From: Tildeniella torsiva UHER 1998/13D
GTDB taxonomy: Bacteria > Cyanobacteriota > Cyanobacteriia > Phormidesmidales > Phormidesmidaceae
DNA length: 64,000 bases
Assembly (NCBI GenBank): GCA_019358835.1
Contig: JAHHIH010000015.1
Location: 1 to 64,000 of the forward strand
Direction: 5' to 3'
Part shown: positions 1 to 64,000 of the stretch, in pieces
How the letters are laid out: every line of letters begins with the position of its first letter
How positions within the stretch are numbered: the first letter of the stretch is position 1
Position numbers and translations under genes: made by a program
The notes under the pieces: model-generated
Told to the model about the DNA's origin: nothing
The model's input: only the letters and a program-made list of their open reading frames with translations
Database searches by the model: none

Positions 1-61
1 CGGTGTCTTTCAACAACACCTTGAGGCTATCGGTTAACGCTAGAGGGGCAACATCCATCAT
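1..61 (-). CDS. possible 5' end of a gene running off the left edge
   Basis: On the minus strand an ATG at 59-61, or the adjacent one at 56-58, opens a frame with no stop to the window edge. It reads MMDVAPLALTDSLKVLLKDT, ordinary protein-like sequence. No Shine-Dalgarno sequence lies at a good distance; a GGAGAG lies about 25 bases upstream. Only 20 codons are visible, so no function can be assigned and the frame may be fortuitous. Confidence 0.3.
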   Translation of the reverse strand, partial: MMDVAPLALTDSLKVLLKDT

Positions 62-857
62 CGAAGCTCGACAACAACACAGCTCTCTCCTAATCTAATG
101 GATAGTTATTTGCTTGGGATACTCTAATAGCGTCAACTAGCGCCACTACACAGCCGTTTTCTCCCCGCTGTTGAGAAATCCAGGCCTAACAGGCCTAATG
201 TGACGTTTGAACTGCGCTTCTGGAAGGAGTCTAGGTGCCTGGCCAGAACTCGCGCATCGGTAAATTAATATGATGGCAATGGGAGATCTACTTAATTAGG
301 CTGGATTAAAACATGAATTAAAAACCATCGTTGATGGATCTTCCTTCATGAAGCTTTTATCCACTGAAGTAGAAATATAAATAGATTGCCTATTCCTAGG
401 GCGGTCAGTTTGATCAGACTTACAGCAGTGCATATTTAGTATTGAGAAGCACGTTTCTGGAATTAACTCTCAATGAATTAAACTGCAGATGCCATTTTCT
501 CCCCAGAGAGAAAGTCTGAAATCAAGTGTTCGGAAACTAATAGCCTGATCTTATTCTACCGCTAACCACTGGGTTTGTAGATATTGAGGTATTTATCTAG
601 GCTAAAGCCATTGAGGTCAAAGACTTGCCCTTGATTGAGATGCGAAGACTGACGATCATTTCATTTTTATTGCTCAGCCAAATCTTCTTCGAAAAACTGC
701 CTTTCAGGTAGTGATTAGCACGACCATTAGCTCAGAATTGACTAGTTCTTTCCCAAGCCTTTTGGTCAAATGTACTGGGAATATTTTTGATTCAATCAAG
801 ATATCTGTCTCATTTGGAAAGTGTCCGTAGATTCTTATAACAAGTCTCCATAACAAG
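62..857. other. gene-free AT-rich leader of the polysaccharide cassette
   Basis: About 800 bases without a credible reading frame on either strand, clearly richer in A+T than the sequence after 5.7 kb. I see no tRNA, long inverted repeat or recognisable transposase remnant. It probably contains the promoter and 5' leader of the aminotransferase gene that starts at 858, and possibly decayed sequence. Its length is unusual for this otherwise compact window. Confidence 0.5.
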
Positions 858-2018
858 ATGCTCTCTCAATCTCCAAAACCCATAGTCAATCACATCCCTT
901 TCAGCAAACTCAGTACAAGTGGCGAAGAGCTAAATTACATCGAGAAGGCAATTCTTAGCGGCTGTATTATAGGAGATGGACACTACACAAAATTATGCCA
1001 GGCCTGGCTAAAAGACCATCTCGGTGCTGCACAAGTGTTGTTAACCCACTCCTGTACAGCCGCTCTGGAGATGGCTTTTATCCTGGCTGATATTCAACCG
1101 GGCGATGAAGTCATCATGCCATCCTACACATTTGTCTCTACGGCAAATGCTGTCGTGCTGCGAGGAGGTGTGCCGATCTTTGTCGATGTTCGATCAGACA
1201 CGCTAAATTTAGATGAAACTAAGATCAAAGCCGCAATTACAGCCCGAACAAAGGCGATTGCGCCTGTGCACTACGCAGGGCTTGCCTGTGAGATGACTAC
1301 CATTCTTGATCTGGCTGAGCAGTATGGGCTACGAGTAGTTGAAGATGCAGCTCAGGGTATCTGCTCTAAATATGCTGGCCAACCGATTGGAAGTTTTGGA
1401 AATCTGGCTGCCTTTAGCTTTCACGGGACAAAAAATATAGTATCAGGGGAGGGTGGTGCACTAGTTGTTAATGATCCCTCCCTGGTAGAACGAGCGGAAA
1501 TTATTTGGGAAAAAGGCACTAATCGTAGTCAATTTTTCCGAGGTGATGTCGATAAATACACCTGGGTTGATATTGGGTCTTCCTATCTACCTAGTGATAT
1601 TATCGCTGCATTTTTATGGTCTCAGCTACAACAGGCCAATGGCATTACCCAACACCGGATGACCATCTGGGATCGATACCATCAAGCCTTTGAATCGCTT
1701 GAGGAAGATCAAAAAGTGCGGCGTCCCATAATTCCTCAGGGATGTCAACATAATGCCCACATCTACTATCTGCTAGTAGATAGCTTAGAAACCCGCACGA
1801 AGATTCTCTCCAGCTTGAAGTCCCATGGTGTGCAAGCGACCTTCCACTACGTTCCGCTGCACAGCGCTCCAGCGGGAAGAAAATATGGTCGCCAATCGGG
1901 TGAACTAGCGGTTACAGAGGAGATTTGCGATCGTATTGTTCGGTTGCCCCTGTTCGCAAATATGACTTCTGAAGAAGTAGATTTCATCATTTTGCTGGTA
2001 CATGAATCACTGACCTAA
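858..2018 (+). CDS. wecE: dTDP-4-amino-4,6-dideoxygalactose transaminase, WecE/RffA-like
   Basis: PLP-dependent DegT/DnrJ/EryC1 aminotransferase that would convert dTDP-4-keto-6-deoxyglucose into a 4-amino-4,6-dideoxyhexose. The 386-residue protein aligns by eye over its whole length with enterobacterial WecE: the GDEVIMPSYTFVSTANA block at 82-98, PVHYAGLACEM at 136-146, VVEDAAQG at 160-167, the Schiff-base Lys192 in SFHGTKN, and EKGTNRSQFFRG followed by DKYTW. The start has no clear ribosome site, but the N-terminus matches the family length. Downstream rmlB and rmlA supply its substrate pathway. The family is well supported; the axial or equatorial configuration of the product (Fuc4N or a related amino sugar) cannot be read from sequence alone. 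No acetyltransferase (WecD type) is adjacent. Confidence 0.85.
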   Translation: MLSQSPKPIVNHIPFSKLSTSGEELNYIEKAILSGCIIGDGHYTKLCQAWLKDHLGAAQVLLTHSCTAALEMAFILADIQPGDEVIMPSYTFVSTANAVVLRGGVPIFVDVRSDTLNLDETKIKAAITARTKAIAPVHYAGLACEMTTILDLAEQYGLRVVEDAAQGICSKYAGQPIGSFGNLAAFSFHGTKNIVSGEGGALVVNDPSLVERAEIIWEKGTNRSQFFRGDVDKYTWVDIGSSYLPSDIIAAFLWSQLQQANGITQHRMTIWDRYHQAFESLEEDQKVRRPIIPQGCQHNAHIYYLLVDSLETRTKILSSLKSHGVQATFHYVPLHSAPAGRKYGRQSGELAVTEEICDRIVRLPLFANMTSEEVDFIILLVHESLT

Positions 2019-2087
2019 GAAGCGAGAAATCGAACCTGTGTCTGGCAGAAAGATGTTTTTAGTAATTTTCAAAGAGAGTTAATTTGA

Positions 2088-3299
2088 ATGCGGCTCCTAA
2101 TCGTTAACTTTGCGGGTGATATCCGCACCGACTTTCAGCGCCTTGCCTCTGGTGGCGATGAAACCTACTATGCTCAAAAGTATTCTATTGATGCCTATGC
2201 CGGACTCAGGCAGTATGCGGATGAAGTTGCCAACCTTGTCTATCTAACGCCAGAAGCCTACGATGTAGTACTGTCTAATGGAGTTCGAGCGATCGGCTGT
2301 GGATTCCATCAGTACCAAGATATCAGGATTCAGAAGGTAATTCAGCTCATTGAGGAATACAACCCAACACATCTAATTGTGTCTTTATTTGATACAGATG
2401 TTTTGAATTGGGCTGTAAATCATCATATTCCGACAATTACTACATTCCTTGGCACGATTCCCACTCAAAATGCTAGCATTGTGCACAGTTTGGTTAGGAG
2501 AATCAAAAACCAAAGGATTGTTGGACTCCTGAATCAGCCTAATATTCACTGGGTTGGTAGCTATGGTATTAATTCATCAAAAAGACTCCAGCGATTAGGA
2601 GTAAAACCAGAAAAAATTCTACCTTGGGATTTTTTGGTTGATCCTAATCCGGGAAACTTTTTGTCTAAACCTTTTCCCTCAGATAAAAAAATCTGGAACT
2701 TGTGCTACGTCGGCAATATTTGCGAAGCCAAAGGGGTTGGCGATCTGCTCAAAGCTGTCAAGGAATTAAAGGAAAAATCCATACCTATCAAATTAGGTGT
2801 GGTGGGCTCAGATAATTCAAACTTTGCCAAGGATCTAATCTCTGCCCTTGACATAGAAGATTGTGTGGAGCTGTTGGGCTTTGTCTCTAACCACACCGTC
2901 GAGCCCTTAATGAATCAGGCTGATCTGGTTATTGTTCCTAGTCGCCATACATATCCCGAAGGATTTCCTCTAGTTATTCATCATGCGCTGAGAGCCTGTA
3001 CTCCTATCGTGGCATCTGATCATCCAATGTTTGGAGGCTACCTACGGCACGGTATCAACGCCATGATTTTTCCGGAGGGTAATGTCTCAGCGCTGTCAGC
3101 CTGTATTAAAGATGTCTTAACTAACGCAGATCTCTATGAACATATCTCTCAAAGTTCCCATGAGACGTGGCATGAACTGCGCTTGCCTGTGAAATGGGCT
3201 GATCTAGCCAATCGATGGATCAATCAGAGCCAGAGTGGGCAGAAATGGTTGGCTGATCATAGCTTAGCTAACACTACAAAGCAGCTGGTGTTGGTGTAA
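2088..3299 (+). CDS. glycosyltransferase, GT4 family
   Basis: Retaining GT-B fold glycosyltransferase of 403 residues, presumably cytoplasmic and acting on a polysaccharide or lipid-linked intermediate. The C-terminal half has the GT4 pattern: LCYVGNICEAKGVGDLLKAV opens the donor-binding domain and E291-G-F-P starts the EGFPLVIHHALRACTPIVAS nucleotide-sugar motif. The N-terminal acceptor domain is divergent. It lies between wecE (69 bases upstream) and rmlB, so it may transfer the amino sugar made by this cassette, but donor and acceptor are unknown. Base composition is AT-rich like its neighbours. The start ATG lies just after GAGTTAATTTGA with no strong ribosome site. Confidence 0.8.
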   Translation: MRLLIVNFAGDIRTDFQRLASGGDETYYAQKYSIDAYAGLRQYADEVANLVYLTPEAYDVVLSNGVRAIGCGFHQYQDIRIQKVIQLIEEYNPTHLIVSLFDTDVLNWAVNHHIPTITTFLGTIPTQNASIVHSLVRRIKNQRIVGLLNQPNIHWVGSYGINSSKRLQRLGVKPEKILPWDFLVDPNPGNFLSKPFPSDKKIWNLCYVGNICEAKGVGDLLKAVKELKEKSIPIKLGVVGSDNSNFAKDLISALDIEDCVELLGFVSNHTVEPLMNQADLVIVPSRHTYPEGFPLVIHHALRACTPIVASDHPMFGGYLRHGINAMIFPEGNVSALSACIKDVLTNADLYEHISQSSHETWHELRLPVKWADLANRWINQSQSGQKWLADHSLANTTKQLVLV

Positions 3300-3414
3300 T
3301 CTTGCCCACACTAAAATAATTCATAGTGGTAACCATTGCCAACTCAGAATGAGTAAACACGTCCTCCTCTGACTTACTTTAGCCTTTTGCTCTTTCATAT
3401 GCAACGGACAATCC

Positions 3415-4479
3415 ATGAAAACTTTCTTGGTTACTGGTGGGGCAGGATTTATTGGCTCTAATTTTGTGCTCAAAGCTCGGCATGGGCAATGGGCTCATAT
3501 TATCAATTTAGATCAACTCACCTACGCTAGTAATCCCAACAGCCTAGCGGTCTTGGCAGATGATCCGGGCTACGAGTTTATTCGAGGAGATATAGGCGAT
3601 CTCGATTTGGTTGCTAGTATCTTGCTGCGTTATCGTCCAGATGCAATCCTAAACTTTGCGGCTGAGAGTCATGTCGATCGCTCTATTATTGGGCCTGAGA
3701 CTTTTGTTCAGACGAACGTTGTGGGCACCTTCCGATTGCTAGAAGCTACTCGTAGCTACTGGGGCAGCCTACCGCTGGAAGCCCGTAATATATTTCGATT
3801 TTTGCATGTTTCTACAGATGAGGTATATGGATCTCTTGGGCCTAACGATCCACCTTTCTGTGAAGATACTCCCTACGCGCCTAACAGCCCCTATTCCGCA
3901 AGTAAAGCAGCATCGGATCACTTGGTTCGAGCCTATCATCACACCTATGGACTGCCGACGTTGACGACCAACTGCTCCAATAACTATGGTCCTTACCAAT
4001 TTCCAGAGAAATTAATCCCTTTAACTATTCTTAGTGCCCTTAAAGGTAGCCCATTGCCAATATATGGAGACGGCCAAAACATTCGAGATTGGCTTTATGT
4101 TGAAGACCACTGTGATGCCATATACCAAGTATTGGAACAAGGAAACGTCGGTGAAACCTACAATATAGGTGGCCTCAATGAAAAAACTAATCTTGCCGTA
4201 GTCGAGTCCATTTGTACTTTGCTAGATGATCTGGCTCCCAAGATTGATCTCAAGCACTCATCCTTAATTACCTTTGTTAAGGATCGTCCTGGCCATGACA
4301 AGCGTTATGCCATTAACTGCAAAAAAATTCATGCTGAGCTGGGATGGAAGCCTAGGGAAAGCTTTGAAAGTGGTCTTTTGAAAACTGTTAAATGGTATCT
4401 AGAAAATTTTGACTGGGTTGAGCAAGTGCAGTCGGATAGCTACCACGATTGGATGCACAAAAATTATGCAGCTCGTTAG
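3415..4479 (+). CDS. rmlB: dTDP-glucose 4,6-dehydratase RmlB
   Basis: Extended short-chain dehydrogenase that oxidises, dehydrates and reduces dTDP-glucose to dTDP-4-keto-6-deoxyglucose using bound NAD+. At 354 residues it has family length. Visible motifs are the NAD-binding glycine pattern G8-x-x-G11-x-x-G14, the catalytic T134-D135-E136 triad in VSTDEVYG, and the Y160-x3-K164 dehydrogenase pair, with the conserved [19 protein letters not shown] stretch further on. With rmlA downstream it provides the keto sugar that WecE aminates. No rmlC or rmlD is in the window, so rhamnose synthesis cannot be completed from genes seen here. Composition is AT-rich like its neighbours. Confidence 0.95.
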
Positions 4480-4701
4480 AGTAAATGTTTTTGACTTGCC
4501 ATTTTGAGTGTCAAAGTCTATAAATTATCTAGGCTTCTTCGAGGGAAATAGGACTCTAGATCTTTTGTTTTTGAAGGATGGGTAGAAAATACTAGGAGGT
4601 CAAAGCGGCAATTTTATCCCCTTTAAATGGCCTCCGAAATACAACATTTCCTGTTGATGTCATTTTCATTGCTGACGGTATAAATTTTTGGAGAACTCCT
4701 T

Positions 4702-5616
4702 ATGAAAGGTATTATTCTGGCAGGTGGAACCGGAACCCGCCTTTATCCTCTCACGCTTACTGTGAATAAGCAGCTTATGCCTGTGTATAACAAGCCAATG
4801 ATCTATTACCCATTGTCGGTACTGATGTTGGCTGGTATTCGAGAGATTTTGATAATTTCTACACCTAACTCGCTACCCCTGTTTCAACAGTTGTTTGGTG
4901 ATGGCCATCAGTGGGGTTTGCAATTTAGCTACATGGAGCAGCCCCATCCGGGAGGGGTTGCCGAGGCTTTTATCCTTGGTCGCTCATTTTTAAACGGCGA
5001 GCCAGCCTGTTTAGTTCTAGGAGATAACATCCTTTATGGCGATGGCTTAGGGGGACTATTGCAGCAGGCTGCCCAGCTGCAGCAGGGTGCTTTAATCTTT
5101 GGCTATCAGGTCTCCAATCCACAAGATTACGGTGTGATTGAGTTCGACCAGGCTGGACGAGTGCTTGGCTTTGAAGAAAAGCCTAAGTTCCCGAAGTCTC
5201 ACTATGCCATACCGGGTATCTACTTCTATGACTCCCAAGTCTGTGACCTAGCGGCTACACTAACCCCTTCTGTTCGCGGAGAATTAGAAATTACTGACCT
5301 CAATCGTTGTTATCTCAATCAGGGGCAGCTTCAGGTTGAAGTGTTTGGTCGGGGTTTTGCATGGTTGGATACAGGTACCCATGAATCTCTTCATCAGGCC
5401 TCTAGCTTTATACAAAGTCTAGAGGAGCGCCAGGGTCTTAAGATTGCTTGCGTGGAAGAAATTGCTTATCAGAAAGGTTATATTTCTAGCGAACAGCTTT
5501 ATCGCCTGGCCGAACCCTTAGCTAAAAGTGACTATGGTTCATACCTGATGCAGTTGGTCAACGGCAACTCCTACCAAACAATTGCGGCTAGGGTGCCTGT
5601 GCTAGAAGCCATCTAG
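4702..5616 (+). CDS. rmlA: glucose-1-phosphate thymidylyltransferase RmlA
   Basis: Makes dTDP-glucose from dTTP and glucose-1-phosphate, the first step of the dTDP-deoxysugar route. The 304-residue protein starts with the nucleotidyl-transfer signature MKGIILAGGTGTRLYPLT and the K23-Q24 pair, and contains EAFILGRSFL, LGDNILYGDGL and FEEKPKFPKSHYAIPGIYFY, all typical of RmlA. The start is supported by GGAG about nine bases upstream. A 222-base gap separates it from rmlB, long enough for its own promoter. It is the last gene of the AT-rich cassette; the next gene is on the other strand with much higher GC. Confidence 0.95.
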   Translation: MKGIILAGGTGTRLYPLTLTVNKQLMPVYNKPMIYYPLSVLMLAGIREILIISTPNSLPLFQQLFGDGHQWGLQFSYMEQPHPGGVAEAFILGRSFLNGEPACLVLGDNILYGDGLGGLLQQAAQLQQGALIFGYQVSNPQDYGVIEFDQAGRVLGFEEKPKFPKSHYAIPGIYFYDSQVCDLAATLTPSVRGELEITDLNRCYLNQGQLQVEVFGRGFAWLDTGTHESLHQASSFIQSLEERQGLKIACVEEIAYQKGYISSEQLYRLAEPLAKSDYGSYLMQLVNGNSYQTIAARVPVLEAI

Positions 5617-5768
5617 CACAATGAATGTATCCCTCAGTGCAGCCCTGCGCCTCACGCTGTAACATCTCTAGTCTTGGAAGAAATGTTTACAATTGAGGTC
5701 GACATAGCATCGGTTGGTTAATGGCAGCCTCTGTTACTTGTTAATAGTTGAGAAAAAGTGGTTCAAAT

Positions 5769-6632
5769 TTACCGAAGCAGCAGCACGGGAATGTGGCTAC
5801 TGCTCAACAGCTGAATCGTGGTGTTGCCAATGGCTAAATGGTGAGTTTGGCGATCGCCGTAGATCCCCATTAGCAATAAGCTGATATTGTGCTCTTCAAT
5901 GTATTGAGAAATTAATTTTTCGGGCTTTCCCATAGGCTGACTTACCGTAGGCTTGATGCCTGCCTGCTGTAAAAGCGCCACTGCTTCGGTCTGCCAGTTA
6001 CCTATTTTTGGGTCTGACTCAGATTTGACCGCCATCAGTAGGTGAATGTCTAGATGTTGGAGACCGGGCGTGTCGGCTAGAAACTTCAGGAGCCGTTTGC
6101 CGGTAGGGCTGCCGTCGTAGGCTAGCAGCAGTCGTTCTATGGGGGCAAACTGCCGGGGCGTTACCAAACAGGGCTTTGTGCTACTGTGCACAATGCGATC
6201 GACGTTAGTGCCTAGATGGAGTGGGGCGGAGTCTGCTGTCTCCCCTCTCTGACCCAGCACAATTAGGTCGGTACTGGCCTCCAGTGTTTCTAGATGGTCG
6301 ATCAAAAAACCGATTTTGTGGACTAGTTTTATTGACTTGGCTCCTTGACGGGTGAGGGCCTGCTCGGCGTCGGCCAGAATTAGCTTGGCCTGCTGGTGAT
6401 TGAGTTTCGCCCGCTGATGCTCTACCTCTACCAGCTTTTTAAGCAGGGTTTCTGAGGCCCCTAAACCAATACTGCCGCTGAGGTCGGTGGCTTCGGCAGG
6501 GGATTGCCCTCGGTCATCGCTCACGTAGAGTATGTCAACGCTGGCCCCCAATTTGTCAGCAAACCATGCTCCATAGTAGTAGCTGCTCTGGGCAAACGGT
6601 GAGCCATCGGTACATAGCAAGATGCGGTTCAT
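5769..6632 (-). CDS. tandem-domain universal stress protein (UspA family)
   Basis: Two UspA domains in one chain of about 287 residues. The first opens MNRILLCTDGSPFAQSS, the second RLLLAYDGSPTGKRLL. Both keep the ATP-binding glycine pattern: GQRGETADSAPLHLGT in the first, and in the second G-x2-G-x9-G within GIYGDRQTHHLAIGNTT. I chose the ATG at 6632 because it begins directly at the beta strand and has AAGG upstream; an ATG eight codons earlier would overlap the transporter gene. With the chosen start it lies seven bases after the SulP stop, so the two are almost certainly cotranscribed. That suggests the stress protein modulates or senses the transport process; this is inference. Confidence 0.85.
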   Translation of the reverse strand: MNRILLCTDGSPFAQSSYYYGAWFADKLGASVDILYVSDDRGQSPAEATDLSGSIGLGASETLLKKLVEVEHQRAKLNHQQAKLILADAEQALTRQGAKSIKLVHKIGFLIDHLETLEASTDLIVLGQRGETADSAPLHLGTNVDRIVHSSTKPCLVTPRQFAPIERLLLAYDGSPTGKRLLKFLADTPGLQHLDIHLLMAVKSESDPKIGNWQTEAVALLQQAGIKPTVSQPMGKPEKLISQYIEEHNISLLLMGIYGDRQTHHLAIGNTTIQLLSSSHIPVLLLR

Positions 6633-6639
6633 AAATACC

Positions 6640-8160
6640 TTAGTTCTCTTTGGCAATGGGCCTGCTGGGGGATGGCGTTGGTTGGCTGTGGATGGCTAAT
6701 TTTTCCACCAGAGTGGCGCTGGCTTCGTTGAGGCCGACTACCTCTACCTCTGCCCCAGCCCGGCGAAATTTATTGACCACCTTATCTAGGGCGGCTACAG
6801 CGCCCTGATCCCACAGGTGGGCGTGGGTGAGGTCGATGGTGACTCGATCGATAAACTCGTTGAAGTCAAAGGCGTCTGAAAATTCTTCGACAGATACGAA
6901 GAAAATTTGCCCAGACACGTTGTAGATACGGTGGTTACCGTCATCTCTTAACACCTTATCGACAAATACCAGCCGGGCAATTTTGCGCGAGAAAAAGACT
7001 GTGCTCATGACGATACCCGTAGCTACGCCCAGGGCAAAGTTTCGGGTAAAAATAGTCACTAGCATGGTGGTCAGCATAACTGCTGTTTCGCTGCGCGGAA
7101 TGCGGGCCATGTCGCGAAAGGAGGCCCAGCGAAAGGTACCGATGGACACCATAACCATTACGGCAACCAGGGCCGCCATGGGCATTTGGCGCACCCAGTC
7201 GCTGAGGGCCAGAATCGCGAAGAGCAAAAATATCCCGGCGCACAGGGTAGAGAGTCGTCCCCGACCGCCAGACTGTACATTGATCACCGATTGGCCAATC
7301 ATGCCGCAGCCTGCCATGCCGCCAAAGAAGCTAGTGATGATGTTAGCAATGCCCTGACCTTTAGCCTCCCGGTTTTTGTTGCTGGGGGTGTCGGTTAGCT
7401 CATCTACCAACGAGGCGGTAAGAAATGAAGCCAGCAGCCCAACCACTGCCATGGTCAAGGATGTAGGCAGCACAATGCGCAGGGTTTCGAGGGTTAAGGG
7501 CACTTGGGGCAGCGCAAAGATCGGCAGGGCGGTGGGCAACTCGCCCATGTCGCCGACGGTGGGCACCTCAATTCTGAGGGCGATCGCAGCAGTGGTCATA
7601 ACAAATAGGGCGACCAAGGGGGAGGGCACTGCCTTAGTCAACCGGGGTAGACCGTAAATGATCACGAGCGATAGGGCTGCCATCACATACACCGCTGGCG
7701 GCACGTTGATGAGCTGGGGCAACTGCGCCAAAAAAATCAGCACTGCCAAAGCATTGATGTAGCCCACCATGACCGCTCGGGGGACATAGCGCATCTGGCG
7801 ACCCAGCTTGAGCACCCCAAAAATGACCTGAAAGATGCCAGTCAGCAGGGTGGCCACCAGCAGATATTCCAGACCGTAGTCGCGCACTAGGTCGATCATC
7901 AGCAGAGCCATAGCTCCGGTAGCGGCAGAGATTGACCCCGGACGCCCGCCTAAAAATGCGGTGGTAACGGCGATGATGAAGGAGGCGTAAAGCCCTACCT
8001 TGGGGTCTACGCCAGCAATGATCGAAAATGCGATCGCCTCTGGTATCAGCGCCAGCCCTACCACCGCCCCCGCCAAAATGTCGGCCTTGGGGTTAGACAA
8101 CCACTCCCGCCTGAGATTGCGGGGCTTGAATCGTCGAAGCTTCAGACTGTGAATATTCAA
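6640..8160 (-). CDS. SulP-family anion permease with STAS domain
   Basis: Inner-membrane transporter of the SLC26/SulP superfamily, 506 residues. The membrane domain spans about residues 25-390 with the family pattern [21 protein letters not shown] near the N-terminus. A cytoplasmic STAS domain follows (about 400-495: [15 protein letters not shown], then [20 protein letters not shown]). Family substrates include sulfate and, in cyanobacterial BicA, bicarbonate. This protein is clearly a different SulP subgroup from the BicA sequence I recall, so the substrate is left open. It begins at a TTG codon preceded by a strong AAGGAG. It heads a two-gene operon with the universal stress protein and is divergent from the TetR gene. 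Confidence 0.85.
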
Positions 8161-8165
8161 TGTGT

Positions 8166-8171
8166 CTCCTT
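8166..8171 (-). promoter_or_regulatory. Shine-Dalgarno AAGGAG fixing a TTG start
   Basis: On the minus strand AAGGAG ends five bases before a TTG at 8158-8160. This supports TTG initiation for the SulP transporter, whose reading frame has no ATG nearby at the expected N-terminus. Confidence 0.6.
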
Positions 8172-8442
8172 ATGACCCAACCAACCACCAAACGCCACAG
8201 ATACCAATGCCCTAACCCCAGGTGCCTAGGGACTCACAGAGGCTCAACCCATGCCCATGTAAAGTCAAATTTGTACTAGATGTCTAGGTTCTAAGCCAAA
8301 TACACACAATTTATAGGAAGGGTTTACAGGGCAGTGCAAAACAGGTATTGTTTTTATACCGATCGTTCAACATAAAACTTTCCAGGGATTGGGGTATGGT
8401 TTTGAAGCTGCTTAGAGGTTAGGCCGCAGCGCCTGAGCGTGT

Positions 8443-9033
8443 ATGCCCAAGATCGTTGACCATGACCAGTACCGCAGGGAGCTGTTGAACCAATGCTTTG
8501 ATTTATTTGCTGAAAAAGGCTACGCTGCGCTGACCATGCGGCAAATTGCCCAGGGGCTGGGGGTATCGACAGGCACGCTTTATCACTACTTCCCCAGTAA
8601 AGAAGGGCTATTTGAGCAATTGGTGCGCGAAACTACGCTGCGAGATATTCAAAGCGCGATCGCCATTGCCAGTCAACAGCCGTGCGTGCTGGGTCGAGTA
8701 GAGGCCGCCCTGGAGTATGTCGCCCAGAACGAAGATTTTTTAAGGAAGAAAACGCTGATCTGGATTGAGTTTTATCAGCACCAGCACCGAGAAAGTGGCG
8801 TTCCAACCGAGGTGTTTCACGAGGTTTGGCAAGAGAGCGAACAGCATATAGCCGCCCTATTGGGATTAGACGACCCAAAACTGATCGGTTTTTTGAGCTG
8901 CGTGGTAGACGGTATTTTGCTACACCGCATCTACGAACCGCAGAGCTGCTCGTTTCGTGACCATGCCCGTCTGCTGCTCGATATGTTGAGGCTTTATCTC
9001 ACAGACGGAGGTTCGCTACGTTCACTGAACTGA
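8443..9033 (+). CDS. TetR/AcrR-family transcriptional regulator
   Basis: A 196-residue one-component repressor with the N-terminal TetR helix-turn-helix at about residues 30-50 (TMRQIAQGLGVSTGTLYHYF) and an all-helical C-terminal ligand and dimer domain without close resemblance to a named subgroup. It lies 112 bases upstream of an RND adaptor-pump pair on the same strand, the usual arrangement for a local repressor of efflux. The intergenic region on its other side (8161-8442) is shared with the divergent SulP gene and may hold the operator, though I could not pick out a convincing palindrome. Ligand unknown. Confidence 0.85.
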   Translation: MPKIVDHDQYRRELLNQCFDLFAEKGYAALTMRQIAQGLGVSTGTLYHYFPSKEGLFEQLVRETTLRDIQSAIAIASQQPCVLGRVEAALEYVAQNEDFLRKKTLIWIEFYQHQHRESGVPTEVFHEVWQESEQHIAALLGLDDPKLIGFLSCVVDGILLHRIYEPQSCSFRDHARLLLDMLRLYLTDGGSLRSLN

Positions 9034-9145
9034 ATCAGCCCCTATTGCCCAGCGAATTGCAGAGGCCAGGGCGTCGGCATGGGGCCAGACCGCGACGCCG
9101 CCATGCCTTTAGGCTCTCTGAATTACCATTAAGCAATGGCATCCG

Positions 9146-10438
9146 ATGTCTAACCTGCACTCCATGTCTAGTTATCCTATGCTGCCAGTGAACATTAGTC
9201 GATCGCGACAGGCTTTGGGGGTCGCCCTCACCCTGTCGCTCGCTGTAGCGGCCTGTAGTCGACCGGCACCAGACGCCATGACAGGTCCTCCAGCGGTGCA
9301 GGTGCAGGTACAGGAGCTTCAGCCCGGCACCTTTGAAGAAAGCTCCGATTTCGTTGGGGCCCTAGAGGCCGAGCAGCGCATAGAACTCAAGCCAGAGGTC
9401 GAAGGCCGCGTGACCCAGGTGCTGGCCAGCTCTGGCAGTGCCGTGGCCCAAGGGCAGCCCGTCGTGCAGCTCAGTACCAATCAGGTGCAGTCTGAGGTGG
9501 CGGCGAATCAGGCTGCGGCCCAGGCGGCTGGGTTTGGGCGCAATGCTGCCCAGGCCCAAGTCGATGCCGCTCAGGCCGAGCTGACCCGTGCCCAGGCCGA
9601 TGTTGAACTGGCCGTGGTTGAATTTGGCCGCACTGAACGCCTGGTGGGAGCGGGGGCGCTGAGCCGCCAAGAGCTAGACAATGCCCAAAACCGGCTAAAC
9701 GTTGCCCAGGCGGCTCAGCGTCAGGCATCAGACAATGTGCGAACTGCCCAGGCCCAGCTCCAGCAGGCGCTCTCAACCTTTGAACAGGCCCAGGCCCAGG
9801 TAGATGTCAGCCAGGCAGACCTGGGCTTTAAGCAGGTGGTGGCTCCGGTGGCAGGCTTTTTGGGCGATGTGTCCCTCAAGGTTGGTGACTATGTGCAGGC
9901 GGGGGACACCCTGGCTACCATTACCCAAAACAGCGCGCTGCTTTTGCGTATTCAGGTACCGACTACCCGTGCCAGCCAGCTGCGGACGGGCATTCCGGTA
10001 GAGCTGCTCAGCCCCGATACGGGTGAACCCCTGGCTACGGGCAGCGTCAGCTTTATTTCGCCAGAGGTGGATGGCGCGGGGCAATCGATCTTGGTCAAGG
10101 CTCGCTTCCCCAATGAGGCAGGCAATTTGCGCGATGGGCAGTTTGTGCGGGCGCGACTGATCTGGAGCACCACCGCTACGCTGCTGGTGCCTACGGTGGC
10201 CGTCACCCGCATCGCCGGGCAGAGCTTTGTGTTTGTGGCTACCGACCAGCCCCAGGAAGACGGCCAAACTCTGCGGGTGGCCACCCAGCGACCGGTGCAG
10301 CTTGGGCCAATTCAGGGAGGAAGCTACCAGGTAATTGACGGTCTAAAAGCTGGAGATGAGGTGATTGTGACCAACATTCTACAGCTGCAAGACGGTAGGC
10401 CTATTGACCCTGAGGCCCAGGCTTCAGCAACGCCCTAG
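9146..10438 (+). CDS. RND efflux periplasmic adaptor (membrane fusion) lipoprotein
   Basis: HlyD/AcrA-type adaptor linking an inner-membrane RND pump to an outer-membrane channel. Of 430 residues, the N-terminus carries a lipoprotein signal with lipobox V-A-A-C37. A lipoyl half-motif at about 75-113 is followed by a long Ala/Gln-rich coiled-coil hairpin (about 114-230) and the second lipoyl half (FKQVVAPVAGFLGDVSLKVGDYV), then beta-barrel and membrane-proximal domains. Several in-frame ATGs (codons 1, 7 and 12) make the exact start uncertain. It is followed after 96 bases by the pump gene. No TolC-like gene is in the window, so the channel is presumably encoded elsewhere. Confidence 0.88.
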   Translation: MSNLHSMSSYPMLPVNISRSRQALGVALTLSLAVAACSRPAPDAMTGPPAVQVQVQELQPGTFEESSDFVGALEAEQRIELKPEVEGRVTQVLASSGSAVAQGQPVVQLSTNQVQSEVAANQAAAQAAGFGRNAAQAQVDAAQAELTRAQADVELAVVEFGRTERLVGAGALSRQELDNAQNRLNVAQAAQRQASDNVRTAQAQLQQALSTFEQAQAQVDVSQADLGFKQVVAPVAGFLGDVSLKVGDYVQAGDTLATITQNSALLLRIQVPTTRASQLRTGIPVELLSPDTGEPLATGSVSFISPEVDGAGQSILVKARFPNEAGNLRDGQFVRARLIWSTTATLLVPTVAVTRIAGQSFVFVATDQPQEDGQTLRVATQRPVQLGPIQGGSYQVIDGLKAGDEVIVTNILQLQDGRPIDPEAQASATP

Positions 10439-10534
10439 CCCATTTATTGCTTTGCGTGGGCACGACCCGGTTCGCAACGTAATTCCGACGAAAATCGCAG
10501 CCTTTTACTCCCCTAAGCCCCCGGTATCTCACCC

Positions 10535-13500
10535 ATGGCGCTGTTCTCCATTGCCGACAACTTTATTCGTCGCCCGGTGCTCACTACCGTGTGCACCCTG
10601 CTGATTGTGCTGGCGGGGGCGATCGCCATTCCGCAGCTGCCGATTGAGCAACTGCCGGAGATTGCGCCGCTGCAGATCTCGGTGGCAGCTAACTATAACG
10701 GGGCCGATGCCGAAACCGTAGAGAGCAACGTCACCACGGTGCTGGAGCGCGAAATCAACGGTGTGGAAGGTATGCAATATGTTACTTCCAGCAGCACTAA
10801 CACCGGCCAGAGCACCATTAACGTAGTGTTTGGCCCTGGGCAAGACAAGGATATTTCCCAGGTCAATGTGCAAAACCGGGTTTCGCGAGCGACCCCCCTA
10901 CTGCCGCCGGAGGTCAGTCAGCTGGGGGTCACGGTGACGGCTCAGTCGCCGAGCATTTTGCTGGTGTACCGCTTCTTTACCGATGACGATCGCTACGACG
11001 CACTGTTCCTGAGCAACTACGCCGACCTGTTCATTCTCGACGAGATGAAGCAGATCGACGGCGTCGGTAGCGCCGAGATCTTTGGGTCGGGTCGCTACGC
11101 CATGCGGCTCTGGCTCGATCCTACCGCCTTGGCCAGTCAGTCGATCACCCCAGGCGATGTGGTGGCGGCCCTGCAAGAGCAAAACATTCAGGTGGGGGCC
11201 GGGTCGGTCGGAGCTTCCCCTACCAGCGTTGATCAAGCCTATCAGTACACCGTGCGACTGCCGGGGCGTCTGGAGGAGGCAGAAGAGTTTGAGAACCTGG
11301 TGGTCAAGGTGGGGGCCAACGGCAACCTGGTGCGGCTGCGTGATTTGGGGCGAGCTGAAGTTGGGGCCCAAGACTACAGCTTTGATGCCAAGACCCAGGG
11401 CAAGGTGGCAGCAGGTTTGATTATCTACCAGCTGCCGGGCAGCAACGCCCTGCAGGTGGCTGAGGCAGTGCGCGATCGCATCACTGAACTCCAGCAATCG
11501 TTTCCACCGGGCTATCGGGCGGAACTGGTGTTTGACACCACTGAATTTGTGAAGGTGTCGCTAGAAGAGGTGTTGATCACCCTAGCCATAGCCATTGGTC
11601 TGGTGCTGCTGATTTTGTTCTTGTTTTTGCAAGACTGGCGGTCAACCATTATCCCGGCGATCGCGATCCCAGTCTCGCTGATTGGGGCCATGGCCTTCCT
11701 GCTGCTGTTTGGGTTTTCGATCAATACCTTGACCCTGTTTGGCTGCATTCTAGCCACGGGTCTCGTGGTCGACGATGCGATCATTGTGGTGGAAGCCATT
11801 GCCGCCAAGATTGACCAGGGCATGCGCCCGCGCCTGGCCGCCTTGGACACGATGCAGGAGCTCTCGGGGGCGGTAATCGCCACCTCGCTGGTTCTCGTTG
11901 CGGTGTTTGTTCCGGTGGCGTTTTTTCCGGGCAGTACCGGCAAGATTTACCAGCAGTTTGCCCTCACCATTGCGTTTACCATCATAATTTCAACCTTTAA
12001 CGCCCTCAGTTTTTCGCCCGCTATGTCGGCCTTGCTGCTGCGCCCATCGGCTCCAGGGCGGGGTGGCCCCCTGGCAGGCTTCTTTGATCGCTTTAACCAG
12101 ATGCTGGCGTGGATTGTGGAGCGCTATCGACGGGCCGTGCGGATGCTGATTCGTCTGCGCTACGGTGTTGTGGCCCTGTTTGTGGTGGGGCTAATGCTCA
12201 TGGTGTTCATGTTTCGCCTCGTCCCGACGGGCTTTGTGCCCGAAGAAGACCAGGGCTACTTCCTGGGCATTGTGCAGGCCCCTGATGGGGTGTCGCTGGA
12301 ATACACCAAAGCGGTGATGGCCAAGGCCGATACGATCCTTTCCCAGTTTCCGGAGGTGACCAGCACCTTTATGCTGTCGGGGTTTGGTTTTGACGGCCCC
12401 TCGCCCAACCGGGGGGTGTTTTTTGTCACCCTGGCTCCGTGGGAGGAGCGGCGCGCCCCTGAGGCGACGATAGCAGGGCTGTTGCCCAAGGTTAACGGTG
12501 GGCTTTCGGCAATTCAGGAGGCGCTGGTGATTGCCTTTAATGCCCCGCCAGTGCCCGGCTTTAGCCCTACCGGCTCGCTAGAGATGCAGCTTCAAGATCG
12601 CAGCGGTAGCCAGATGACCATCGACCAGTTTTTGGCTAACGCCTACGAGATTATGGGGGCAGCTAATCAGTCGCCTGCCTCAGCGGGGGTGTTTACGCAG
12701 TTTACGGCCAGTTCGCCCCAGGTGCAGGTGGAGCTTAACCGCGATCGCCTCAAAGCTCTAGATGTAGATATCAGCGAGGCGCTTACCACCGTTAGCACCT
12801 ACCTGGGCTCCCGCTACGTCAACGACTACACCTCTGGCGGGCGCAACTACCGCGTCTACGTACAGGCCGACGAAGGCTTCCGCAATGAGCCCGGCGATAT
12901 CAACGCTATTTATGTGCGATCGCGCCAGGGCACCATGGTATCTCTCGGGGAAGTCGTCACACTTAAAGAAATCGTTGGGCCGTCTACCATCAATCACTTC
13001 AACCTGCTGCGGGCGATCAAGCTGGAGGGGTTGCCCGCACCGGGAGCTAGCTCGGGCCAGCTGATTGCAGACATGACTGCGGCCCATGCCCAGGCCGCTC
13101 TGCCGGTGGTAGGGCAGGCCTGGCAGGGCACAGCTCGGGAAGAGCTGGCCTCCGGCGGTCTCTCGATCCTTATCTTTGGGCTTGGGGTGCTGGTGGTGTT
13201 TTTGGTGCTGGCGGCCCAGTACGAAAATTACGTCGATCCCATCATCATTCTGCTGACGGTGCCCCTGGCGGTACTGGGGGCGCTGACGTTCCTGTTCTTC
13301 CGGGGCCTTGAGCTCAATGTCTACGCCCAGGTGGGGATGGTCATGCTGATTGGCCTCGCCAGCAAAAATGCCATTCTGATTGTGGAGTTTGCCAACCAAG
13401 CCAGGAGCCAGGGTTTGGGGCTGGTGCCTGCGGCCATTGCCGCCGCCGAGCAGCGATTTCGCCCCATCATTATGACGGCGATTTCGTCGCTGGTAGGGTT

Positions 13501-13771
13501 CTTTCCCCTGCTGATTGCTACCGGGGCGGGTAGCGCCAGCCGCTGGTCGGTGGGCTACACGGTGTTTGGGGGGCTGCTGGTGGCGACGGTGCTGAGCCTG
13601 TTGGTGGTGCCGGTGCTCTACGTGCTGCTTAAGGGTTTAGAAGATCGCCTGTTTTACGGTGGGCCAGGGGCACCCCCGACTGTGACAACCTCAACCAGCC
13701 TCGATCGCGCCGCCCTAGAAAACGACGAGGCCTTAGCCCCCCTGCGTTCCCAGGGCGAAAACCCCACCTAG
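10535..13771 (+). CDS. RND multidrug efflux pump, AcrB/HAE1 type
   Basis: Proton-driven inner-membrane efflux transporter of 1078 residues, close to the family's usual length of about 1050. The N-terminus (FIRRPVLTTVCTLLIVLAGA) is the first membrane helix. The proton-relay aspartate pair is D413-D414 in GLVVDDAIIVVEA of the fourth helix, and the second half repeats the architecture with GLASKNAILIVEFANQ. Two large periplasmic loops are present. It forms an operon with the adaptor upstream and probably answers to the TetR regulator. Substrates cannot be deduced. The C-terminal tail of about 40 residues is hydrophilic and unremarkable. Confidence 0.92.
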   Translation: MALFSIADNFIRRPVLTTVCTLLIVLAGAIAIPQLPIEQLPEIAPLQISVAANYNGADAETVESNVTTVLEREINGVEGMQYVTSSSTNTGQSTINVVFGPGQDKDISQVNVQNRVSRATPLLPPEVSQLGVTVTAQSPSILLVYRFFTDDDRYDALFLSNYADLFILDEMKQIDGVGSAEIFGSGRYAMRLWLDPTALASQSITPGDVVAALQEQNIQVGAGSVGASPTSVDQAYQYTVRLPGRLEEAEEFENLVVKVGANGNLVRLRDLGRAEVGAQDYSFDAKTQGKVAAGLIIYQLPGSNALQVAEAVRDRITELQQSFPPGYRAELVFDTTEFVKVSLEEVLITLAIAIGLVLLILFLFLQDWRSTIIPAIAIPVSLIGAMAFLLLFGFSINTLTLFGCILATGLVVDDAIIVVEAIAAKIDQGMRPRLAALDTMQELSGAVIATSLVLVAVFVPVAFFPGSTGKIYQQFALTIAFTIIISTFNALSFSPAMSALLLRPSAPGRGGPLAGFFDRFNQMLAWIVERYRRAVRMLIRLRYGVVALFVVGLMLMVFMFRLVPTGFVPEEDQGYFLGIVQAPDGVSLEYTKAVMAKADTILSQFPEVTSTFMLSGFGFDGPSPNRGVFFVTLAPWEERRAPEATIAGLLPKVNGGLSAIQEALVIAFNAPPVPGFSPTGSLEMQLQDRSGSQMTIDQFLANAYEIMGAANQSPASAGVFTQFTASSPQVQVELNRDRLKALDVDISEALTTVSTYLGSRYVNDYTSGGRNYRVYVQADEGFRNEPGDINAIYVRSRQGTMVSLGEVVTLKEIVGPSTINHFNLLRAIKLEGLPAPGASSGQLIADMTAAHAQAALPVVGQAWQGTAREELASGGLSILIFGLGVLVVFLVLAAQYENYVDPIIILLTVPLAVLGALTFLFFRGLELNVYAQVGMVMLIGLASKNAILIVEFANQARSQGLGLVPAAIAAAEQRFRPIIMTAISSLVGFFPLLIATGAGSASRWSVGYTVFGGLLVATVLSLLVVPVLYVLLKGLEDRLFYGGPGAPPTVTTSTSLDRAALENDEALAPLRSQGENPT

Positions 13772-13908
13772 GGCTAGGCGTGCTGTCGCCGTTGTCGGCT
13801 CAGTATTAGAATTTAGAACGTTAGCTAGATTTAACTCTGTGCCTAAGCGATTAGATGGCTTCAGCTGGTGAGGAGGTGTTTAGCTGACATTACCTATAAG
13901 GAGTCGCT

Positions 13909-14502
13909 ATGGATGGGGAAGGGGCACAGACGGATTTAGCCGCTCGGCTGGAGGCGTTAGAGGCCAGAGTAGAGGGATTTCTCCAGCAGGGACTCACGGA
14001 GCGCATTGCCCGCCTTGAAGATGCCCTGACTCTGGTTACCGATGTGGAACGCTACCAGCCCCTGCAACGGCTGCTTAAAACTGGCAAGCTGAGGGAGGCG
14101 GACGAAGAAACGGTGCGAGTGATCTTACAGGAGGCCGGCACCCCCGATCGCGAAGATTTGACCCCCGATGCCATTCGCCTGTTTTCGTGCAGCGTGCTGC
14201 GAGTGGTAGATCGCCTGTGGACAACCTATACAGGTGGGCGATTTGGCTTTAGCGTACAGCTCCAGATCTACCAATCCCTAGGCGGCACCCTTGAAACAGC
14301 GCTGATTCAAGACACCGCCATCCTCAACCGACTGGGCGAACAGGTGGGCTGGCACCAAAACGAACAGTGGAAAACTATTGACCAAGTTCACTACGACTTA
14401 AATGATCCTGTAGGTTGCTACCCCATAATCTGGTGGAATTCTCCCTACGGAGCCAAAATGGTTAACTATTTTCTAAGCCGCCTATTTACCTGCGAGCTGT
14501 AG
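13909..14502 (+). CDS. GUN4-domain protein with N-terminal coiled coil
   Basis: A 197-residue protein with an acidic, probable coiled-coil segment at about 8-45, followed by a GUN4 domain (about 48-197). Domain hallmarks are YQPLQRLLKTGKLREADEETVRVIL, the VVDRLWTTYTGGRFGFSVQLQIY block, GWHQNEQWKTIDQVHYDL and the terminal WWNSPYGAKMVNYFLSRLFTCEL. GUN4 binds porphyrins and stimulates magnesium chelatase. Paralogues fused to other segments are common in cyanobacteria, and this is more likely one of those than the housekeeping Gun4, because of its coiled-coil start and lack of a C-terminal extension. AAGGAG lies about five bases before the ATG. It stands alone, convergent with the next gene. Confidence 0.85.
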   Translation: MDGEGAQTDLAARLEALEARVEGFLQQGLTERIARLEDALTLVTDVERYQPLQRLLKTGKLREADEETVRVILQEAGTPDREDLTPDAIRLFSCSVLRVVDRLWTTYTGGRFGFSVQLQIYQSLGGTLETALIQDTAILNRLGEQVGWHQNEQWKTIDQVHYDLNDPVGCYPIIWWNSPYGAKMVNYFLSRLFTCEL

Positions 14503-14591
14503 CAACCTGTGGACAGTTCAGAAAGCTTTTGGGCCGCAAGGCGTTTTGCCTGCCATCCCATTGGTTTGCCAGAGAGAGTTCTTTAAAGATC

Positions 14592-14630
14592 TAAAGACCG
14601 TCTCGCTAAATCTCAGGGAGACGGTCTTTA
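14592..14630. terminator. hairpin between convergent genes
   Basis: A perfect 13-bp inverted repeat (arms TAAAGACCGTCTC at 14592-14604 and GAGACGGTCTTTA at 14618-14630) with a 13-base loop. It lies between the ends of the GUN4 gene and the convergent small exported-protein gene. A/T bases at both stem ends would let it work in both directions, but there is no long T run. Confidence 0.65.
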
Positions 14631-14697
14631 AAGGGCTGGCGTAAGCCAGGTTTTTCCAAGGGCGTTGATCCATGCCTGCTGTCTAGAGAATAGCGGC

Positions 14698-15075
14698 TTA
14701 CTCTTCTCCTGTTGCGGGGGCGGTAACGTCAGCCGCTTCCGGTTGCGTCTGCTGACGGCGTAGAGCGTCCTGCTGTAGGGTGCGGAAGTTGGAGGCCTCA
14801 TTGCTGATGCGGCCGCGATGCTGGCGGCTAAAGTCGCTGGGGGTGCGATCGTTCATCAGCACGGCCCGGTGAATTAGATCGAAGGGGCTGCTGCTCTCGC
14901 CAAAGATGCCGCCGTTGGCGTCGCTGTCGCCAAACCCTTCGTTGGTGTCAACGCGGGGGGTACGGCTGGGGTCGGTAGCCGTGGACTGGGCCAAGGCCGC
15001 TGGAGCCATAACCAGCAGGCTAGCGGCTGCGATCGCGGCTGCCAGGGGTCGAGAGGTAAAAATTGGGTAAGCCAT
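14698..15075 (-). CDS. small exported protein of unknown function
   Basis: About 125 residues. The start at 15075 (MAYPIFTSRPLAAA) is preferred over an ATG seven codons upstream because AAGGA lies eight bases ahead of it and a classic signal peptide begins there, ending at about the A-L-A-Q junction. The mature part is polar and low in complexity: TDPSRTPRVDTNEGFGDSDANGG, then ESSSPFDLIHRAVLMNDRTPSDF and a Gln/Arg-rich stretch. I do not recognise a domain; the pattern resembles small cyanobacterial periplasmic proteins. It has no cysteine, so it is not a lipoprotein. Flanked by the hairpin at 14592-14630 and an ABC exporter operon on the same strand. Confidence 0.6.
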   Translation of the reverse strand: MAYPIFTSRPLAAAIAAASLLVMAPAALAQSTATDPSRTPRVDTNEGFGDSDANGGIFGESSSPFDLIHRAVLMNDRTPSDFSRQHRGRISNEASNFRTLQQDALRRQQTQPEAADVTAPATGEE

Positions 15076-15217
15076 AGGATTGATCCTTGACACCATAACT
15101 ACTAAATTCTTAGATACGGGGCAGTCGTGCCATCTATGCCCACTATTGTAACGGTTAACTTGTAAGCTGAGGATACCCTCTATACCAGCTCTAAGACTGG
15201 CTCATTAGGGCCTGTTT

Positions 15218-16135
15218 CTAGGCAATGCGGCGACGCAGCAGAGGCTGGATTAACCCCAGCGCCAACCCGCAAAAAACCACCAGAACAGCCAGACAAGCCC
15301 CCAGTGAAACTGCCGCAAAAGGGGTTTGCAGCACTGTGTCACCTAAACCCCAAGCAGGGTGCAGGTAGACGTAGCGAATAGGCTCGATGGCGTAGGTTAA
15401 AGGATTTAAGCTAGCCACCACCCGTAGCCACTGGGGCATAAATTCTAACGGCACCAGAGCCGTACTTGAAAACAGCAGGGGCAGGTTGGTGACAAAAATC
15501 ACCCCAATCAGCTCAATGTGGCCAGGGAGCGCGAAGGTTAGCCCTAAGCTAAGCGCCGTCACGCCCAGCACCAGAGTCATAACGATAAATAGCACCAGCA
15601 GCAGCCCCGGCAGGCTGGGCAACCCTGCGCCAAGCACGGCGCTAAGGGCTAAAATAGCCGCCGTTTGCACCAGGCTCAGGGCGGCTATAAACAGTGCCGA
15701 CGCCACCACAATGGAGTAGCGCGAGGCCAACGGGGCTACCAAAAACCGGTTTAAAAAGCCAAACTCGCGGTCAAACATCACCGGCAGCCCGGCGTTGAGC
15801 GCTCCGCCAAAGGCGGTAAACACAATGATGCCCGCCCCCAAAAACTGCCCATAGTTGTGGCTCTCGCCAAACAGCCCAGCGGGCACATTTTGAAACAGTG
15901 CCCCAAACAGCACTAGCCAGATCAAGGGCTGAATTACCCCCGCCACCAGGGTTGTAGGGCGGCGCTGGAGCTGGATAAACAGCCGCCGGGTCATGGCTAA
16001 GGTCTCTTGCACAAAGGCCCCGGAGACCAGCCCTTGAGATTTGATCAGCTCGGTCTTCCAGGCTTTTAGCTCTGAATTTTCAAGGCTGGGGGCAGCCTCA
16101 CGGATTGGGGATGGGGTGGGGATAGTGGTGCTCAT
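15218..16135 (-). CDS. ABC-2 type exporter permease (DrrB-like)
   Basis: Integral-membrane half of an ABC-2 exporter: 305 residues, about six hydrophobic segments after a cytoplasmic N-terminus of roughly 60 residues. The family-typical TLVAGVIQPLIWLVLFGALFQNV region and a C-terminal segment ending in basic residues are present. It follows the ATPase gene by nine bases, so the two form one complex. Cyanobacteria commonly place this pair downstream of ctaA-ctaB, as here. The substrate is unknown; drug, lipid or heme-related transport have all been suggested for the family. Confidence 0.85.
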   Translation of the reverse strand: MSTTIPTPSPIREAAPSLENSELKAWKTELIKSQGLVSGAFVQETLAMTRRLFIQLQRRPTTLVAGVIQPLIWLVLFGALFQNVPAGLFGESHNYGQFLGAGIIVFTAFGGALNAGLPVMFDREFGFLNRFLVAPLASRYSIVVASALFIAALSLVQTAAILALSAVLGAGLPSLPGLLLVLFIVMTLVLGVTALSLGLTFALPGHIELIGVIFVTNLPLLFSSTALVPLEFMPQWLRVVASLNPLTYAIEPIRYVYLHPAWGLGDTVLQTPFAAVSLGACLAVLVVFCGLALGLIQPLLRRRIA

Positions 16136-16144
16136 GGTGTTATC

Positions 16145-17188
16145 CTAACGTCCCTGCATGGCCTGTTTCTTTTCTTTCTTGAGGTCGCGCTGCCCGACAG
16201 CGGCCAGCTCCGCATCCATCAGGGTGCGGCCCGTGGCGGCCAGGTACACGTCGTCGAGGCTGGGGCGTGACTGGGCAATGCCAAAGACCGGCAGGTCGGC
16301 GGCTTTGAGCGCTTGCTGCACCGTCAGCAACACGTCGGGCTGGCGGTCTACCACCAGGTTTAACGAGTTGCCCTGGGCGGTGTTGACGATCACCTCGCGC
16401 ACAAAGGGCAGCTCGGCCAGCATGGTGCGGGCGTTGGCAGCCTCGGCGTCAGAGGTGAATTCGCGAATGCGTAGGGTAATGCGATCGCCCCCAATCTTGT
16501 CCTTCAGATCGCTGGGGGTGCCCGAGGCGATGACCTGACCGCGATCGATAATGGCGACGCGATCGGCTAAGGCATCGACTTCTTCTAAGTAATGGCTGGT
16601 AATCAGAATGGTGGTGCCCGCAGCTTTGAGCTGGCGAAGGAACGCCCACACGGCTGCGCGGGTTTCAATGTCGAGGCCCACGGTGGGTTCATCGAGCACG
16701 AGCAGATCGGGCTGGTGGAGGAGACCTAACGCCAAATCGAGGCGCTTTCTCAATCCGCCCGAGTAGTTGCCGGTTTTTTGGTCGGCCCAGTCCCCCAGAT
16801 CGAGCAGCTCAATCATTTGGTCAATGCGTCGGCCCGAGACACCCTTGGGCATGTGGTAAATATCGGCCTGAAGCTGAAGCAGCTCGCGCCCGGTGAGCAC
16901 CTTATCTAAAGCAACCTCTTGGGCGATGTAGCCCAGGTACTGGCGCACCAGCCGAGGCTGCTCAACCACCGAGACGCCCATGACTTCAAGGGTGCCGCTG
17001 TCGGGGGTGGCCAGGGTGCAGAGGCAGCGAATGGTGGTGGTTTTGCCCGCCCCGTTTGGCCCCAGCAGGCCAAAAATTTCACCGGGCTCGATGGTGAGCG
17101 ACACATCGCGCACCGCCTCCACCGCCCCGTAGGACTTCTTCAGATTTTGAATCGTTACCGCCGCGGCCATCTGTAGAGCTAACCCCAA
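16145..17188 (-). CDS. ABC exporter ATPase (DrrA-like)
   Basis: ATP-hydrolysing subunit partnering the permease downstream. The 347 residues carry Walker A G43-PNGAGKT50, the Q-loop region around YIAQEVALDKVLTG, signature YSGGLRKRLDLALGL, Walker B LLVLDEPTVGLD and the H-loop SHYLEEVDALADR. A C-terminal extension of about 100 residues is typical of the DrrA branch. An alternative start at codon 7 (MAAAVTIQNLKKSYG) is equally plausible. About 130 bases separate it from ctaB upstream, so it may share that transcript or have its own promoter. Confidence 0.9.
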   Translation of the reverse strand: MGLALQMAAAVTIQNLKKSYGAVEAVRDVSLTIEPGEIFGLLGPNGAGKTTTIRCLCTLATPDSGTLEVMGVSVVEQPRLVRQYLGYIAQEVALDKVLTGRELLQLQADIYHMPKGVSGRRIDQMIELLDLGDWADQKTGNYSGGLRKRLDLALGLLHQPDLLVLDEPTVGLDIETRAAVWAFLRQLKAAGTTILITSHYLEEVDALADRVAIIDRGQVIASGTPSDLKDKIGGDRITLRIREFTSDAEAANARTMLAELPFVREVIVNTAQGNSLNLVVDRQPDVLLTVQQALKAADLPVFGIAQSRPSLDDVYLAATGRTLMDAELAAVGQRDLKKEKKQAMQGR

Positions 17189-17319
17189 ACGAACTGGTTC
17201 CTACTTTGGTTATTCTACAGAACTCCACTGGGCGGCGGCAGAAAGGCGGATTTTAGATTTGGGATTGATTGGGATTTTGGCTTGACTAAGATTGGCATCC
17301 CCCAAGCAATCCTCCTTGG

Positions 17320-18300
17320 CTAAAACGGCAGCATGCTGGCTAGAGGCTCCAGGTGACCTGAAACATTCGCCACCGCCGATCGCGTCACCGGCCAGCTATC
17401 GACCACCATGCCTGCCGACAGCAGCATCATGTAGAGAATCGAGAACTTGAATAGCCCCTTGGCCAGGTCGCGATCGCTCGGCTCTTGCAACAAGGCCCAG
17501 GCCCGCTGCATAAACATGATTCCTAGCACCAGGGCGATCGCCGCATACACCGCCCCGGTGGCTCCTAAGGGGAAGGTCATCATCAGCGTCAGCGGCACCA
17601 GCACCAGGGTGTAGTACCAAATTTGCTGCGCCGTCGCCTCGTCGCCTGCCACCACCGGCATCATCGGCACATTGACCTTGGCGTAGTCATCTTGAATCAG
17701 CATGGCCAGCCCCCAGAAGTGAGGCGGCGTCCAAATAAACACAATGGCAAAGAACAGCCACGCCGCCAGGGGCAGATCGCCAGTCACCGCCGCCCAGCCC
17801 ACCAGGGGTGGAATTGCCCCAGCCGCGCCGCCAATTACTATATTCTGGGGCGAAGACCGCTTCAACCAGTGGGTGTAGACCCCTACATAGATAGCAATGC
17901 CCAGCATCGCCAGGCCGGCACTGAGCAGGTTAGCCACCAGGGCTTGCAGGCTAAAGGACAGCGCGGCGAGCACCCCGGCAAACACCAGCGCGTCGCGCAC
18001 CTGAATGCGCCCGGCGGGAATAGGGCGGTGGCGCGTGCGCTCCATGTCGTAGTCAATGTCGCGATCGTAGACGCAGTTAATGGCCTGGGCTGAAGCTGCG
18101 GCCAGGGTGCCGCTCAGTAGCGTCACCATCAGCAGCACCGGGTCGACCTCGCCCTGGCTCGCCACCCACATCGCCGCCGCTGTTTCAATTAGCAGGAGGG
18201 GGATGATGCGGGGCTTAGTGAGCTGCACATAGCTCTGCACAACAGCCTTAAAAGACTCGTGGTGCCGAGTGGGGGCATTCCATGTGGTGGTCTGATTCAT
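17320..18300 (-). CDS. ctaB: protoheme IX farnesyltransferase (heme O synthase)
   Basis: Membrane UbiA-family prenyltransferase that farnesylates heme B to heme O for cytochrome oxidase. The 326 residues include the Asp-rich motif N75-x3-D79-x3-D83 in [20 protein letters not shown] and the second conserved loop [16 protein letters not shown], with about nine membrane segments. ctaA lies 92 bases upstream on the same strand, so heme O made here would be the substrate of CtaA. The cytochrome oxidase structural genes (coxBAC) are not in this window. Strong family match. Confidence 0.95.
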
Positions 18301-18392
18301 GCAAAAAATCCTAAATGGTTCTAAAACCCGTAGCCGTCAGCTGAATAGGCTTAAAAAGTGGAGGTAGTCCTTAGTAACGGCAAAATTTGCCG

Positions 18393-19397
18393 CTATACCT
18401 CAGCGGCAGAAGCCGCAGGAGAGGGCAGCGTCTCGGCAGCACCGAATCGGGGCTCACTGGGAATCGGGCCCAGGCAATCGCGCCAGGCCAGCACCGCAAA
18501 ACAGACCAGAGTACCTACCAGCGCTGCTCCCAGGGTGTGGTGGGCTACGGTTAAGGGTTCAATCTGAAGCCGCAGCCGAAAGGTGGCAATGCCCATGACG
18601 AGCTGAAATGCCAACAGCACGCTGGCCAGGCTGCCCAGCCGTCGCAGGGGATAGGTGAGCGCCGGGGTGCGCCACACTGTCCAGGTCAGCGCCAGCACCA
18701 TTGCGGTGGTGGGCAAAATGCCCACCAGATGGCTGTTCATCACCTGACACAGTTCCTTGAGACCCAGGCACTGGTGGGCTGCCCAGCGCGACCCTACCAG
18801 GCCGCCCAGCAAACACTGAACGTAGACTACGGCAACGGCTCCCAGCCCTAGCCAGGGCAGGCGACCGACAGTGCCCGTGCTGCGGTAGGGCAGCAGACAG
18901 CAGGCGAGGCTCAGCATGGCGCTAAAGAACAGCAGCGCCGTACCCAGGTGGGCCGTGACAATGTCGAAGCGCAGTAGCTGGGTCACCGTTAGGCCGCCGA
19001 GCGCTCCCTGCACGCCAATCAGAGCCACTGCCCCTACCGATGCCCAGGGTAGCCAGCCGGGCACCTGGCGTCGGTACCACAGGCTGAGGGCGACCAGCCA
19101 CAGGGTGCTGAGGCCAATCAGAGCGGCATCCAGTCGGTGAAACCACTCTAGGAATACCTGGAGGTTCATTTGCTGCTGGGGCACCAGCTGGCCGTAGCAC
19201 AGGGGCCAGTCGGGGCAGGCCAGCCCCGCATTCATCACTCGGGTGGCGCTGCCTACCGCCATTAGGGCAAGGGTGGCAAAGGCAATTTTCCAGACCAGGC
19301 GTCGAATGCGATCGACCGGGGTGGGCGCGGTGGCGGTGGGCCACAGCGCTTCACGGGCCGTAGCCGGGGATAAAAACGAGGGGAAATTTGCGGCCAT
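18393..19397 (-). CDS. ctaA: heme A synthase (COX15/CtaA)
   Basis: Membrane enzyme oxidising the heme O methyl group to a formyl group. The 334 residues form about eight helices in two related four-helix halves. Visible markers are GLACPDWPLCYGQLVPQQQ with the Cys61/Cys67 pair, H87 in EWFHRLDAALIG, the HLGTALLFF segment, and AHQCLGLKELCQ in the middle, with later histidines such as HHTLGAALVG near the C-terminus. It leads the ctaA-ctaB-ABC transporter cluster; a gene-free stretch upstream probably holds its promoter. Confidence 0.93.
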   Translation of the reverse strand: MAANFPSFLSPATAREALWPTATAPTPVDRIRRLVWKIAFATLALMAVGSATRVMNAGLACPDWPLCYGQLVPQQQMNLQVFLEWFHRLDAALIGLSTLWLVALSLWYRRQVPGWLPWASVGAVALIGVQGALGGLTVTQLLRFDIVTAHLGTALLFFSAMLSLACCLLPYRSTGTVGRLPWLGLGAVAVVYVQCLLGGLVGSRWAAHQCLGLKELCQVMNSHLVGILPTTAMVLALTWTVWRTPALTYPLRRLGSLASVLLAFQLVMGIATFRLRLQIEPLTVAHHTLGAALVGTLVCFAVLAWRDCLGPIPSEPRFGAAETLPSPAASAAEV

Positions 19398-19881
19398 GCC
19401 TTCTCCAGCGTTGAGCAGTGCAGTCTTGGGAACGGGCTTCGGTCGGCGGCGCGGGGTGTTGGCCCCACGGCGCTGAGCCAGTAGAAGACCCGTTGGGAGT
19501 AAACACTCAGACGTATGATTACAGAACTAAACAGAAACCCTAGCTCTCATACTTGAGTTGTTGCTTACCACTTTAGAGAGGGAAACCCCTGATCTGACAA
19601 AGCTTTAGGGTTTTCTTTGGGATTTGGATGGGGCTCTAGGAGGCTATACAAAAGCTGGAGCTGTGCCGTAGCAAGACACACAACGTAATCTATTGTTACC
19701 TTTGGCGACGGTTGCCTAGGTAAGGAGATGGCGATCGCCGGTAGGATTGCCCTAGGCGGGTCGCCAAATGACACAATAGGGTTGCCTTTGCCTGGATAGC
19801 CCCCTGTCATGAGAACTCGTGACTGAGCGGCAGGGCTAAACTGGCTTCTCTCTCTAACCGATCGCAACGAGCACTGCCCCC
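19398..19881. other. intergenic region between divergent genes
   Basis: About 480 bases between the start of ctaA and the start of a rightward hypothetical gene. One weak leftward frame (19565-19867) has proline-rich, non-protein-like content and no ribosome site. No tRNA or long inverted repeat was recognised. It most likely contains two divergent promoters and leader sequences. Confidence 0.5.
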
Positions 19882-20220
19882 ATGAGCGCCCCTCTCACCC
19901 TCAACCTGTCCCAGGGATCTGTTCGCTTTACCTTTTCTGTAGAAGCGGCCCAATCCCTCAAGGCTTCCCTAGACGAGCTGATGACTGCGCTGAAAGGTGC
20001 GGCTGCCCAGGGGGGAGATGCCGGTCGTCGGACGCCGCAGCCTTCGATGGAATACCGCCACAGCGGAGAGGTGTTTTTGGAGGTGTTCTGCAACCCCAAC
20101 ATTTGGCCTAGCCCCTTTGCGGCCAAGGTGCTGCTGACCCTGCGTGACGATCGCATTCGCGTGACCACCGAGGCCGAGCTGTCGCAGATCTACGACGATA
20201 TCATTACCTACCTGGGCTAG
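19882..20220 (+). CDS. conserved hypothetical protein
   Basis: 112 residues, soluble, no signal or membrane segment. It has an N-terminal beta-like segment (LTLNLSQGSVRFTFSVEAAQ), a helix, and a C-terminal part (FLEVFCNPNIWPSPFAAKVLLTLRDDRIRVTT) ending in ELSQIYDDIITYLG. It reads as a real protein by codon use and by resemblance to small unannotated cyanobacterial proteins, but I cannot name a family. The next gene starts 189 bases on. Confidence 0.6.
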   Translation: MSAPLTLNLSQGSVRFTFSVEAAQSLKASLDELMTALKGAAAQGGDAGRRTPQPSMEYRHSGEVFLEVFCNPNIWPSPFAAKVLLTLRDDRIRVTTEAELSQIYDDIITYLG

Positions 20221-20409
20221 GGTCGCCACCTGCCACTTCTCTTCCCCCAGCGGGATAGTAGCTTGAGATGCCACACCTCTAAGGGCCAGCGCGATAGAAT
20301 GTGAGCGCCAAAGTACCGCTAGAGCGGCGTTGGTTGTGCTTAAAGACGTTCTGCATTTCTTCGTCTGATCGTCGAGCGCTTGATTTTGGAGTTTCTAAGG
20401 TAGCAAGCT

Positions 20410-20787
20410 ATGTACCCTGATGACCTGACTCAAACCTTGCAGAAGGGAATTCGCGTTACCCTGGGGGCCACCGCATCACTGATTGAGGCCCTCCAGGATC
20501 CTGAAACCTCGAGCCAAAAATTTTCTGCCCTGGGCAGCGATGTCAACCGACTCACTGAAGAGCTAGAGATTAAGGGCGAGACCACCGAGCGCGAGGCCCG
20601 GCAGTTTGTTGATGGGTTGCTCAGCCAGGTGCCAAATCCTTTTGGAGCCTCTAGCCCAGGGGCTGGTGAGACCACCATTACCACCGTGGCTAGCCCTGTA
20701 GTTAACAATGCCGTGCAGAGCGATCTGGAGTCGCTGACCCTAGAGCTAGCGGCCATTCGCCGCGAGATCGAGGCGCTCAAGGGCTAA
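20410..20787 (+). CDS. conserved hypothetical, phasin-like helical protein
   Basis: 125 residues. The N-terminal half is predicted helical (MYPDDLTQTLQKGIRVTLGA, then LGSDVNRLTEELEIKGETTEREARQFVDGLL). A Ser/Gly/Pro/Thr-rich linker follows (about 78-100), and the C-terminal helix is DLESLTLELAAIRREIEAL. The pattern resembles phasin-like and poly-granule-associated small proteins annotated in cyanobacteria, but this is shape similarity only. A TAAGG lies before the start. An alpha/beta-hydrolase gene begins seven bases after its stop, so the two are probably cotranscribed. Confidence 0.6.
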   Translation: MYPDDLTQTLQKGIRVTLGATASLIEALQDPETSSQKFSALGSDVNRLTEELEIKGETTEREARQFVDGLLSQVPNPFGASSPGAGETTITTVASPVVNNAVQSDLESLTLELAAIRREIEALKG

Positions 20788-20794
20788 GGCAAGC

Positions 20795-21538
20795 ATGGTA
20801 GGCACTGCCCCATTTCCCTCGGAGAGCAAAGCTGAAGATTCGGCGATCGCAGTCGATGGCGACCTTGCGATCGCCGAGCGCGCGATCTATTTTGTCAGCG
20901 GCCTCGGTGCCGACTGGCGAGTGTTTCAGCGCTTGCAGCTGGAGGGCTACCGGCCTGTGCATATTCTCTGGCAGCGCCCTCAGCGTCGAGAGACCATTGA
21001 GCATTACGCCCAGCGACTGCTGAAGCAAGTGACCACAGAAAACCCTATCTTTGTGGGGCTTTCTTTTGGTGGGCTGATGGCAATCGAAATGGCCAAGCTG
21101 TGCGACCCAGCCCAGGTGATTGTGATCTCTAGCGCCACGACAGGTGCACAAATTCCGGCCTATTTCAAGGTGTTTCGCTGGCTGCCGGTGCAGCTGGTGG
21201 TGCCCTTTAAGCAACTGCTGTGGGCGGTGCACTGGCTGCTGAACTGGCTGTTTGGCCTCAGCGATCGCGACGACTGCTCACTGTTTAAGCAGGTTTTGGT
21301 CGATACCGACCCGTTTTTCCTGAAGTGGGCGATCAATCGGGTCGTGGGCTGGCGCAACCAGGTGCTGCCCGAGCATCTGGTGCATATTCACGGGGGGAGC
21401 GATCGCGTCTTTCCCTTTGGCGACCGCAGTGCCGATGTGGTGGTGCCCGACGGTGGCCACCTGATGGTGCTCAACCGGGCCGAAGAGCTGTCTCAGCTGC
21501 TGATGGCGACCCTGGCAACTAGCCCAGCGCAGAGCTAG
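20795..21538 (+). CDS. alpha/beta-fold hydrolase
   Basis: 247 residues. After a variable N-terminus of about 30 residues the fold begins at IYFVSGLGADWRVF. The nucleophile elbow is G88-L-S90-F-G92, the acid is probably Asp in HIHGGSDRVFPFG, and the catalytic histidine is about H222 in VPDGGHLMVL. Substrate unknown. It follows the helical hypothetical gene by seven bases, and its last four bases overlap the end of the next gene on the opposite strand, so the two hydrolase genes converge tail to tail. Confidence 0.8.
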   Translation: MVGTAPFPSESKAEDSAIAVDGDLAIAERAIYFVSGLGADWRVFQRLQLEGYRPVHILWQRPQRRETIEHYAQRLLKQVTTENPIFVGLSFGGLMAIEMAKLCDPAQVIVISSATTGAQIPAYFKVFRWLPVQLVVPFKQLLWAVHWLLNWLFGLSDRDDCSLFKQVLVDTDPFFLKWAINRVVGWRNQVLPEHLVHIHGGSDRVFPFGDRSADVVVPDGGHLMVLNRAEELSQLLMATLATSPAQS

Positions 21539-22407
21539 AGCGCGGTTGAGCTGGGCTGGGCTGGTGCTTGGGTCGTCTTCAAGCGCTTCTGGATTGGTAG
21601 ATCGGGACGCTTAAGTTGGTCTAGGGCCGCCGCAAAGTCTGCCTCGTCCACCCCCAGGGACGTATCGACGGCGGCGAGTTCGCGGTGCTGGGCATCGGGC
21701 AGCAGGCGCAGCCAGGTGCGGCTGAGCTGATGGGTGACGGGGTCAGCGGCGGCAGAGTCTAGCACCAGGGTTGGCAGCCACAGCTGCCCCAAACTTGGGT
21801 TGAGCAGTTCGCCATGGATAGCGGCGGTGCGGCGCTGAAAGAGCATTTTGCAGGCGGCGGGGGCCTCGCGCAGGCAGCGGCGGCGATCGCGCATCGCTCT
21901 AGCCCAGGAGGCTTTACCCAGCCAGGGCAGCACCAGCGGTAGGGGTGACCAGGGGGCAATCAGCCAGCGATCGCGCCGCCAGCGGCCTCGGAGGGTGCGA
22001 TCGGTCACCCCCTCGGGGGCCAGCACCGCCAGGCTCTGCACCTGGTCGGGGTAGGTGAGGGCGTATTGACCCGCCACCCAGGCACCCAGCGAGTGGCCCA
22101 CCAGCCGAAATCGCTGAATGCGCAGAGCGCTCAACAGACTGTGCAGCACCTCTACCTGAAGGGCCACCGAGTAGGTCGTTTTGCCCTCGCGCCACGATTC
22201 GCCAAACCCCAGAAGATCCGGGGCCAGACAGTGGTATCGAGGACCCAACCACTGCATGGCCGGTAGCCATTGGGTGCTGTCGTGCCACGACCCGTGCAAG
22301 AAAATCACCGTTTCTGCCTGGGGTTTGCCGCCCTCGTGCCAAAACACGTTGCCGCTGGGGAGCTTCATGCGGCCAGTGCGAATGGGAATCTCGGCGGGTA
22401 ACGGCAT
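21535..22407 (-). CDS. alpha/beta-fold hydrolase
   Basis: 290 residues with the lipase/haloperoxidase-like fold: oxyanion segment VIFLHGSWHDSTQW, PDLLGFGES, and nucleophile S106 in VGHSLGAWVAGQYAL. The C-terminal third is unusual; after LLPDAQHRELAAVD there is an acidic segment and a Thr/Pro/Ser-rich tail. Function is not predictable beyond esterase-like. Its stop overlaps that of the convergent hydrolase by four bases, although the two proteins are not close relatives. The Nudix gene lies 81 bases upstream on the same strand. Confidence 0.78.
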   Translation of the reverse strand: MPLPAEIPIRTGRMKLPSGNVFWHEGGKPQAETVIFLHGSWHDSTQWLPAMQWLGPRYHCLAPDLLGFGESWREGKTTYSVALQVEVLHSLLSALRIQRFRLVGHSLGAWVAGQYALTYPDQVQSLAVLAPEGVTDRTLRGRWRRDRWLIAPWSPLPLVLPWLGKASWARAMRDRRRCLREAPAACKMLFQRRTAAIHGELLNPSLGQLWLPTLVLDSAAADPVTHQLSRTWLRLLPDAQHRELAAVDTSLGVDEADFAAALDQLKRPDLPIQKRLKTTQAPAQPSSTAL

Positions 22408-22488
22408 AGCGACTCAATGGGTAGATGGCACCAGGGTAACCGGAGGGCGGTGCCCAATCCGGCAAACCCGGCAAACTTACCCAAAAGC

Positions 22489-22944
22489 TTAGGCTAAAAC
22501 CGTTTCTCCCTTAAAGAAATCTTGCAAATGCTGGCGGTGGTCGTGGGAAAGGCGATCCCACGGCAGCTCGTCACGGCTAAAGGAAGACGCCTCCAGAATT
22601 TCACGGGGATCAGCCGGGTAGGGCTTGCCCGTCACCCGCACCGCCACCGTCACGCACACCGAATGAAACCGAGGGTCGCGCCCCGGCTGGGAGTAGACCC
22701 CCACCAGACGCTCTAGCCCCACGGTTTGGAGCCCGGCCTCTTCTTTCAGCTCGCGGGCGGCGGCAGCGAGCACATCCTCGCCCCAGTCAACAATGCCGCC
22801 GGGCAGGCTCCACAGGCCGTTGTCGCGGCGACGCACCAGCACAATGGTGCCATTGGCCAGCAGCGGAATGACGCAGGTACCGAGAATGGGGCGGCGCAGC
22901 AGCAGCCCCATCAGGGTACGTAAAATATGGGCGAAGTAGGCCAT
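22489..22944 (-). CDS. Nudix hydrolase
   Basis: 151 residues. A complete Nudix box, G50-x5-E56-x7-R64-E65-x2-E68-E69-x-G71-L72 (GGIVDWGEDVLAAAARELKE...), binds the divalent metal and positions it for diphosphate hydrolysis. The N-terminal 25 residues are hydrophobic and basic. The substrate (nucleotide sugar, oxidised nucleotide or NAD-like) is not evident. It starts three bases after the PrxQ stop, so the pair forms an operon, which fits an oxidative-damage role; this is inference. Confidence 0.85.
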   Translation of the reverse strand: MAYFAHILRTLMGLLLRRPILGTCVIPLLANGTIVLVRRRDNGLWSLPGGIVDWGEDVLAAAARELKEEAGLQTVGLERLVGVYSQPGRDPRFHSVCVTVAVRVTGKPYPADPREILEASSFSRDELPWDRLSHDHRQHLQDFFKGETVLA

Positions 22945-22947
22945 GGG

Positions 22948-23412
22948 CTAGAGGGTGTCCAGGTCGGCAAGCACCTCGTCGGCGTGGGTTTCGGCTTTGA
23001 CCTTGAGGTAGGTTTTCTCCAGGTTGCCGTCGGGGCCGATGATGAAGGTGCTGCGGGTGATACCCATATATTCTTTGCCCATGAACTTTTTCAGGCCATA
23101 AACGCCGTAGCGGCTGGCCACTTCGCCACCCTCATCCACCAGCAGCGGAAAGGGCAGGCTGAACTTGTCGATAAATTTGCTGTGGGACTTGGCATCATCG
23201 GTACTAACCCCCAGCACGATCGCATCTTTGCCCTGATAGTCGGCGTAGCGATCGCGGAACCCACAGGCTTCTTTGGTACAGCCGGGGGTGTTGTCTCGGG
23301 GGTAAAAGTACAGGACCACTCGCTGACCCTTGAGGTCGGCCAGGCTATAGGTTTTGCCGGTAGCATCGAGCAGGCTAAAGTCGGGGGCAGGGTCGCCAAC
23401 GGAAAGGGTCAT
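22948..23412 (-). CDS. bcp: peroxiredoxin, PrxQ/Bcp type
   Basis: Thioredoxin-dependent peroxidase. From the ATG at 23412 (MTLSVGDPAPDFSLL) it has about 154 residues, the usual length; an ATG 12 codons upstream is possible but adds a non-conserved leader. The peroxidatic Cys45 and resolving Cys50 form the PrxQ pattern in YPRDNTPGCTKEACGFRD. The FPLLVDEGGEVASRYGVYG region and the ITRSTFIIGPDG strand are also typical. It leads the two-gene unit with the Nudix gene. Confidence 0.9.
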   Translation of the reverse strand: MTLSVGDPAPDFSLLDATGKTYSLADLKGQRVVLYFYPRDNTPGCTKEACGFRDRYADYQGKDAIVLGVSTDDAKSHSKFIDKFSLPFPLLVDEGGEVASRYGVYGLKKFMGKEYMGITRSTFIIGPDGNLEKTYLKVKAETHADEVLADLDTL

Positions 23413-23504
23413 AGTTGATATTGCGAATGAAGGGACGATTCGTGCCATCGCTAATTGTATAGCGGAGGTTAGCGGCTCAGGTGCTTACCGCTTACGCAAA
23501 AGAA

Positions 23505-24284
23505 TTATTCAGCCTGCCGATGGATGTGGAAAACGGACGATTGATCCGTCGGCAGCAGCAGCAGGTCGCTGATGTTGACGTGGGGCGGGCGAGTAACGGC
23601 AAAGACAATCACATCGGCTACGTCGTCGCCGGTCAGGGGTGTCATGCCCTGGTAGACGCCCTGGGCGCGATCGCGATCGCCGCCAAAGCGCACCACACTG
23701 AACTCAGTTTCTACCAGGCCAGGGTCGATGTTGGTGACCCGCACCGGGGTGCCCAGCAGGTCGAGCTTCAGCCCCTCGGAGAGGGATCGGACGGCGGCTT
23801 TGGTGGCACAGTAGACGCTGCCGCCGGGGTAGGTCTGCCGTCCGGCGATCGAGCCCACATTCACCACGTGGCCCCGGCCCCGCGCCACCATACCCGGCAC
23901 TACCGCCCGCGTCACGTAGAGCAACCCTTTGATGTTGGTGTCGATCATGGCTTCCCAGTCGTCTAGGGGAGCTTCGTACTGTTTGTCGAGCCCCCGGCTG
24001 AGCCCGGCGTTGTTGATCAAAATGTCGATCGCCTGCCAAGAGTCGGGCAAGGTTGCGATCGCCTCACCCACGGCCTCCGGCTGGCGCACATCTAGCCCCA
24101 CAGTGAGTACCTCGGTGCCATGCTGCTGCTGAAGTTCGGCGGCTAGGGTTTGCAGCGGTTCCAATCGTCGGGCGGCCAAAATTAGCCGCGCGCCAGTGGC
24201 CGCGAGCTGGCGGGCGCAGGCGGCCCCAATGCCGCTGCTAGCGCCGGTAATGAGAACGGTTTGATTTGCGATCGATGCAGCCAT
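23505..24284 (-). CDS. short-chain dehydrogenase/reductase (YdfG-like)
   Basis: NAD(P)-dependent oxidoreductase with a classical Rossmann fold, 259 residues. Cofactor motif ITGASSGIG (12-20), the NNAG motif at 91-94, and the catalytic S145, Y158, K162 triad in VGSIAGRQTYPGGSVYCATK. Arg residues after strand 2 (AARRLEPL) favour NADP. The closest named relatives by pattern are serine/3-hydroxyacid dehydrogenases of the YdfG type, but the substrate is not certain. It precedes PrxQ by about 90 bases on the same strand. Confidence 0.88.
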   Translation of the reverse strand: MAASIANQTVLITGASSGIGAACARQLAATGARLILAARRLEPLQTLAAELQQQHGTEVLTVGLDVRQPEAVGEAIATLPDSWQAIDILINNAGLSRGLDKQYEAPLDDWEAMIDTNIKGLLYVTRAVVPGMVARGRGHVVNVGSIAGRQTYPGGSVYCATKAAVRSLSEGLKLDLLGTPVRVTNIDPGLVETEFSVVRFGGDRDRAQGVYQGMTPLTGDDVADVIVFAVTRPPHVNISDLLLLPTDQSSVFHIHRQAE

Positions 24285-24383
24285 AGCAGAGAAAAAATAA
24301 ATGCCAATAGTCTATGCCGCCTCGGCGACAACCCCAACCCTGAATCAGAGGAGTGACTCCCAGGGGCGTTCTAAGGTTGCGTA

Positions 24384-24415
24384 GGATGCGCTCTCGCGCC
24401 AGCAGTAACGCATCC
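24384..24415. repeat. dispersed palindromic repeat GTAGGRTGC..., copy 1
   Basis: Arms GGATGCG (24384-24390) and CGCATCC (24409-24415) preceded by GTA. It belongs to the same family as the copies at 30523-30550 and 61332-61391, and lies between the dehydrogenase and the next membrane-protein gene. Confidence 0.6.
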
Positions 24416-24553
24416 GACCCAGGTCTCGGTGCAGTCTCCCCGTGCGATCGCCTGCGGGAATAATTTCTAGACGCGAAAATACCCGAGGGTTGGGTCGTCT
24501 CGCGAGGGCACAGGTGTACGCCTAAGCGAGTAGGGCTGAGTCCCCGAACCCTT

Positions 24554-24970
24554 TTAAGGTGCCGTTTCTGGTTCTGGATTCTTCACGCTGGCATCGATTT
24601 CATCGAGAGTTTGCAGCACCAGTCGCTTGGCCTGCAACTCCCAGCCCAGCTTTTGCACCTGAAAGGCCACGTAAAACCCAATGCCTGTGGCGATCAAATC
24701 CAGCGGCTGCTGCCCCGAAATACCCAGCAGCAGCCCCAGCCCACCAATGCCCCAAAAGGGCAGGGCCACGGTCTGGCGGTTTTTTTCAATCAGCTTGGCG
24801 ACAAAGTTGTTGGGAATGCTGGCGGCCACTTCCTCCCGCACGGCCTGCTGCTGGGGGTAGGGTACGGCAAAGCTAAACTTGCGGCGCAGTTTCTCAATCT
24901 TGCGGGCGTCGGTGCTGTACTCTGTCAGCTCGTCTTTTGCCATGCGAATGAGCTGCTCAGCTTGGGTCAT
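24554..24970 (-). CDS. conserved hypothetical membrane protein
   Basis: 138 residues. The N-terminal 60 are helical and charged (MTQAEQLIRMAKDELTEYST...). Two hydrophobic segments at about 68-84 and 90-107 suggest a membrane hairpin, followed by a helix and an acidic tail. No known domain is recognised. It stands alone; the flanking genes are on the same strand to the left (269 bases away) and divergent to the right, where the CHAT cluster begins 200 bases on. Confidence 0.6.
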   Translation of the reverse strand: MTQAEQLIRMAKDELTEYSTDARKIEKLRRKFSFAVPYPQQQAVREEVAASIPNNFVAKLIEKNRQTVALPFWGIGGLGLLLGISGQQPLDLIATGIGFYVAFQVQKLGWELQAKRLVLQTLDEIDASVKNPEPETAP

Positions 24971-25170
24971 AGGGGCTTGTCCGAATTGAGGTCAAGGGGA
25001 TGCGAAAACGCTTCCCTAGGCATTATCTCACTGTAGCGATCTTCATTTCCTCGGCTAAAGCAGGGCTTTAGCTAGTTCTTCCTTGAGGGCACGCAGGGTT
25101 TTGTTGCGATCGCGCAGCTGCTGTATTGAGCCTGATCGGCTAGCTTAGGGGAAATTCTCCCAATTTAACC

Positions 25171-25596
25171 ATGGTGCCCCCATTTTCTGATGCCGATGTG
25201 CAGTCTCTGGCCGCTGCGATCGACCAGCAGCTGGCCAATATCGAGCAAATGCGCTCCACCTCTGTGCAGCGTAGCCTAGAGGAACCCAATGCCCCCCTGG
25301 CGCAACAAGCTTCAGCAATTGAGCGCGTCACTCAAGAAAACTCCATTTCATTCTTGAAGAAGTTTAGAGCGGCAGCCAAAGCCGACCTCTGCGACGAGGG
25401 GGGCGTGCTCAATGCTCAGTGGCAGCAGTGGAAAGACCTGGCCAGCGGCGACGTGGTCAAAAACTTCGGCCCGATTCTGGTGGCCATGGGGTTTACCGGC
25501 GTGCTGCTAGAAACCCTGGTAGTGGCCACGGGGGTGATTGTCATCCACATCGGTCTCAAAGCGTTTTGCGAAGAGTTTGGAGAAGGAAATGGGTAA
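25171..25596 (+). CDS. small protein with long hydrophobic C-terminal segment, first gene of CHAT cluster
   Basis: 141 residues, not recognised as a named family. Residues 1-90 are polar and helical, with an apparent linker at about 37-50 (EEPNAPLAQQAS). Residues 99-129 are strongly hydrophobic (ILVAMGFTGVLLETLVVATG and on) with one internal Glu114, long enough for a membrane span or amphipathic hairpin, and then a short acidic end. It is the first of four same-strand genes with spacings of 18, -1 and 43 bases that end in the CHAT-NTPase-TPR gene. By position and shape it could be a membrane-acting effector or a protease substrate; that is inference only. Confidence 0.6.
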   Translation: MVPPFSDADVQSLAAAIDQQLANIEQMRSTSVQRSLEEPNAPLAQQASAIERVTQENSISFLKKFRAAAKADLCDEGGVLNAQWQQWKDLASGDVVKNFGPILVAMGFTGVLLETLVVATGVIVIHIGLKAFCEEFGEGNG

Positions 25597-25614
25597 AGCT
25601 GCGATCGCACAACC

Positions 25615-25956
25615 ATGCCGCCGCCAACAGCACTAGACATACCCATCGAGAAGGCCGTTTATCTCTTCACGCGGGAAACGGTGCCGGGTCAGGGCGGTGA
25701 CAAGCAGAAGTTTTGGCAGACCGTGATGGGGTTCGAGTCACCTACTGCCATCCGTGCCGCTGTCTTGAGTGCTATGACCGTGGCAGACCTGGCATTTCAA
25801 AGGCAGGATCAGTATGGCGATCGCTACCAGGCTATCAGCCGCATCCGGGGAGAGACAGGTTTGATTTGGTGGGTTAGAACGGGTTGGATCGTCCGCCCAG
25901 GGGAGACTACCGCTCGGTTTATTACCGCTATTCCAGAACGGAGAGGAGAGAACTGA
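25615..25956 (+). CDS. DUF6883-like small protein
   Basis: 113 residues. The pattern YLFTRETVPGQGGDKQKFW, then YGDRYQAISRIRGETG and VRTGWIVRPGETTARFITAIP, matches my recollection of DUF6883, a compact domain found next to DUF4926 proteins and in toxin-like contexts. Its stop overlaps the ATG of the next gene by one base (TGATG), so the two are translationally coupled. No catalytic residues can be assigned from sequence. A toxin role is suggested only by the gene pairing. Confidence 0.65.
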   Translation: MPPPTALDIPIEKAVYLFTRETVPGQGGDKQKFWQTVMGFESPTAIRAAVLSAMTVADLAFQRQDQYGDRYQAISRIRGETGLIWWVRTGWIVRPGETTARFITAIPERRGEN

Positions 25957-26384
25957 TGGCGCAGTTTGAGCTATTCGATCAGGTGCAGTTGGCGGAGGCC
26001 GTTGCTCTCAGCGGAGAGATGAGCAATGCTCTGGAACCGCTAGAGGTGGCCCCAGTGGGCACTATCGGCACCGTTGTGGAGGTGCTGGAGCCGGGCGAGG
26101 CGTACTTGGTGGAGCTGTTTGGCGACTGGGTCAGCCTGGAGGTTGGGACAGGGCTGGTGCGCTCTACCCACGATCGCTCCACCGCATTTCGAGAAACCCT
26201 GGGGGTGGAGGTAGTGAAAACGTCCCAGATTACTCTCCTGCATCGCTACAGCCCGGTGAAAAGTGACCTGTTTCGCCTGCTGGATGAAATGCCAGCCTCT
26301 CTGCTGGCAGAGGTGCAAGACTTCGCCGAGTTTTTGCAGCAGCGGCAAGGTCAAACGACTCCCACCCCGCCCGCTGCCCGATAG
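25956..26384 (+). CDS. DUF4926-like protein with DUF2281-like tail
   Basis: 142 residues from the ATG at 25956, preferred because it overlaps the upstream stop and begins the conserved FELFDQVQLAEAV. The first half resembles DUF4926 (PVGTIGTVVEVLEPGEAYLV), a small beta domain usually of 60-90 residues. The C-terminal 40 residues, LFRLLDEMPASLLAEVQDFA and on, resemble DUF2281/VapB-type helices. DUF4926 proteins often sit beside DUF6883 proteins, which suggests an antitoxin-like partner for the preceding gene; this is inference. An insertion (VALSGEMSNALEPLEVAP) separates the first strand from the rest of the domain. Confidence 0.65.
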   Translation: MAQFELFDQVQLAEAVALSGEMSNALEPLEVAPVGTIGTVVEVLEPGEAYLVELFGDWVSLEVGTGLVRSTHDRSTAFRETLGVEVVKTSQITLLHRYSPVKSDLFRLLDEMPASLLAEVQDFAEFLQQRQGQTTPTPPAAR

Positions 26385-26427
26385 GTTTTGACCACCTATT
26401 AACAAGCTCATTTGAGGATATTGGCCC

Positions 26428-29400
26428 ATGGCGCTAGAACTAAATCTACGCTTCCCCGACCCTAGCCAGGTGGTGATCAAGCTGGGCGAAGTCGAGTCTG
26501 ACCGACTCGACTTCGCCTCACCCCTCAGTGCCAACGTACTCGAAGACATTCGCTGGTACCTGGAGGTCTACTCGGCCCAGTACACCGCCGATGTAGATGA
26601 CCAGCGGGCGGAGGCGATCGCAGCCAACCTCAGCACCTGGGGTGCAGCCCTATTTGAGGCCGTCTTTAGCGATCGCGCTGCCCAGCGCCTGCTCAACACC
26701 TTTCAAGACAGCGACGAAACGGGGCGACTGATCACCATCAGCGCCCGCCACCCGGCCATTTTGGGCCTGCCCTGGGAGCTGCTGCGCGACCCCGCTGGCA
26801 CCTACCTGCTGCACGAGACCCCGCGCATTTCGGTACGGCGACGGCTGGCCGGGGCCGGGGGCGGTCGCTCGGCGTTTCGGTTTCGGCCCCAGGCTAGCGC
26901 CCGCATTTTGTTTGTCATCAGCCGCCCCAGCGATGCCGGGTTTATTAACCCCCGCAGCGAGGCCCAGGCGATTATGCGGGCCATTGCCGCCGAGGCAGCA
27001 GGCCGAGTCGATGTCGAGTTTCTGCGCCCCGCCACCCTCGATGCTCTGGTGCAGCGGCTCGAAGATACCACCCGGCCCAGGGTCGATATTCTGCACTTCG
27101 ACGGCCACGGCGTCTACGATGCCGACGGTCGCCACTGGGAAGATGCCAAGCTCAGCGATCGCCTCATGCTCACCAAGGGCAGCCGCCAGGAGGCTCAGGA
27201 TGTGGGCTACCTGCTGTTTGAAACCGCCGAGGGCACCCAGGCCCTGATCAGCGCCGAAACCCTGGGCGACATGCTGCACCGCCAGCAGATTGGCCTGATG
27301 GTGCTGTCGGCCTGCCAGTCGGCAGCGGTGGGCAGCGGCACCAACGACGACAGCAGCACCGACTCCCCCGGTGTGATGGGTAGCCTGGCGGCGCGGCTCA
27401 CCCATGCGGGCATTCCCGCCGTGCTGGCGATGACCCACTCGGTGCTGGTCGCCGCCACGGAGGCGTTGTTTGGCCAGTTTTACCAAAACCTGGGCCGGGG
27501 CCAGGGCATGGGCGAAGCCCTCGACAACGCCCGCCGCTACCTGTACCGCCATCCCGAACGGGGCACCCGCCTGCGGGGCCAGTCGCAAGCCGCCATTACC
27601 CTGCGTCTGCAAGACTGGTTTTTGCCCGCCCTCTACCAGGCCGGGACCGATACGCCGCTGCTGCTGCCCTTCGACTCCGCTCAGGGCACACCATCCCGCT
27701 CCCTGAGCGGGGCCGAAGGGAGCGAAGCCGAAGGGGGCAACCTGCCTGAAATGCAAGAAGCGGGGTTTTGGGGCCGCAGCCGGGAGCTGTGGCAGATCGA
27801 GCGGGCCTTTGTGCAGGGCACCCGCCGCCTGACAATTTCGGGTTTTGGCGGCCAGGGCAAAACTTACCTGGCCCAGGAAGCGGGCCGCTGGCTGCACCAG
27901 ACTGGCCTGTTTGAGCGGGTGTGCTTTGTAGACTATGCCGCCTACCAGGGCCAAGACCCGGTGAGCTATGCCGTTAGCACCCTGGCCACGGTGCTGGGGC
28001 AGAGCCTGATCGACGCCAGTGCCGCCACGGCGCAGCTGCGTCAAACCGCGACGCTGGTGATTTTAGACAATCTGGAGGCGCTGGAGCCAGGGCCGCAGCG
28101 CGCCCTGCTGGATGCCGCCAAGCCCTGGTCAGAGGCAGGCCACAGCCGGGTGCTGCTGACCACGCGCCAGCCCGACCTGGCCCACCCCGACTACAAAACT
28201 GAGGGCAGCCGCCAGCACATTTGCCTGCCGCTGCGGGGGCTGGGCAGCGAGATCTACCCCAACGATGCCCTCGACTATTTTGCGGCGCTGCGGGCCTTGC
28301 CCCCGGCCCCCGCCACGCCCCCGCCAGACCGAGCCGCCCTGGTGAAGCTGTTTGCCCTGGTCGATTTTCACCCGCTGTCGATGGGTCTGCTGGGGCGGCA
28401 GCTCAAGACCCGGCGCATTGCCGAGGTGGGGCAGCGGCTGGCGGAACTTTTGCAGGCCAGCCCGGTGCGGGCCGGGGAGGCCCCCAACCCCCTGGTGGCC
28501 TCGCTAATGCTGTCGCTAGATCGTCTGGATGATCAGGCGCGGCAGTGGTTGCCTAGGCTAGGCGTGTTTCAGGGCGGTGCCTTTGAGGATGATCTGCTGG
28601 CGATTACCGGGCTGGGGCTGACAGAGCAAGAATCTCAGGCACTGCAAACTCGGCGAGTGATCGAGCAGTTGCTCTCCATTGACCCTAGGGATTGGACACC
28701 GGATAACACTGGACTATCCACAGAACAGCTCCAGCAGATTCGGCAAGCTATTCAGGAAACGCCTAATTTTTTGCATGATCAACTCGCCCAGCTCCCTGAT
28801 ATTCGAGAGTTTGCCGAAGGTGCCAACGAAACCACCTGGCCTGCGCTACGACAGGCGTTGGAAAGCACAGGGTTAATCCAGGCCGAATATATTCCCGGCA
28901 TTGGGGTGCCCTACCTGAAGTTTCACCCCACCCTGGCCCCGGTGCTGTGGGCGCAGGTGCCCGCCGCTGCCCAGGCCGACCTGCAAATTCGCCACCGCCA
29001 GCGCTACTACCAGCTCTCGGGCTACCTGTACCAGCAAGACCGTCAAAACCCGCTGGCGGCGCGGGCCATTGCCCGCCGAGAGCTGCCCAACCTGATGCAG
29101 GCAGTAAACCAGGCCATCGCCGCCGCCGACCCCGACGCCGTGGACTTTGGGGATAACGTCAACAGGTTTCTCGAAGTCTTTGGCCTGGGCCAGGACCGGG
29201 CGGCGCTGGCCCAAAAGCTAGGGTTGCTGCAAGGGGAGGCAGGCTCGCGCAACTGGTATCTAGCCCGCAGCAACCAGGGAGAGACGCTATTGAGTGCGGG
29301 GCGCTATGGTGAGGCGCTGGCCCTGTTTACAGAGGTTTTGCAGGGCCTGGGCGAGGCCCCCAGCTATGAGCAGTGCGTGACCCTGACTAGAATTGGGCGC

Positions 29401-30522
29401 TGTTTCAGGTTTCAGGGGCAGGCGGCGCAGGCGGCGGAGTGCTACCGGGCGGGGATTGCCTTGGCTGAGCAGCTAGAGCCGGGCGACAGCGTAACGCGGC
29501 AGCGGGGATTTTTACACACTGACCTGGGGGATGTGTTGAGAGAGATGGGCAACTATGCAGGCGCAAAAGATGCCTATGAAGAGTCCCTGCGAGTGTGTGA
29601 GATTTTAGATGATGCGCGTGGAGCAGCCGTCAATCAAATACAACTGGGCTCCCTGTTCCTAGTGCAGAAGGATTTGGCTGAAGCGGCGACCCGGTACCAG
29701 GCAGCGCTAAAAACCTTTCAGGGGCTGAGGGAACCCGCTAGCGAAGCCGTGGTGTGGCACCAGTTGGGCATGGTGTACCAAGAGGCGCGGCAGTGGGATG
29801 AGGCCGAGCGACACTACCGGGAATCGGCGCGGCTTAAAGAAGAGCAGGGCATGATTGGAGGAAGTAATGGAGCCGTCACTACCTGGAATCAGTTGGCGAA
29901 TTTGAACCAACTCGCTGGTCGGGTGGAGGGGGCAATCGCCTGGTACGAGAAAGCGATCGCAGGCGGTAAAGCGGCGGGTGATTCTCTAGGAGTCTCCGTG
30001 CGGCTCAGCAACCTCGCCAACCTGCTGCAAAGCAAACCCCACCCCAGCGCTGCCGACCTCGCCACCGCCCGCCACCACGCCGAAGCCGCCCTAGCCATTA
30101 AGCAAACCCTCGACCCCGCCGCCGCCGAAATTTGGAAAACCTACGGATTGCTAGGTGCTATTGCCGACAAGCAGGGGCAAGCCGACCCGGCGCGGGCCTA
30201 TCGGCAGCAGGCGCGGCAGGCCAAAGCCGCCTTTGCCGGTACCCAGTACGAGCTGCAACGCCACGGGCAACTGATTGGGGCAGTCTCCATGGCTGCCCTG
30301 CAACCAGACCTACAGGCGCAGCTAGAGCCCATTCTGCACCAGCAAGAATCCCACGGTTGGACAGACCTGGTCGCCGCCATTCGCCGCATTCTCAACGGCG
30401 AACGGGATGAAGACTCCCTCGTTGAACCTCTCGACACCGAAGACTCCATGATCGTCAGCGCCATCCTCCAGGGCATCGCCGACCCCACTACCCTCCAAGC
30501 CCTCCTCAGCGACGACCCGTAG
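26428..30522 (+). CDS. CHAT protease - STAND NTPase - TPR protein
   Basis: 1364 residues. The N-terminal CHAT (caspase-like) domain spans about 1-405 with the dyad H227 in LHFDGHG and C296 in LSACQS, and a Pro/Gly-rich repeat-derived linker follows at 414-438. The NTPase (about 440-700) has FWGRSREL, Walker A G472-FGGQGKT479, Walker B LVILDNLE with D547, and RVLLTTRQ as sensor. A helical arm, then TPR-like repeats at about 955-1240 (for example AGAKDAYEESLRVCEI, AIAWYEKAIAGG), lead to an Ala/Gln-rich end. This is STAND logic: TPR senses, NTPase oligomerises, CHAT cleaves. CHAT proteases of this kind are known in prokaryotic immunity. GAGG lies ten bases before the ATG. The preceding small genes are likely partners. 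The stop codon lies inside a dispersed repeat. Confidence 0.85.
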   Translation: MALELNLRFPDPSQVVIKLGEVESDRLDFASPLSANVLEDIRWYLEVYSAQYTADVDDQRAEAIAANLSTWGAALFEAVFSDRAAQRLLNTFQDSDETGRLITISARHPAILGLPWELLRDPAGTYLLHETPRISVRRRLAGAGGGRSAFRFRPQASARILFVISRPSDAGFINPRSEAQAIMRAIAAEAAGRVDVEFLRPATLDALVQRLEDTTRPRVDILHFDGHGVYDADGRHWEDAKLSDRLMLTKGSRQEAQDVGYLLFETAEGTQALISAETLGDMLHRQQIGLMVLSACQSAAVGSGTNDDSSTDSPGVMGSLAARLTHAGIPAVLAMTHSVLVAATEALFGQFYQNLGRGQGMGEALDNARRYLYRHPERGTRLRGQSQAAITLRLQDWFLPALYQAGTDTPLLLPFDSAQGTPSRSLSGAEGSEAEGGNLPEMQEAGFWGRSRELWQIERAFVQGTRRLTISGFGGQGKTYLAQEAGRWLHQTGLFERVCFVDYAAYQGQDPVSYAVSTLATVLGQSLIDASAATAQLRQTATLVILDNLEALEPGPQRALLDAAKPWSEAGHSRVLLTTRQPDLAHPDYKTEGSRQHICLPLRGLGSEIYPNDALDYFAALRALPPAPATPPPDRAALVKLFALVDFHPLSMGLLGRQLKTRRIAEVGQRLAELLQASPVRAGEAPNPLVASLMLSLDRLDDQARQWLPRLGVFQGGAFEDDLLAITGLGLTEQESQALQTRRVIEQLLSIDPRDWTPDNTGLSTEQLQQIRQAIQETPNFLHDQLAQLPDIREFAEGANETTWPALRQALESTGLIQAEYIPGIGVPYLKFHPTLAPVLWAQVPAAAQADLQIRHRQRYYQLSGYLYQQDRQNPLAARAIARRELPNLMQAVNQAIAAADPDAVDFGDNVNRFLEVFGLGQDRAALAQKLGLLQGEAGSRNWYLARSNQGETLLSAGRYGEALALFTEVLQGLGEAPSYEQCVTLTRIGRCFRFQGQAAQAAECYRAGIALAEQLEPGDSVTRQRGFLHTDLGDVLREMGNYAGAKDAYEESLRVCEILDDARGAAVNQIQLGSLFLVQKDLAEAATRYQAALKTFQGLREPASEAVVWHQLGMVYQEARQWDEAERHYRESARLKEEQGMIGGSNGAVTTWNQLANLNQLAGRVEGAIAWYEKAIAGGKAAGDSLGVSVRLSNLANLLQSKPHPSAADLATARHHAEAALAIKQTLDPAAAEIWKTYGLLGAIADKQGQADPARAYRQQARQAKAAFAGTQYELQRHGQLIGAVSMAALQPDLQAQLEPILHQQESHGWTDLVAAIRRILNGERDEDSLVEPLDTEDSMIVSAILQGIADPTTLQALLSDDP
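26485..26517. repeat. 14-bp perfect hairpin inside the start of the CHAT gene
   Basis: Arms GGCGAAGTCGAGTC (26485-26498) and GACTCGACTTCGCC (26504-26517) around a five-base loop, 57 bases after the start codon. It encodes residues around GEVESDRLDFA. A structure this strong in the early coding region could slow ribosomes or attenuate expression, or it may be a small inserted palindrome. Confidence 0.7.
27668..27738 (+). repeat. palindromic dispersed repeat inserted in frame in the CHAT gene
   Basis: Arms 27668-27686 and 27701-27719 form a 19-bp inverted repeat with two mismatches (core CCGCTCAGGG / CCCTGAGCGG), followed by further GAAGCCGAAGGG units to about 27738. It encodes the low-complexity stretch FDSAQGTPSRSLSGAEGSEA at residues 415-434. 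Such CGAAG/CTGAGCGG repeats recur in many bacterial genomes and are tolerated in linkers; this one lies exactly between the CHAT and NTPase domains. Confidence 0.8.
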
Positions 30523-30550
30523 GGTGCATTCGCGCACAGCGCAATGCACC
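30523..30550. repeat. dispersed palindromic repeat GTAGGGTGCATT, copy 2
   Basis: Arms GGTGCATT (30523-30530) and AATGCACC (30543-30550). The repeat begins GTAGGG, and its TAG is the stop codon of the CHAT gene. It separates that gene from the convergent permease gene and could serve as a transcription end. Confidence 0.7.
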
Positions 30551-30569
30551 ACCCGCCCACCTCCACAAG

Positions 30570-31517
30570 TCAACTATCCTTGCCCAGAGCCCCCGGCGCG
30601 CCCGTCAGCGTTCGCTGCGGCGAACAGGTGATGATCATAATCACCAGCGTGAGAATATACGGAGCCGCATTAAACAGGTAGTAGTACGAGTCAATGCCCA
30701 CCGACTGAAACGCTGGCCCTAGCGCCTGTGCCCCGCCAAACAGCAGCGAGGCCCACAGGCACTGCCAGGGCTGCCATCGGGCAAAAATTACCAGCGCCAC
30801 CGCCATCAAACCCTGGCCGCTAGAGATGCGCTCCGTCCACACGCCGGGGTAAAACAGCGACAGACTAGCCCCGCCAATGCCCGCCAAAAAGCTGCCCGCC
30901 ACAATCGCCGCCATCCGCACCCAAAAAATTGAAATTCCCATCGCCAGAGCCGCATCGGGGCTATCGCCCACGGCCCGCACATAGAGCCCCCAGCGGGTTG
31001 ACTTAAAAAACCAGCTCATCAGCGGCACGATCGCCAAGCCCAGCAAAAACAGTGGGCTAATTTGCAGCGCCGACTGCACCTGGGGCAGGCTGCTCCAGCC
31101 CCCCGCTGCCAGGGTGGGCAACTGGGGAGCCTGGGGCTGAATGAAGGGCTTGCCAAAAAAGTTGGCCAACCCGCCGCCAAAGATAATCATGGCGATGCCC
31201 ACCGCCACATCGTTGACGCGGGGCTGCTGCGACAGCCAGCCGTGGATTGCCCCCAGCCCCATGCCCGCTATCCCCGCCGTCAGCACCCCCAGCCAGGGGG
31301 CAAGGGTGGGGCCAACAATGCCAGAGCTGAGGTAGGAGACGGCATAGGCGCTCATTGCCCCCATCAGCAGGGTGCCCTCTAGACCCAGGTTGATCTTGCC
31401 GCTTTTCTCCGTCAGGCATTCGCCCAAACTGACTAGCAGAAAGGGCACGCTCCCCCGCAGGGTACCGGCCAAAATGCCCAGGGGCACCCCCCACCAGCCC
31501 AGTGCTTCCGTCGCCAT
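30570..31517 (-). CDS. ABC transporter permease, BMP/nucleoside type (NupQ-like)
   Basis: Inner-membrane permease of the branched-chain/ribose permease-like family, 315 residues with about eight to ten hydrophobic segments. The telling element is GECLTEKSGKINLGLEGTLLMGA near the N-terminus, the EKxGxxNLGxEG signature of the second permease in BMP-associated importers. The FYPGVWTERISSGQGLMAVAL region is also typical. It is last of a three-gene unit with another permease and a BMP-family binding protein. No ATPase gene is present in the unit. Confidence 0.85.
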   Translation of the reverse strand: MATEALGWWGVPLGILAGTLRGSVPFLLVSLGECLTEKSGKINLGLEGTLLMGAMSAYAVSYLSSGIVGPTLAPWLGVLTAGIAGMGLGAIHGWLSQQPRVNDVAVGIAMIIFGGGLANFFGKPFIQPQAPQLPTLAAGGWSSLPQVQSALQISPLFLLGLAIVPLMSWFFKSTRWGLYVRAVGDSPDAALAMGISIFWVRMAAIVAGSFLAGIGGASLSLFYPGVWTERISSGQGLMAVALVIFARWQPWQCLWASLLFGGAQALGPAFQSVGIDSYYYLFNAAPYILTLVIMIITCSPQRTLTGAPGALGKDS

Positions 31518-31618
31518 CGCTTCCCCTCACGTATTGATGATTTAGGCCATGATCGGTAAGCTTCCCGCCGCTCATCCTACGGGTGATGAGTGCCTAACCC
31601 ATCCACCCACCTACCTAC

Positions 31619-32704
31619 CTACCCAGCCACAACCGCACCTTCAGCCTGAGCCTCCCGCTCCTGAAACACCGCGAAGCGCCCGTAGAGCGATTCACTATAG
31701 AGCACACAGAGAAACACGATGCCCTGAAAGACCATCACGGTGGCATCGGGGAGATTGTGCGATCGCTGCAAAATGCCCCCCGCCGCCAAAATACCCCCCA
31801 GCAGCACCGATACCAGCACCGTCGCCAGGGGGTTGTGGCGGGCCACAAAGGCCACCAAAATTCCGGCGTAGCCGTAGTTTGAGACAATCGACTCGTTCAG
31901 GCGCTTCTGCACGGCGGCGACCTCCACCATGCCCGCTAGCCCGGCGCAGGAACCCGCTAGAAAGCACACCGCTAGGGTGAGCTTGCCCACCGGCAGCCCG
32001 GCAATGCGGGCGGCGCGTACGTTGCCTCCGGCGGTGCGGGCGGCAAAGCCAAAGGTAGTGCGCTGAATCAAGATATAGGCCAAAGCCGAGGCCACCAGGC
32101 CGTAGATCAGCCCCCAGTGAACGCGGGTAGCGGGCAGATTGCCCAGCCAGGCGGCCGGGGCAATCTCAAAGCTGGAGGGCTTGCTGACAAAGGCGGGGTC
32201 GCGCAGGGGGCCTTGCACGAGGTGGTTCATCAGGGCGATCGCAATGTAGTTCAGCAGCAGGCTGCTGATGGTTTCATTTACCCCTCGGTAGTGGCGTAGG
32301 GCTCCCGCCGCCATAATCCACAGGCCGCCCGCCACCAGGCTGCCCAGGGCCATGGCCAGCAGCACCAGTCCGCCGGGTAGGCTCGACCCCAGGGCCAGAC
32401 CTACCATCACCGCCGCCAGACCCCCCAGCACTAGGGCACCCTCATTGCCGATAATGACCAGCCCCAGCCGAGCCGGTAGGGCTGTGCACAGGGCCGTAAG
32501 CATCAGCGGGGAAGCGCGCAGCAGAGTGTTTTGCCAAGCGCTCCAGCTGCCAAAGGCAGCTCGATAGATAGAGGCATACACTGCCAGGGGGTTGGCCCCA
32601 GCCAGGGCACAAAATACCCCAAAGATAACCAGGGCCGACAGCACTGCCCCCATGGGCAGCGCCACCGATTCTAAGGATCGCCGCCAGGTTGTTGTAGACG
32701 CCAT
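31619..32704 (-). CDS. ABC transporter permease, BMP/nucleoside type (NupP-like)
   Basis: First permease of the importer, 361 residues. It contains the family patterns PLMLTALCTALPARLGLVII, NEGALVLGGLAA, and NETISSLLLNYIAIALMNHL after a cytoplasmic loop. About ten hydrophobic segments. It ends 101 bases before the second permease and begins nine bases after the binding-protein stop, so all three are cotranscribed. The substrates of related systems are purine nucleosides or other small polar compounds. Confidence 0.85.
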   Translation of the reverse strand: MASTTTWRRSLESVALPMGAVLSALVIFGVFCALAGANPLAVYASIYRAAFGSWSAWQNTLLRASPLMLTALCTALPARLGLVIIGNEGALVLGGLAAVMVGLALGSSLPGGLVLLAMALGSLVAGGLWIMAAGALRHYRGVNETISSLLLNYIAIALMNHLVQGPLRDPAFVSKPSSFEIAPAAWLGNLPATRVHWGLIYGLVASALAYILIQRTTFGFAARTAGGNVRAARIAGLPVGKLTLAVCFLAGSCAGLAGMVEVAAVQKRLNESIVSNYGYAGILVAFVARHNPLATVLVSVLLGGILAAGGILQRSHNLPDATVMVFQGIVFLCVLYSESLYGRFAVFQEREAQAEGAVVAG

Positions 32705-32713
32705 GGTGATGTT

Positions 32714-33907
32714 TTAGCTAATGGACCCAATCACACCCTCGACAAAGTAGTCCATTTTTTCCAGCTCAATATTGTCGGTTTTGAGCTGCTGGTCAGCGGG
32801 CAAAATTTCGCCCCCAGTGTTGTTCTTCAGCGGTCCCTGGTAGATGATGACCTCGCCCGATTTAATGCCCGCTATGGCGGCATCACCAGCGGCCTTGGCC
32901 TCATCGCTGACGGCGGGGCCGTAGGCCGACATTTTGCAGAAGTTGTCGGCCAACCCGCCCCGCAAAATGTGGGGAATATCGCCCGCCATGAGGGTTTTGC
33001 CCGCCATTAGGTCTTTGCCCACAGCCGTGTAAATGCTCGACCAATCCCACTCGGCCCCGGTGAGGTAGCCTTTGGGGGCCAAGGGGCTTTGGTCGGCGTG
33101 GTAGCCCGAGGTCATTACTCCGCGCCGCTCAGCGGTTTCCATTACCACCTTGGGGCTATCCACGTGGCAGGTGATCACTTCAATGCCCTGGTCGGCCATG
33201 CTGTTGGTGGCCTCGGCCTCTTTTACTGGCACTGACCAGTCGCCGGTAAAGATTACCTGGGTGGTGGCATCGGGGTTGACCGACCTGGCCCCTAGGGTAA
33301 AGCTGTTGACGTTGCGCAGCAGCTGCGGAATGGGCTTGGCTGCCACAAACCCCAGCTTGCCCGCTGGGCTCATGTGGGCGGCTACTACCCCGGCTACGTA
33401 CTGGGCCTCGTCGATAAAGCCGAAGTAGCTACAGACGTTTTTGGGGTGTACACCTTCCTGGTAGAGCCCTCCGGCGTGGAAAAATTGCACGTCGGGAAAC
33501 TCGCCCGCCAGGGCGAGAATGTGGGGATCAAAGTAGCCAAAGGAGGTGGGGAACAGCACCTTGGCCCCGTCGATCTCGATCATGCTGCGCATGGCTTCGG
33601 CCACCGCTGTGGTTTCGGGCACGCTGGCCTCTTCTACCAGGCGAATGCCGGGCACGTTGGCGGCCATGGCGGCGGCCCCCTGGGCGTGGGCCTGGTTATA
33701 GCCAAAGTCATCCTTAGGCCCGACGTAGATGAAGCCTACGACCAGTTCTTCTGGGGCAGACCCATCGGTGGCCGCGCCGCCCTCGGTGCTGGGCGACTGG
33801 GCGCAGCCGGTACCAAATTTGGCCGTCAGCCCAAAGGCAGAGGAGGCCAACAGCCCCCGCACCACTTGCCGTCGCGATAGGCGAAAAGAACGGTTGCGAT
33901 CGCTCAT
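32714..33907 (-). CDS. BMP-family substrate-binding lipoprotein
   Basis: Periplasmic solute receptor of the PnrA/Med (BMP) family, 397 residues. The N-terminus combines a Tat-like twin arginine (S11-R12-R13-Q-V-V) with a lipobox-like F-G-T-G-C35, suggesting a Tat-exported lipoprotein. The mature part has the family motifs VGFIYVGPKDDFGYNQAHAQ, TSFGYFDPHILALA and CHVDSPKVVMETAERRG. It leads the importer unit. The family binds nucleosides and related ligands; the exact ligand is unknown. The region before it shows no riboswitch I can recognise. Confidence 0.88.
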   Translation of the reverse strand: MSDRNRSFRLSRRQVVRGLLASSAFGLTAKFGTGCAQSPSTEGGAATDGSAPEELVVGFIYVGPKDDFGYNQAHAQGAAAMAANVPGIRLVEEASVPETTAVAEAMRSMIEIDGAKVLFPTSFGYFDPHILALAGEFPDVQFFHAGGLYQEGVHPKNVCSYFGFIDEAQYVAGVVAAHMSPAGKLGFVAAKPIPQLLRNVNSFTLGARSVNPDATTQVIFTGDWSVPVKEAEATNSMADQGIEVITCHVDSPKVVMETAERRGVMTSGYHADQSPLAPKGYLTGAEWDWSSIYTAVGKDLMAGKTLMAGDIPHILRGGLADNFCKMSAYGPAVSDEAKAAGDAAIAGIKSGEVIIYQGPLKNNTGGEILPADQQLKTDNIELEKMDYFVEGVIGSIS

Positions 33908-34135
33908 TGTGGTTACAACTCTCTCAAATACAGAGGCAGACTAATTCCGAGTGTCAGCATTACAGCTCTACCTGCCAATCGGCTCGCTCGTTACGGCGGC
34001 TCGATTCGCTATGGCTGTCCTTAAGCTTTTACACCATCCTCCTAAGAATTGGTAAAAGCCCTCGAAGTAGTTGTATCGGAAACGACACTTTGCCAAGTTG
34101 CCCGCCACTATCCCAGGGTAGAGATTGGCCAAACC

Positions 34136-34167
34136 AAAACCCCAAAGTGACATAACTCTGGGGTTTT
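34136..34167 (-). terminator. rho-independent type hairpin after cugP
   Basis: Arms AAAACCCCAAAGT (34136-34148) and ACTCTGGGGTTTT (34155-34167), one mismatch, six-base loop. Read on the minus strand it lies 33 bases after the cugP stop and ends in TTTT, the expected position and layout for a terminator. Confidence 0.7.
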
Positions 34168-34199
34168 GGGGTTCAGGTCGAGTTGAATGCTAGGCGACC

Positions 34200-35366
34200 C
34201 TAGATGTGCTGCTCTAATAGTTCTGCGATCGCTCGGTGCTCCACGGGCGGCACCAGCGGAAACTCCTGGCGGGTGTCGGTAATCAGCCAGTCGAGGGCGG
34301 CGGCCTTCATGTCGATGGAAGCGCCGGTTTTATCTACGCAGTAGCGGCCAAACACCAGCTTGTCCACCAGGCGCACACCGGGGCCAATGCGCGAATATTC
34401 GAAGATTACGCTCCTGTCAACGATCGCCCCCCGGCAGATCGAACAGTTGTTGCCGATAGCGCTGGGGCCAATGATGGTGGCCCCGTCTTCGATGTGGGTC
34501 ATGCCGCCGATGTAGACCGGCCCTTCGATGTTGACCTTGTCCCAATTGGCCTTGACGTTGAGACCCACGTAGACGCCGGGGCGAATTTCCTGCCCAGGAA
34601 TATCCACCAGGTTGACTACCCCGGTGAGCACGTCTTGAATGGCGCGCCAGTAGTCGGGCACCTTGCCGATATCGACCCACTCGAACTCCATGGGAATGCC
34701 GTAAAACGGTGCGCCGTTGGCGACTAGACTGGGCAGCAGGTCGCCGCCAATGTCGAACGACACCCCCGAGGGAATGTAGTCAAACACCTCGGGCTCAAAG
34801 ATGTAGATGCCGGTGTTGATTTCGGTGCTGAGGGCCTCTTCTACCGAGGGCTTTTCTTGGAACGACTTGACGCGCCCTTCGGGGTCGGTGACCACTACCC
34901 CATAGCTGGGCACCTGCTTGAGAGGCACGGTCTTGGTGATAATGGTGGCGATCGAGCCCTTCTCGCGGTGGCGACGCACGGCCTCCGTCAGGTCGAGGTC
35001 GATCAGTGCGTCGCCGCAGAGCACCACAAAGGTGTCGTCAAAAAAGGGCGAGAAGTCTTGAATCTTGCGCATCCCACCGGCGGAGCCGATGGCGTCGCCC
35101 ACCAGTTCGCCATTTTCTTCAATGCGGCCCTCAAAGGAATAGGCGAGTTCGACGCCAAAGCGCTGACCATCGCGAAAATACCCCTCAATTTCGTTGGCCA
35201 GGTGGCTGACGTTGACCATAATCTGGTCAAACCCGTGCTGGCGAAGCAGTTCGAGCAAAAACTCCATTACCGGCTTCTGCATGATCGGAATCATGGGTTT
35301 GGGAATGGTGTAGGTGATCGGCCGCACACGGGTGCCTTTACCGGCAGCCAAGATCATGGCTTTCAT
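34200..35366 (-). CDS. cugP: UDP-glucose pyrophosphorylase, cyanobacterial CugP type
   Basis: 388 residues: an N-terminal nucleotidyltransferase domain (about 1-235) with signature G9-KGTRVRP and K23, then a left-handed beta-helix tail (about 250-345). It closely fits my recollection of the cyanobacterial protein CugP (Synechocystis slr0207), which makes UDP-glucose in place of the GalU-type enzyme: VNVSHLANEIEGYFRDGQRF, GSAGGMRKIQDFSPFFDDTF, FQEKPSVEEALSTEINTGIY, FEWVDIGKVPDYWRAI. It lies alone on its transcript with a terminator hairpin downstream. A GDP-mannose pyrophosphorylase annotation is the usual alternative, but the end-to-end resemblance favours CugP. Confidence 0.82.
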   Translation of the reverse strand: MKAMILAAGKGTRVRPITYTIPKPMIPIMQKPVMEFLLELLRQHGFDQIMVNVSHLANEIEGYFRDGQRFGVELAYSFEGRIEENGELVGDAIGSAGGMRKIQDFSPFFDDTFVVLCGDALIDLDLTEAVRRHREKGSIATIITKTVPLKQVPSYGVVVTDPEGRVKSFQEKPSVEEALSTEINTGIYIFEPEVFDYIPSGVSFDIGGDLLPSLVANGAPFYGIPMEFEWVDIGKVPDYWRAIQDVLTGVVNLVDIPGQEIRPGVYVGLNVKANWDKVNIEGPVYIGGMTHIEDGATIIGPSAIGNNCSICRGAIVDRSVIFEYSRIGPGVRLVDKLVFGRYCVDKTGASIDMKAAALDWLITDTRQEFPLVPPVEHRAIAELLEQHI

Positions 35367-35637
35367 ACAAATAGGATCCTTAATTTATGGGGTTAGATCT
35401 GTAGCAGAGCAGATTGCGCATTGAGACCATGGCCAGCCTACCCAGAAAAGGCTGGAAACAACGTCTATCCAAACCAATGAGTCTCTCGGGCCGGTCTTTG
35501 ACTATCGCACTCGGCCATGCTAACAGCGTCTCCAACCAGAGCACCGCTAACCCATTGGCCTTCAAGGAGTTATTACACTCTCTTTAAAATACCCCGGCCA
35601 ACCTGGAAACGGTAGCCTGCATCAGTCTCTCGCTGCC

Positions 35638-36504
35638 TCAGTCAGGCAGAATAAAGGCCGGCAGTTCGGCCTCTGCTGCGGTAAGGGGGGCGCGGTTAAG
35701 GTTTCTGACCCGCAAATCGCCGTAGAACTGGTCTTGACCCAGCTCTACCTTTGACTGGGCTGAGAGAAACAGAAGGCCCCAAAACACGCCCACCTTCTCG
35801 TGTACCGCAGCGGCGTGGGGGGTTTCAAAGTCATGGGCGTCTTCGAGATCGGCGGGCTTAAACTGGGGCCAGTGCTCCAGCAGCAGCTCAAAGTCGATCC
35901 ACAGAGTGTCGCTCCCCAACTCGTCCCAGTACTGGTCGAGGAAGGCTTCGAGGGCGGCGGCAATTTCGGAGAGATTTTCCTGGTGGGCGAGCTGAGCGAT
36001 CGCCCGTACCGCCTGGCGCTGGGGCTGGGGCCTGGCCCGGCGCGCCCGCAGGCGAGGAGTGTGGTCGGCCATCACCGTGGCCATGGTTTCGAGCTGCTGA
36101 ATTAGCTCGTGGAGGGTGACCTGCCGCCGCTGGGGAATGGGGGCGACGGCGCGGCGGTGTAGGTGCCGCTCCAGGTTGCGGGGCAGGGGCACCAGGTCAG
36201 GAATGTCTTCTTCCCAGGCTTCTTCGGGGTTGGCTTCGGCCTCGGCCTCGGCTTCGGCCCGCACCATGGTGTCGGCCTTGAGCAGCACCAGCATGGAGGC
36301 GTAGAGAAACCCCTGGCCCGACTCTGACAGGTTGGCCTCGTAGGGGGTGCGGCCCTGGCTGGCTAAAGCCTCGGCCTGGCTCTTGAGCAGCGACAAAAAG
36401 CGATCGATCACGTCGATCACCTTGACATCCCAAGGGTCGATTTCGCCCTGATCGGCCAGGTCGATGAGAAATGCGATCGCAGTTTGTGCCAGGGATGACG
36501 ACAT
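35638..36504 (-). CDS. scpA: segregation and condensation protein A (ScpA)
   Basis: Kleisin subunit of the bacterial SMC complex, 288 residues. The N-terminal pattern DLADQGEIDPWDVKVIDVID is the ScpA signature. The middle is acidic and highly variable, with an Ala/Glu tract (AEAEAEAEANPEEAWEEDIP) typical of the linker, and the C-terminal winged-helix part ends VGVFWGLLFLSAQSKVELGQ, which contacts the SMC head. ScpB and SMC genes are not in the window. It stands alone between cugP and the LapA-domain gene. Confidence 0.85.
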   Translation of the reverse strand: MSSSLAQTAIAFLIDLADQGEIDPWDVKVIDVIDRFLSLLKSQAEALASQGRTPYEANLSESGQGFLYASMLVLLKADTMVRAEAEAEAEANPEEAWEEDIPDLVPLPRNLERHLHRRAVAPIPQRRQVTLHELIQQLETMATVMADHTPRLRARRARPQPQRQAVRAIAQLAHQENLSEIAAALEAFLDQYWDELGSDTLWIDFELLLEHWPQFKPADLEDAHDFETPHAAAVHEKVGVFWGLLFLSAQSKVELGQDQFYGDLRVRNLNRAPLTAAEAELPAFILPD

Positions 36505-36615
36505 GGGCTGGTGGATGGACCGCCTGAAGAGGGTTGTTGCTTGAGACGGTAGAATTTGCCCTATCTTAACGAACTATCCTCCATCCATTCGTCAAACCGG
36601 CTGGTGCGATCGCTA

Positions 36616-36963
36616 TTAGGCCACGACCTCACCGTCTTCGACCTGAGCAGCGGGCAACATTAAGCTTTGCTCTTCGAGCTTAACCTGGTAGCGCTGTACA
36701 TCCTGCTCCAGCTCCTGAATGCGAACTTCGCGCTGCTGCACCTGCTTGCCGAAGGACATGTAGCCCTGTACCTGCGCCCAGACGCTAAACACCCAGGCAA
36801 ACACCGCCCCAATGCCCATGGCAATAATCAGCTCGACACAGAGGGGTGCTTCTATATCCATACCCGGCGCAACGTGAATTAGCACCCGCTCAGTATTCTC
36901 AATGCCAAATAGCACCAGGGCTAGGGCAATCACAAAAATAACGACGAAATTTATCTGCCTCAT
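36616..36963 (-). CDS. LapA/DUF1049-domain membrane protein
   Basis: About 115 residues from the ATG at 36963 (MRQINFVVIFVIALALVLFG), preferred over one nine codons upstream because GGAGG lies nine bases before it. Two membrane helices (about 5-23 and 43-63) with NTERVLIHVAP between them are typical of the LapA-type fold. A coiled coil follows at about 70-100 (VQQREVRIQELEQDVQRYQV). In proteobacteria LapA acts with LapB in LPS control; in cyanobacteria the role is unknown. Confidence 0.8.
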   Translation of the reverse strand: MRQINFVVIFVIALALVLFGIENTERVLIHVAPGMDIEAPLCVELIIAMGIGAVFAWVFSVWAQVQGYMSFGKQVQQREVRIQELEQDVQRYQVKLEEQSLMLPAAQVEDGEVVA

Positions 36964-37117
36964 GGCTCTGGGCCTCCCATCGCTGGTCAAAATCGCTAGG
37001 TCTATGCTAAGTCCAGCTCGGAATCTATGGTTCCCTACAGGTAGAACTCCACTTCTGGACTTAGATAAGGTTATTTAACCAGGCTGGGTTTTATTTTGGG
37101 GAAAGGTTTTTAGGAAA

Positions 37118-37171
37118 GGGGAGTAGGGAGTGAGGGGGTGGGGAGTAGGGGAGTGCGGGAGGTGAGGGAGA
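37118..37171 (+). repeat. G-rich GGGGAGTRGGG tract with quadruplex potential
   Basis: At least eight runs of three or more G separated by AGTA, AGTGA, T or similar. The same motif family occurs at 47605-47643, 56957-56989 (C-rich orientation), 59146-59178 and 61278-61322. It lies just beyond the stop of the DUF3153 gene. Confidence 0.6.
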
Positions 37172-37183
37172 TGGGGAACCCGA

Positions 37184-38071
37184 TCATGGGGTGGGGGACT
37201 TGGGTTTGAAGATGCGGTAGCGGAGGCTGTAGCCTGCCAGCACTAGGGCGGCGATGCCGAGGGTGCCGAGGGCGATCGCGTTGGGCAGCCAGAAGGTGGC
37301 ATCTATAGTCGTGATCTTTCCAGGTTCAAGCGACCAGATGGCTCCGGTGGCGTCCTGGGTCAGGGGCGGTGTGGCGGTGGGGGCAAGGCTGGCTAGCCCC
37401 CAGGGCACTTGCAGGCGAAAGCGCAGGTCTGCCCAGGGGGCTAGATCGGTTGAATCATCCTCGTTGGTAGGGAGCTGGTGCAGGTCGAGGGTATAGGTGA
37501 GGTGGGTGCGGCTGGCCAGCAGCCAGTTGGTTTGGTCGATGTCTAAAGCAAAAGGGACGGGTTCCCAGCCGGGTAGTTGTAGGTAGGTGGGGCGGTCTGC
37601 GGGGGGTGGTTCCTCGGCGGTGACGGATTTGATGTCTGAGGCGGCACTAGCAAAGAGCTGGCGAAAGCGATCGCCCAGGTCAGCCGCCGTACCAAAGGGC
37701 ACGGTGAGGGTGACGGTCTGGGGGGTTTGGCTGAGCTGGCCACCGAGGGGGCGCGATCGCACCTTTAGCTCCTCTAGCCAGGGTTCGAGGGTGGGCTGGG
37801 CTAGGGCGGCACCGCGATCGCTCAAATCAATCGTCTGGGAAATTTGGCCGTGGCTCTGGTGGTCAAAGCGCAAGGTGAGGTCGTAGCGCAGGCAGCCGCT
37901 CAGCAGCAGGGGCAGGGCCAGCAGCAGCAGCGTTTTCCGGAGGAATACTCGTTTTGAATCGGTACCCGTTTCTGGGATGCCGTAGGCTTTACGCTGCGCG
38001 AATCGCCTCAGCAGCTGGCGAACAAATTGCATTGGCTTGCGGTTAACCCCAGCGTGCTGTGCCAAAATCAC
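37184..38071 (-). CDS. DUF3153 lipoprotein, cyanobacterial/plastid family
   Basis: 295 residues as opened at 38071; an ATG at codon 14 is an alternative. The N-terminal 46 residues are basic and precede a hydrophobic stretch with a lipobox, LLLSGC60, then LRYDLTLRFDHQSHGQISQT, the DUF3153 pattern. The C-terminus has a membrane helix (about 268-286) and a short basic tail. The long region before the lipobox is unusual and may mean that the true start is internal. Function unknown. It is divergent from the calcium ATPase gene. Confidence 0.7.
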   Translation of the reverse strand: MILAQHAGVNRKPMQFVRQLLRRFAQRKAYGIPETGTDSKRVFLRKTLLLLALPLLLSGCLRYDLTLRFDHQSHGQISQTIDLSDRGAALAQPTLEPWLEELKVRSRPLGGQLSQTPQTVTLTVPFGTAADLGDRFRQLFASAASDIKSVTAEEPPPADRPTYLQLPGWEPVPFALDIDQTNWLLASRTHLTYTLDLHQLPTNEDDSTDLAPWADLRFRLQVPWGLASLAPTATPPLTQDATGAIWSLEPGKITTIDATFWLPNAIALGTLGIAALVLAGYSLRYRIFKPKSPTP

Positions 38072-38162
38072 TCCAAAATATCAATCTTTGTGGGCAGTTC
38101 CGTAGCTCTGGCCAAGGCTATACCATTAGAGCGGTAGATCCAACGGTAGCCGGTAGCGTTGC

Positions 38163-40964
<2,802 letters not shown>

Positions 40965-41015
40965 AACTATTCACTACTCACTTGTACATAACTGAAGCAT
41001 TGCCAAACACTCTCT

Positions 41016-41396
41016 ATGATTCAATGGCGAGATATGGAGCTGTTTCGTGGCATAGACCTCAACGATAGTTGTGTTTTGAGCTGGGAAGTAGAGCCAACAC
41101 AGTTAGTTTTTGAGCTAGATGTAAGTGTATGGCCTGAATCACAGTTTTACAGAACGCCAAAACCAAATGAATATACTTGCTACAGAACTGCCCGGCTCAT
41201 ATTTCGAGGTTATGAGAAGATTTCTGGACTACACGCAATGAGCGATGTAAGGCCAACTGTAGATCTAGATAATACAGTTGACTACGGTAATATCGATGCC
41301 TTAAGTCAGGAAGAAAAAATGATCCGAGTGTATGGTGACTTTGGAGAAGTTGAGATACAAGGTGGTAATTTCGATCTCGAATTTGACGAAATATAG
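41016..41396 (+). CDS. hypothetical protein in AT-rich patch
   Basis: 126 residues, no signal or membrane segment, mixed alpha/beta content (VLSWEVEPTQLVFELDVSVW, RLIFRGYEKISGL) and an acidic end (GGNFDLEFDEI). I do not recognise the family; size and composition are compatible with small immunity-like proteins of accessory regions, but nothing proves it. Base composition is clearly lower in GC than the pacL gene 51 bases upstream, suggesting acquisition. The VapBC module follows on the same strand. Confidence 0.55.
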   Translation: MIQWRDMELFRGIDLNDSCVLSWEVEPTQLVFELDVSVWPESQFYRTPKPNEYTCYRTARLIFRGYEKISGLHAMSDVRPTVDLDNTVDYGNIDALSQEEKMIRVYGDFGEVEIQGGNFDLEFDEI

Positions 41397-41508
41397 CTAT
41401 TTGTTTAGAGGAGAGGACATTTCCTGAAGTTTGATTGTCAACACTGTCTAAGAAGTTTAATTCTCAGGTCAACTAAAATGGCAGGCAGCCCCCCTCCATC
41501 TTTTAGCT

Positions 41509-41754
41509 ATGTTTAGCATCATCGTCACCGACAACGGGCAAATCACGTTGCCTGACGAGATCCGTCAGCATCTCAAACTCGTCAGCGGCAGTCGGGTCGA
41601 GTTTGTCATTGACGAAAGTGGACAAGTCAAAATCTTGCCCCTCACCGTTGCCGTAGAAACCTTGTCAGGCATCCTGCATCGGCCCAACATTTCCCCCTCC
41701 ACCCAAGATGACATGGATGTCGCCATCTCCGAGGGAGCTAATGATTGGGCTTGA
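41509..41754 (+). CDS. vapB: VapB-type antitoxin, SpoVT/AbrB fold
   Basis: 81 residues. The swapped-hairpin DNA-binding segment reads VTDNGQITLPDEIRQHLKLV, then VEFVIDESGQVKIL, followed by a toxin-binding tail (about 47-81) that ends DDMDVAISEGANDWA. Its last 14 bases overlap the start of the PIN toxin gene, the usual arrangement for translational coupling. It would repress its own promoter and neutralise VapC. Confidence 0.85.
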   Translation: MFSIIVTDNGQITLPDEIRQHLKLVSGSRVEFVIDESGQVKILPLTVAVETLSGILHRPNISPSTQDDMDVAISEGANDWA

Positions 41755-42130
41755 TACCAACATCCTGGTTCGCTATCTCACCCGCGACGACGAGCCGCAA
41801 TGGCAGCAAGCCTCTGAGGTAATTCAGCAAAATCAACCCTGCTTTATTGCCAACATCGTCTTGTGCGAACTGGTTTGGGTGCTCAGAGGTGCCAACTATC
41901 GCTTTCAAAAAGCTGAGGTGATCGGCATTATAGAAGCCATGCTCCACAGCGCTGCTTTTGAATTTGAGAGCCGCTCAACACTTGATCAAGCTCTTCAGCA
42001 ATACAAACAGGGCAAAGCAGATCTTTCTGATTACCTGATTGGGGCTATTTCTCGGCAAGCGGGTTGCACAGAAACCGTCAGCTTCGACGGTAAATTGAGG
42101 GGAGAAAGAGGATTTCAGTGCTTGGATTAA
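41741..42130 (+). CDS. vapC: VapC-type PIN-domain ribonuclease toxin
   Basis: About 129 residues from the ATG at 41741, chosen because GAGGGAG precedes it and MIGLDTNILVRYL is the canonical PIN opening. The acidic site is complete: D5, E43 in CELVWVLRG, D94 in KADLSDYLI and D116 in VSFDGKL. VapC toxins cleave specific RNAs when freed from VapB. Partner of the AbrB-fold antitoxin upstream. A MITE lies 120 bases downstream. Confidence 0.88.
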   Translation: MIGLDTNILVRYLTRDDEPQWQQASEVIQQNQPCFIANIVLCELVWVLRGANYRFQKAEVIGIIEAMLHSAAFEFESRSTLDQALQQYKQGKADLSDYLIGAISRQAGCTETVSFDGKLRGERGFQCLD

Positions 42131-42430
42131 TTTCTCCAGCTAACACTGCGTAGTTACGGACGCACAACGTTGATGTGTTCCCAAAGCTGCCTATCGCCGC
42201 TGATCTCAATCGTTAATTCTTCCTCAAATCGCCAGCACCTTGCCTTCATGGAAAATCAGGCGTTGCTGATTCTAGGTATGAAGCAAGGGCTAAACGCATT
42301 GAGGACTCATTTAGAATTCCACAAGTTCATACTACTATTCAGCAACGCCGAAAATCATTAGGCTTAGGGGAGCCTAGTTGGCGTCGTCGAGGCCAGTGTC
42401 GTCCATTGCCGTAGGGCTATAAAATCTGGG
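42131..42430. other. gene-free spacer with a MITE between vapC and ureB
   Basis: Three hundred bases between convergent genes. Its only structured content is the MITE at 42251-42357; a 63-codon rightward frame across it looks fortuitous. There is no trace of ureC after ureB in this stretch. Confidence 0.6.
42251..42357. mobile_element. 91-bp MITE with 8-bp target-site duplication
   Basis: Terminal inverted repeats of 24 bases at 42259-42282 and 42326-42349 share 19 positions, including the outer GGCGTTGCTGA. Both ends are flanked by the identical octamer GAAAATCA (42251-42258 and 42350-42357), an exact target duplication. The 43-base interior has no coding capacity. The ends resemble IS5-family termini of the IS903 kind (GGnnTTGnTGAAT), so an IS of that type elsewhere in the genome may mobilise it; the family assignment is tentative. 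Confidence 0.85.
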
Positions 42431-42736
42431 CTACAGCGCCCCTTCGACTTGGGCATTAAACCCGTACACCCGTCGCTCCCCCGCTAACGGCACCAAAGTT
42501 ACGTCACGCTCATCGCCCGGCTCAAACCGCACCGCAGTCCCCGCTGGTATATCCAGCCGCATACCTCGCGTCTGGTTACGGTCGAAGCTCAGCGCCGCGT
42601 TGACCTCAAAAAAGTGAAAGTGGGAGCCAACTTGAATGGGGCGATCGCCCGTATTGGCCACCGCCAGCGTCACTGTTTCCTTACCGGCATTTAGCTCGAT
42701 CTCACCCTCAGCGGGCAGCAGTTCTCCGGGAATCAT
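42431..42736 (-). CDS. ureB: urease beta subunit
   Basis: 101 residues, full length for the family: [40 protein letters not shown], and [20 protein letters not shown] are all hallmark stretches. UreB packs with UreA and the catalytic UreC in the urease trimer. AGGAGG lies eight bases before its ATG, inside the end of the S41 gene, which it overlaps by four bases (ATGA). No ureC follows; the minus-strand sequence after it is the MITE spacer and then vapC on the other strand. Confidence 0.95.
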
Positions 42737-43791
42737 GTGGGGCCTCCTAGGTTGGCAATCAGATCTTGGCGCTTTTGCTGGAGCGATCGCTCAACTCTGG
42801 GCAGGGTTTCCTCCAGCTCGCGGCGGGCCACCCCCTCAGCTCCTGCTTCCAGCAGATGGTTGAGGGCCATCAGATGGGCTGTATCGAGGGCCGTTTCCGC
42901 TGGCACCTTAACGGTGGGGAGCACCCCCGTACCATCCCAGTTTTTTCCGGTGACAGGGTTGATCGCCTGACCTGTGGGCATAAACACCCAAAAGTGGTCG
43001 TGCAGGCGGAAACCACGCCCCGGATTGGCCCCACCGCGCGTGGTTTCGCCCACTACGGCCCCGCGCTTCAGCACTTGCAGGTTGTAGGCAAACTCCTCCG
43101 CCGCTGAGAAGGTTTCAGGGCTGGTGAGGGCAAAGACAGGCTTGTCGAGGTAGCGTTGCCCCGGCACGTAGGGCACCGTCCACCACTGGTGGGTTTCGTC
43201 GGTCTCGCTCCAGTACAGGTCGTTGAGGTGAACGGGTGGGTGGGCGGGGAGTAGGTAGCTGCACAGCAGCGTCACCATGGCCGGAGAGCCCCCCTGGTTG
43301 TGGCGCAGATCAAAGATCAGGGCGTCGGTGTGGGCCACCAGGGTCATGGCAGCCGCTAGGGCATCGCCCGCAAACTCCGGCGGCTCAAAGCTAAACAGCT
43401 GGATATATCCAACGTTGCCCGGTAGGCGCTCAACCTTGTTCAAGTCAAAATTGCGGCGGCGGCTGGCCTGATGCTGGCGCTCGATTTCCTCAGCGCTAGG
43501 AGTTAGATCAGGCTCAATGTGGGGCAGGGGGGCGGGGCTAAAGTGCAGTCTCAGGTTGCGATCGCCGCTCATCTCTTGCAGCTGGGCCGTCAGCGTATCC
43601 GCCAGCTGCTGCCCGCCCTGAATATCGCCGTAGCCGCCCGACTCCAGGCGCTGCTCAAGGTCGGCCTGAATTTTTTCGGCCACCTCTGGAAACACATAGG
43701 CATCAAGCTGGGTGACCAGGGCTCCCAGTACGGCCTCGATCGCATCAGCATCCAGCACAATATCCCCTGGGTTAGAGCCAGAAACAGCCAT
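42733..43791 (-). CDS. S41-family peptidase between urease subunit genes
   Basis: 352 residues, no signal peptide, so probably cytoplasmic. An N-terminal helical domain (about 12-75) is followed by an S41 core with [35 protein letters not shown], and the nucleophile S229 in [13 protein letters not shown], then E249 in VVGETTRGG. This matches the IRBP/tricorn-like S41 branch without a PDZ domain. It overlaps ureB by four bases and starts eight bases after the ureA stop, so it is embedded in the urease operon. A role in urease maturation or turnover is possible but purely inferred from position. Confidence 0.85.
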
Positions 43792-43799
43792 GGGTCGCC

Positions 43800-44102
43800 C
43801 TACCGAATGGGTTCGTGAACCGTAACCAGTTTGGTGCCGTCGGGGAAGGTGGCTTCCACCTGCACATCGTGAATCATCTCCGCCACCCCGTCCATCACAT
43901 CGGCCCGGCTCAGCAGGGTGGTGCCGTAGCTCATCAGGTCGGCTACGGTGCGGCCATCCCGCGCGCCCTCGAGAATGGCCGCAGAAATATAGGCGACGGC
44001 TTCGGGGTGGTTGAGCTTCAGCCCTCGGTCTTTGCGGCGTTCAGCCACCAGGGCAGCGGTAAAAATCAGCAGCTTGTCTTTTTCCTGGGGGGTCAGTTGC
44101 AT
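43800..44102 (-). CDS. ureA: urease gamma subunit
   Basis: 100 residues, exact family length: [55 protein letters not shown], and [20 protein letters not shown]. Small structural subunit of urease, which hydrolyses urea to ammonia and carbamate. It is the first gene of the ureA-S41-ureB unit. No ureD is directly upstream; the next gene is divergent. Confidence 0.95.
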
Positions 44103-44343
44103 GGGGCGAGATGCGATCGCAGGGTACAGAGCTAACCGTAAGCTTTCAAGGTTTTGGGCGGCTTGTCAACCAATGCCCTCATCTGACTGAGTTCTAGCCC
44201 GACTGAGTTCTGGCTTCAAAATTAAAGCTTAAGCCATCGGCGCTAGGGTAATAACTACGTTAGCCTGCTGGTGAGCAACAATCAAAACGTTCTGACTGTC
44301 TAGCCCCGAGACCCGCTAGTCCCCCACTTGGTACCCCCTGCCT

Positions 44344-45099
44344 ATGACCGCGCCGCAGCTTGAGATCTTAGCCGACAAGCCTGCCCTGGTGCAGCGGGCC
44401 CTGACCCTGGTGGTCGAGGCCATCCACAGCGCCGTAGCCGACCACGACTACTGCACCCTGGCCCTGGCCGGTGGCAGCACCCCCAAGCCTCTCTACAGCG
44501 GCCTGGCCGAGCAAGACCTGCCCTGGGAAAAGCTCTACATTTTTTGGGGCGACGAGCGCTACGTGCCCCTCGACCACCCCGACAGCAACGGGGGCATGGC
44601 CAAGGCCGCCTGGCTCGACCGGGTGCCCATTCCGCCCGACCACCTGCTCTATGCTCCTACACTGGAGGGCGACCCAGCGGCCTCGGCCCGCCAGTATGAG
44701 GCAATGGTCAAGTCAATTTTTGGCGGACTCCAGGGCCTTGGCCCCAGTCAGGTGCCCCGCTTTGACCTAATTTTGCTGGGCATGGGCGATGACGGCCACA
44801 CCGCGTCCCTCTTTCCCCAAACCGATGCCCTAGGGGTAGACGACCACCTGGTTACCGTAGGCTACAAGGGCAGCGACCCCCGCCTAACCTTTACTGTGCC
44901 GCTCATTAACCACAGCCACCGGGTGATATTTTTGGTCGCTGGGGCCGACAAGCAAGCTGCTCTCACCCAGGTGTTTACCCCCAACGGCGACGACGCGGCC
45001 TACCCCTCCCGACTGGTGCGTCCCCAGGGTGAGCTGCGCTGGTTGCTCGACCGCTCAGCGGTGGGCGACCTCGACCTGGCCTCAATGTCCACCAGCTAA
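44344..45099 (+). CDS. pgl: 6-phosphogluconolactonase
   Basis: Oxidative pentose phosphate pathway enzyme hydrolysing 6-phosphogluconolactone, DevB type, 251 residues. Family marks: LALAGGSTPKPLYSGLAEQD, IFWGDERYVPLDHPDSNGGM, and LILLGMGDDGHTASLFPQT. It begins with ATG at 44344 and is monocistronic; the FHA-domain gene follows after 184 bases. Confidence 0.93.
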   Translation: MTAPQLEILADKPALVQRALTLVVEAIHSAVADHDYCTLALAGGSTPKPLYSGLAEQDLPWEKLYIFWGDERYVPLDHPDSNGGMAKAAWLDRVPIPPDHLLYAPTLEGDPAASARQYEAMVKSIFGGLQGLGPSQVPRFDLILLGMGDDGHTASLFPQTDALGVDDHLVTVGYKGSDPRLTFTVPLINHSHRVIFLVAGADKQAALTQVFTPNGDDAAYPSRLVRPQGELRWLLDRSAVGDLDLASMSTS

Positions 45100-45283
45100 A
45101 GCTTTGAAGTAGGGGTTGCACTCCTCTCCGAATTGCCGCAGCACTGAACTATTATCTAAGCAGGCTGCTCGACAGTCCTGGGACTAGATGGCACCTACCG
45201 ACCGTTAGCGGCTGGAATCCTAAACTGGGGGTTGGGCTCCGTCAGACTCTTCTATGATTAGACACTACAGGGATCGTTTTTGA

Positions 45284-45730
45284 TTGAGTAATGTGATTAC
45301 CCTCTCGCTGCTCCATCCTCTCCACAAAACTCCGGTGCAAAGCTGGTCTTTTGATCAAGAATCGGTGATTCGCATTGGTCGATCGACCGACAACAACGTG
45401 GTTCTGTACAGCGCTGTGGTCTCTCGCCACCACGTTGAGATTCACCGCACCGACACAGGCTGGGAGGTTAAAAGTATTGGCACCAACGGCACCTACCTCG
45501 ACGGTCGGCGCATTTCTGAGGTCACTGTAGAAGACGGCATTGTCATTCGCCTGGCGCGATCGGGGCCCAATATTCAAATTCACATGTCCGAAGAAAAGCG
45601 CGATCCCCTCAAGGAGCTGCTGAGCCGTCGCCGCATCGAAGACGCCAAAGATCTAGACCACGGCACCCAGAGCGAACCCCACAGGGACGAGAGCGTTTTA
45701 CCCCATCAAACTACCGTCATCAATCCCTAG
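45284..45730 (+). CDS. FHA-domain protein
   Basis: About 148 residues. A forkhead-associated phosphothreonine-binding domain covers about 20-105: VIRIGRSTDNNVVLYSAVVS, the RHHVEI element and TNGTYLDGRRI are the conserved binding loops. A charged tail follows. The frame opens with TTG at 45284, which has GGGA ten bases ahead; a GTG three codons later is an alternative, and no ATG is available. A strong terminator follows at 45761. It probably docks to a Ser/Thr-kinase-phosphorylated partner. Confidence 0.8.
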   Translation: MSNVITLSLLHPLHKTPVQSWSFDQESVIRIGRSTDNNVVLYSAVVSRHHVEIHRTDTGWEVKSIGTNGTYLDGRRISEVTVEDGIVIRLARSGPNIQIHMSEEKRDPLKELLSRRRIEDAKDLDHGTQSEPHRDESVLPHQTTVINP

Positions 45731-45760
45731 GGCAGAACGGTTTGGTGGGCTGACAAGCCC

Positions 45761-45797
45761 AGCGGGCGGTCAGCGATAAGCTAACCGCCCGCTTTTT
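45761..45797 (+). terminator. rho-independent terminator of the FHA gene
   Basis: Arms AGCGGGCGGT (45761-45770) and ACCGCCCGCT (45784-45793), extendable by AGC/GCT inside the loop, followed by a run of T to 45797. It lies 30 bases after the FHA stop and reads on the plus strand. Confidence 0.88.
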
Positions 45798-45827
45798 GAT
45801 TGAGTGAACCCGCTTGACTCAGGCTGC

Positions 45828-46982
45828 CTAGAGGGCTGTCTTCAGTAGATCGGCTTTATCGGTTTTTTCCCAGGTGAAGTCGGGTAGCTCGCGGCCAAAG
45901 TGGCCGTAGGTGGCCGTCTGTTGGTAGATGGGGCGGCGCAGATCGAGCATGTCGATCAGGCCCTGGGGGCGTAGATCAAAGTGCTTGCGCACTAGTTCTG
46001 CGATCGCCCCATCGGCAATCTTGCCCGTACCAAAGGTATTGATCGAGATCGACGTGGGCTGAGCCACCCCAATGGCATAGGAAACCTGAATTTCGCAGCG
46101 ATCGGCCAGACCCGCCGCCACGATGTTTTTGGCCACGTAGCGCCCCGCGTAGGCCGCCGAGCGATCGACCTTGGTGGGGTCTTTACCCGAGAAGGCACCA
46201 CCGCCGTGGCGGGCCATGCCGCCGTAGGTATCGACAATGATTTTGCGCCCGGTGAGGCCGCAGTCTCCGACGGGGCCGCCGATAATGAACTGCCCGGTGG
46301 GGTTGATGTGGTACTGGGTATCGGCGTGGAGCCAGCCGTTGGGCAGCACCGGCTTGATGATTTCCTCCATCACCGCTTCGCGGATGTCGGCCTGAGAAAT
46401 ATCGGGGTCGTGCTGGGTAGAGAGCACCACTGCTTCCACCGCCACCGGCTTCAAATTCTCGTAGCGCAGGGTCACTTGGCTCTTGGCGTCGGGGCGCAGC
46501 CAGGGCAGCACGCCGTGCTTGCGCAGGTGGGCCTGCCGCTCGACCAGCCGGTGGGCGTAGTAGATGGGGGCGGGCATGAGGGTATCGGTTTCGCTGGTGG
46601 CGTAGCCAAACATCAGCCCCTGGTCGCCTGCGCCCAGGTCTTTGTCGGTGGCCACATCGACGCCCATGGCAATGTCTGACGACTGCTTGCCAATGGCATT
46701 GAGCACCGCGCAGGAGGCCCCGTCAAAGCCCACGTCAGAGCTGTCGTAGCCAATGGCCAAAATCACGTTGCGCACAATGTCTTCTAGATCGACGTAGGTG
46801 TTGGTGCGCACCTCCCCAGCGATCACGGCCATGCCGGTTTTAACCAGGGTTTCGACCGCGACTCGGGCATGCAGGTCTTCTTTGAGAATGGCGTCTAAAA
46901 CGGCGTCGGAGATCTGGTCGGCCATTTTGTCGGGATGGCCTTCAGACACCGACTCAGAGGTGAAAATACTGTACTCGCTCAT
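45828..46982 (-). CDS. metK: S-adenosylmethionine synthase
   Basis: Makes S-adenosylmethionine from ATP and methionine. From the ATG at 46982 ([19 protein letters not shown]) it has about 384 residues, family length; an upstream ATG adds 13 non-conserved residues. Motifs: [17 protein letters not shown], and the glycine-rich [19 protein letters not shown]. Monocistronic as far as can be seen; sufE lies 136 bases upstream on the same strand. No SAM riboswitch is evident in the leader. Confidence 0.97.
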
Positions 46983-47118
46983 GGAATTAGGCCCAACCAG
47001 TAGCAGAAGGAATGCAGGCAAAATTCAACCGAGGCTGAATCGCATTCCAAAGTTTACCAAAGTTTGACGAAGTGCCAGAGCTGTAGATTACCTGCCCTTA
47101 GGAATGGCAGGGCTGAAC

Positions 47119-47565
47119 TTAGCTCAACAGCGCCCCCGGTGCCGCCCCATCGTGCAGTCCCCGAGCCTTTTGCTGCATGGTCTTAAAAATGTTGTAGAAG
47201 CCGTTAGCCCGCGACGGGGTGAGGCTGACGTCGAGCTGGGTGTCTTTAATGAAATCGGGGGTGAGGGTGACGATTTCATCGGGGGTAAGACCGTTGAGGG
47301 CTTTGATCAGCAGCGCCACCAGCCCTTTGGTAATCTGAGCGTCGGAGTCGGCCTGGTAGACCACTTTGCCCTCGATCAAATCAGCCACCACAAACACTTG
47401 GGAGACGCAGCCCGGCACCTTGTTTTCGGGAGTTTTGTACTCCTCGGGCAGGGGGTCGAGTTTCTTGGCAAACCACAGCAGCTGCTCGTAGCGACGCTTG
47501 GGGTCAGCGACCTTTTGAAAGCGGGCCACAATTTTTTCGATAGACTCGGGGCGATCGGCGGACAT
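47119..47565 (-). CDS. sufE: sulfur acceptor protein SufE
   Basis: Accepts persulfide sulfur from a cysteine desulfurase (SufS) for iron-sulfur cluster assembly. 148 residues. The active cysteine is C53 in KVPGCVSQVFV, and the YEQLLWFAKKLDPLPEE element precedes it. Same strand as the downstream metK. A G-rich tract (47605-47643) lies just upstream. Confidence 0.92.
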   Translation of the reverse strand: MSADRPESIEKIVARFQKVADPKRRYEQLLWFAKKLDPLPEEYKTPENKVPGCVSQVFVVADLIEGKVVYQADSDAQITKGLVALLIKALNGLTPDEIVTLTPDFIKDTQLDVSLTPSRANGFYNIFKTMQQKARGLHDGAAPGALLS

Positions 47566-47604
47566 GGCGTGGGTGGGGTAACGGCCTCCTAGTAGTCTAC
47601 CAAG

Positions 47605-47643
47605 CGGGGGTGATGGGGTGGGGAGTAAGGGGTGAGGGGTATG
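47605..47643 (+). repeat. G-rich GGGGAGTRAGGGG tract
   Basis: Runs of G separated by short A/T steps in the leader of the minus-strand sufE gene; member of the family listed at 37118. A C-rich counterpart (CTCCCTACTC) lies at about 47695-47727, close to the end of the next gene. Confidence 0.5.
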
Positions 47644-47715
47644 GAAGTGCCAAACGCATGAATTCTCTCTAGCTATTTGATGGGTTGATCCAGCGTCCCT
47701 ACTCCCTACTCTCTT

Positions 47716-47979
47716 CTACCCTTTCCCATCGCCGTCTTTGCCGCTGACAAAGCGATGAGCCACGGTCTCGGGCTGAATGGCAGACAGAATGGTGTGGCCT
47801 GAGTCGGTAATGATGACGGCACGGGTGCGGCGACCGTAGGTGGCATCAACCAGCTGCCCCCGCTCGCGGGCGTCGGAGATAATGCGCTTGATGGGGGCAG
47901 ACTCGGGACTAACGATGGCAATCACCCGATTGGCCGATACGATATTGCCAAAGCCGATATTGATAAGCTTGATGTCCAT
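47716..47979 (-). CDS. DUF370/RemA-like regulator
   Basis: 87 residues: [34 protein letters not shown], and [20 protein letters not shown] are the DUF370 signature. In Bacillus the homologue RemA is a DNA-binding regulator of matrix genes, and in many bacteria the gene precedes gmk, which is not the case here. Its role in cyanobacteria is unknown. It is divergent from the RqcH gene across 320 bases. Confidence 0.85.
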
Positions 47980-48298
47980 AATATATAGAAGGGCGATAAC
48001 GGGAGGTGCCAGTGCTAACGCCAGGGTTATCCCCGACTGGCCAGAAAACCGAGGCTTTTTGGCACTATGCTCTACATTTGAGCCCAGATCAGACTTATTG
48101 CCATACTAACGAATCCGTTTGGCGCTGAGGGTTAATATCCGGCAAAATTTCAGATTTCTGGCGTTTTCGTTCCCTGGGCTACACCTTTCGGCCTAAGGGC
48201 AGCCCAATCGGGTCTTCTTAGCCCTTTATCGGGGTTCTCGGGCTGTCCTATCCCTGGGATTTCCCCACTTACTTTGTCTCAGCCTGGAGGATTGTGTC
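47980..48298. other. divergent promoter region
   Basis: About 320 bases between divergent DUF370 and RqcH genes with no credible reading frame and no tRNA-like or long inverted repeat. GGAGG at 48286-48290 is the ribosome site for RqcH. It presumably holds two promoters. Confidence 0.5.
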
Positions 48299-50053
48299 GT
48301 GCAACCGGTTGACTTTACTACTCTAATGGCCCTGTGTCAGAGCCTTGAGGCCGACTGGGTGCCTGCCCGCTGCGAGACGGTAGTGCAAATTGACACGACT
48401 ACCTTGGCACTAGCGCTTAGAACTCTCGATCGCCGCAGCTGGCTGACCATTTCATGGCATCCCCAGGCCGCGCGGCTGCACCTAGGTGATGCGCCGCCCA
48501 AGGGGCAGGATACGTTTACGTTTAGCCAGCAGTTGAAGCACCAGATTAGCCAGCTGGCGCTGGTGGCGATCGCCCCGGTGGCCCCCTGGGAGCGGGCGAT
48601 CGATTTGCAGTTTGGCCCGCGCCCCGGTGACCCGCCCCAGTGGCACCTGTACATTGAGATCATGGGCAAGTACAGTAACGTGATTTTGGCCAATGCCCAG
48701 AACCAGATCGTTACCGCTGCCCACCAGGTGAGCGATCAGCAGTCGCGGGTGCGGCCCATTCAAACCGGCGACCCCTACGTGCTGCCCCCAGCCCTCATGA
48801 ACACACTGCCCAGCGTCAAGGAATCCCAAACCTCTTGGCAGGAGCGGGTGACGCTGGTGCCCACGACGCTCAAAAAAATGCTGATGCAAAGCTATGGGGG
48901 GCTGAGTTCGTCGCTGGTGCGATCGCTCCTCTCCGCCGCCCACCTAGTCCCCGACCAAGCCGCCGATACCTTGACCCAGACCGACTGGAATCGGCTGTTT
49001 GAGGCGTGGCAGCGCTGGCTAGTCTGTCTTGAGAAGGGCGAGTTTTATCCTGGCTGGGCCGAGGGTGGCTACACCGTGCTCGACTGGGAGGGGGTGGCCC
49101 CGGTGGCGGATATCAATACCCTGCTCAACCAGTACTATGGCCGCGAGATTGCCCTACAGCAGTTCGATCGCCTCAAAAACCAGATTCAGCAGCGGCTCAA
49201 GGGCGTGCTCGACAAGCTGCGGCTCAAGGCCAATACTTTTGAGCAGCGGCTCGATCAGTCGGCCCAGGCCGACCAGTATCGCCAGCAGGCCGACCTGCTG
49301 ATGACCTACAGCCACCAGTGGCAGCCGGGCCTCACCCAGCTCACGGTGGAAGATTTTGACACCGGAGCGCCCGTCACCCTCGCTATTGACCCCGACAAAA
49401 CGGCAATTCAGCAGGCCCAGCGCCTGTACAAACAGCACCAAAAGCTAAAGCGGGCGAAGGATGCAGTGGCTCCGCTGCTGGCCGAGGTACAGGGCGAACT
49501 GGCCTATCTAGAGCAGGTTGAGGCGGCCCTGACCCAGCTCCCCACCTACGACGAACCGGCGGATCTAGAGGCGTTGATCGACATTCGCAACGAGCTGATT
49601 CAGCAGGGCTATATGACCTCGCCCGACTACCGCCCAACCGATCGCAAGGCTAACGATGAAGGCTTCCGTCGCCTCCAGACCCCCGATGGTCTGCCGGTGC
49701 TGGTGGGCCGCAACAACCGCCAAAACGATCTGTTGATCTCGACGGTGGCCACCGACTACGACCTCTGGTTCCACACCCAGGAGATTCCCGGTAGCCACGT
49801 GCTGCTGCGGCTGGGGGCGGGGGATGTGCCGAGCGATCGCGATCTAGCCTATGTAGCCGACTTAGCCGCCTACTTCAGCCGCGCTCGCCAGGCCGACCAG
49901 GTGCCGGTGATCTACACCCAGCCCCGCCATGTCTACAAGCCCAAGGGGGCTCGCCCCGGCATGGTGATCTACAAACACGAAACGGTGCTCTGGGGCCAGC
50001 CCCGCCGGGTTGAGCAGCAGCAGGCTAAACCGCTGGAGCCCGTAGAGGCTTAG
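48299..50053 (+). CDS. rqcH: RqcH/NFACT-family ribosome quality control protein
   Basis: 584 residues beginning with GTG at 48299, backed by GGAGG eight bases ahead. NFACT-N occupies about 1-210, a long helical middle carries the coiled-coil arms (about 290-340 and 390-425), and NFACT-R (DUF814) follows: DGLPVLVGRNNRQNDLLISTV, then LWFHTQEIPGSHVLLRLG. Family members bind stalled large ribosomal subunits and add alanine tails to nascent chains. Older annotations call it fibronectin-binding protein. Monocistronic and convergent with the next gene. Confidence 0.9.
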   Translation: MQPVDFTTLMALCQSLEADWVPARCETVVQIDTTTLALALRTLDRRSWLTISWHPQAARLHLGDAPPKGQDTFTFSQQLKHQISQLALVAIAPVAPWERAIDLQFGPRPGDPPQWHLYIEIMGKYSNVILANAQNQIVTAAHQVSDQQSRVRPIQTGDPYVLPPALMNTLPSVKESQTSWQERVTLVPTTLKKMLMQSYGGLSSSLVRSLLSAAHLVPDQAADTLTQTDWNRLFEAWQRWLVCLEKGEFYPGWAEGGYTVLDWEGVAPVADINTLLNQYYGREIALQQFDRLKNQIQQRLKGVLDKLRLKANTFEQRLDQSAQADQYRQQADLLMTYSHQWQPGLTQLTVEDFDTGAPVTLAIDPDKTAIQQAQRLYKQHQKLKRAKDAVAPLLAEVQGELAYLEQVEAALTQLPTYDEPADLEALIDIRNELIQQGYMTSPDYRPTDRKANDEGFRRLQTPDGLPVLVGRNNRQNDLLISTVATDYDLWFHTQEIPGSHVLLRLGAGDVPSDRDLAYVADLAAYFSRARQADQVPVIYTQPRHVYKPKGARPGMVIYKHETVLWGQPRRVEQQQAKPLEPVEA

Positions 50054-50107
50054 GGAAGTCTTGGCTTTGAGGCTTAGTTTGGAAGGTTGAGTGGAGGCGA
50101 TCGCGCC

Positions 50108-51292
50108 CTACATCAGCGGCGGCACCGTCAGCCCTTTCAGCGTTTTGGCAGCGGCCATTAGCCCCTTGCCCTGCACCAGCACCACAAAATTTCCCAGACC
50201 CATGGGGTTGATCAACTGGTGCAGTTTCTCGCGCCGCTGAATGGCAAGGTTGACGGTAACGGGGTCGCTAGCCTGAATTTGGCCCAGGTCGGCAAGGCGA
50301 TCGCCCAAGCCCAGCGCCATCAAAAACATGCCCTGCTGTGTTGCTCCTAAGGTTTCTAGGCCGCAGTATTCGCCCTGGCGCTCTAGCGCCGTGAAGTTGA
50401 CGTGGGCGGTAATGTCTTGGTGGCCCAGGTGGCTGTAGGGATTATCGTGGTGGGCGTGCTGGTAGTAGCACTGGATCGTGCCCTGGGAACGCGCCCGACT
50501 GTAGTAGCGGCTGGCGGGGTAGCCGTAGTCGACGGTGAGCACATAGCCCCGGTGCAGTTTGGCCGCAACGGTTTTCATCCAGTCAAGCGCGGCGAGATGA
50601 ACTTCGGTGCGGTAGCCAGGGGCGTATTGAGGGTCGGCCAGGTCGATGCCGACAAAGGCAAAGTAGTCGGCTAGACGCGGGGTTGATGGAGCATCCAAGA
50701 CTTCTACTACGGGGGTGTCTGGGCCGTCGGCTAGGGTGATGTAGACTTCTTGCAAACCCGATGCTGTCATCACGACCTGGTGCACGGGCAGGGCATCGAC
50801 CAGTTCGTTGGTGAAAAAACAGCCGGTGATGCTGTCGTCAGGAATGTCTTCTAGATTCAGCCAGGTGACTCGTTCGGCCCAGGGTGACAGGCGCTGCTCT
50901 TGGGCGGCCCGCAGTCGGTCAGACTTTTCGACGATTTGGTAACTTAGAGCCGCAAAGCAGTCGGTGAAATGGTTTTGTAAGGTGCCCAGCGCATCGGCGG
51001 CGATCAATCCCTGTCCAGCGCCCATTTCTACTAGCGAAAAAGGCTGAGGACGGCCCAGATGCTCCCAGATTTCGGCGAATTGGGTAGCCAACAGTTCGCC
51101 AAAGTCGTGGCCCAGGTGGGCGGAGGTAACGAAGTCTCCCTCAAAGCCCAGGATGGCCTCTTTAGTGGTGTAGTAGCCGCCCTGGGGATGGTAGAGGGCC
51201 AGCTCCATAAACTCGGCAAAGGAGATACGGCCCTGGGGCGATTGGTGGATGCGATCGCACAGCACCTGGTACAAATCTGGGTTGTGGGGCAT
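50108..51292 (-). CDS. SAM-dependent methyltransferase, MidA/NDUFAF7 family
   Basis: 394 residues. SAM-binding motif LVEMGAGQG (G91-A-G-Q-G95) and upstream conserved FEGDFVTSAHLGHDFGELLA; also EVYITL and LTVDYGYPASRYYS further along. The mitochondrial relative methylates an arginine of complex I; a role in the cyanobacterial NDH-1 complex is possible but unproven. It starts three bases after the stop of the DUF255 gene upstream, so the two are cotranscribed. Confidence 0.87.
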   Translation of the reverse strand: MPHNPDLYQVLCDRIHQSPQGRISFAEFMELALYHPQGGYYTTKEAILGFEGDFVTSAHLGHDFGELLATQFAEIWEHLGRPQPFSLVEMGAGQGLIAADALGTLQNHFTDCFAALSYQIVEKSDRLRAAQEQRLSPWAERVTWLNLEDIPDDSITGCFFTNELVDALPVHQVVMTASGLQEVYITLADGPDTPVVEVLDAPSTPRLADYFAFVGIDLADPQYAPGYRTEVHLAALDWMKTVAAKLHRGYVLTVDYGYPASRYYSRARSQGTIQCYYQHAHHDNPYSHLGHQDITAHVNFTALERQGEYCGLETLGATQQGMFLMALGLGDRLADLGQIQASDPVTVNLAIQRREKLHQLINPMGLGNFVVLVQGKGLMAAAKTLKGLTVPPLM

Positions 51293-51295
51293 GGC

Positions 51296-53350
51296 TTATC
51301 GAGGCCGAAGAGTTTGTAACTGCTGCCGTAGTTTATCCACAGAGTCGGCCACGGCCAAACAGGTGGTGCCTCGGCACACCATGCCCACCGCGTCAGCGGA
51401 CAGATCATGGGAAACCGCGAAAACAGTTGTTGGCCAATATTCTGCCGCCAGTTCAGGAATGATTTCTGCTACAGCTTTGACCACGGTGCCGTTGCGAAAC
51501 CAGTTGAGGCCCGCCAGCAAGCTGGGGCAGGCGCGAGGAATTTGCTCCATGACGGTGCCAAAGGCTTGCAGGGTGCGATCGGCGCGATCTAAATAGTCCA
51601 AATTGTCGGTGAGCAGCGAGAGACGCACGAGGTTGGCCACAGCGACTCCATTCGCCGCCGGAGTCGCGCTGTCTTGGTAGGGACGTTCCTGCACCAGCAA
51701 ATCTTCGCCAGCGGCGGTGCTGAAATAGCCCCCCTGGTCAGCACTCCACAGGTGGTGATCAAACTCCTGCTGAGTCGAGATCGCCAGCGTTAGCCAGTCG
51801 GTGTCGGTGGCAGAGTTGGTCAGTACCAAGGTGGCCTGGTGCAGGTCAATGAAGGCCTTGATCAGCAGGGCGTAGTCTTCTGACTGGGCGGGCACCTGGG
51901 GTGTGCCGTCGTAGCCTAGACGGTGTAGCTGACTGCCAATCCACTGGTGCTGGCGAATGTACTCGGCGGCAGTGATGGCGGTAGCAAGATAGTCGGGGTT
52001 GTGGAACGCGATCGCCGCCCGTGCCAGTCCCGAAATCATCAAACTATTCCACGCCACAATCAGCTTAGTGTCGGTCACCGGGGGAATGCGCCCCGGCCAG
52101 GTCTGGGTTTTAGCCGCCTGGTTGTCAATCGCCGGGGGAAAGGTCTCTAGCTCTGCTGCTGGGGTGCCGTAGCGCAGCGTAAAGAGCTGATCGAGGGCCG
52201 ATTCCACCTCACTGGGGAGGGGGCCGAGGTCAAACCTTTGCAGCACAATTTGCCCCTCAAAGTTGCCCTCCGGGGTCACCGCAAAGGCATTGGCCAACGC
52301 CTGCATCTGGTCGTCCGTCAGCGCCGATTCCAGCGTCTTGTAGGGCCAGGCGTAGAATGCGCCTTCCTCTGGTTCAACATCGTTGGCGGTGACAAAGCTG
52401 TCGGCATCTTGGGCGGCATAGAAATAGCCTCCAGGGGCGGTCATTTCGCGCAAGAGCCAGGTGTGGGTGAGGGCGATCGCCCGCTCAAAGGCCGGTTCTT
52501 GCTGTCCGCTAGCCCATAGGTCAGCCAGATACTCCACGATCATGCCGTTGTCGTAGAGCATCTTCTCAAAGTGGGGCACCGTCCAGCTTGGGTCTACGGT
52601 GTAGCGGTGAAAGCCGCCGCCCACGTGATCATAAATGCCGCCCAGGGCCATGTCTTGCCCCCGCTGGCCGCAGAGGTGGGCGACATCCAGCTCCAGGTCA
52701 AACCGCCGCCCGCCCAGCACCGCTGCCGCGTAGGGAATCATCGGAAAGCAGGTGCCCTGGCCCGAGGGAATCAGGATTTTGGCGTTGGTGGTCAACCCCG
52801 CATAGAGCACCTCCGCCGATGGAATCGTGGGAGATTCTGGCAACTGCGCCCCCTGGTGCAAATTGCCCATCACCGCCTCGGTGATCTCCGCCAGACGAGC
52901 TTTTTCGGTGTCGTAGAACTGGCGCAGGGCCGTGAGCACCTGCAAAAACCCAGGTCGCCCGTACTTCTGCTCTAGCGGAAAGTAGGTGCCGCCATAAAAC
53001 GGCACCCGCGTTTCGGGGTGCAGCATTACGTTAAGCGGCCAGCCCCCTTGCCCGGTGAGCATTTGCAGCGCCTGCATATAGATGCTGTCAATGTCGGGAC
53101 GCTCTTCGCGATCAACCTTGATGGGGATGAAGTTGGCGTTGAGGTAGGTGGCGATCGCATCATCCGAAAACGCCTCTCCCTCCATCACCGTGCACCAGTG
53201 GCAGCTCGAATAGCCAATCGACAGAAAAATTGGCTTGTCATCCTGCCTGGCCCTCTCCAGCGCCTCATCACACCAGGACCACCAGTCGATCGGGTTTTCG
53301 GCGTGCTTACGCAAATACAGACTGGAAGAATCTGCCAGACGATTAGTCAT
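51296..53350 (-). CDS. DUF255 thioredoxin-fold protein (YyaL/SSP411 family)
   Basis: 684 residues. The N-terminal thioredoxin-like domain (about 1-165) has C50-H-W-C53 in SIGYSSCHWCTVMEGEAF and is followed by an alpha/alpha-barrel (about 220-640) with VGGGFHRYTVDPSWTVPHFE and SYLFYAAQ-like elements such as YFYAAQDADS, resembling N-acylglucosamine epimerases. The enzymatic role is unknown in bacteria. First gene of a two-gene unit with the MidA-like methyltransferase. Confidence 0.9.
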   Translation of the reverse strand: MTNRLADSSSLYLRKHAENPIDWWSWCDEALERARQDDKPIFLSIGYSSCHWCTVMEGEAFSDDAIATYLNANFIPIKVDREERPDIDSIYMQALQMLTGQGGWPLNVMLHPETRVPFYGGTYFPLEQKYGRPGFLQVLTALRQFYDTEKARLAEITEAVMGNLHQGAQLPESPTIPSAEVLYAGLTTNAKILIPSGQGTCFPMIPYAAAVLGGRRFDLELDVAHLCGQRGQDMALGGIYDHVGGGFHRYTVDPSWTVPHFEKMLYDNGMIVEYLADLWASGQQEPAFERAIALTHTWLLREMTAPGGYFYAAQDADSFVTANDVEPEEGAFYAWPYKTLESALTDDQMQALANAFAVTPEGNFEGQIVLQRFDLGPLPSEVESALDQLFTLRYGTPAAELETFPPAIDNQAAKTQTWPGRIPPVTDTKLIVAWNSLMISGLARAAIAFHNPDYLATAITAAEYIRQHQWIGSQLHRLGYDGTPQVPAQSEDYALLIKAFIDLHQATLVLTNSATDTDWLTLAISTQQEFDHHLWSADQGGYFSTAAGEDLLVQERPYQDSATPAANGVAVANLVRLSLLTDNLDYLDRADRTLQAFGTVMEQIPRACPSLLAGLNWFRNGTVVKAVAEIIPELAAEYWPTTVFAVSHDLSADAVGMVCRGTTCLAVADSVDKLRQQLQTLRPR

Positions 53351-53489
53351 AAAAGTGAGGCAGTGAAGGGCATGATCACCCTAGCATGGCAGTAGTTGGA
53401 GGGTTTACGGTCTAGGGTTTGAGATTGAGGGCAAGGGTACAAAACGTTTACAAGCACTTATTTATTTAGGATCGGCAAAGCACAGTACC

Positions 53490-54200
53490 ATGCAGATTCA
53501 GTTTCCAGAGAGCTGGCCGACCACGCCCGCCGAGGCGATCGCCCTTCAGCAGACCCTCGCGCCTCAAGTCGTCCTTCAAGACCGCATCCCCAAACCCATT
53601 CGCTACGTTGCCGGGGTCGATGCTGGGTTTGAGGATGATGGCGAAACTACCCGTGCCGCCGTGGTGGTGCTGTCGTTCCCCGATCTGACCCCGGTGGATG
53701 AGGTGCTGGTGCGGCATCCTACCGTCTTTCCCTATGTGCCGGGGCTGCTGTCGTTTCGAGAAGTTCCTGCGGTGCTGGCGGCGCTGGCGCAGCTCAAAAC
53801 CGAGCCGGATGTGATTCTCTGCGATGGCCAGGGGATCGCGCATCCCCGGCGGTTAGGAATTGCATCGCATTTGGGGTTGTTATGCGATCGCCCCACCGTT
53901 GGCGTGGCCAAGTCGCGCCTGGTGGGCACCCACATTGAGGTGCCGCCTGATAAAGGTACCTGGGTACCGCTGATGGATCGGGGCGATCGCATTGGAGCCG
54001 TGCTGCGCAACCGCGCCAATACCAAACCGCTGTACATTTCCCCTGGCCACTACACAACGCTAGAAACCGCCATCGATCTAGTGTTGCGATGCAGCACAAA
54101 ATACCGCCTGCCCGAAACCACCCGCTACGCCGATCGCCTCGCCTCTTCCGGCACGGCGCGATCGGCCCTGGGAGAAGTTCAGCAGGGCCGATTGTTTTAG
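53490..54200 (+). CDS. nfi: endonuclease V
   Basis: DNA-repair nuclease that nicks next to deaminated adenine (inosine). 236 residues. Motifs: YVAGVDAGF with D44, FPYVPGLLSFRE holding the wedge PYVP and E91, and ILCDGQGIAHPRRLG with D112 and H118, then TVGVAKSRLVG. Complete catalytic set. It stands alone, convergent with the VapBC pair. Confidence 0.93.
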   Translation: MQIQFPESWPTTPAEAIALQQTLAPQVVLQDRIPKPIRYVAGVDAGFEDDGETTRAAVVVLSFPDLTPVDEVLVRHPTVFPYVPGLLSFREVPAVLAALAQLKTEPDVILCDGQGIAHPRRLGIASHLGLLCDRPTVGVAKSRLVGTHIEVPPDKGTWVPLMDRGDRIGAVLRNRANTKPLYISPGHYTTLETAIDLVLRCSTKYRLPETTRYADRLASSGTARSALGEVQQGRLF

Positions 54201-54232
54201 ATCGAATGGGATAAAGCGATATATAAAAAGCG

Positions 54233-54619
54233 TTAGGCCTGAGTAATATCCGTTTGAGAAAAGTCGTTCCCCTTAAACAGCAGAGGTTCATCTCTAGACT
54301 TGGCCAGAGCATAGGCAAAGCAATCGCCAAAGTTGAGGTCTGCCGGATGTCGCCCTTTACCGTAGGTACGCCAGGCCGTTGCAGCCAAGTCAGCTTGCAG
54401 TCGGTCGAATGCCACTACGGTTAGTTCTGCTTCGTAGACAAATAGTTCTAGCTCAGCGCGGCCCAAAGCCTGCTTGCGAGATTCAACTACCAGACTGCAT
54501 TCCACCAAATTAGGGGCTGAGATGAGGCGAGTTGTGGCGTTAGCAATCTTTTGGTTAAAGGTTTCCCGCTCAGCTTCGGCAAAAAGAATAGCTACGATCG
54601 CTGAAGTATCGATCACCAT
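54233..54619 (-). CDS. vapC: VapC-type PIN-domain toxin, second module
   Basis: 128 residues, opening MVIDTSAIVAILFAEAE. Acidic site D4, E40 in LVECSLVV, D94 and D99 in HPADLNFGDCFAYALAK; all present, so probably active. The HPADLNFGDCFAYALAK stretch is typical of the type-II VapC branch. Its start overlaps the VapB stop by one base (TAATG). Not closely similar to the VapC at 41.7 kb. Confidence 0.9.
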   Translation of the reverse strand: MVIDTSAIVAILFAEAERETFNQKIANATTRLISAPNLVECSLVVESRKQALGRAELELFVYEAELTVVAFDRLQADLAATAWRTYGKGRHPADLNFGDCFAYALAKSRDEPLLFKGNDFSQTDITQA

Positions 54620-54882
54620 TAGCTGGGTAGCCCGTGCTCGTCGTAACCCAAAATTTCTTCGGCGCTGCGGTTGTCATAATCAGGCAGGGCAGCACAGCGC
54701 AGCGCAATTTCATTGAGGCGATCGGCTAAGGGGCGCGGTTGCGGAGCGGTTTTGCTAGCCTTAAATTTGGCCAAAGTCTGTTGAAGCGCCATTTTGACAG
54801 CATCGGTTAGACTTTGTCCGGTCAGTTCTGCCAGCTCTTGCGCCATCCGGTGAGCTTGGGGATCTTGGATGTTCATACCCAC
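54619..54882 (-). CDS. vapB: VapB-type antitoxin, ribbon-helix-helix/PSK-like
   Basis: 87 residues; the start may be the second ATG (MNIQDPQAHRMAQELAELTG). The N-terminal LTGQSLTDAVKMALQQTLAK is a transcription-factor-like (Rv0623/PSK) helix pattern and the tail (PDYDNRSAEEILGYDEHGLP) is the toxin-neutralising segment. One-base overlap with the VapC gene downstream. Confidence 0.88.
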   Translation of the reverse strand: MGMNIQDPQAHRMAQELAELTGQSLTDAVKMALQQTLAKFKASKTAPQPRPLADRLNEIALRCAALPDYDNRSAEEILGYDEHGLPS

Positions 54883-54950
54883 TGAAGACCCAATGAATTG
54901 ATAGCGCCATTTTACTCTTTATCAATAGCGCGTCATCTATTCAGCCATGG

Positions 54951-55880
54951 CTAGCGCCCCAAACGGCTCAGCAGCTTTCCTGCTTTACGACTAAGGGTTT
55001 TCATTGGAGATGGGGCGACGGTGGGCACTTCTACCGGGCGGCTGTCGGGATCGCGGAGGTAGCGGTAGTGAGCCCAAATATCCCAGTAGGGGCAGCCCGG
55101 TTGAATGCGGTAGCCAGCCCAGTGCAGATAGTCGAGGGGCTTGTTCACATTTGGATCTATCAGCGTCATGCCCTCTTGCACAAAGTGGGGGCTGCCCGCC
55201 CAGTTGCCGGGGCCGCCGCCGGGCTGGCGCACCAGGTTAAACCGCCGCGCCACTCGCTTGAGAATCAGGTAGTTGATGATCGGCTGATCAGAGGTTTTTT
55301 CTGAAAAGTCAAAGTAGTCGGGGTGGGCGGCGCATTCAGCAAATATGTCGTAGAGATCTTGCTCGCTAACTAAGCCTTTCTTAGAACCCCAGAAGCCGCA
55401 GTTAAACATATCCTCTAGCTCGGCGGCGGTGAAAATGCCCTGCTCGATGACAGCAGGGGCAAACACGTTGCGAATGCCGCTCCGGTGCTGGTAGTCGTAG
55501 CTGATGAAGTCGTGGTCATCTAGAGCGTCGAGGACTTTGGCGATCGCGCTAAACACCACCACATCGGTATCGATGTAGAGGAAGCGATCGAAGGGGCCAA
55601 ACCAGCAGGCCTGCTTGCGAAATTGGTTGGGCCGGGCAAAGAACCCTTCGCCAAAGATGCCGTGCAAATTTTCTGACAGCCGCTGGATGAACGCCAGGTC
55701 GGGGTAGACCTCCACGCCGTAGTCGCGGCCCAGCACCTCAGCCACCTGGTGATAGTCGTCATTGTAAGGAATCAGCATGACGGGGATGCTGGGGTCGTGG
55801 GCGCGAATGCTGTTGAGACAGGCGATCGCGTGGTCGAGCACCTTGTCGTTGGCTGTGATGTAAATGCCGCGCGTGGTCAT
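54951..55880 (-). CDS. Npun_R2821/R2822-family putative sugar transferase
   Basis: 309 residues. The N-terminus is a nucleotide-diphospho-sugar transferase fold: GIYITANDKVLDHAIACLNS, PVMLIPYNDDYHQVAEVLGR, and a DxD-type metal site D104-T-D106 in FDRFLYIDTDVVVF. It is a close relative of its upstream neighbour. By architecture it is a retaining or inverting GT-A glycosyltransferase; donor and acceptor are unknown. Starts eight bases after the neighbour's stop, so both are one transcript, last of the glycan locus. Confidence 0.8.
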   Translation of the reverse strand: MTTRGIYITANDKVLDHAIACLNSIRAHDPSIPVMLIPYNDDYHQVAEVLGRDYGVEVYPDLAFIQRLSENLHGIFGEGFFARPNQFRKQACWFGPFDRFLYIDTDVVVFSAIAKVLDALDDHDFISYDYQHRSGIRNVFAPAVIEQGIFTAAELEDMFNCGFWGSKKGLVSEQDLYDIFAECAAHPDYFDFSEKTSDQPIINYLILKRVARRFNLVRQPGGGPGNWAGSPHFVQEGMTLIDPNVNKPLDYLHWAGYRIQPGCPYWDIWAHYRYLRDPDSRPVEVPTVAPSPMKTLSRKAGKLLSRLGR

Positions 55881-55888
55881 AGCAATCC

Positions 55889-56878
55889 TCAGGGGAGCAA
55901 CTGGGTCAGGGGTTTCAGATACCGTCGCCAGCCCTGGGGCTTGGCTGTCACTAGTTTTCCCAGCAGAGGCGGGCGGGTCTCAGGATTGTGCAGATAGCGG
56001 TAGTGCAAGAACAAATCGCGGTAGGGAAGGTCAACGTTCTCGCCGTTGCAGAGACGGGCAAAGAGTTTGGACGATAGGCCAATGTAGTGCAAATACAGCA
56101 GCGGTACGCCTTTGTCATAGACGCGATGATGCTCAGTAGTGAAGTGGCTAGAGGTGACAGAGTTGCCGGTGCGTTGATCGTTTGGCAGCGTCAGCGCCAG
56201 GTTGCAGGAGTTGATGCCGCAGCGCATCACCAGGTAGTTGAGAATGGTCTGGTCGGGGGCCATGGGATACAGCACCGCCGCTTCCCCAGATGTCAGCCAA
56301 TTCAGAATGTCTTGGCCCCGATCGGGATCAAACAGCCCCCGGCGACTTGCGTAGAATCCCGAGCAAAACGCCTGCCGCTGCACCTGCTCCGCCGGAAACA
56401 ATTGCTCCATCCAGGCAGAGTTTATGTCATACACATGGCTGAGGTCTTTGTGCTGAAAGTCGTAGGTGACCCAGTCGTACTCATTTAGCGCGTTGAACAC
56501 CGGGATTGGATTGCTGAGCAGTAGGGTGTCGGCATCCATATAGAGGAAGCGATCGAAGGGGCCGTCGAAGGCGCAGAAGCGACGGTGGGTACCCATACGG
56601 TGAATGCCCGTGCTGCCAATCGCAGCCCACTGCTGCCGAGCGGTGGGATGGGTGGCCCAGATTTTCTCCACCCAGGTATCCCACCGCTGAATGGAGGTGG
56701 TGTCGTCGTAGAGGGTGATGTTGGGGCGCGATCGCACCAGTTCCCTTAAACGCTCCACTTGGTCGTCGTAGGGGTAAATGCACACCGGCATCCCCGGGGC
56801 AAAGACTTCAATGCTGTTGATTAAAGCGACGATTTGGTCGTAGACGCGATCGTTGCCGAGGGTACAAATGCCGTCCAT
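55889..56878 (-). CDS. Npun_R2821/R2822-family putative sugar transferase
   Basis: 329 residues with the same plan as the next gene: IVALINSIEVFAPGMPVCIY, and D115-A-D117 in FDRFLYMDADTLLLS. Further along, GVPLLYLHYIGLSSK corresponds to the DYLHWAGYR region of its neighbour. The pair looks like an old tandem duplication with divergence. Repeats (palindrome, heptamers, C-rich tract) separate it from the GT10 gene. Confidence 0.8.
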   Translation of the reverse strand: MDGICTLGNDRVYDQIVALINSIEVFAPGMPVCIYPYDDQVERLRELVRSRPNITLYDDTTSIQRWDTWVEKIWATHPTARQQWAAIGSTGIHRMGTHRRFCAFDGPFDRFLYMDADTLLLSNPIPVFNALNEYDWVTYDFQHKDLSHVYDINSAWMEQLFPAEQVQRQAFCSGFYASRRGLFDPDRGQDILNWLTSGEAAVLYPMAPDQTILNYLVMRCGINSCNLALTLPNDQRTGNSVTSSHFTTEHHRVYDKGVPLLYLHYIGLSSKLFARLCNGENVDLPYRDLFLHYRYLHNPETRPPLLGKLVTAKPQGWRRYLKPLTQLLP

Positions 56879-56893
56879 TCAAGTTACCTCAAT

Positions 56894-56914
56894 GGTGGGC
56901 AGTGCCCACCCTAC
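56894..56914. repeat. dispersed palindrome GGTGGGCAGTGCCCACC
   Basis: Arms GGTGGGC (56894-56900) and GCCCACC (56904-56910) around AGT, continuing CTAC. Read on the other strand it is GTAGGGTGGGCACTGCCCACC-like, a repeat type seen between genes in many cyanobacteria. Confidence 0.65.
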
Positions 56915-56936
56915 TTTCTTTGCCCCAACCTACAAT

Positions 56937-56950
56937 TCAAAATTCAAAAT
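56937..56950 (-). repeat. heptamer repeat ATTTTGA, two copies
   Basis: Two tandem copies of TCAAAAT (ATTTTGA on the minus strand), same unit as the three copies at 59184-59204. Short tandem heptamers of this kind are typical of filamentous cyanobacteria. Confidence 0.6.
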
Positions 56951-56956
56951 TCTTCC

Positions 56957-56989
56957 TCACTCCCCTACCTCCCACTCCCTACCCACTCC
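56957..56989 (-). repeat. G-rich GGGAGTRGG tract reaching into the GT10 gene
   Basis: C-rich on the plus strand. The minus-strand version encodes the last residues of the GT10 protein (EWVGSGR) and its stop, so the repeat has replaced or extended the original 3' end of the gene. Confidence 0.5.
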
Positions 56990-57951
56990 GACAGCCAGTT
57001 CATCAAGTTCAGCTTGTGGAGAATCACCTGGCGGGCTTCGGCGATCGCATCCTTTGCCTCTAGCCACGCATCGGGGCTCGCTGTCACCTCGCGGATGTAC
57101 TCGATCCCTTTCTCATCTAGGCTGGGCAGGCGCAAAAAGCTGCCGGGGGGCAACAGTTTATCCGCTGCACCGCCGCCGTAGTAGATGGGCAAACACCAGG
57201 CCAACAGCGCGTCCCACAGTTTCTCACTGGCGTACCAGTCGTTGTCGGCGTAGTTCTCGATCGCCAGGTTGTAGGTGTAGGGCGCCATGCCCGACCATTT
57301 GTTGCTGAGTTCCCCTGCCGTGCGGGTGCCGGGGGGCAGGTCGCGACCATAGATATCTACGGGTACGCCGCTCTCTTGGAGATTCTGTAAAAAGGCGAGG
57401 CGCTGGCGATGGCTCTCGGTGCGGTTAATGCCGGAGGTAATCCAGCTACAGGGGCTGTGCTTTTCGGGGGGTGGCGCTTCGTTCAGCTCGCGGAAGGAGA
57501 CATTCACGTACCAAATGGCGGGCATGTAGGCCGGGGTTGGGGCCGAGTCGTCGGGGCCGGAGACGTAGCCGCAGTGGTCGCGGGCATAGGCGTAGTTGAG
57601 CAGGTTTTGGTGCCTCACCTCTGGCAACGGCGGCTCGCGCAGCAAAAAGGCAGTGCGCTCCTTCGGCACCTTGCTAAACTGCGGCGGTAACTGGCTCAGT
57701 GCGTCTAAGGGAACGGCGGGCCTGGTAAAGGGCAAGGCGCTGAGCAACCGCTGCGACTTCGACTGGGGCTTGGGGGCCAACCGTTCGTGAAAGTTGAACT
57801 GGTAGAGCAACAGATAGTCGGGCTGTAGATCCTGCGATTGCAGCTGCATGTTGCCCCATACCCCAAAGGGCTCGGGCGTTTGCTTCCACAACCAGTCGCA
57901 CTGGGTGAGGCCACCGTAACTCGACAGCATGCCGACGATGGGGCGAGTCAT
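56965..57951 (-). CDS. GT10-family (fucosyltransferase-like) glycosyltransferase
   Basis: 328 residues. The C-terminal domain carries the GT10 signature near 239-260: NLAIENYADNDWYASEKLWD, then LLAWCLPIYYGGG. The N-terminal acceptor domain is divergent, with ITSGINRTESHRQRLAFLQN as the helix before the donor domain. GT10 enzymes usually transfer fucose from GDP-fucose; specificity here is unproven. Four-base overlap (ATGA) with the upstream GT4 gene, so translation is coupled. Its last residues come from a G-rich repeat. Confidence 0.82.
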   Translation of the reverse strand: MTRPIVGMLSSYGGLTQCDWLWKQTPEPFGVWGNMQLQSQDLQPDYLLLYQFNFHERLAPKPQSKSQRLLSALPFTRPAVPLDALSQLPPQFSKVPKERTAFLLREPPLPEVRHQNLLNYAYARDHCGYVSGPDDSAPTPAYMPAIWYVNVSFRELNEAPPPEKHSPCSWITSGINRTESHRQRLAFLQNLQESGVPVDIYGRDLPPGTRTAGELSNKWSGMAPYTYNLAIENYADNDWYASEKLWDALLAWCLPIYYGGGAADKLLPPGSFLRLPSLDEKGIEYIREVTASPDAWLEAKDAIAEARQVILHKLNLMNWLSEWVGSGR

Positions 57952-59147
57952 GGGGTTCCTCCCTGCTGGGGTCGGTATTGAGCATCGACGTGGGACAGAA
58001 TTTTCTCAATGCGGGCTTCCCAGGAGTAAGGCTGAAGCACCTGGTGGTCTGGGGTAAAGCCTTGGTCGGGGCGAGGATGGTGGGTGAGCACCTGCCGCAG
58101 ACCATCGGCAAAGGCTAGGGGCTGGTTGGGGTCGCACCAGGCGGCAATCTGGGTAGCCAGAGGCCAGTTCTCCAGCGATGGAATGCGGGTGGCCACAACC
58201 GGAGTGCCTGAGGCCAGGTAGTCAAACAGCTTGAGGGGCGAGGTAAAGGTGGCGGCCTGGCCTAGCAGGTGGGGATGGGTCAGGGCATCGGCGGCTTGCA
58301 GTAGGTGGGCGAGGTCGTGCTGGTCTAAAAATCCGAGCACAGCCACATTCGCTAAGCCTAGAGTTGCGATGCGATCGCGGTAGTGCTGCTGCTGCTCAGT
58401 GGGGCCACCGGCCAGGGCAAACTTCACCTGGGGAAACTGGGGGGCGATTTCTAGCAGTAAATCGACGCCCTTGAACTCGTGCAGCGCTCCGGCGTAGACG
58501 ACGAGCTGGGTAAAGGGTGGGGTGAGGAGGCGATCGCGCCACCCCTGCGCCGCCTTTGGATGCCGCGCCAAAAACTGCGGGTTAAACCCGTTGGGCACCG
58601 TAACCACCTTTTTCTCGGGCACCCCGTTACGCACAATGCTTTCTCTCACCGTGTCGATGACGGTGACCACCACCTGCAACAGGGGATGGGTCGCCATCTC
58701 GGGCTCGAAGGGTTTTTCGGTGTGGTGGTGGCACTCAAACACCACGGGCACTCCTCGTTTTAGGGCGGCCTTGGCAAAGTTCCAGTCGCGGGTGTGGACG
58801 AGGGCTGTGTGGGCGGCCAGGTGCCGGGGCCAGTAGTATTTGCAGGCTACGGTGCTGGCGTTGGTGAGCTTGTGCTTAATGCGGTCAATGGGCCAGGGCA
58901 TGGCTAGGGGAAGCAGTTCTAGCCGATTTTGAATGTTGAAAAATCGGGCGAAGGCGTCATCCACTGGTTGGGGCTGCGGGTTGACCCAGCGCCAGGGTTG
59001 CCAAGCCGTTCTGCCGCGATCGACAAAGGCGAGCCGGGTGGGGTAACCCAGATTGGCGGCGGCATTGGCGCACTGCACGGTTTGAATCAGGTGGGCCGCT
59101 GGCTGGGGTAGCGTGTCGCGAATGAAGAAGAGGTAGGGGCGGGGCAT
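57948..59147 (-). CDS. glycosyltransferase, GT4 family
   Basis: 399 residues, GT-B fold. Donor-domain pattern: LVVYAGALHEFKGVDLLLEI, VAVLGFLDQHDLAHLLQAAD, then FTSPLKLFDYLASGTPVVAT with the acidic motif degenerate relative to EGFG. The N-terminal part (FECHHHTEKPFE, VTVPNGFNPQFL) is typical. It overlaps the GT10 gene by four bases. Sugar specificity unknown. Confidence 0.83.
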   Translation of the reverse strand: MPRPYLFFIRDTLPQPAAHLIQTVQCANAAANLGYPTRLAFVDRGRTAWQPWRWVNPQPQPVDDAFARFFNIQNRLELLPLAMPWPIDRIKHKLTNASTVACKYYWPRHLAAHTALVHTRDWNFAKAALKRGVPVVFECHHHTEKPFEPEMATHPLLQVVVTVIDTVRESIVRNGVPEKKVVTVPNGFNPQFLARHPKAAQGWRDRLLTPPFTQLVVYAGALHEFKGVDLLLEIAPQFPQVKFALAGGPTEQQQHYRDRIATLGLANVAVLGFLDQHDLAHLLQAADALTHPHLLGQAATFTSPLKLFDYLASGTPVVATRIPSLENWPLATQIAAWCDPNQPLAFADGLRQVLTHHPRPDQGFTPDHQVLQPYSWEARIEKILSHVDAQYRPQQGGTP

Positions 59148-59178
59148 GGGTGGGGAGTGAGGGCGTGGGGGAGTAGGA
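59146..59178 (+). repeat. G-rich GGGGAGTRAGGG tract
   Basis: Member of the G-rich family, between the GT4 start (59147) and the exporter stop. Confidence 0.5.
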
Positions 59179-59180
59179 GC

Positions 59181-61277
59181 TTAATTTTGAATTTTGAATT
59201 TTGAATTAGATGAGGAGATGAGGGAGCTAGGGAGGGGTAACGGCGATGGGGGCTGGAGTGGTTGGTCGGTGACGGCGGACTGTTTCTCGACGGTTTCGAG
59301 GGTGGGGAGCAGATTGAGGGCGGCGCGGTAGGCTTCTTGAATCAGTTCTTCTGCTTCGGAGTCGTCTTCAACCAGGCCATCGGCGAGGATCTGGAGGGAG
59401 CCGAGAACGACGTTGAGGCCCGATCGCAGGTCGTAGGAGGCGGTGCCGGTAATAGCGGGGGGAATGGGGCAGGAGCCGGTTTCTTGAGTGAACTGTACGG
59501 TGTAGAGGTAGGTGTAGCGGCCCTGTTTTTGCAGCAGTTCTTCGTGGGTGCCGAGTTCGACGACGCGGCCCTGGTCGAGCACGGCGATTTGGTGGGCTTT
59601 GCGAATGGTCGAGAGGCGGTGGGCGATCACCAGGGTGGTGCGATCGCGGCTCAGATCCTCCAGAGCTTCTTGCACCAGCTGCTCTGACACCGTATCTAAA
59701 GCACTGGTGGCTTCATCGAGAATGAGAATCGGCGGGTTTTGCAGCAGGGCGCGGGCAATGGCGATGCGCTGGCGCTGGCCGCCCGACAGCATGACGCCGC
59801 GATCGCCCACCACCGTGTTAAAGCCCTGGGGCAGCTGGCTAATAAACTCGTAGGCGTTGGCCCGCTGGGCGGCCTGTATCACTTCATCATCAGTGGCTGT
59901 CGGCTGGGCGTAGGCGATGTTGTCGCGCACGGTGGCGTTAAACAAAAACGTGTCTTGGCTGACAATGCCCATGGCTCGCCGCAGGCTGACTAGTTCAAAC
60001 TCGCGCAGATCTACGCCGTCGATGGCGATGCGGCCTGCTACCGGGTCGTAAAAGCGGGGCAGCAGATCGGCCAGGGTAGATTTGCCTGCTCCGGAGGCCC
60101 CCACCAGGGCCAGGGTGGTGCCCTTGGGCAGCGACAGGGTGATGTCGTGCAGCGACCAATCTTTCGCGGTGGGATATTTGAAGGCAATGCCCTCGAAGGT
60201 GATGCCCTGGCTGAGGGTGGTGAGGGGGCGGCTGCCCTGGGGCATAAACGCTTTGTTGTCGCGGCGCAAAAAGTCGTAGACCAGGTCAACACTGGCGGCG
60301 CTGTTGGCCAACTGGCTACGGGCCGAGTTGAGTTGCCCCACAAACTGAACCACCCGCGACAGCACAAACAAAAACGTCAGCAGCAGGGTGGCCGAGGCCG
60401 CCGAGCCGCTGCCCAGCCAAAACTGGCTGATGAGAATGATCGCCACCAGGGCCAAAATACTGAGAATTTCGTTCAGCGGGCCAATGATGGCGGTGTTCAT
60501 CTGCGATCGCAGGGCGGCCTGCTCGCGCTGCTCGATCAAGGCTTCTACCTGGGCAAATTCTGCTGCTTCGTTGGCCGTGGCTTTCACTAACCGCATGCCG
60601 TTGAGCATTTCTAAGGTGCGCACCGAATAGTCTTTAGAGGCATCGGCCAGGGCTTTGCCGTACTCGCGGGCGCGGGCGATGACGTAGCGGTTGAGCAGCA
60701 GAACCCCGGCCATCAGCACTACGGCGGCCAGGGTGAGCGACCCCGAGATCGACAGCAGCACCACCCCAAAAAACAAAATATTCAGCGACGCCCGCAGCAG
60801 GTTGATCACCGCGTTGATGGAGGTCACCGCCCGGCCAATCTGGTCATTCAGCCGCTGGATGATATCCCCAGTGCGCATGGTGTTGTGGTAGTCGATATCG
60901 ACGCTGAGCAGTAGGTCGAGCCCGTCTCGGCGCAGATCGCAGGTGAGGCGGCGGGTGAGCCCCTCGCTGGTGACGCTGCTGAGGTAGTTGGCTAAGTTTT
61001 TGAGCAGAATGGTCAGCACAATAAAGCTCAGCATCAGCACCGCTCGCCCTGGCCCAGGGATGCCCAAAACCGGCTCTAGCAGCTTTTCTAGCAGGGGAGG
61101 GAGTGCGATCGCCCCTGCACTGCCTACCCCAGTACCCAGCAGCTCAAACACCGCTGGCACAATTAGCGTGGTGCCTACCCCGTTAAACACTGCCCCTGAA
61201 AAGCCCAGCCCGATGGCGGCCAGAATGCGCCAGGGGTAGCGTTTTGCGTAGTTGAAGAGCAGCTTTTGGGCGGACAT
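59181..61277 (-). CDS. ABC exporter (MsbA/HepA-like) with HisKA-like C-terminal tail
   Basis: Full-length half-exporter: six-helix membrane domain then ATPase with Walker A GASGAGKST, Q-loop, signature LSGGQRQRIAIARAL, Walker B PILILDEATSALD, and H-loop IAHRLSTIRK. I start it at the ATG at 61277 (MSAQKLLFNYAKRYPW); the frame is open for 58 more codons upstream through repeats, which would be a spurious Pro/Ser-rich leader. After the ATPase comes a helical hairpin starting near S614-Y615 (SYDLRSGLNVVLGSLQIL) that resembles a histidine-kinase H-box with Tyr in place of His, then a Pro/Ser tail whose last residues derive from ATTTTGA repeats. Likely exports a glycan or lipid made by the neighbouring genes. 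Confidence 0.85.
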   Translation of the reverse strand: MSAQKLLFNYAKRYPWRILAAIGLGFSGAVFNGVGTTLIVPAVFELLGTGVGSAGAIALPPLLEKLLEPVLGIPGPGRAVLMLSFIVLTILLKNLANYLSSVTSEGLTRRLTCDLRRDGLDLLLSVDIDYHNTMRTGDIIQRLNDQIGRAVTSINAVINLLRASLNILFFGVVLLSISGSLTLAAVVLMAGVLLLNRYVIARAREYGKALADASKDYSVRTLEMLNGMRLVKATANEAAEFAQVEALIEQREQAALRSQMNTAIIGPLNEILSILALVAIILISQFWLGSGSAASATLLLTFLFVLSRVVQFVGQLNSARSQLANSAASVDLVYDFLRRDNKAFMPQGSRPLTTLSQGITFEGIAFKYPTAKDWSLHDITLSLPKGTTLALVGASGAGKSTLADLLPRFYDPVAGRIAIDGVDLREFELVSLRRAMGIVSQDTFLFNATVRDNIAYAQPTATDDEVIQAAQRANAYEFISQLPQGFNTVVGDRGVMLSGGQRQRIAIARALLQNPPILILDEATSALDTVSEQLVQEALEDLSRDRTTLVIAHRLSTIRKAHQIAVLDQGRVVELGTHEELLQKQGRYTYLYTVQFTQETGSCPIPPAITGTASYDLRSGLNVVLGSLQILADGLVEDDSEAEELIQEAYRAALNLLPTLETVEKQSAVTDQPLQPPSPLPLPSSLISSSNSKFKIQN
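59184..59204 (-). repeat. heptamer repeat ATTTTGA, three perfect copies
   Basis: Three exact tandem ATTTTGA units immediately next to the exporter stop (TTA at 59181-59183 on the plus strand). They encode SKFKIQN-type residues at the protein's end. Confidence 0.8.
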
Positions 61278-61322
61278 GAGGAGTGATGGAGTAGGGGGTG
61301 AGGGAGTAGGGGGTAGGGAGTG
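61278..61322 (+). repeat. G-rich GGAGTAGGGGGTGAGGG tract
   Basis: Five or more G runs immediately upstream of the exporter start codon (minus strand). Same family as 37118-37171. Confidence 0.55.
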
Positions 61323-61331
61323 GACGCGTAG

Positions 61332-61391
61332 GGTGCATTCGGCGGTCAGAGTCGGGTGGGTTGCCCCAGAATGTAGCTCCGCCAATGCACC
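61332..61391. repeat. dispersed palindromic repeat GTAGGGTGCATT, copy 3
   Basis: Arms GGTGCATT (61332-61339) and AATGCACC (61384-61391) with a 44-base interior. Preceded by GTA like the other copies. It lies between the exporter gene and the glycosyltransferase gene upstream. Confidence 0.65.
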
Positions 61392-61411
61392 AAGTCTAGG
61401 AATTGTGGCAG

Positions 61412-62710
61412 TCAGGGTGAGGTGGGATGTTCTAGGACATGGTTTCGCCAATGCATCTTGGCAACGATGTTCTGCTGAATGGCCTGGTGGAGGGCGGTGC
61501 CCATGGCGGCCAGGCTGTAGTGGGTGAGGGTGCGATCGCGCGCCCGCCTCCCCAACTCAAGGGCCTGGTCGTAGTTGGCAAAAATCGCTGTAATCTGTGC
61601 CGCCAACTGCTCTGGGGCGTCGGCATCCACTAAATAGCCACAGCCGTTGAGAATGGTGGGAATGTCGCCTACCCGCGTGGCCAGAATTGGTTTGGCCATC
61701 GCCATACCGTCCGTCAGCTTGAGGGGAAACTGGGCCTGGGCGGCAGGGGTCTGGCGCTGGGGCACGACGATGAGGTGGGCGGCGGCGATCACCTTAGGCA
61801 TGTCGGCGTAGGGCTGCTTGCCCAGGTGAATAATGTGCTGGGGCCAGCGGTCGAGCAGGGTGCGATCGTAGTCGTCGTAGGGGCTGCCGCCGACAATCAC
61901 CAGCTTCAGGTCAGGCTCATCCAAAATGTCCATCGCCGTCAGCAGATCTTCTACGCCTTTGTAGGGGCGCGGCGCACCGGGAAACATCAGCACCCGATAG
62001 TCGGCCAGACCGTAGGCGGCGCGGCTGGCGTCAGGGGAGTAGCGATCGGGGTTGAATAGCTCGGTATCTTTGCCGTTGGGGATGATCGTGCCGCCAAAGC
62101 GCTGCTGCAAGAAGCTGTTGTGGGTGGTCACTAAGTCGGCCTGAGCCACTAGCCGTTCTATCCACTGTAAATAGAGGGGATGATCGAGGTTGCGCAGAGC
62201 ACCGTTGGACTTCAGCACATCCCGCGCTAGCTGCTGGGCAGACGGACGGTAGCGGTAGCGATCGCCCCCGTGCCAGCTCAGTTCCCAGTCGTCGATATCG
62301 AGTATGACCGGGCGGTGGTGGCGCAGTCGGTAGGCCAGGGCCAGGCCAAAGCTGCTGGGCTTGAGCTTGTAGGCGTAGATGATGTCGCCGCTGAGGCGCT
62401 CGAATAGTTGGCCGATCGCCCTTGGCCCCAGGTAAGGCGAGGGGATGGGAATCGTGTGGAGAGAAATTTCGGCGGCGTGGGAGGGGGCTGGGCCTAGTCT
62501 GGAACCCTCGCCCTCCGTTGAAAACCCGACCATCTCCACCGGGTAGCCCATGGTTTGCAGGGCCTGCCCCAGCAAAAAGGGCCGCACTGCGCCGCCCCAG
62601 CGCCCGGCACCCTGGCTCGACAAATCGCTTACAACAATCGAAATTCTGGGCTGCCTCCCCAGGGCCTCGGTGGGGAACTCAGCGGCGGGTTTGGGGCGGT
62701 GGTCGAGCAT
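61412..62710 (-). CDS. glycosyltransferase, GT4 family
   Basis: 432 residues. N-terminal GGAVRPFLLGQALQTMGYPV is the acceptor-domain opening; donor domain has VLMFPGAPRPYKGVEDLLTA, LKLVIVGGSPYDD, and FPLKLTDGMAMAKPILATRV. First gene of the leftward glycan locus and probably transcribed with the exporter. It starts within a G/C-rich leader; no ribosome site is obvious. Specificity unknown. Confidence 0.85.
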   Translation of the reverse strand: MLDHRPKPAAEFPTEALGRQPRISIVVSDLSSQGAGRWGGAVRPFLLGQALQTMGYPVEMVGFSTEGEGSRLGPAPSHAAEISLHTIPIPSPYLGPRAIGQLFERLSGDIIYAYKLKPSSFGLALAYRLRHHRPVILDIDDWELSWHGGDRYRYRPSAQQLARDVLKSNGALRNLDHPLYLQWIERLVAQADLVTTHNSFLQQRFGGTIIPNGKDTELFNPDRYSPDASRAAYGLADYRVLMFPGAPRPYKGVEDLLTAMDILDEPDLKLVIVGGSPYDDYDRTLLDRWPQHIIHLGKQPYADMPKVIAAAHLIVVPQRQTPAAQAQFPLKLTDGMAMAKPILATRVGDIPTILNGCGYLVDADAPEQLAAQITAIFANYDQALELGRRARDRTLTHYSLAAMGTALHQAIQQNIVAKMHWRNHVLEHPTSP

Positions 62711-62826
62711 GGTTCTACGGAGCCAAACGGGGGCCAGCGGCCAGGGGGCATTTACGGAAACGTACCCCTATAGCTTGCCCATCTTTGACCCTGACCTTAA
62801 GGTTGGGGCCGCAACCCGCCGATTAG

Positions 62827-63076
62827 TTACACACGGGTATTCGTCGTTTGGCTGCGACGGTCAACGCTCGGCTTCGCCGCACCGTCAGTCGCTTGGGCTG
62901 TGGCTTGAGCGATGGGGACCTGGCTCAGCGGCAGGGTGACGGTGACGGTTGATCCCTGGCTAACAGTGCTACAGACGGCGATCGCACCCCTGTCGGCCTC
63001 GACAATGTGCGGGTGATCGCCGCCAAAAGATTTGCTTATTTTATTAGCAACCCTCAATACCCCTGCCGCTGCCGCG
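62827..63076 (-). pseudogene. histidine-kinase ATPase-domain remnant
   Basis: The minus strand encodes a fragment reading AAGVLRVANKISKSFGGDHP, then EADRGAIAVCSTVSQGSTVT and VTLPL. This matches the end of a HATPase_c domain (degenerate G2 box, then G-S-T-x-T-V-x-L-P-L). No start codon, N box or dimerisation domain precedes it; the metal transporter gene ends directly upstream. It looks like a decayed 3' piece of a sensor kinase. Confidence 0.55.
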
Positions 63077-63829
63077 TCAGCAAAAGAAATCGGCATAGGA
63101 GGCGATCGCCCCGCCAGGTTCTGGCCCCTGACCGTAGGCCCGCTGAATGTTGTCGAAGGTCATCACGGCTTGGGGGGTGTCGTCGGCCAGCAGGCGGCGG
63201 TTGAGCAGCAGCAGGCGATCGTAGCGGTGCAGGGCGTCGCCCCACTCGTGGCTGCACACCACCAGGGTTTTGCCCTCGGCCTGGAGTTCGGCAAAGATGG
63301 CCAGCATCAGGGATTCGGTCTTTTTGTCGATGCCGGTGAAGGGTTCATCGAGCAGCAGCAGGTCGGCATCCTGAGCCAGGGCACGGGCCAAAAACACGCG
63401 CTGCTGCTGACCGCCAGAGAGTTGGCCGATGGGGCGATCGCACAAATGCAGTATATCCACCCGTTCTAGCGCCACCGTAACCCGCTGCTTTGCCCGCTGG
63501 CTGGGCCGCCGAAACCATCCCGCCAGGGCCGCCTGGCCCATCATCGCCACCTGCCCAGCGGTGATCGGGTAGTCCCAGTCGATGCGCGATCGCTGGGGCA
63601 CGTAGGCCACCGACCGTCGCCGTCGCCGCAGCGGTGCGCCCTGAAAGAGCACCTGCCCTCGACAGGGCACCAGCCCCAGCATCGCTTGAATCAGAGTGCT
63701 TTTGCCTGCACCGTTGGGGCCGATCAACCCCACCAGCTCCCCCGCCCCCAGGGACAGAGAAATGTTCTCTAAGGCCGACATGCCCCGGTAGTTGACAGAC
63801 AGGTTTTGAACCTCTAGCATGGCACCCAT
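63077..63829 (-). CDS. metal (Zn/Mn-type) ABC importer ATPase
   Basis: 250 residues: Walker A G37-PNGAGKST45, PQRSRIDWDYPITAGQVAMM, signature LSGGQQQRVFLARAL, Walker B LLLLDEPFTGID, and H-loop CSHEWGDAL. The pattern places it with MntA/ZnuC-type ATPases of cluster 9 metal importers. ATG at 63829; an internal ATG at codon 4 (MLEVQNLSV, 63820) is more likely the true start by alignment. A Fur/Zur-like palindrome lies directly upstream. No permease gene follows on this strand; the HK remnant does. Confidence 0.87.
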   Translation of the reverse strand: MGAMLEVQNLSVNYRGMSALENISLSLGAGELVGLIGPNGAGKSTLIQAMLGLVPCRGQVLFQGAPLRRRRRSVAYVPQRSRIDWDYPITAGQVAMMGQAALAGWFRRPSQRAKQRVTVALERVDILHLCDRPIGQLSGGQQQRVFLARALAQDADLLLLDEPFTGIDKKTESLMLAIFAELQAEGKTLVVCSHEWGDALHRYDRLLLLNRRLLADDTPQAVMTFDNIQRAYGQGPEPGGAIASYADFFC

Positions 63830-63833
63830 GAAA

Positions 63834-63848
63834 TGATAACCATTATCA
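63834..63848. promoter_or_regulatory. Fur/Zur-type operator palindrome
   Basis: TGATAACCATTATCA: perfect 6-3-6 inverted repeat (TGATAA/TTATCA) in the 62-base spacer between two divergent metal-transport genes. It matches the shape of Zur or Fur boxes, so both genes would be derepressed by metal starvation. A second AT-rich near-repeat follows (TATCATAATAAATCA). Confidence 0.7.
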
Positions 63849-63891
63849 CTATCATAATAAATCAGTTATCCATTTCTGGGAGAAGTAGGCA

Positions 63892-64000
63892 ATGTTTTTA
63901 CATGCAGTTGCCCGGTCACGATCTTGGCGGCGGCAGCGGTGGGGTGCTGCGATCGCTCTGACAGTGGGGCTAGTTGGGTGCAGCGGCAACAGCACCCCGG
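63892..64000 (+). CDS. partial lipoprotein, probable metal-binding ABC receptor
   Basis: Visible 36 codons from ATG at 63892 to the window edge. The N-terminus is a lipoprotein signal peptide: MFLHAVARSRSWRRQRWG, a hydrophobic stretch and lipobox L27-V-G-C30 followed by SGNSTP. Divergent from the metal ABC ATPase and sharing the Fur/Zur-like box, it is probably the ZnuA/MntC-type solute-binding protein of that importer. The rest lies beyond the window. Confidence 0.75.
   Translation, partial: MFLHAVARSRSWRRQRWGAAIALTVGLVGCSGNSTP

Follow-up and report, generated by a model that had tools for sequence, protein, structure and literature searches.

An S41 peptidase-like gene between the urease genes ureA and ureB in six genera of a cyanobacterial order

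Why should a peptidase-like gene lie between the genes for two subunits of urease? This question is raised by a stretch of 64,000 nucleotides from Tildeniella torsiva UHER 1998/13D (the window). On its minus strand we found ureA for the urease gamma subunit (43800-44102, 100 aa; Pfam PF00547 Urease_gamma 1.8e-47, NCBIfam equivalog NF009712), a gene for an S41 peptidase-like protein (42733-43791, 352 aa; Pfam Peptidase_S41 1e-21, Peptidase_S41_N 1.7e-9) and ureB for the beta subunit (42431-42736, 101 aa; Pfam PF00699 Urease_beta 2.3e-47, NCBIfam equivalog NF009682). The coordinates agreed with the order that an earlier note had read from the letters, with a gap of 8 bases between ureA and the S41 gene and an overlap of 4 bases (ATGA) between the S41 gene and ureB. 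The ribosome-binding site of ureB, an AGGAGG read from the sequence at 42743-42748 (minus strand), lies ahead of the ureB ATG and inside the S41 frame, also as described in that note, and the N terminus of the S41 protein, read by eye, shows no visible signal peptide, as it had said. The S41 gene of the window is 95-96% identical to those of its closest named relatives, Phormidium tenue FACHB-1052 and Nodosilinea species.

The operon ends after ureB. The earlier note had proposed that ureC either lay elsewhere or had been cut away, and that missing ureC and accessory genes would mean a dead operon. Within the window ureC was indeed lacking behind ureB, and an intact ureC of 569 aa was found on contig C5 of the same genome (5.84 Mb, 48 contigs); the first proposal was borne out and the second fell. 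The only ureB of the genome is the copy in the window, on C46. The other genes searched for were likewise located on other contigs, with ureD on C8, ureG on C38, and ureE adjoining ureF on C3 (L225 5999-7172), where their longest frames overlap. All the genes that a functional urease calls for, ureA, ureB and ureC with the accessory ureD, ureE, ureF and ureG, are present, and a dead urease operon was ruled out by this set. The urease of this genome is complete but scattered, and its activity is predicted from the gene set. Nor did the separation of ureA and ureB from ureC stand as an oddity, since a survey of cyanobacteria (PMC6737895) describes ureABCDEFG as "often scattered", with complete dispersal in Synechocystis PCC 6803, and reports an unknown gene before ureC in Nostoc PCC 7120.

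Next to the trio, the label of MITE given to the element after ureB was found to be fair: the MITE-like stretch (42259-42349) has 24-nt inverted repeats (42259-42282 and 42326-42349, 79% complementary), and about 90-100 bases of it were found again at 4 other places in the genome with 73-81% identity. The VapBC module beyond it was recognised by Pfam as an AbrB/MazE-type antitoxin gene with a PIN-domain gene in overlapping frames (41509-42130, plus strand). Upstream of ureA, a block of 43 bases containing TTGACA (44131-44173, minus strand) was almost invariant in an alignment of 14 Nodosilinea-group genomes, picked out of 22 upstream regions of the window's genus. This block has one match in its own genome, a single copy, and is probably a promoter or regulatory element. 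No Rfam family was detected at E 0.1 between positions 42000 and 44500. The NtcA consensus GTAN8TAC occurred in none of 37 upstream regions (one of them just 38 bases long), in comparison to 2.2 occurrences expected by shuffling, and NtcA control of ureA by the consensus was thereby ruled out.

The arrangement is not unique to the strain, a case that the note had named as a refutation, and the same gene order in related strains, which it had asked to be sought, proved common. Among 63 genomes of the order (Phormidesmidales), S41 orthologues were detected in 58 (best E 1.4e-50 or lower) and ureB in 56, in 55 of them above the family cut-off. The S41 gene and ureB were adjacent in 38 genomes and both present but apart in 15; S41 occurred alone in 5, ureB alone in 3 (counting G009, a fragment under the cut-off) and neither in 2. 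Adjacency in 38 of 63 genomes ruled out a strain-specific insertion or chance. The adjacent pairs span six of the 14 genera, here numbered g1 to g14: g1 (the window's genus, 24/26), g4 (1/2), g6 (2/2), g7 (8/8), g13 (2/2) and g14 (1/1). The other two g1 genomes gave no ureB, and their S41 matches were partial or split. In 36 of the 38 adjacent cases ureA precedes the S41 gene on the same contig; its position was looked at in 37 loci, the contig of G036 ends, and G026 was judged by coordinates alone. The 4-nt overlap of S41 with ureB was present in 28 of 37 loci, belonging to five of the six genera, and one more locus had an overlap of 1 nt. In the 8 loci of g7 the alignment puts the start of ureB 11-35 bases downstream, and the longest ureB frame gives a 1-nt overlap in 8/8. 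Several of the genomes are fragmented drafts, so single absences (e.g. G001, G006, G028, G038) may be gaps; G007, which is 99% complete, has the S41 gene and no ureB match. On contig 379 of G038 (locus L097) a frame break near 4496-4500 divides the S41 gene; this could be a real lesion or an error of the draft.

A draw of 388 genomes across the class gave 62 with an S41 relative at 1e-40; of these, 56 came from the family of the window and 6 from different families. A scan outside the order, in which 80 of 89 loci were confirmed and kept, showed no S41 relative beside ureA, ureB or ureC. It covered at most 4 kb on each side, many loci were truncated by contig ends, and its queries were conserved peptides of the family, so that distant cases could be missed. 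The g7 cluster, ureD-ureA-S41-ureB-SH3 gene-ureC, corresponds to a cyanobacterial ureDABC cluster with insertions, and the S41 gene between ureA and ureB sets the clusters of this order apart from other cyanobacterial ureDABC clusters. We found no published report of an S41 gene between ureA and ureB among open-access papers, in a search where the term "ureA" was blunt, as it also matches "urea"; the variant of the urease cluster seen here across six genera of one order thus has no earlier report that we could find.

What kind of protein the gene encodes was examined by sequence and fold. Its core belongs to the S41 family by both (Pfam PF03572, 77.7 bits against a cut-off of 24, and many S41 fold matches), and the AF2 model had a mean pLDDT of 91.4 and a pTM of 0.87. 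A full-length match that includes Peptidase_S41_N identified it as the IRBP/RBP3 type. The best PDB sequence match was RBP3/IRBP over about the whole length (9frx, four repeats, 2.8e-137; profile 1.2e-216), and IRBP came first by fold as well (4lur, Z 27.5, rmsd 4.4 over 298 residues). Like IRBP, the window protein has a helical N-terminal part followed by the S41 core and has no PDZ domain; unlike IRBP it is a single module in which no signal peptide was seen and the serine is kept, and the likeness implies no retinoid role. The C-terminal processing peptidases (CTPs: CtpA, CtpB, Prc, D1P) share the core fold (D1P 1fc6, Z 19.1, rmsd 7.0 over 272 residues), but their PDZ domain is absent from the window protein, in which Pfam gives S41_N and S41 alone, and the protein is not of the CTP type by NCBIfam TIGR00225 (prc; 34.7 bits against a cut-off of 218.6). 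Tricorn also matched by fold (1k32, Z 11.8, rmsd 3.5). Besides the window protein, the fold alignment (A2) took in 43 of the 80 loci; L071 and L098, with a stop inside the match, were excluded, and L109 and L113 were left out by choice. When the N termini of 33 loci were read by eye, starts resembling signal peptides were seen in several from Acidobacteria, Rhodanobacter, Janthinobacterium and Bacteroidota, and none in the cyanobacterial N termini among them; the protein is apparently cytoplasmic.

Another fold match was the nisin resistance protein NSR from Streptococcus agalactiae (PDB 4y68; Z 18.6, rmsd 5.0 over 260 residues, 15% identity), an S41 protein with an N-terminal helical bundle and its Ser in an S-x-x-E motif, as in the window protein. 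PMC4698656 gives its dyad as His98, where the bundle ends, and Ser236 (in S-S-A-E), with about 14% activity left in either alanine mutant. The window protein differs in not being membrane-attached and in having Asn at a position where His is invariant among homologues from outside the order. In the model, helices at 15-31, 35-50 and 60-75 form the bundle and column 79 lies just beyond it, so we took this column, by position alone, as the equivalent of His98 of NSR. Column 79 would likewise correspond to the catalytic His residues H746 in tricorn and H105 in CPAF, and Glu286 to the Glu of both.

The active site was compared in an alignment of 107 sequences and the window protein, in which a few of the rows from the order may be near-copies of one genome. 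Of the homologues from outside the order, 45 were non-cyanobacterial and 5 came from other cyanobacterial groups; His79, Ser229 and Glu286 were each conserved in 50/50 of them. Within the order (57 rows) column 79 held Asn in 24, Gln in 14, Ser in 8, His in 6, Thr and Ala in one each and a gap in 3, so that His was kept in 6 of the 54 rows with a residue there; column 229 held Ser in 49 and Thr in 8, all of the latter in g7, and column 286 held Asp in 26, Glu in 19 and others in 12. The window protein has Asn79, Ser229, Gly254 and Asp286, and Ser229 with Glu232 makes up the S-x-x-E motif. In CTPs, the Lys 25 residues after the Ser is presumably the catalytic partner. Gly254 occupies this position in the window protein, and the Ser/Lys dyad is therefore absent; the S300/K325 pair mutated in Helicobacter pylori CtpA, according to the PDB title, has the same spacing as Ser229 to Gly254. 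Lys254 was found in 8 rows of the order and in 2 of the 45 non-cyanobacterial ones. The eight g7 rows with Thr229 (L146-L153) were taken to be the same as the eight with Lys254, and a Thr/Lys arrangement is thus possible in the g7 S41 protein, which sits in the ureD-A-S41-B-SH3-ureC cluster.

With Asn at the position of the putative catalytic His, peptidase activity of the window protein is in doubt. The name of peptidase used in the earlier note is perhaps only partly true: membership of the S41 family and the serine speak for it, and the lost His against it. Six members of the order keep His79, two genomes of the window's genus (L046, G039) and 4 of 5 rows of g10, and four of the six have the full His-Ser-Glu triple (L097 was excluded from this count); judged by these residues, some of them may be active. 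The clade of g3, g5, g8 and g11, in which the S41 gene is free of urease genes, has Gln at column 79. As His is kept in L046, G039 and most of g10 and replaced by Gln in the free clade, its loss does not cleanly track the presence of urease genes. On a tree calculated with sites 79, 229, 254 and 286 blanked the His label needs 4 changes, which points to repeated losses or some regain.

Eroded residues of this kind, together with the frame break in G038, might be expected of a gene that is decaying or is a chance neighbour without function. The gene is, however, under purifying selection. Against relatives in the genus its dN/dS was 0.047-0.138 in 8/8 comparisons, in comparison to 0.011-0.044 for ureA (8 relatives), 0.007-0.046 for ureB (7 relatives, 1 not computable) and 0.068-0.186 for the neighbouring 6-phosphogluconolactonase gene (7 relatives). 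These values place the S41 gene in the range of ordinary enzyme genes, under weaker constraint than the genes of the urease subunits. The frame is also open across deep divergence and the fold is confidently modelled, and mere decay, largely refuted by the selection, is very improbable.

The history of the arrangement can be read from the gene orders of the other genera. In g7 the loci that were long enough showed protein kinase-BioD-M20-ureD-ureA-S41-ureB-SH3 gene-ureC, and in g14 the order was ureD-ureA-S41-ureB-SH3 gene-GH57. In g10 the kinase, BioD and M20 genes are directly followed by S41 in 5/5 loci, then by the SH3 gene and GH57 in 4/5, and no ureD, ureA or ureB was found at these five loci. 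The flanks of the g10 gene are accordingly those of clusters with urease genes: g7 and g10 have kinase-BioD-M20 in common on the upstream side and the SH3 gene on the downstream side, and g14 and g10 share SH3-GH57. A similar relation was seen for M20-c17-DUF3318, which precedes ureD-ureA-S41-ureB in g4 (G008) and S41 alone in g3 (2 loci) and g11 (1 locus); in g9 (G050) c17-DUF3318-ureD-ureA-S41 was found with ureB on a different contig. In g3, g5, g8 and g11 the S41 gene is apart from ureA-ureB. The urease genes were found elsewhere in such genomes: ureA lies directly before ureB and away from S41 in six genomes, G010 (g5), G046 (g8) and the four of g3/g11 that were looked at (G002, G003, G005, G058), and in g10 the one ureB locus examined in each of four genomes (G051, G053, G054, G055) holds a different cluster, ureA-B-G-D-E-F; some g10 genomes have two ureB genes. 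G047 has ureB without ureA on its contig, and G048 showed just a divergent ureABC cluster.

In the S41 tree (33 rows of the order and 9 others) the order was monophyletic (100/99), g10 stood beside g14 with g7 next to them, and g9 branched at the base of g3/g5/g8/g11. On this tree 3 changes are required for the label "between ureA and ureB", which we read as one gain and two losses. The rpoC1 tree was broadly compatible, with 5 changes for the label and many open forks; its outgroup G074 has an enormous branch, apparently through a wrong frame taken by the longest-frame rule. The signal of the ureAB tree was too low to date the insertion. Exchange of the S41 gene among the genera of the order was considered and rejected, as genera with several rows group together in the S41 tree (g8 excepted) and this tree fits rpoC1, with weak deep forks. 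The simplest reading, by parsimony, is one capture in the ancestor of the order and then two main losses, in which S41 stayed and the urease genes left; this inferred direction of change leans on parsimony and on trees whose deep forks are weakly supported.

Such partings bear on the role in urease assembly or turnover that the earlier note had suggested. A dedicated urease factor would trim, degrade or chaperone UreA, UreB or UreC, with the coupling to ureB setting the stoichiometry. The place beside ureB is kept in six genera, with the 4-nt overlap in five, and the trio has remained together in the window's genome although all other ure genes are on other contigs, as a factor of this kind would explain. 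However, the S41 gene has no ureD, ureA or ureB around it in g10, is apart from ureA-ureB in g3, g5, g8 and g11, and occurs without a ureB match in 5/63 genomes, as does ureB without S41 in 3/63. UreA and UreB are of ordinary length and cover their family profiles, hence no removable extension was seen, the S41 gene evolves faster than ureA or ureB, and the putative His is lost. The suggestion was not sustained by this pattern, and we regard a dedicated urease factor as unlikely.

The M20 amidohydrolase/peptidase gene in these neighbourhoods raises another alternative, an active cytoplasmic peptidase of nitrogen salvage that is co-expressed with urease since both release ammonium. M20 lies directly upstream of S41 in all five g10 loci and further upstream in loci of g3, g4, g7 and g11, and Ser229 is kept in 49 of 57 rows of the order. 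Yet the putative general base is replaced in 48 of the 54 rows with a residue there, the M20 gene of g7 adjoins ureD and not S41, and the 37 upstream regions are free of the NtcA consensus GTAN8TAC. A salvage peptidase therefore appears rather unlikely.

The reading that we prefer, at a probability of roughly 0.55, is that of an anciently captured gene, translationally coupled to ureB, which has a function of its own and an eroded active site and is a long-term passenger of the operon. In the ancestor of the order, if trees and gene order are followed, a single gene for a cytoplasmic, PDZ-less S41 protein of the IRBP type would have entered the cluster ureD-ureA-ureB-(SH3 gene)-ureC at the junction of ureA and ureB. 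It would then have become a member of the operon, its stop overlapping the ureB start; the overlap and the ribosome-binding site are seen in the sequence, and co-transcription would follow from them. Translation of ureB would be coupled to that of S41, and it is likely because of this coupling that the trio is still together in the window's genome while ureC, ureD, ureE, ureF and ureG have moved away. The protein's own job would be separable from urease, as two lineages parted the gene from the urease genes and kept it. With the putative general-base His lost in most lineages, weak or no ordinary proteolysis would be expected, and the role might be mainly the binding of peptides or other ligands in the S41 tunnel. 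Erosion of the active site on an intact, confidently modelled fold is in favour of this reading. A functional partnership, too, would give the adjacency found in 24 of the 26 g1 genomes, and gene position cannot by itself show that the product never touches urease.

Such a partnership could take the form of a non-catalytic pseudo-peptidase, which the S41 protein would have become on entering the operon and which would hold or escort nascent UreB or UreA, its dose set through translational coupling. We consider this distinctly unlikely; if true, it would add a helper of a novel kind to urease, and to vertebrate IRBP a second, bacterial example of such a peptidase that became a binding protein. 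In vertebrate IRBP the active-site serine was lost, probably in three modules separately (PMC10450429), whereas the S41 proteins of the order have most often lost the His position.

A captured long-term passenger would show that a gene can be taken up between two subunit genes of one enzyme and be coupled to one of them, yet have a separate fate. The order also holds a natural series, in which the gene is coupled with the His lost, free with the His kept (4/5 g10 rows), or free with both His and Glu lost (g3/g11). With this series one can test at what point, and for what reason, a peptidase of the IRBP type gives up catalysis, a matter so far discussed for the vertebrate eye protein.

Further urease genes were observed in several genera. 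Urease clusters that are either additional or replacements were of two types, a divergent ureABC-G-D-E-F type in genomes of g7, g8 and g14 (L155, L164, L165, L185; contig ends truncate two of these four) and a ureA-B-G-D-E-F type in g10 (L156, L159, L217, L219). The gene between ureB and ureC in g7 has a weak SH3-like match (L146 7091-7882), and a gene of this kind lies beside S41 in 4/5 g10 loci (L158 8255-9229).
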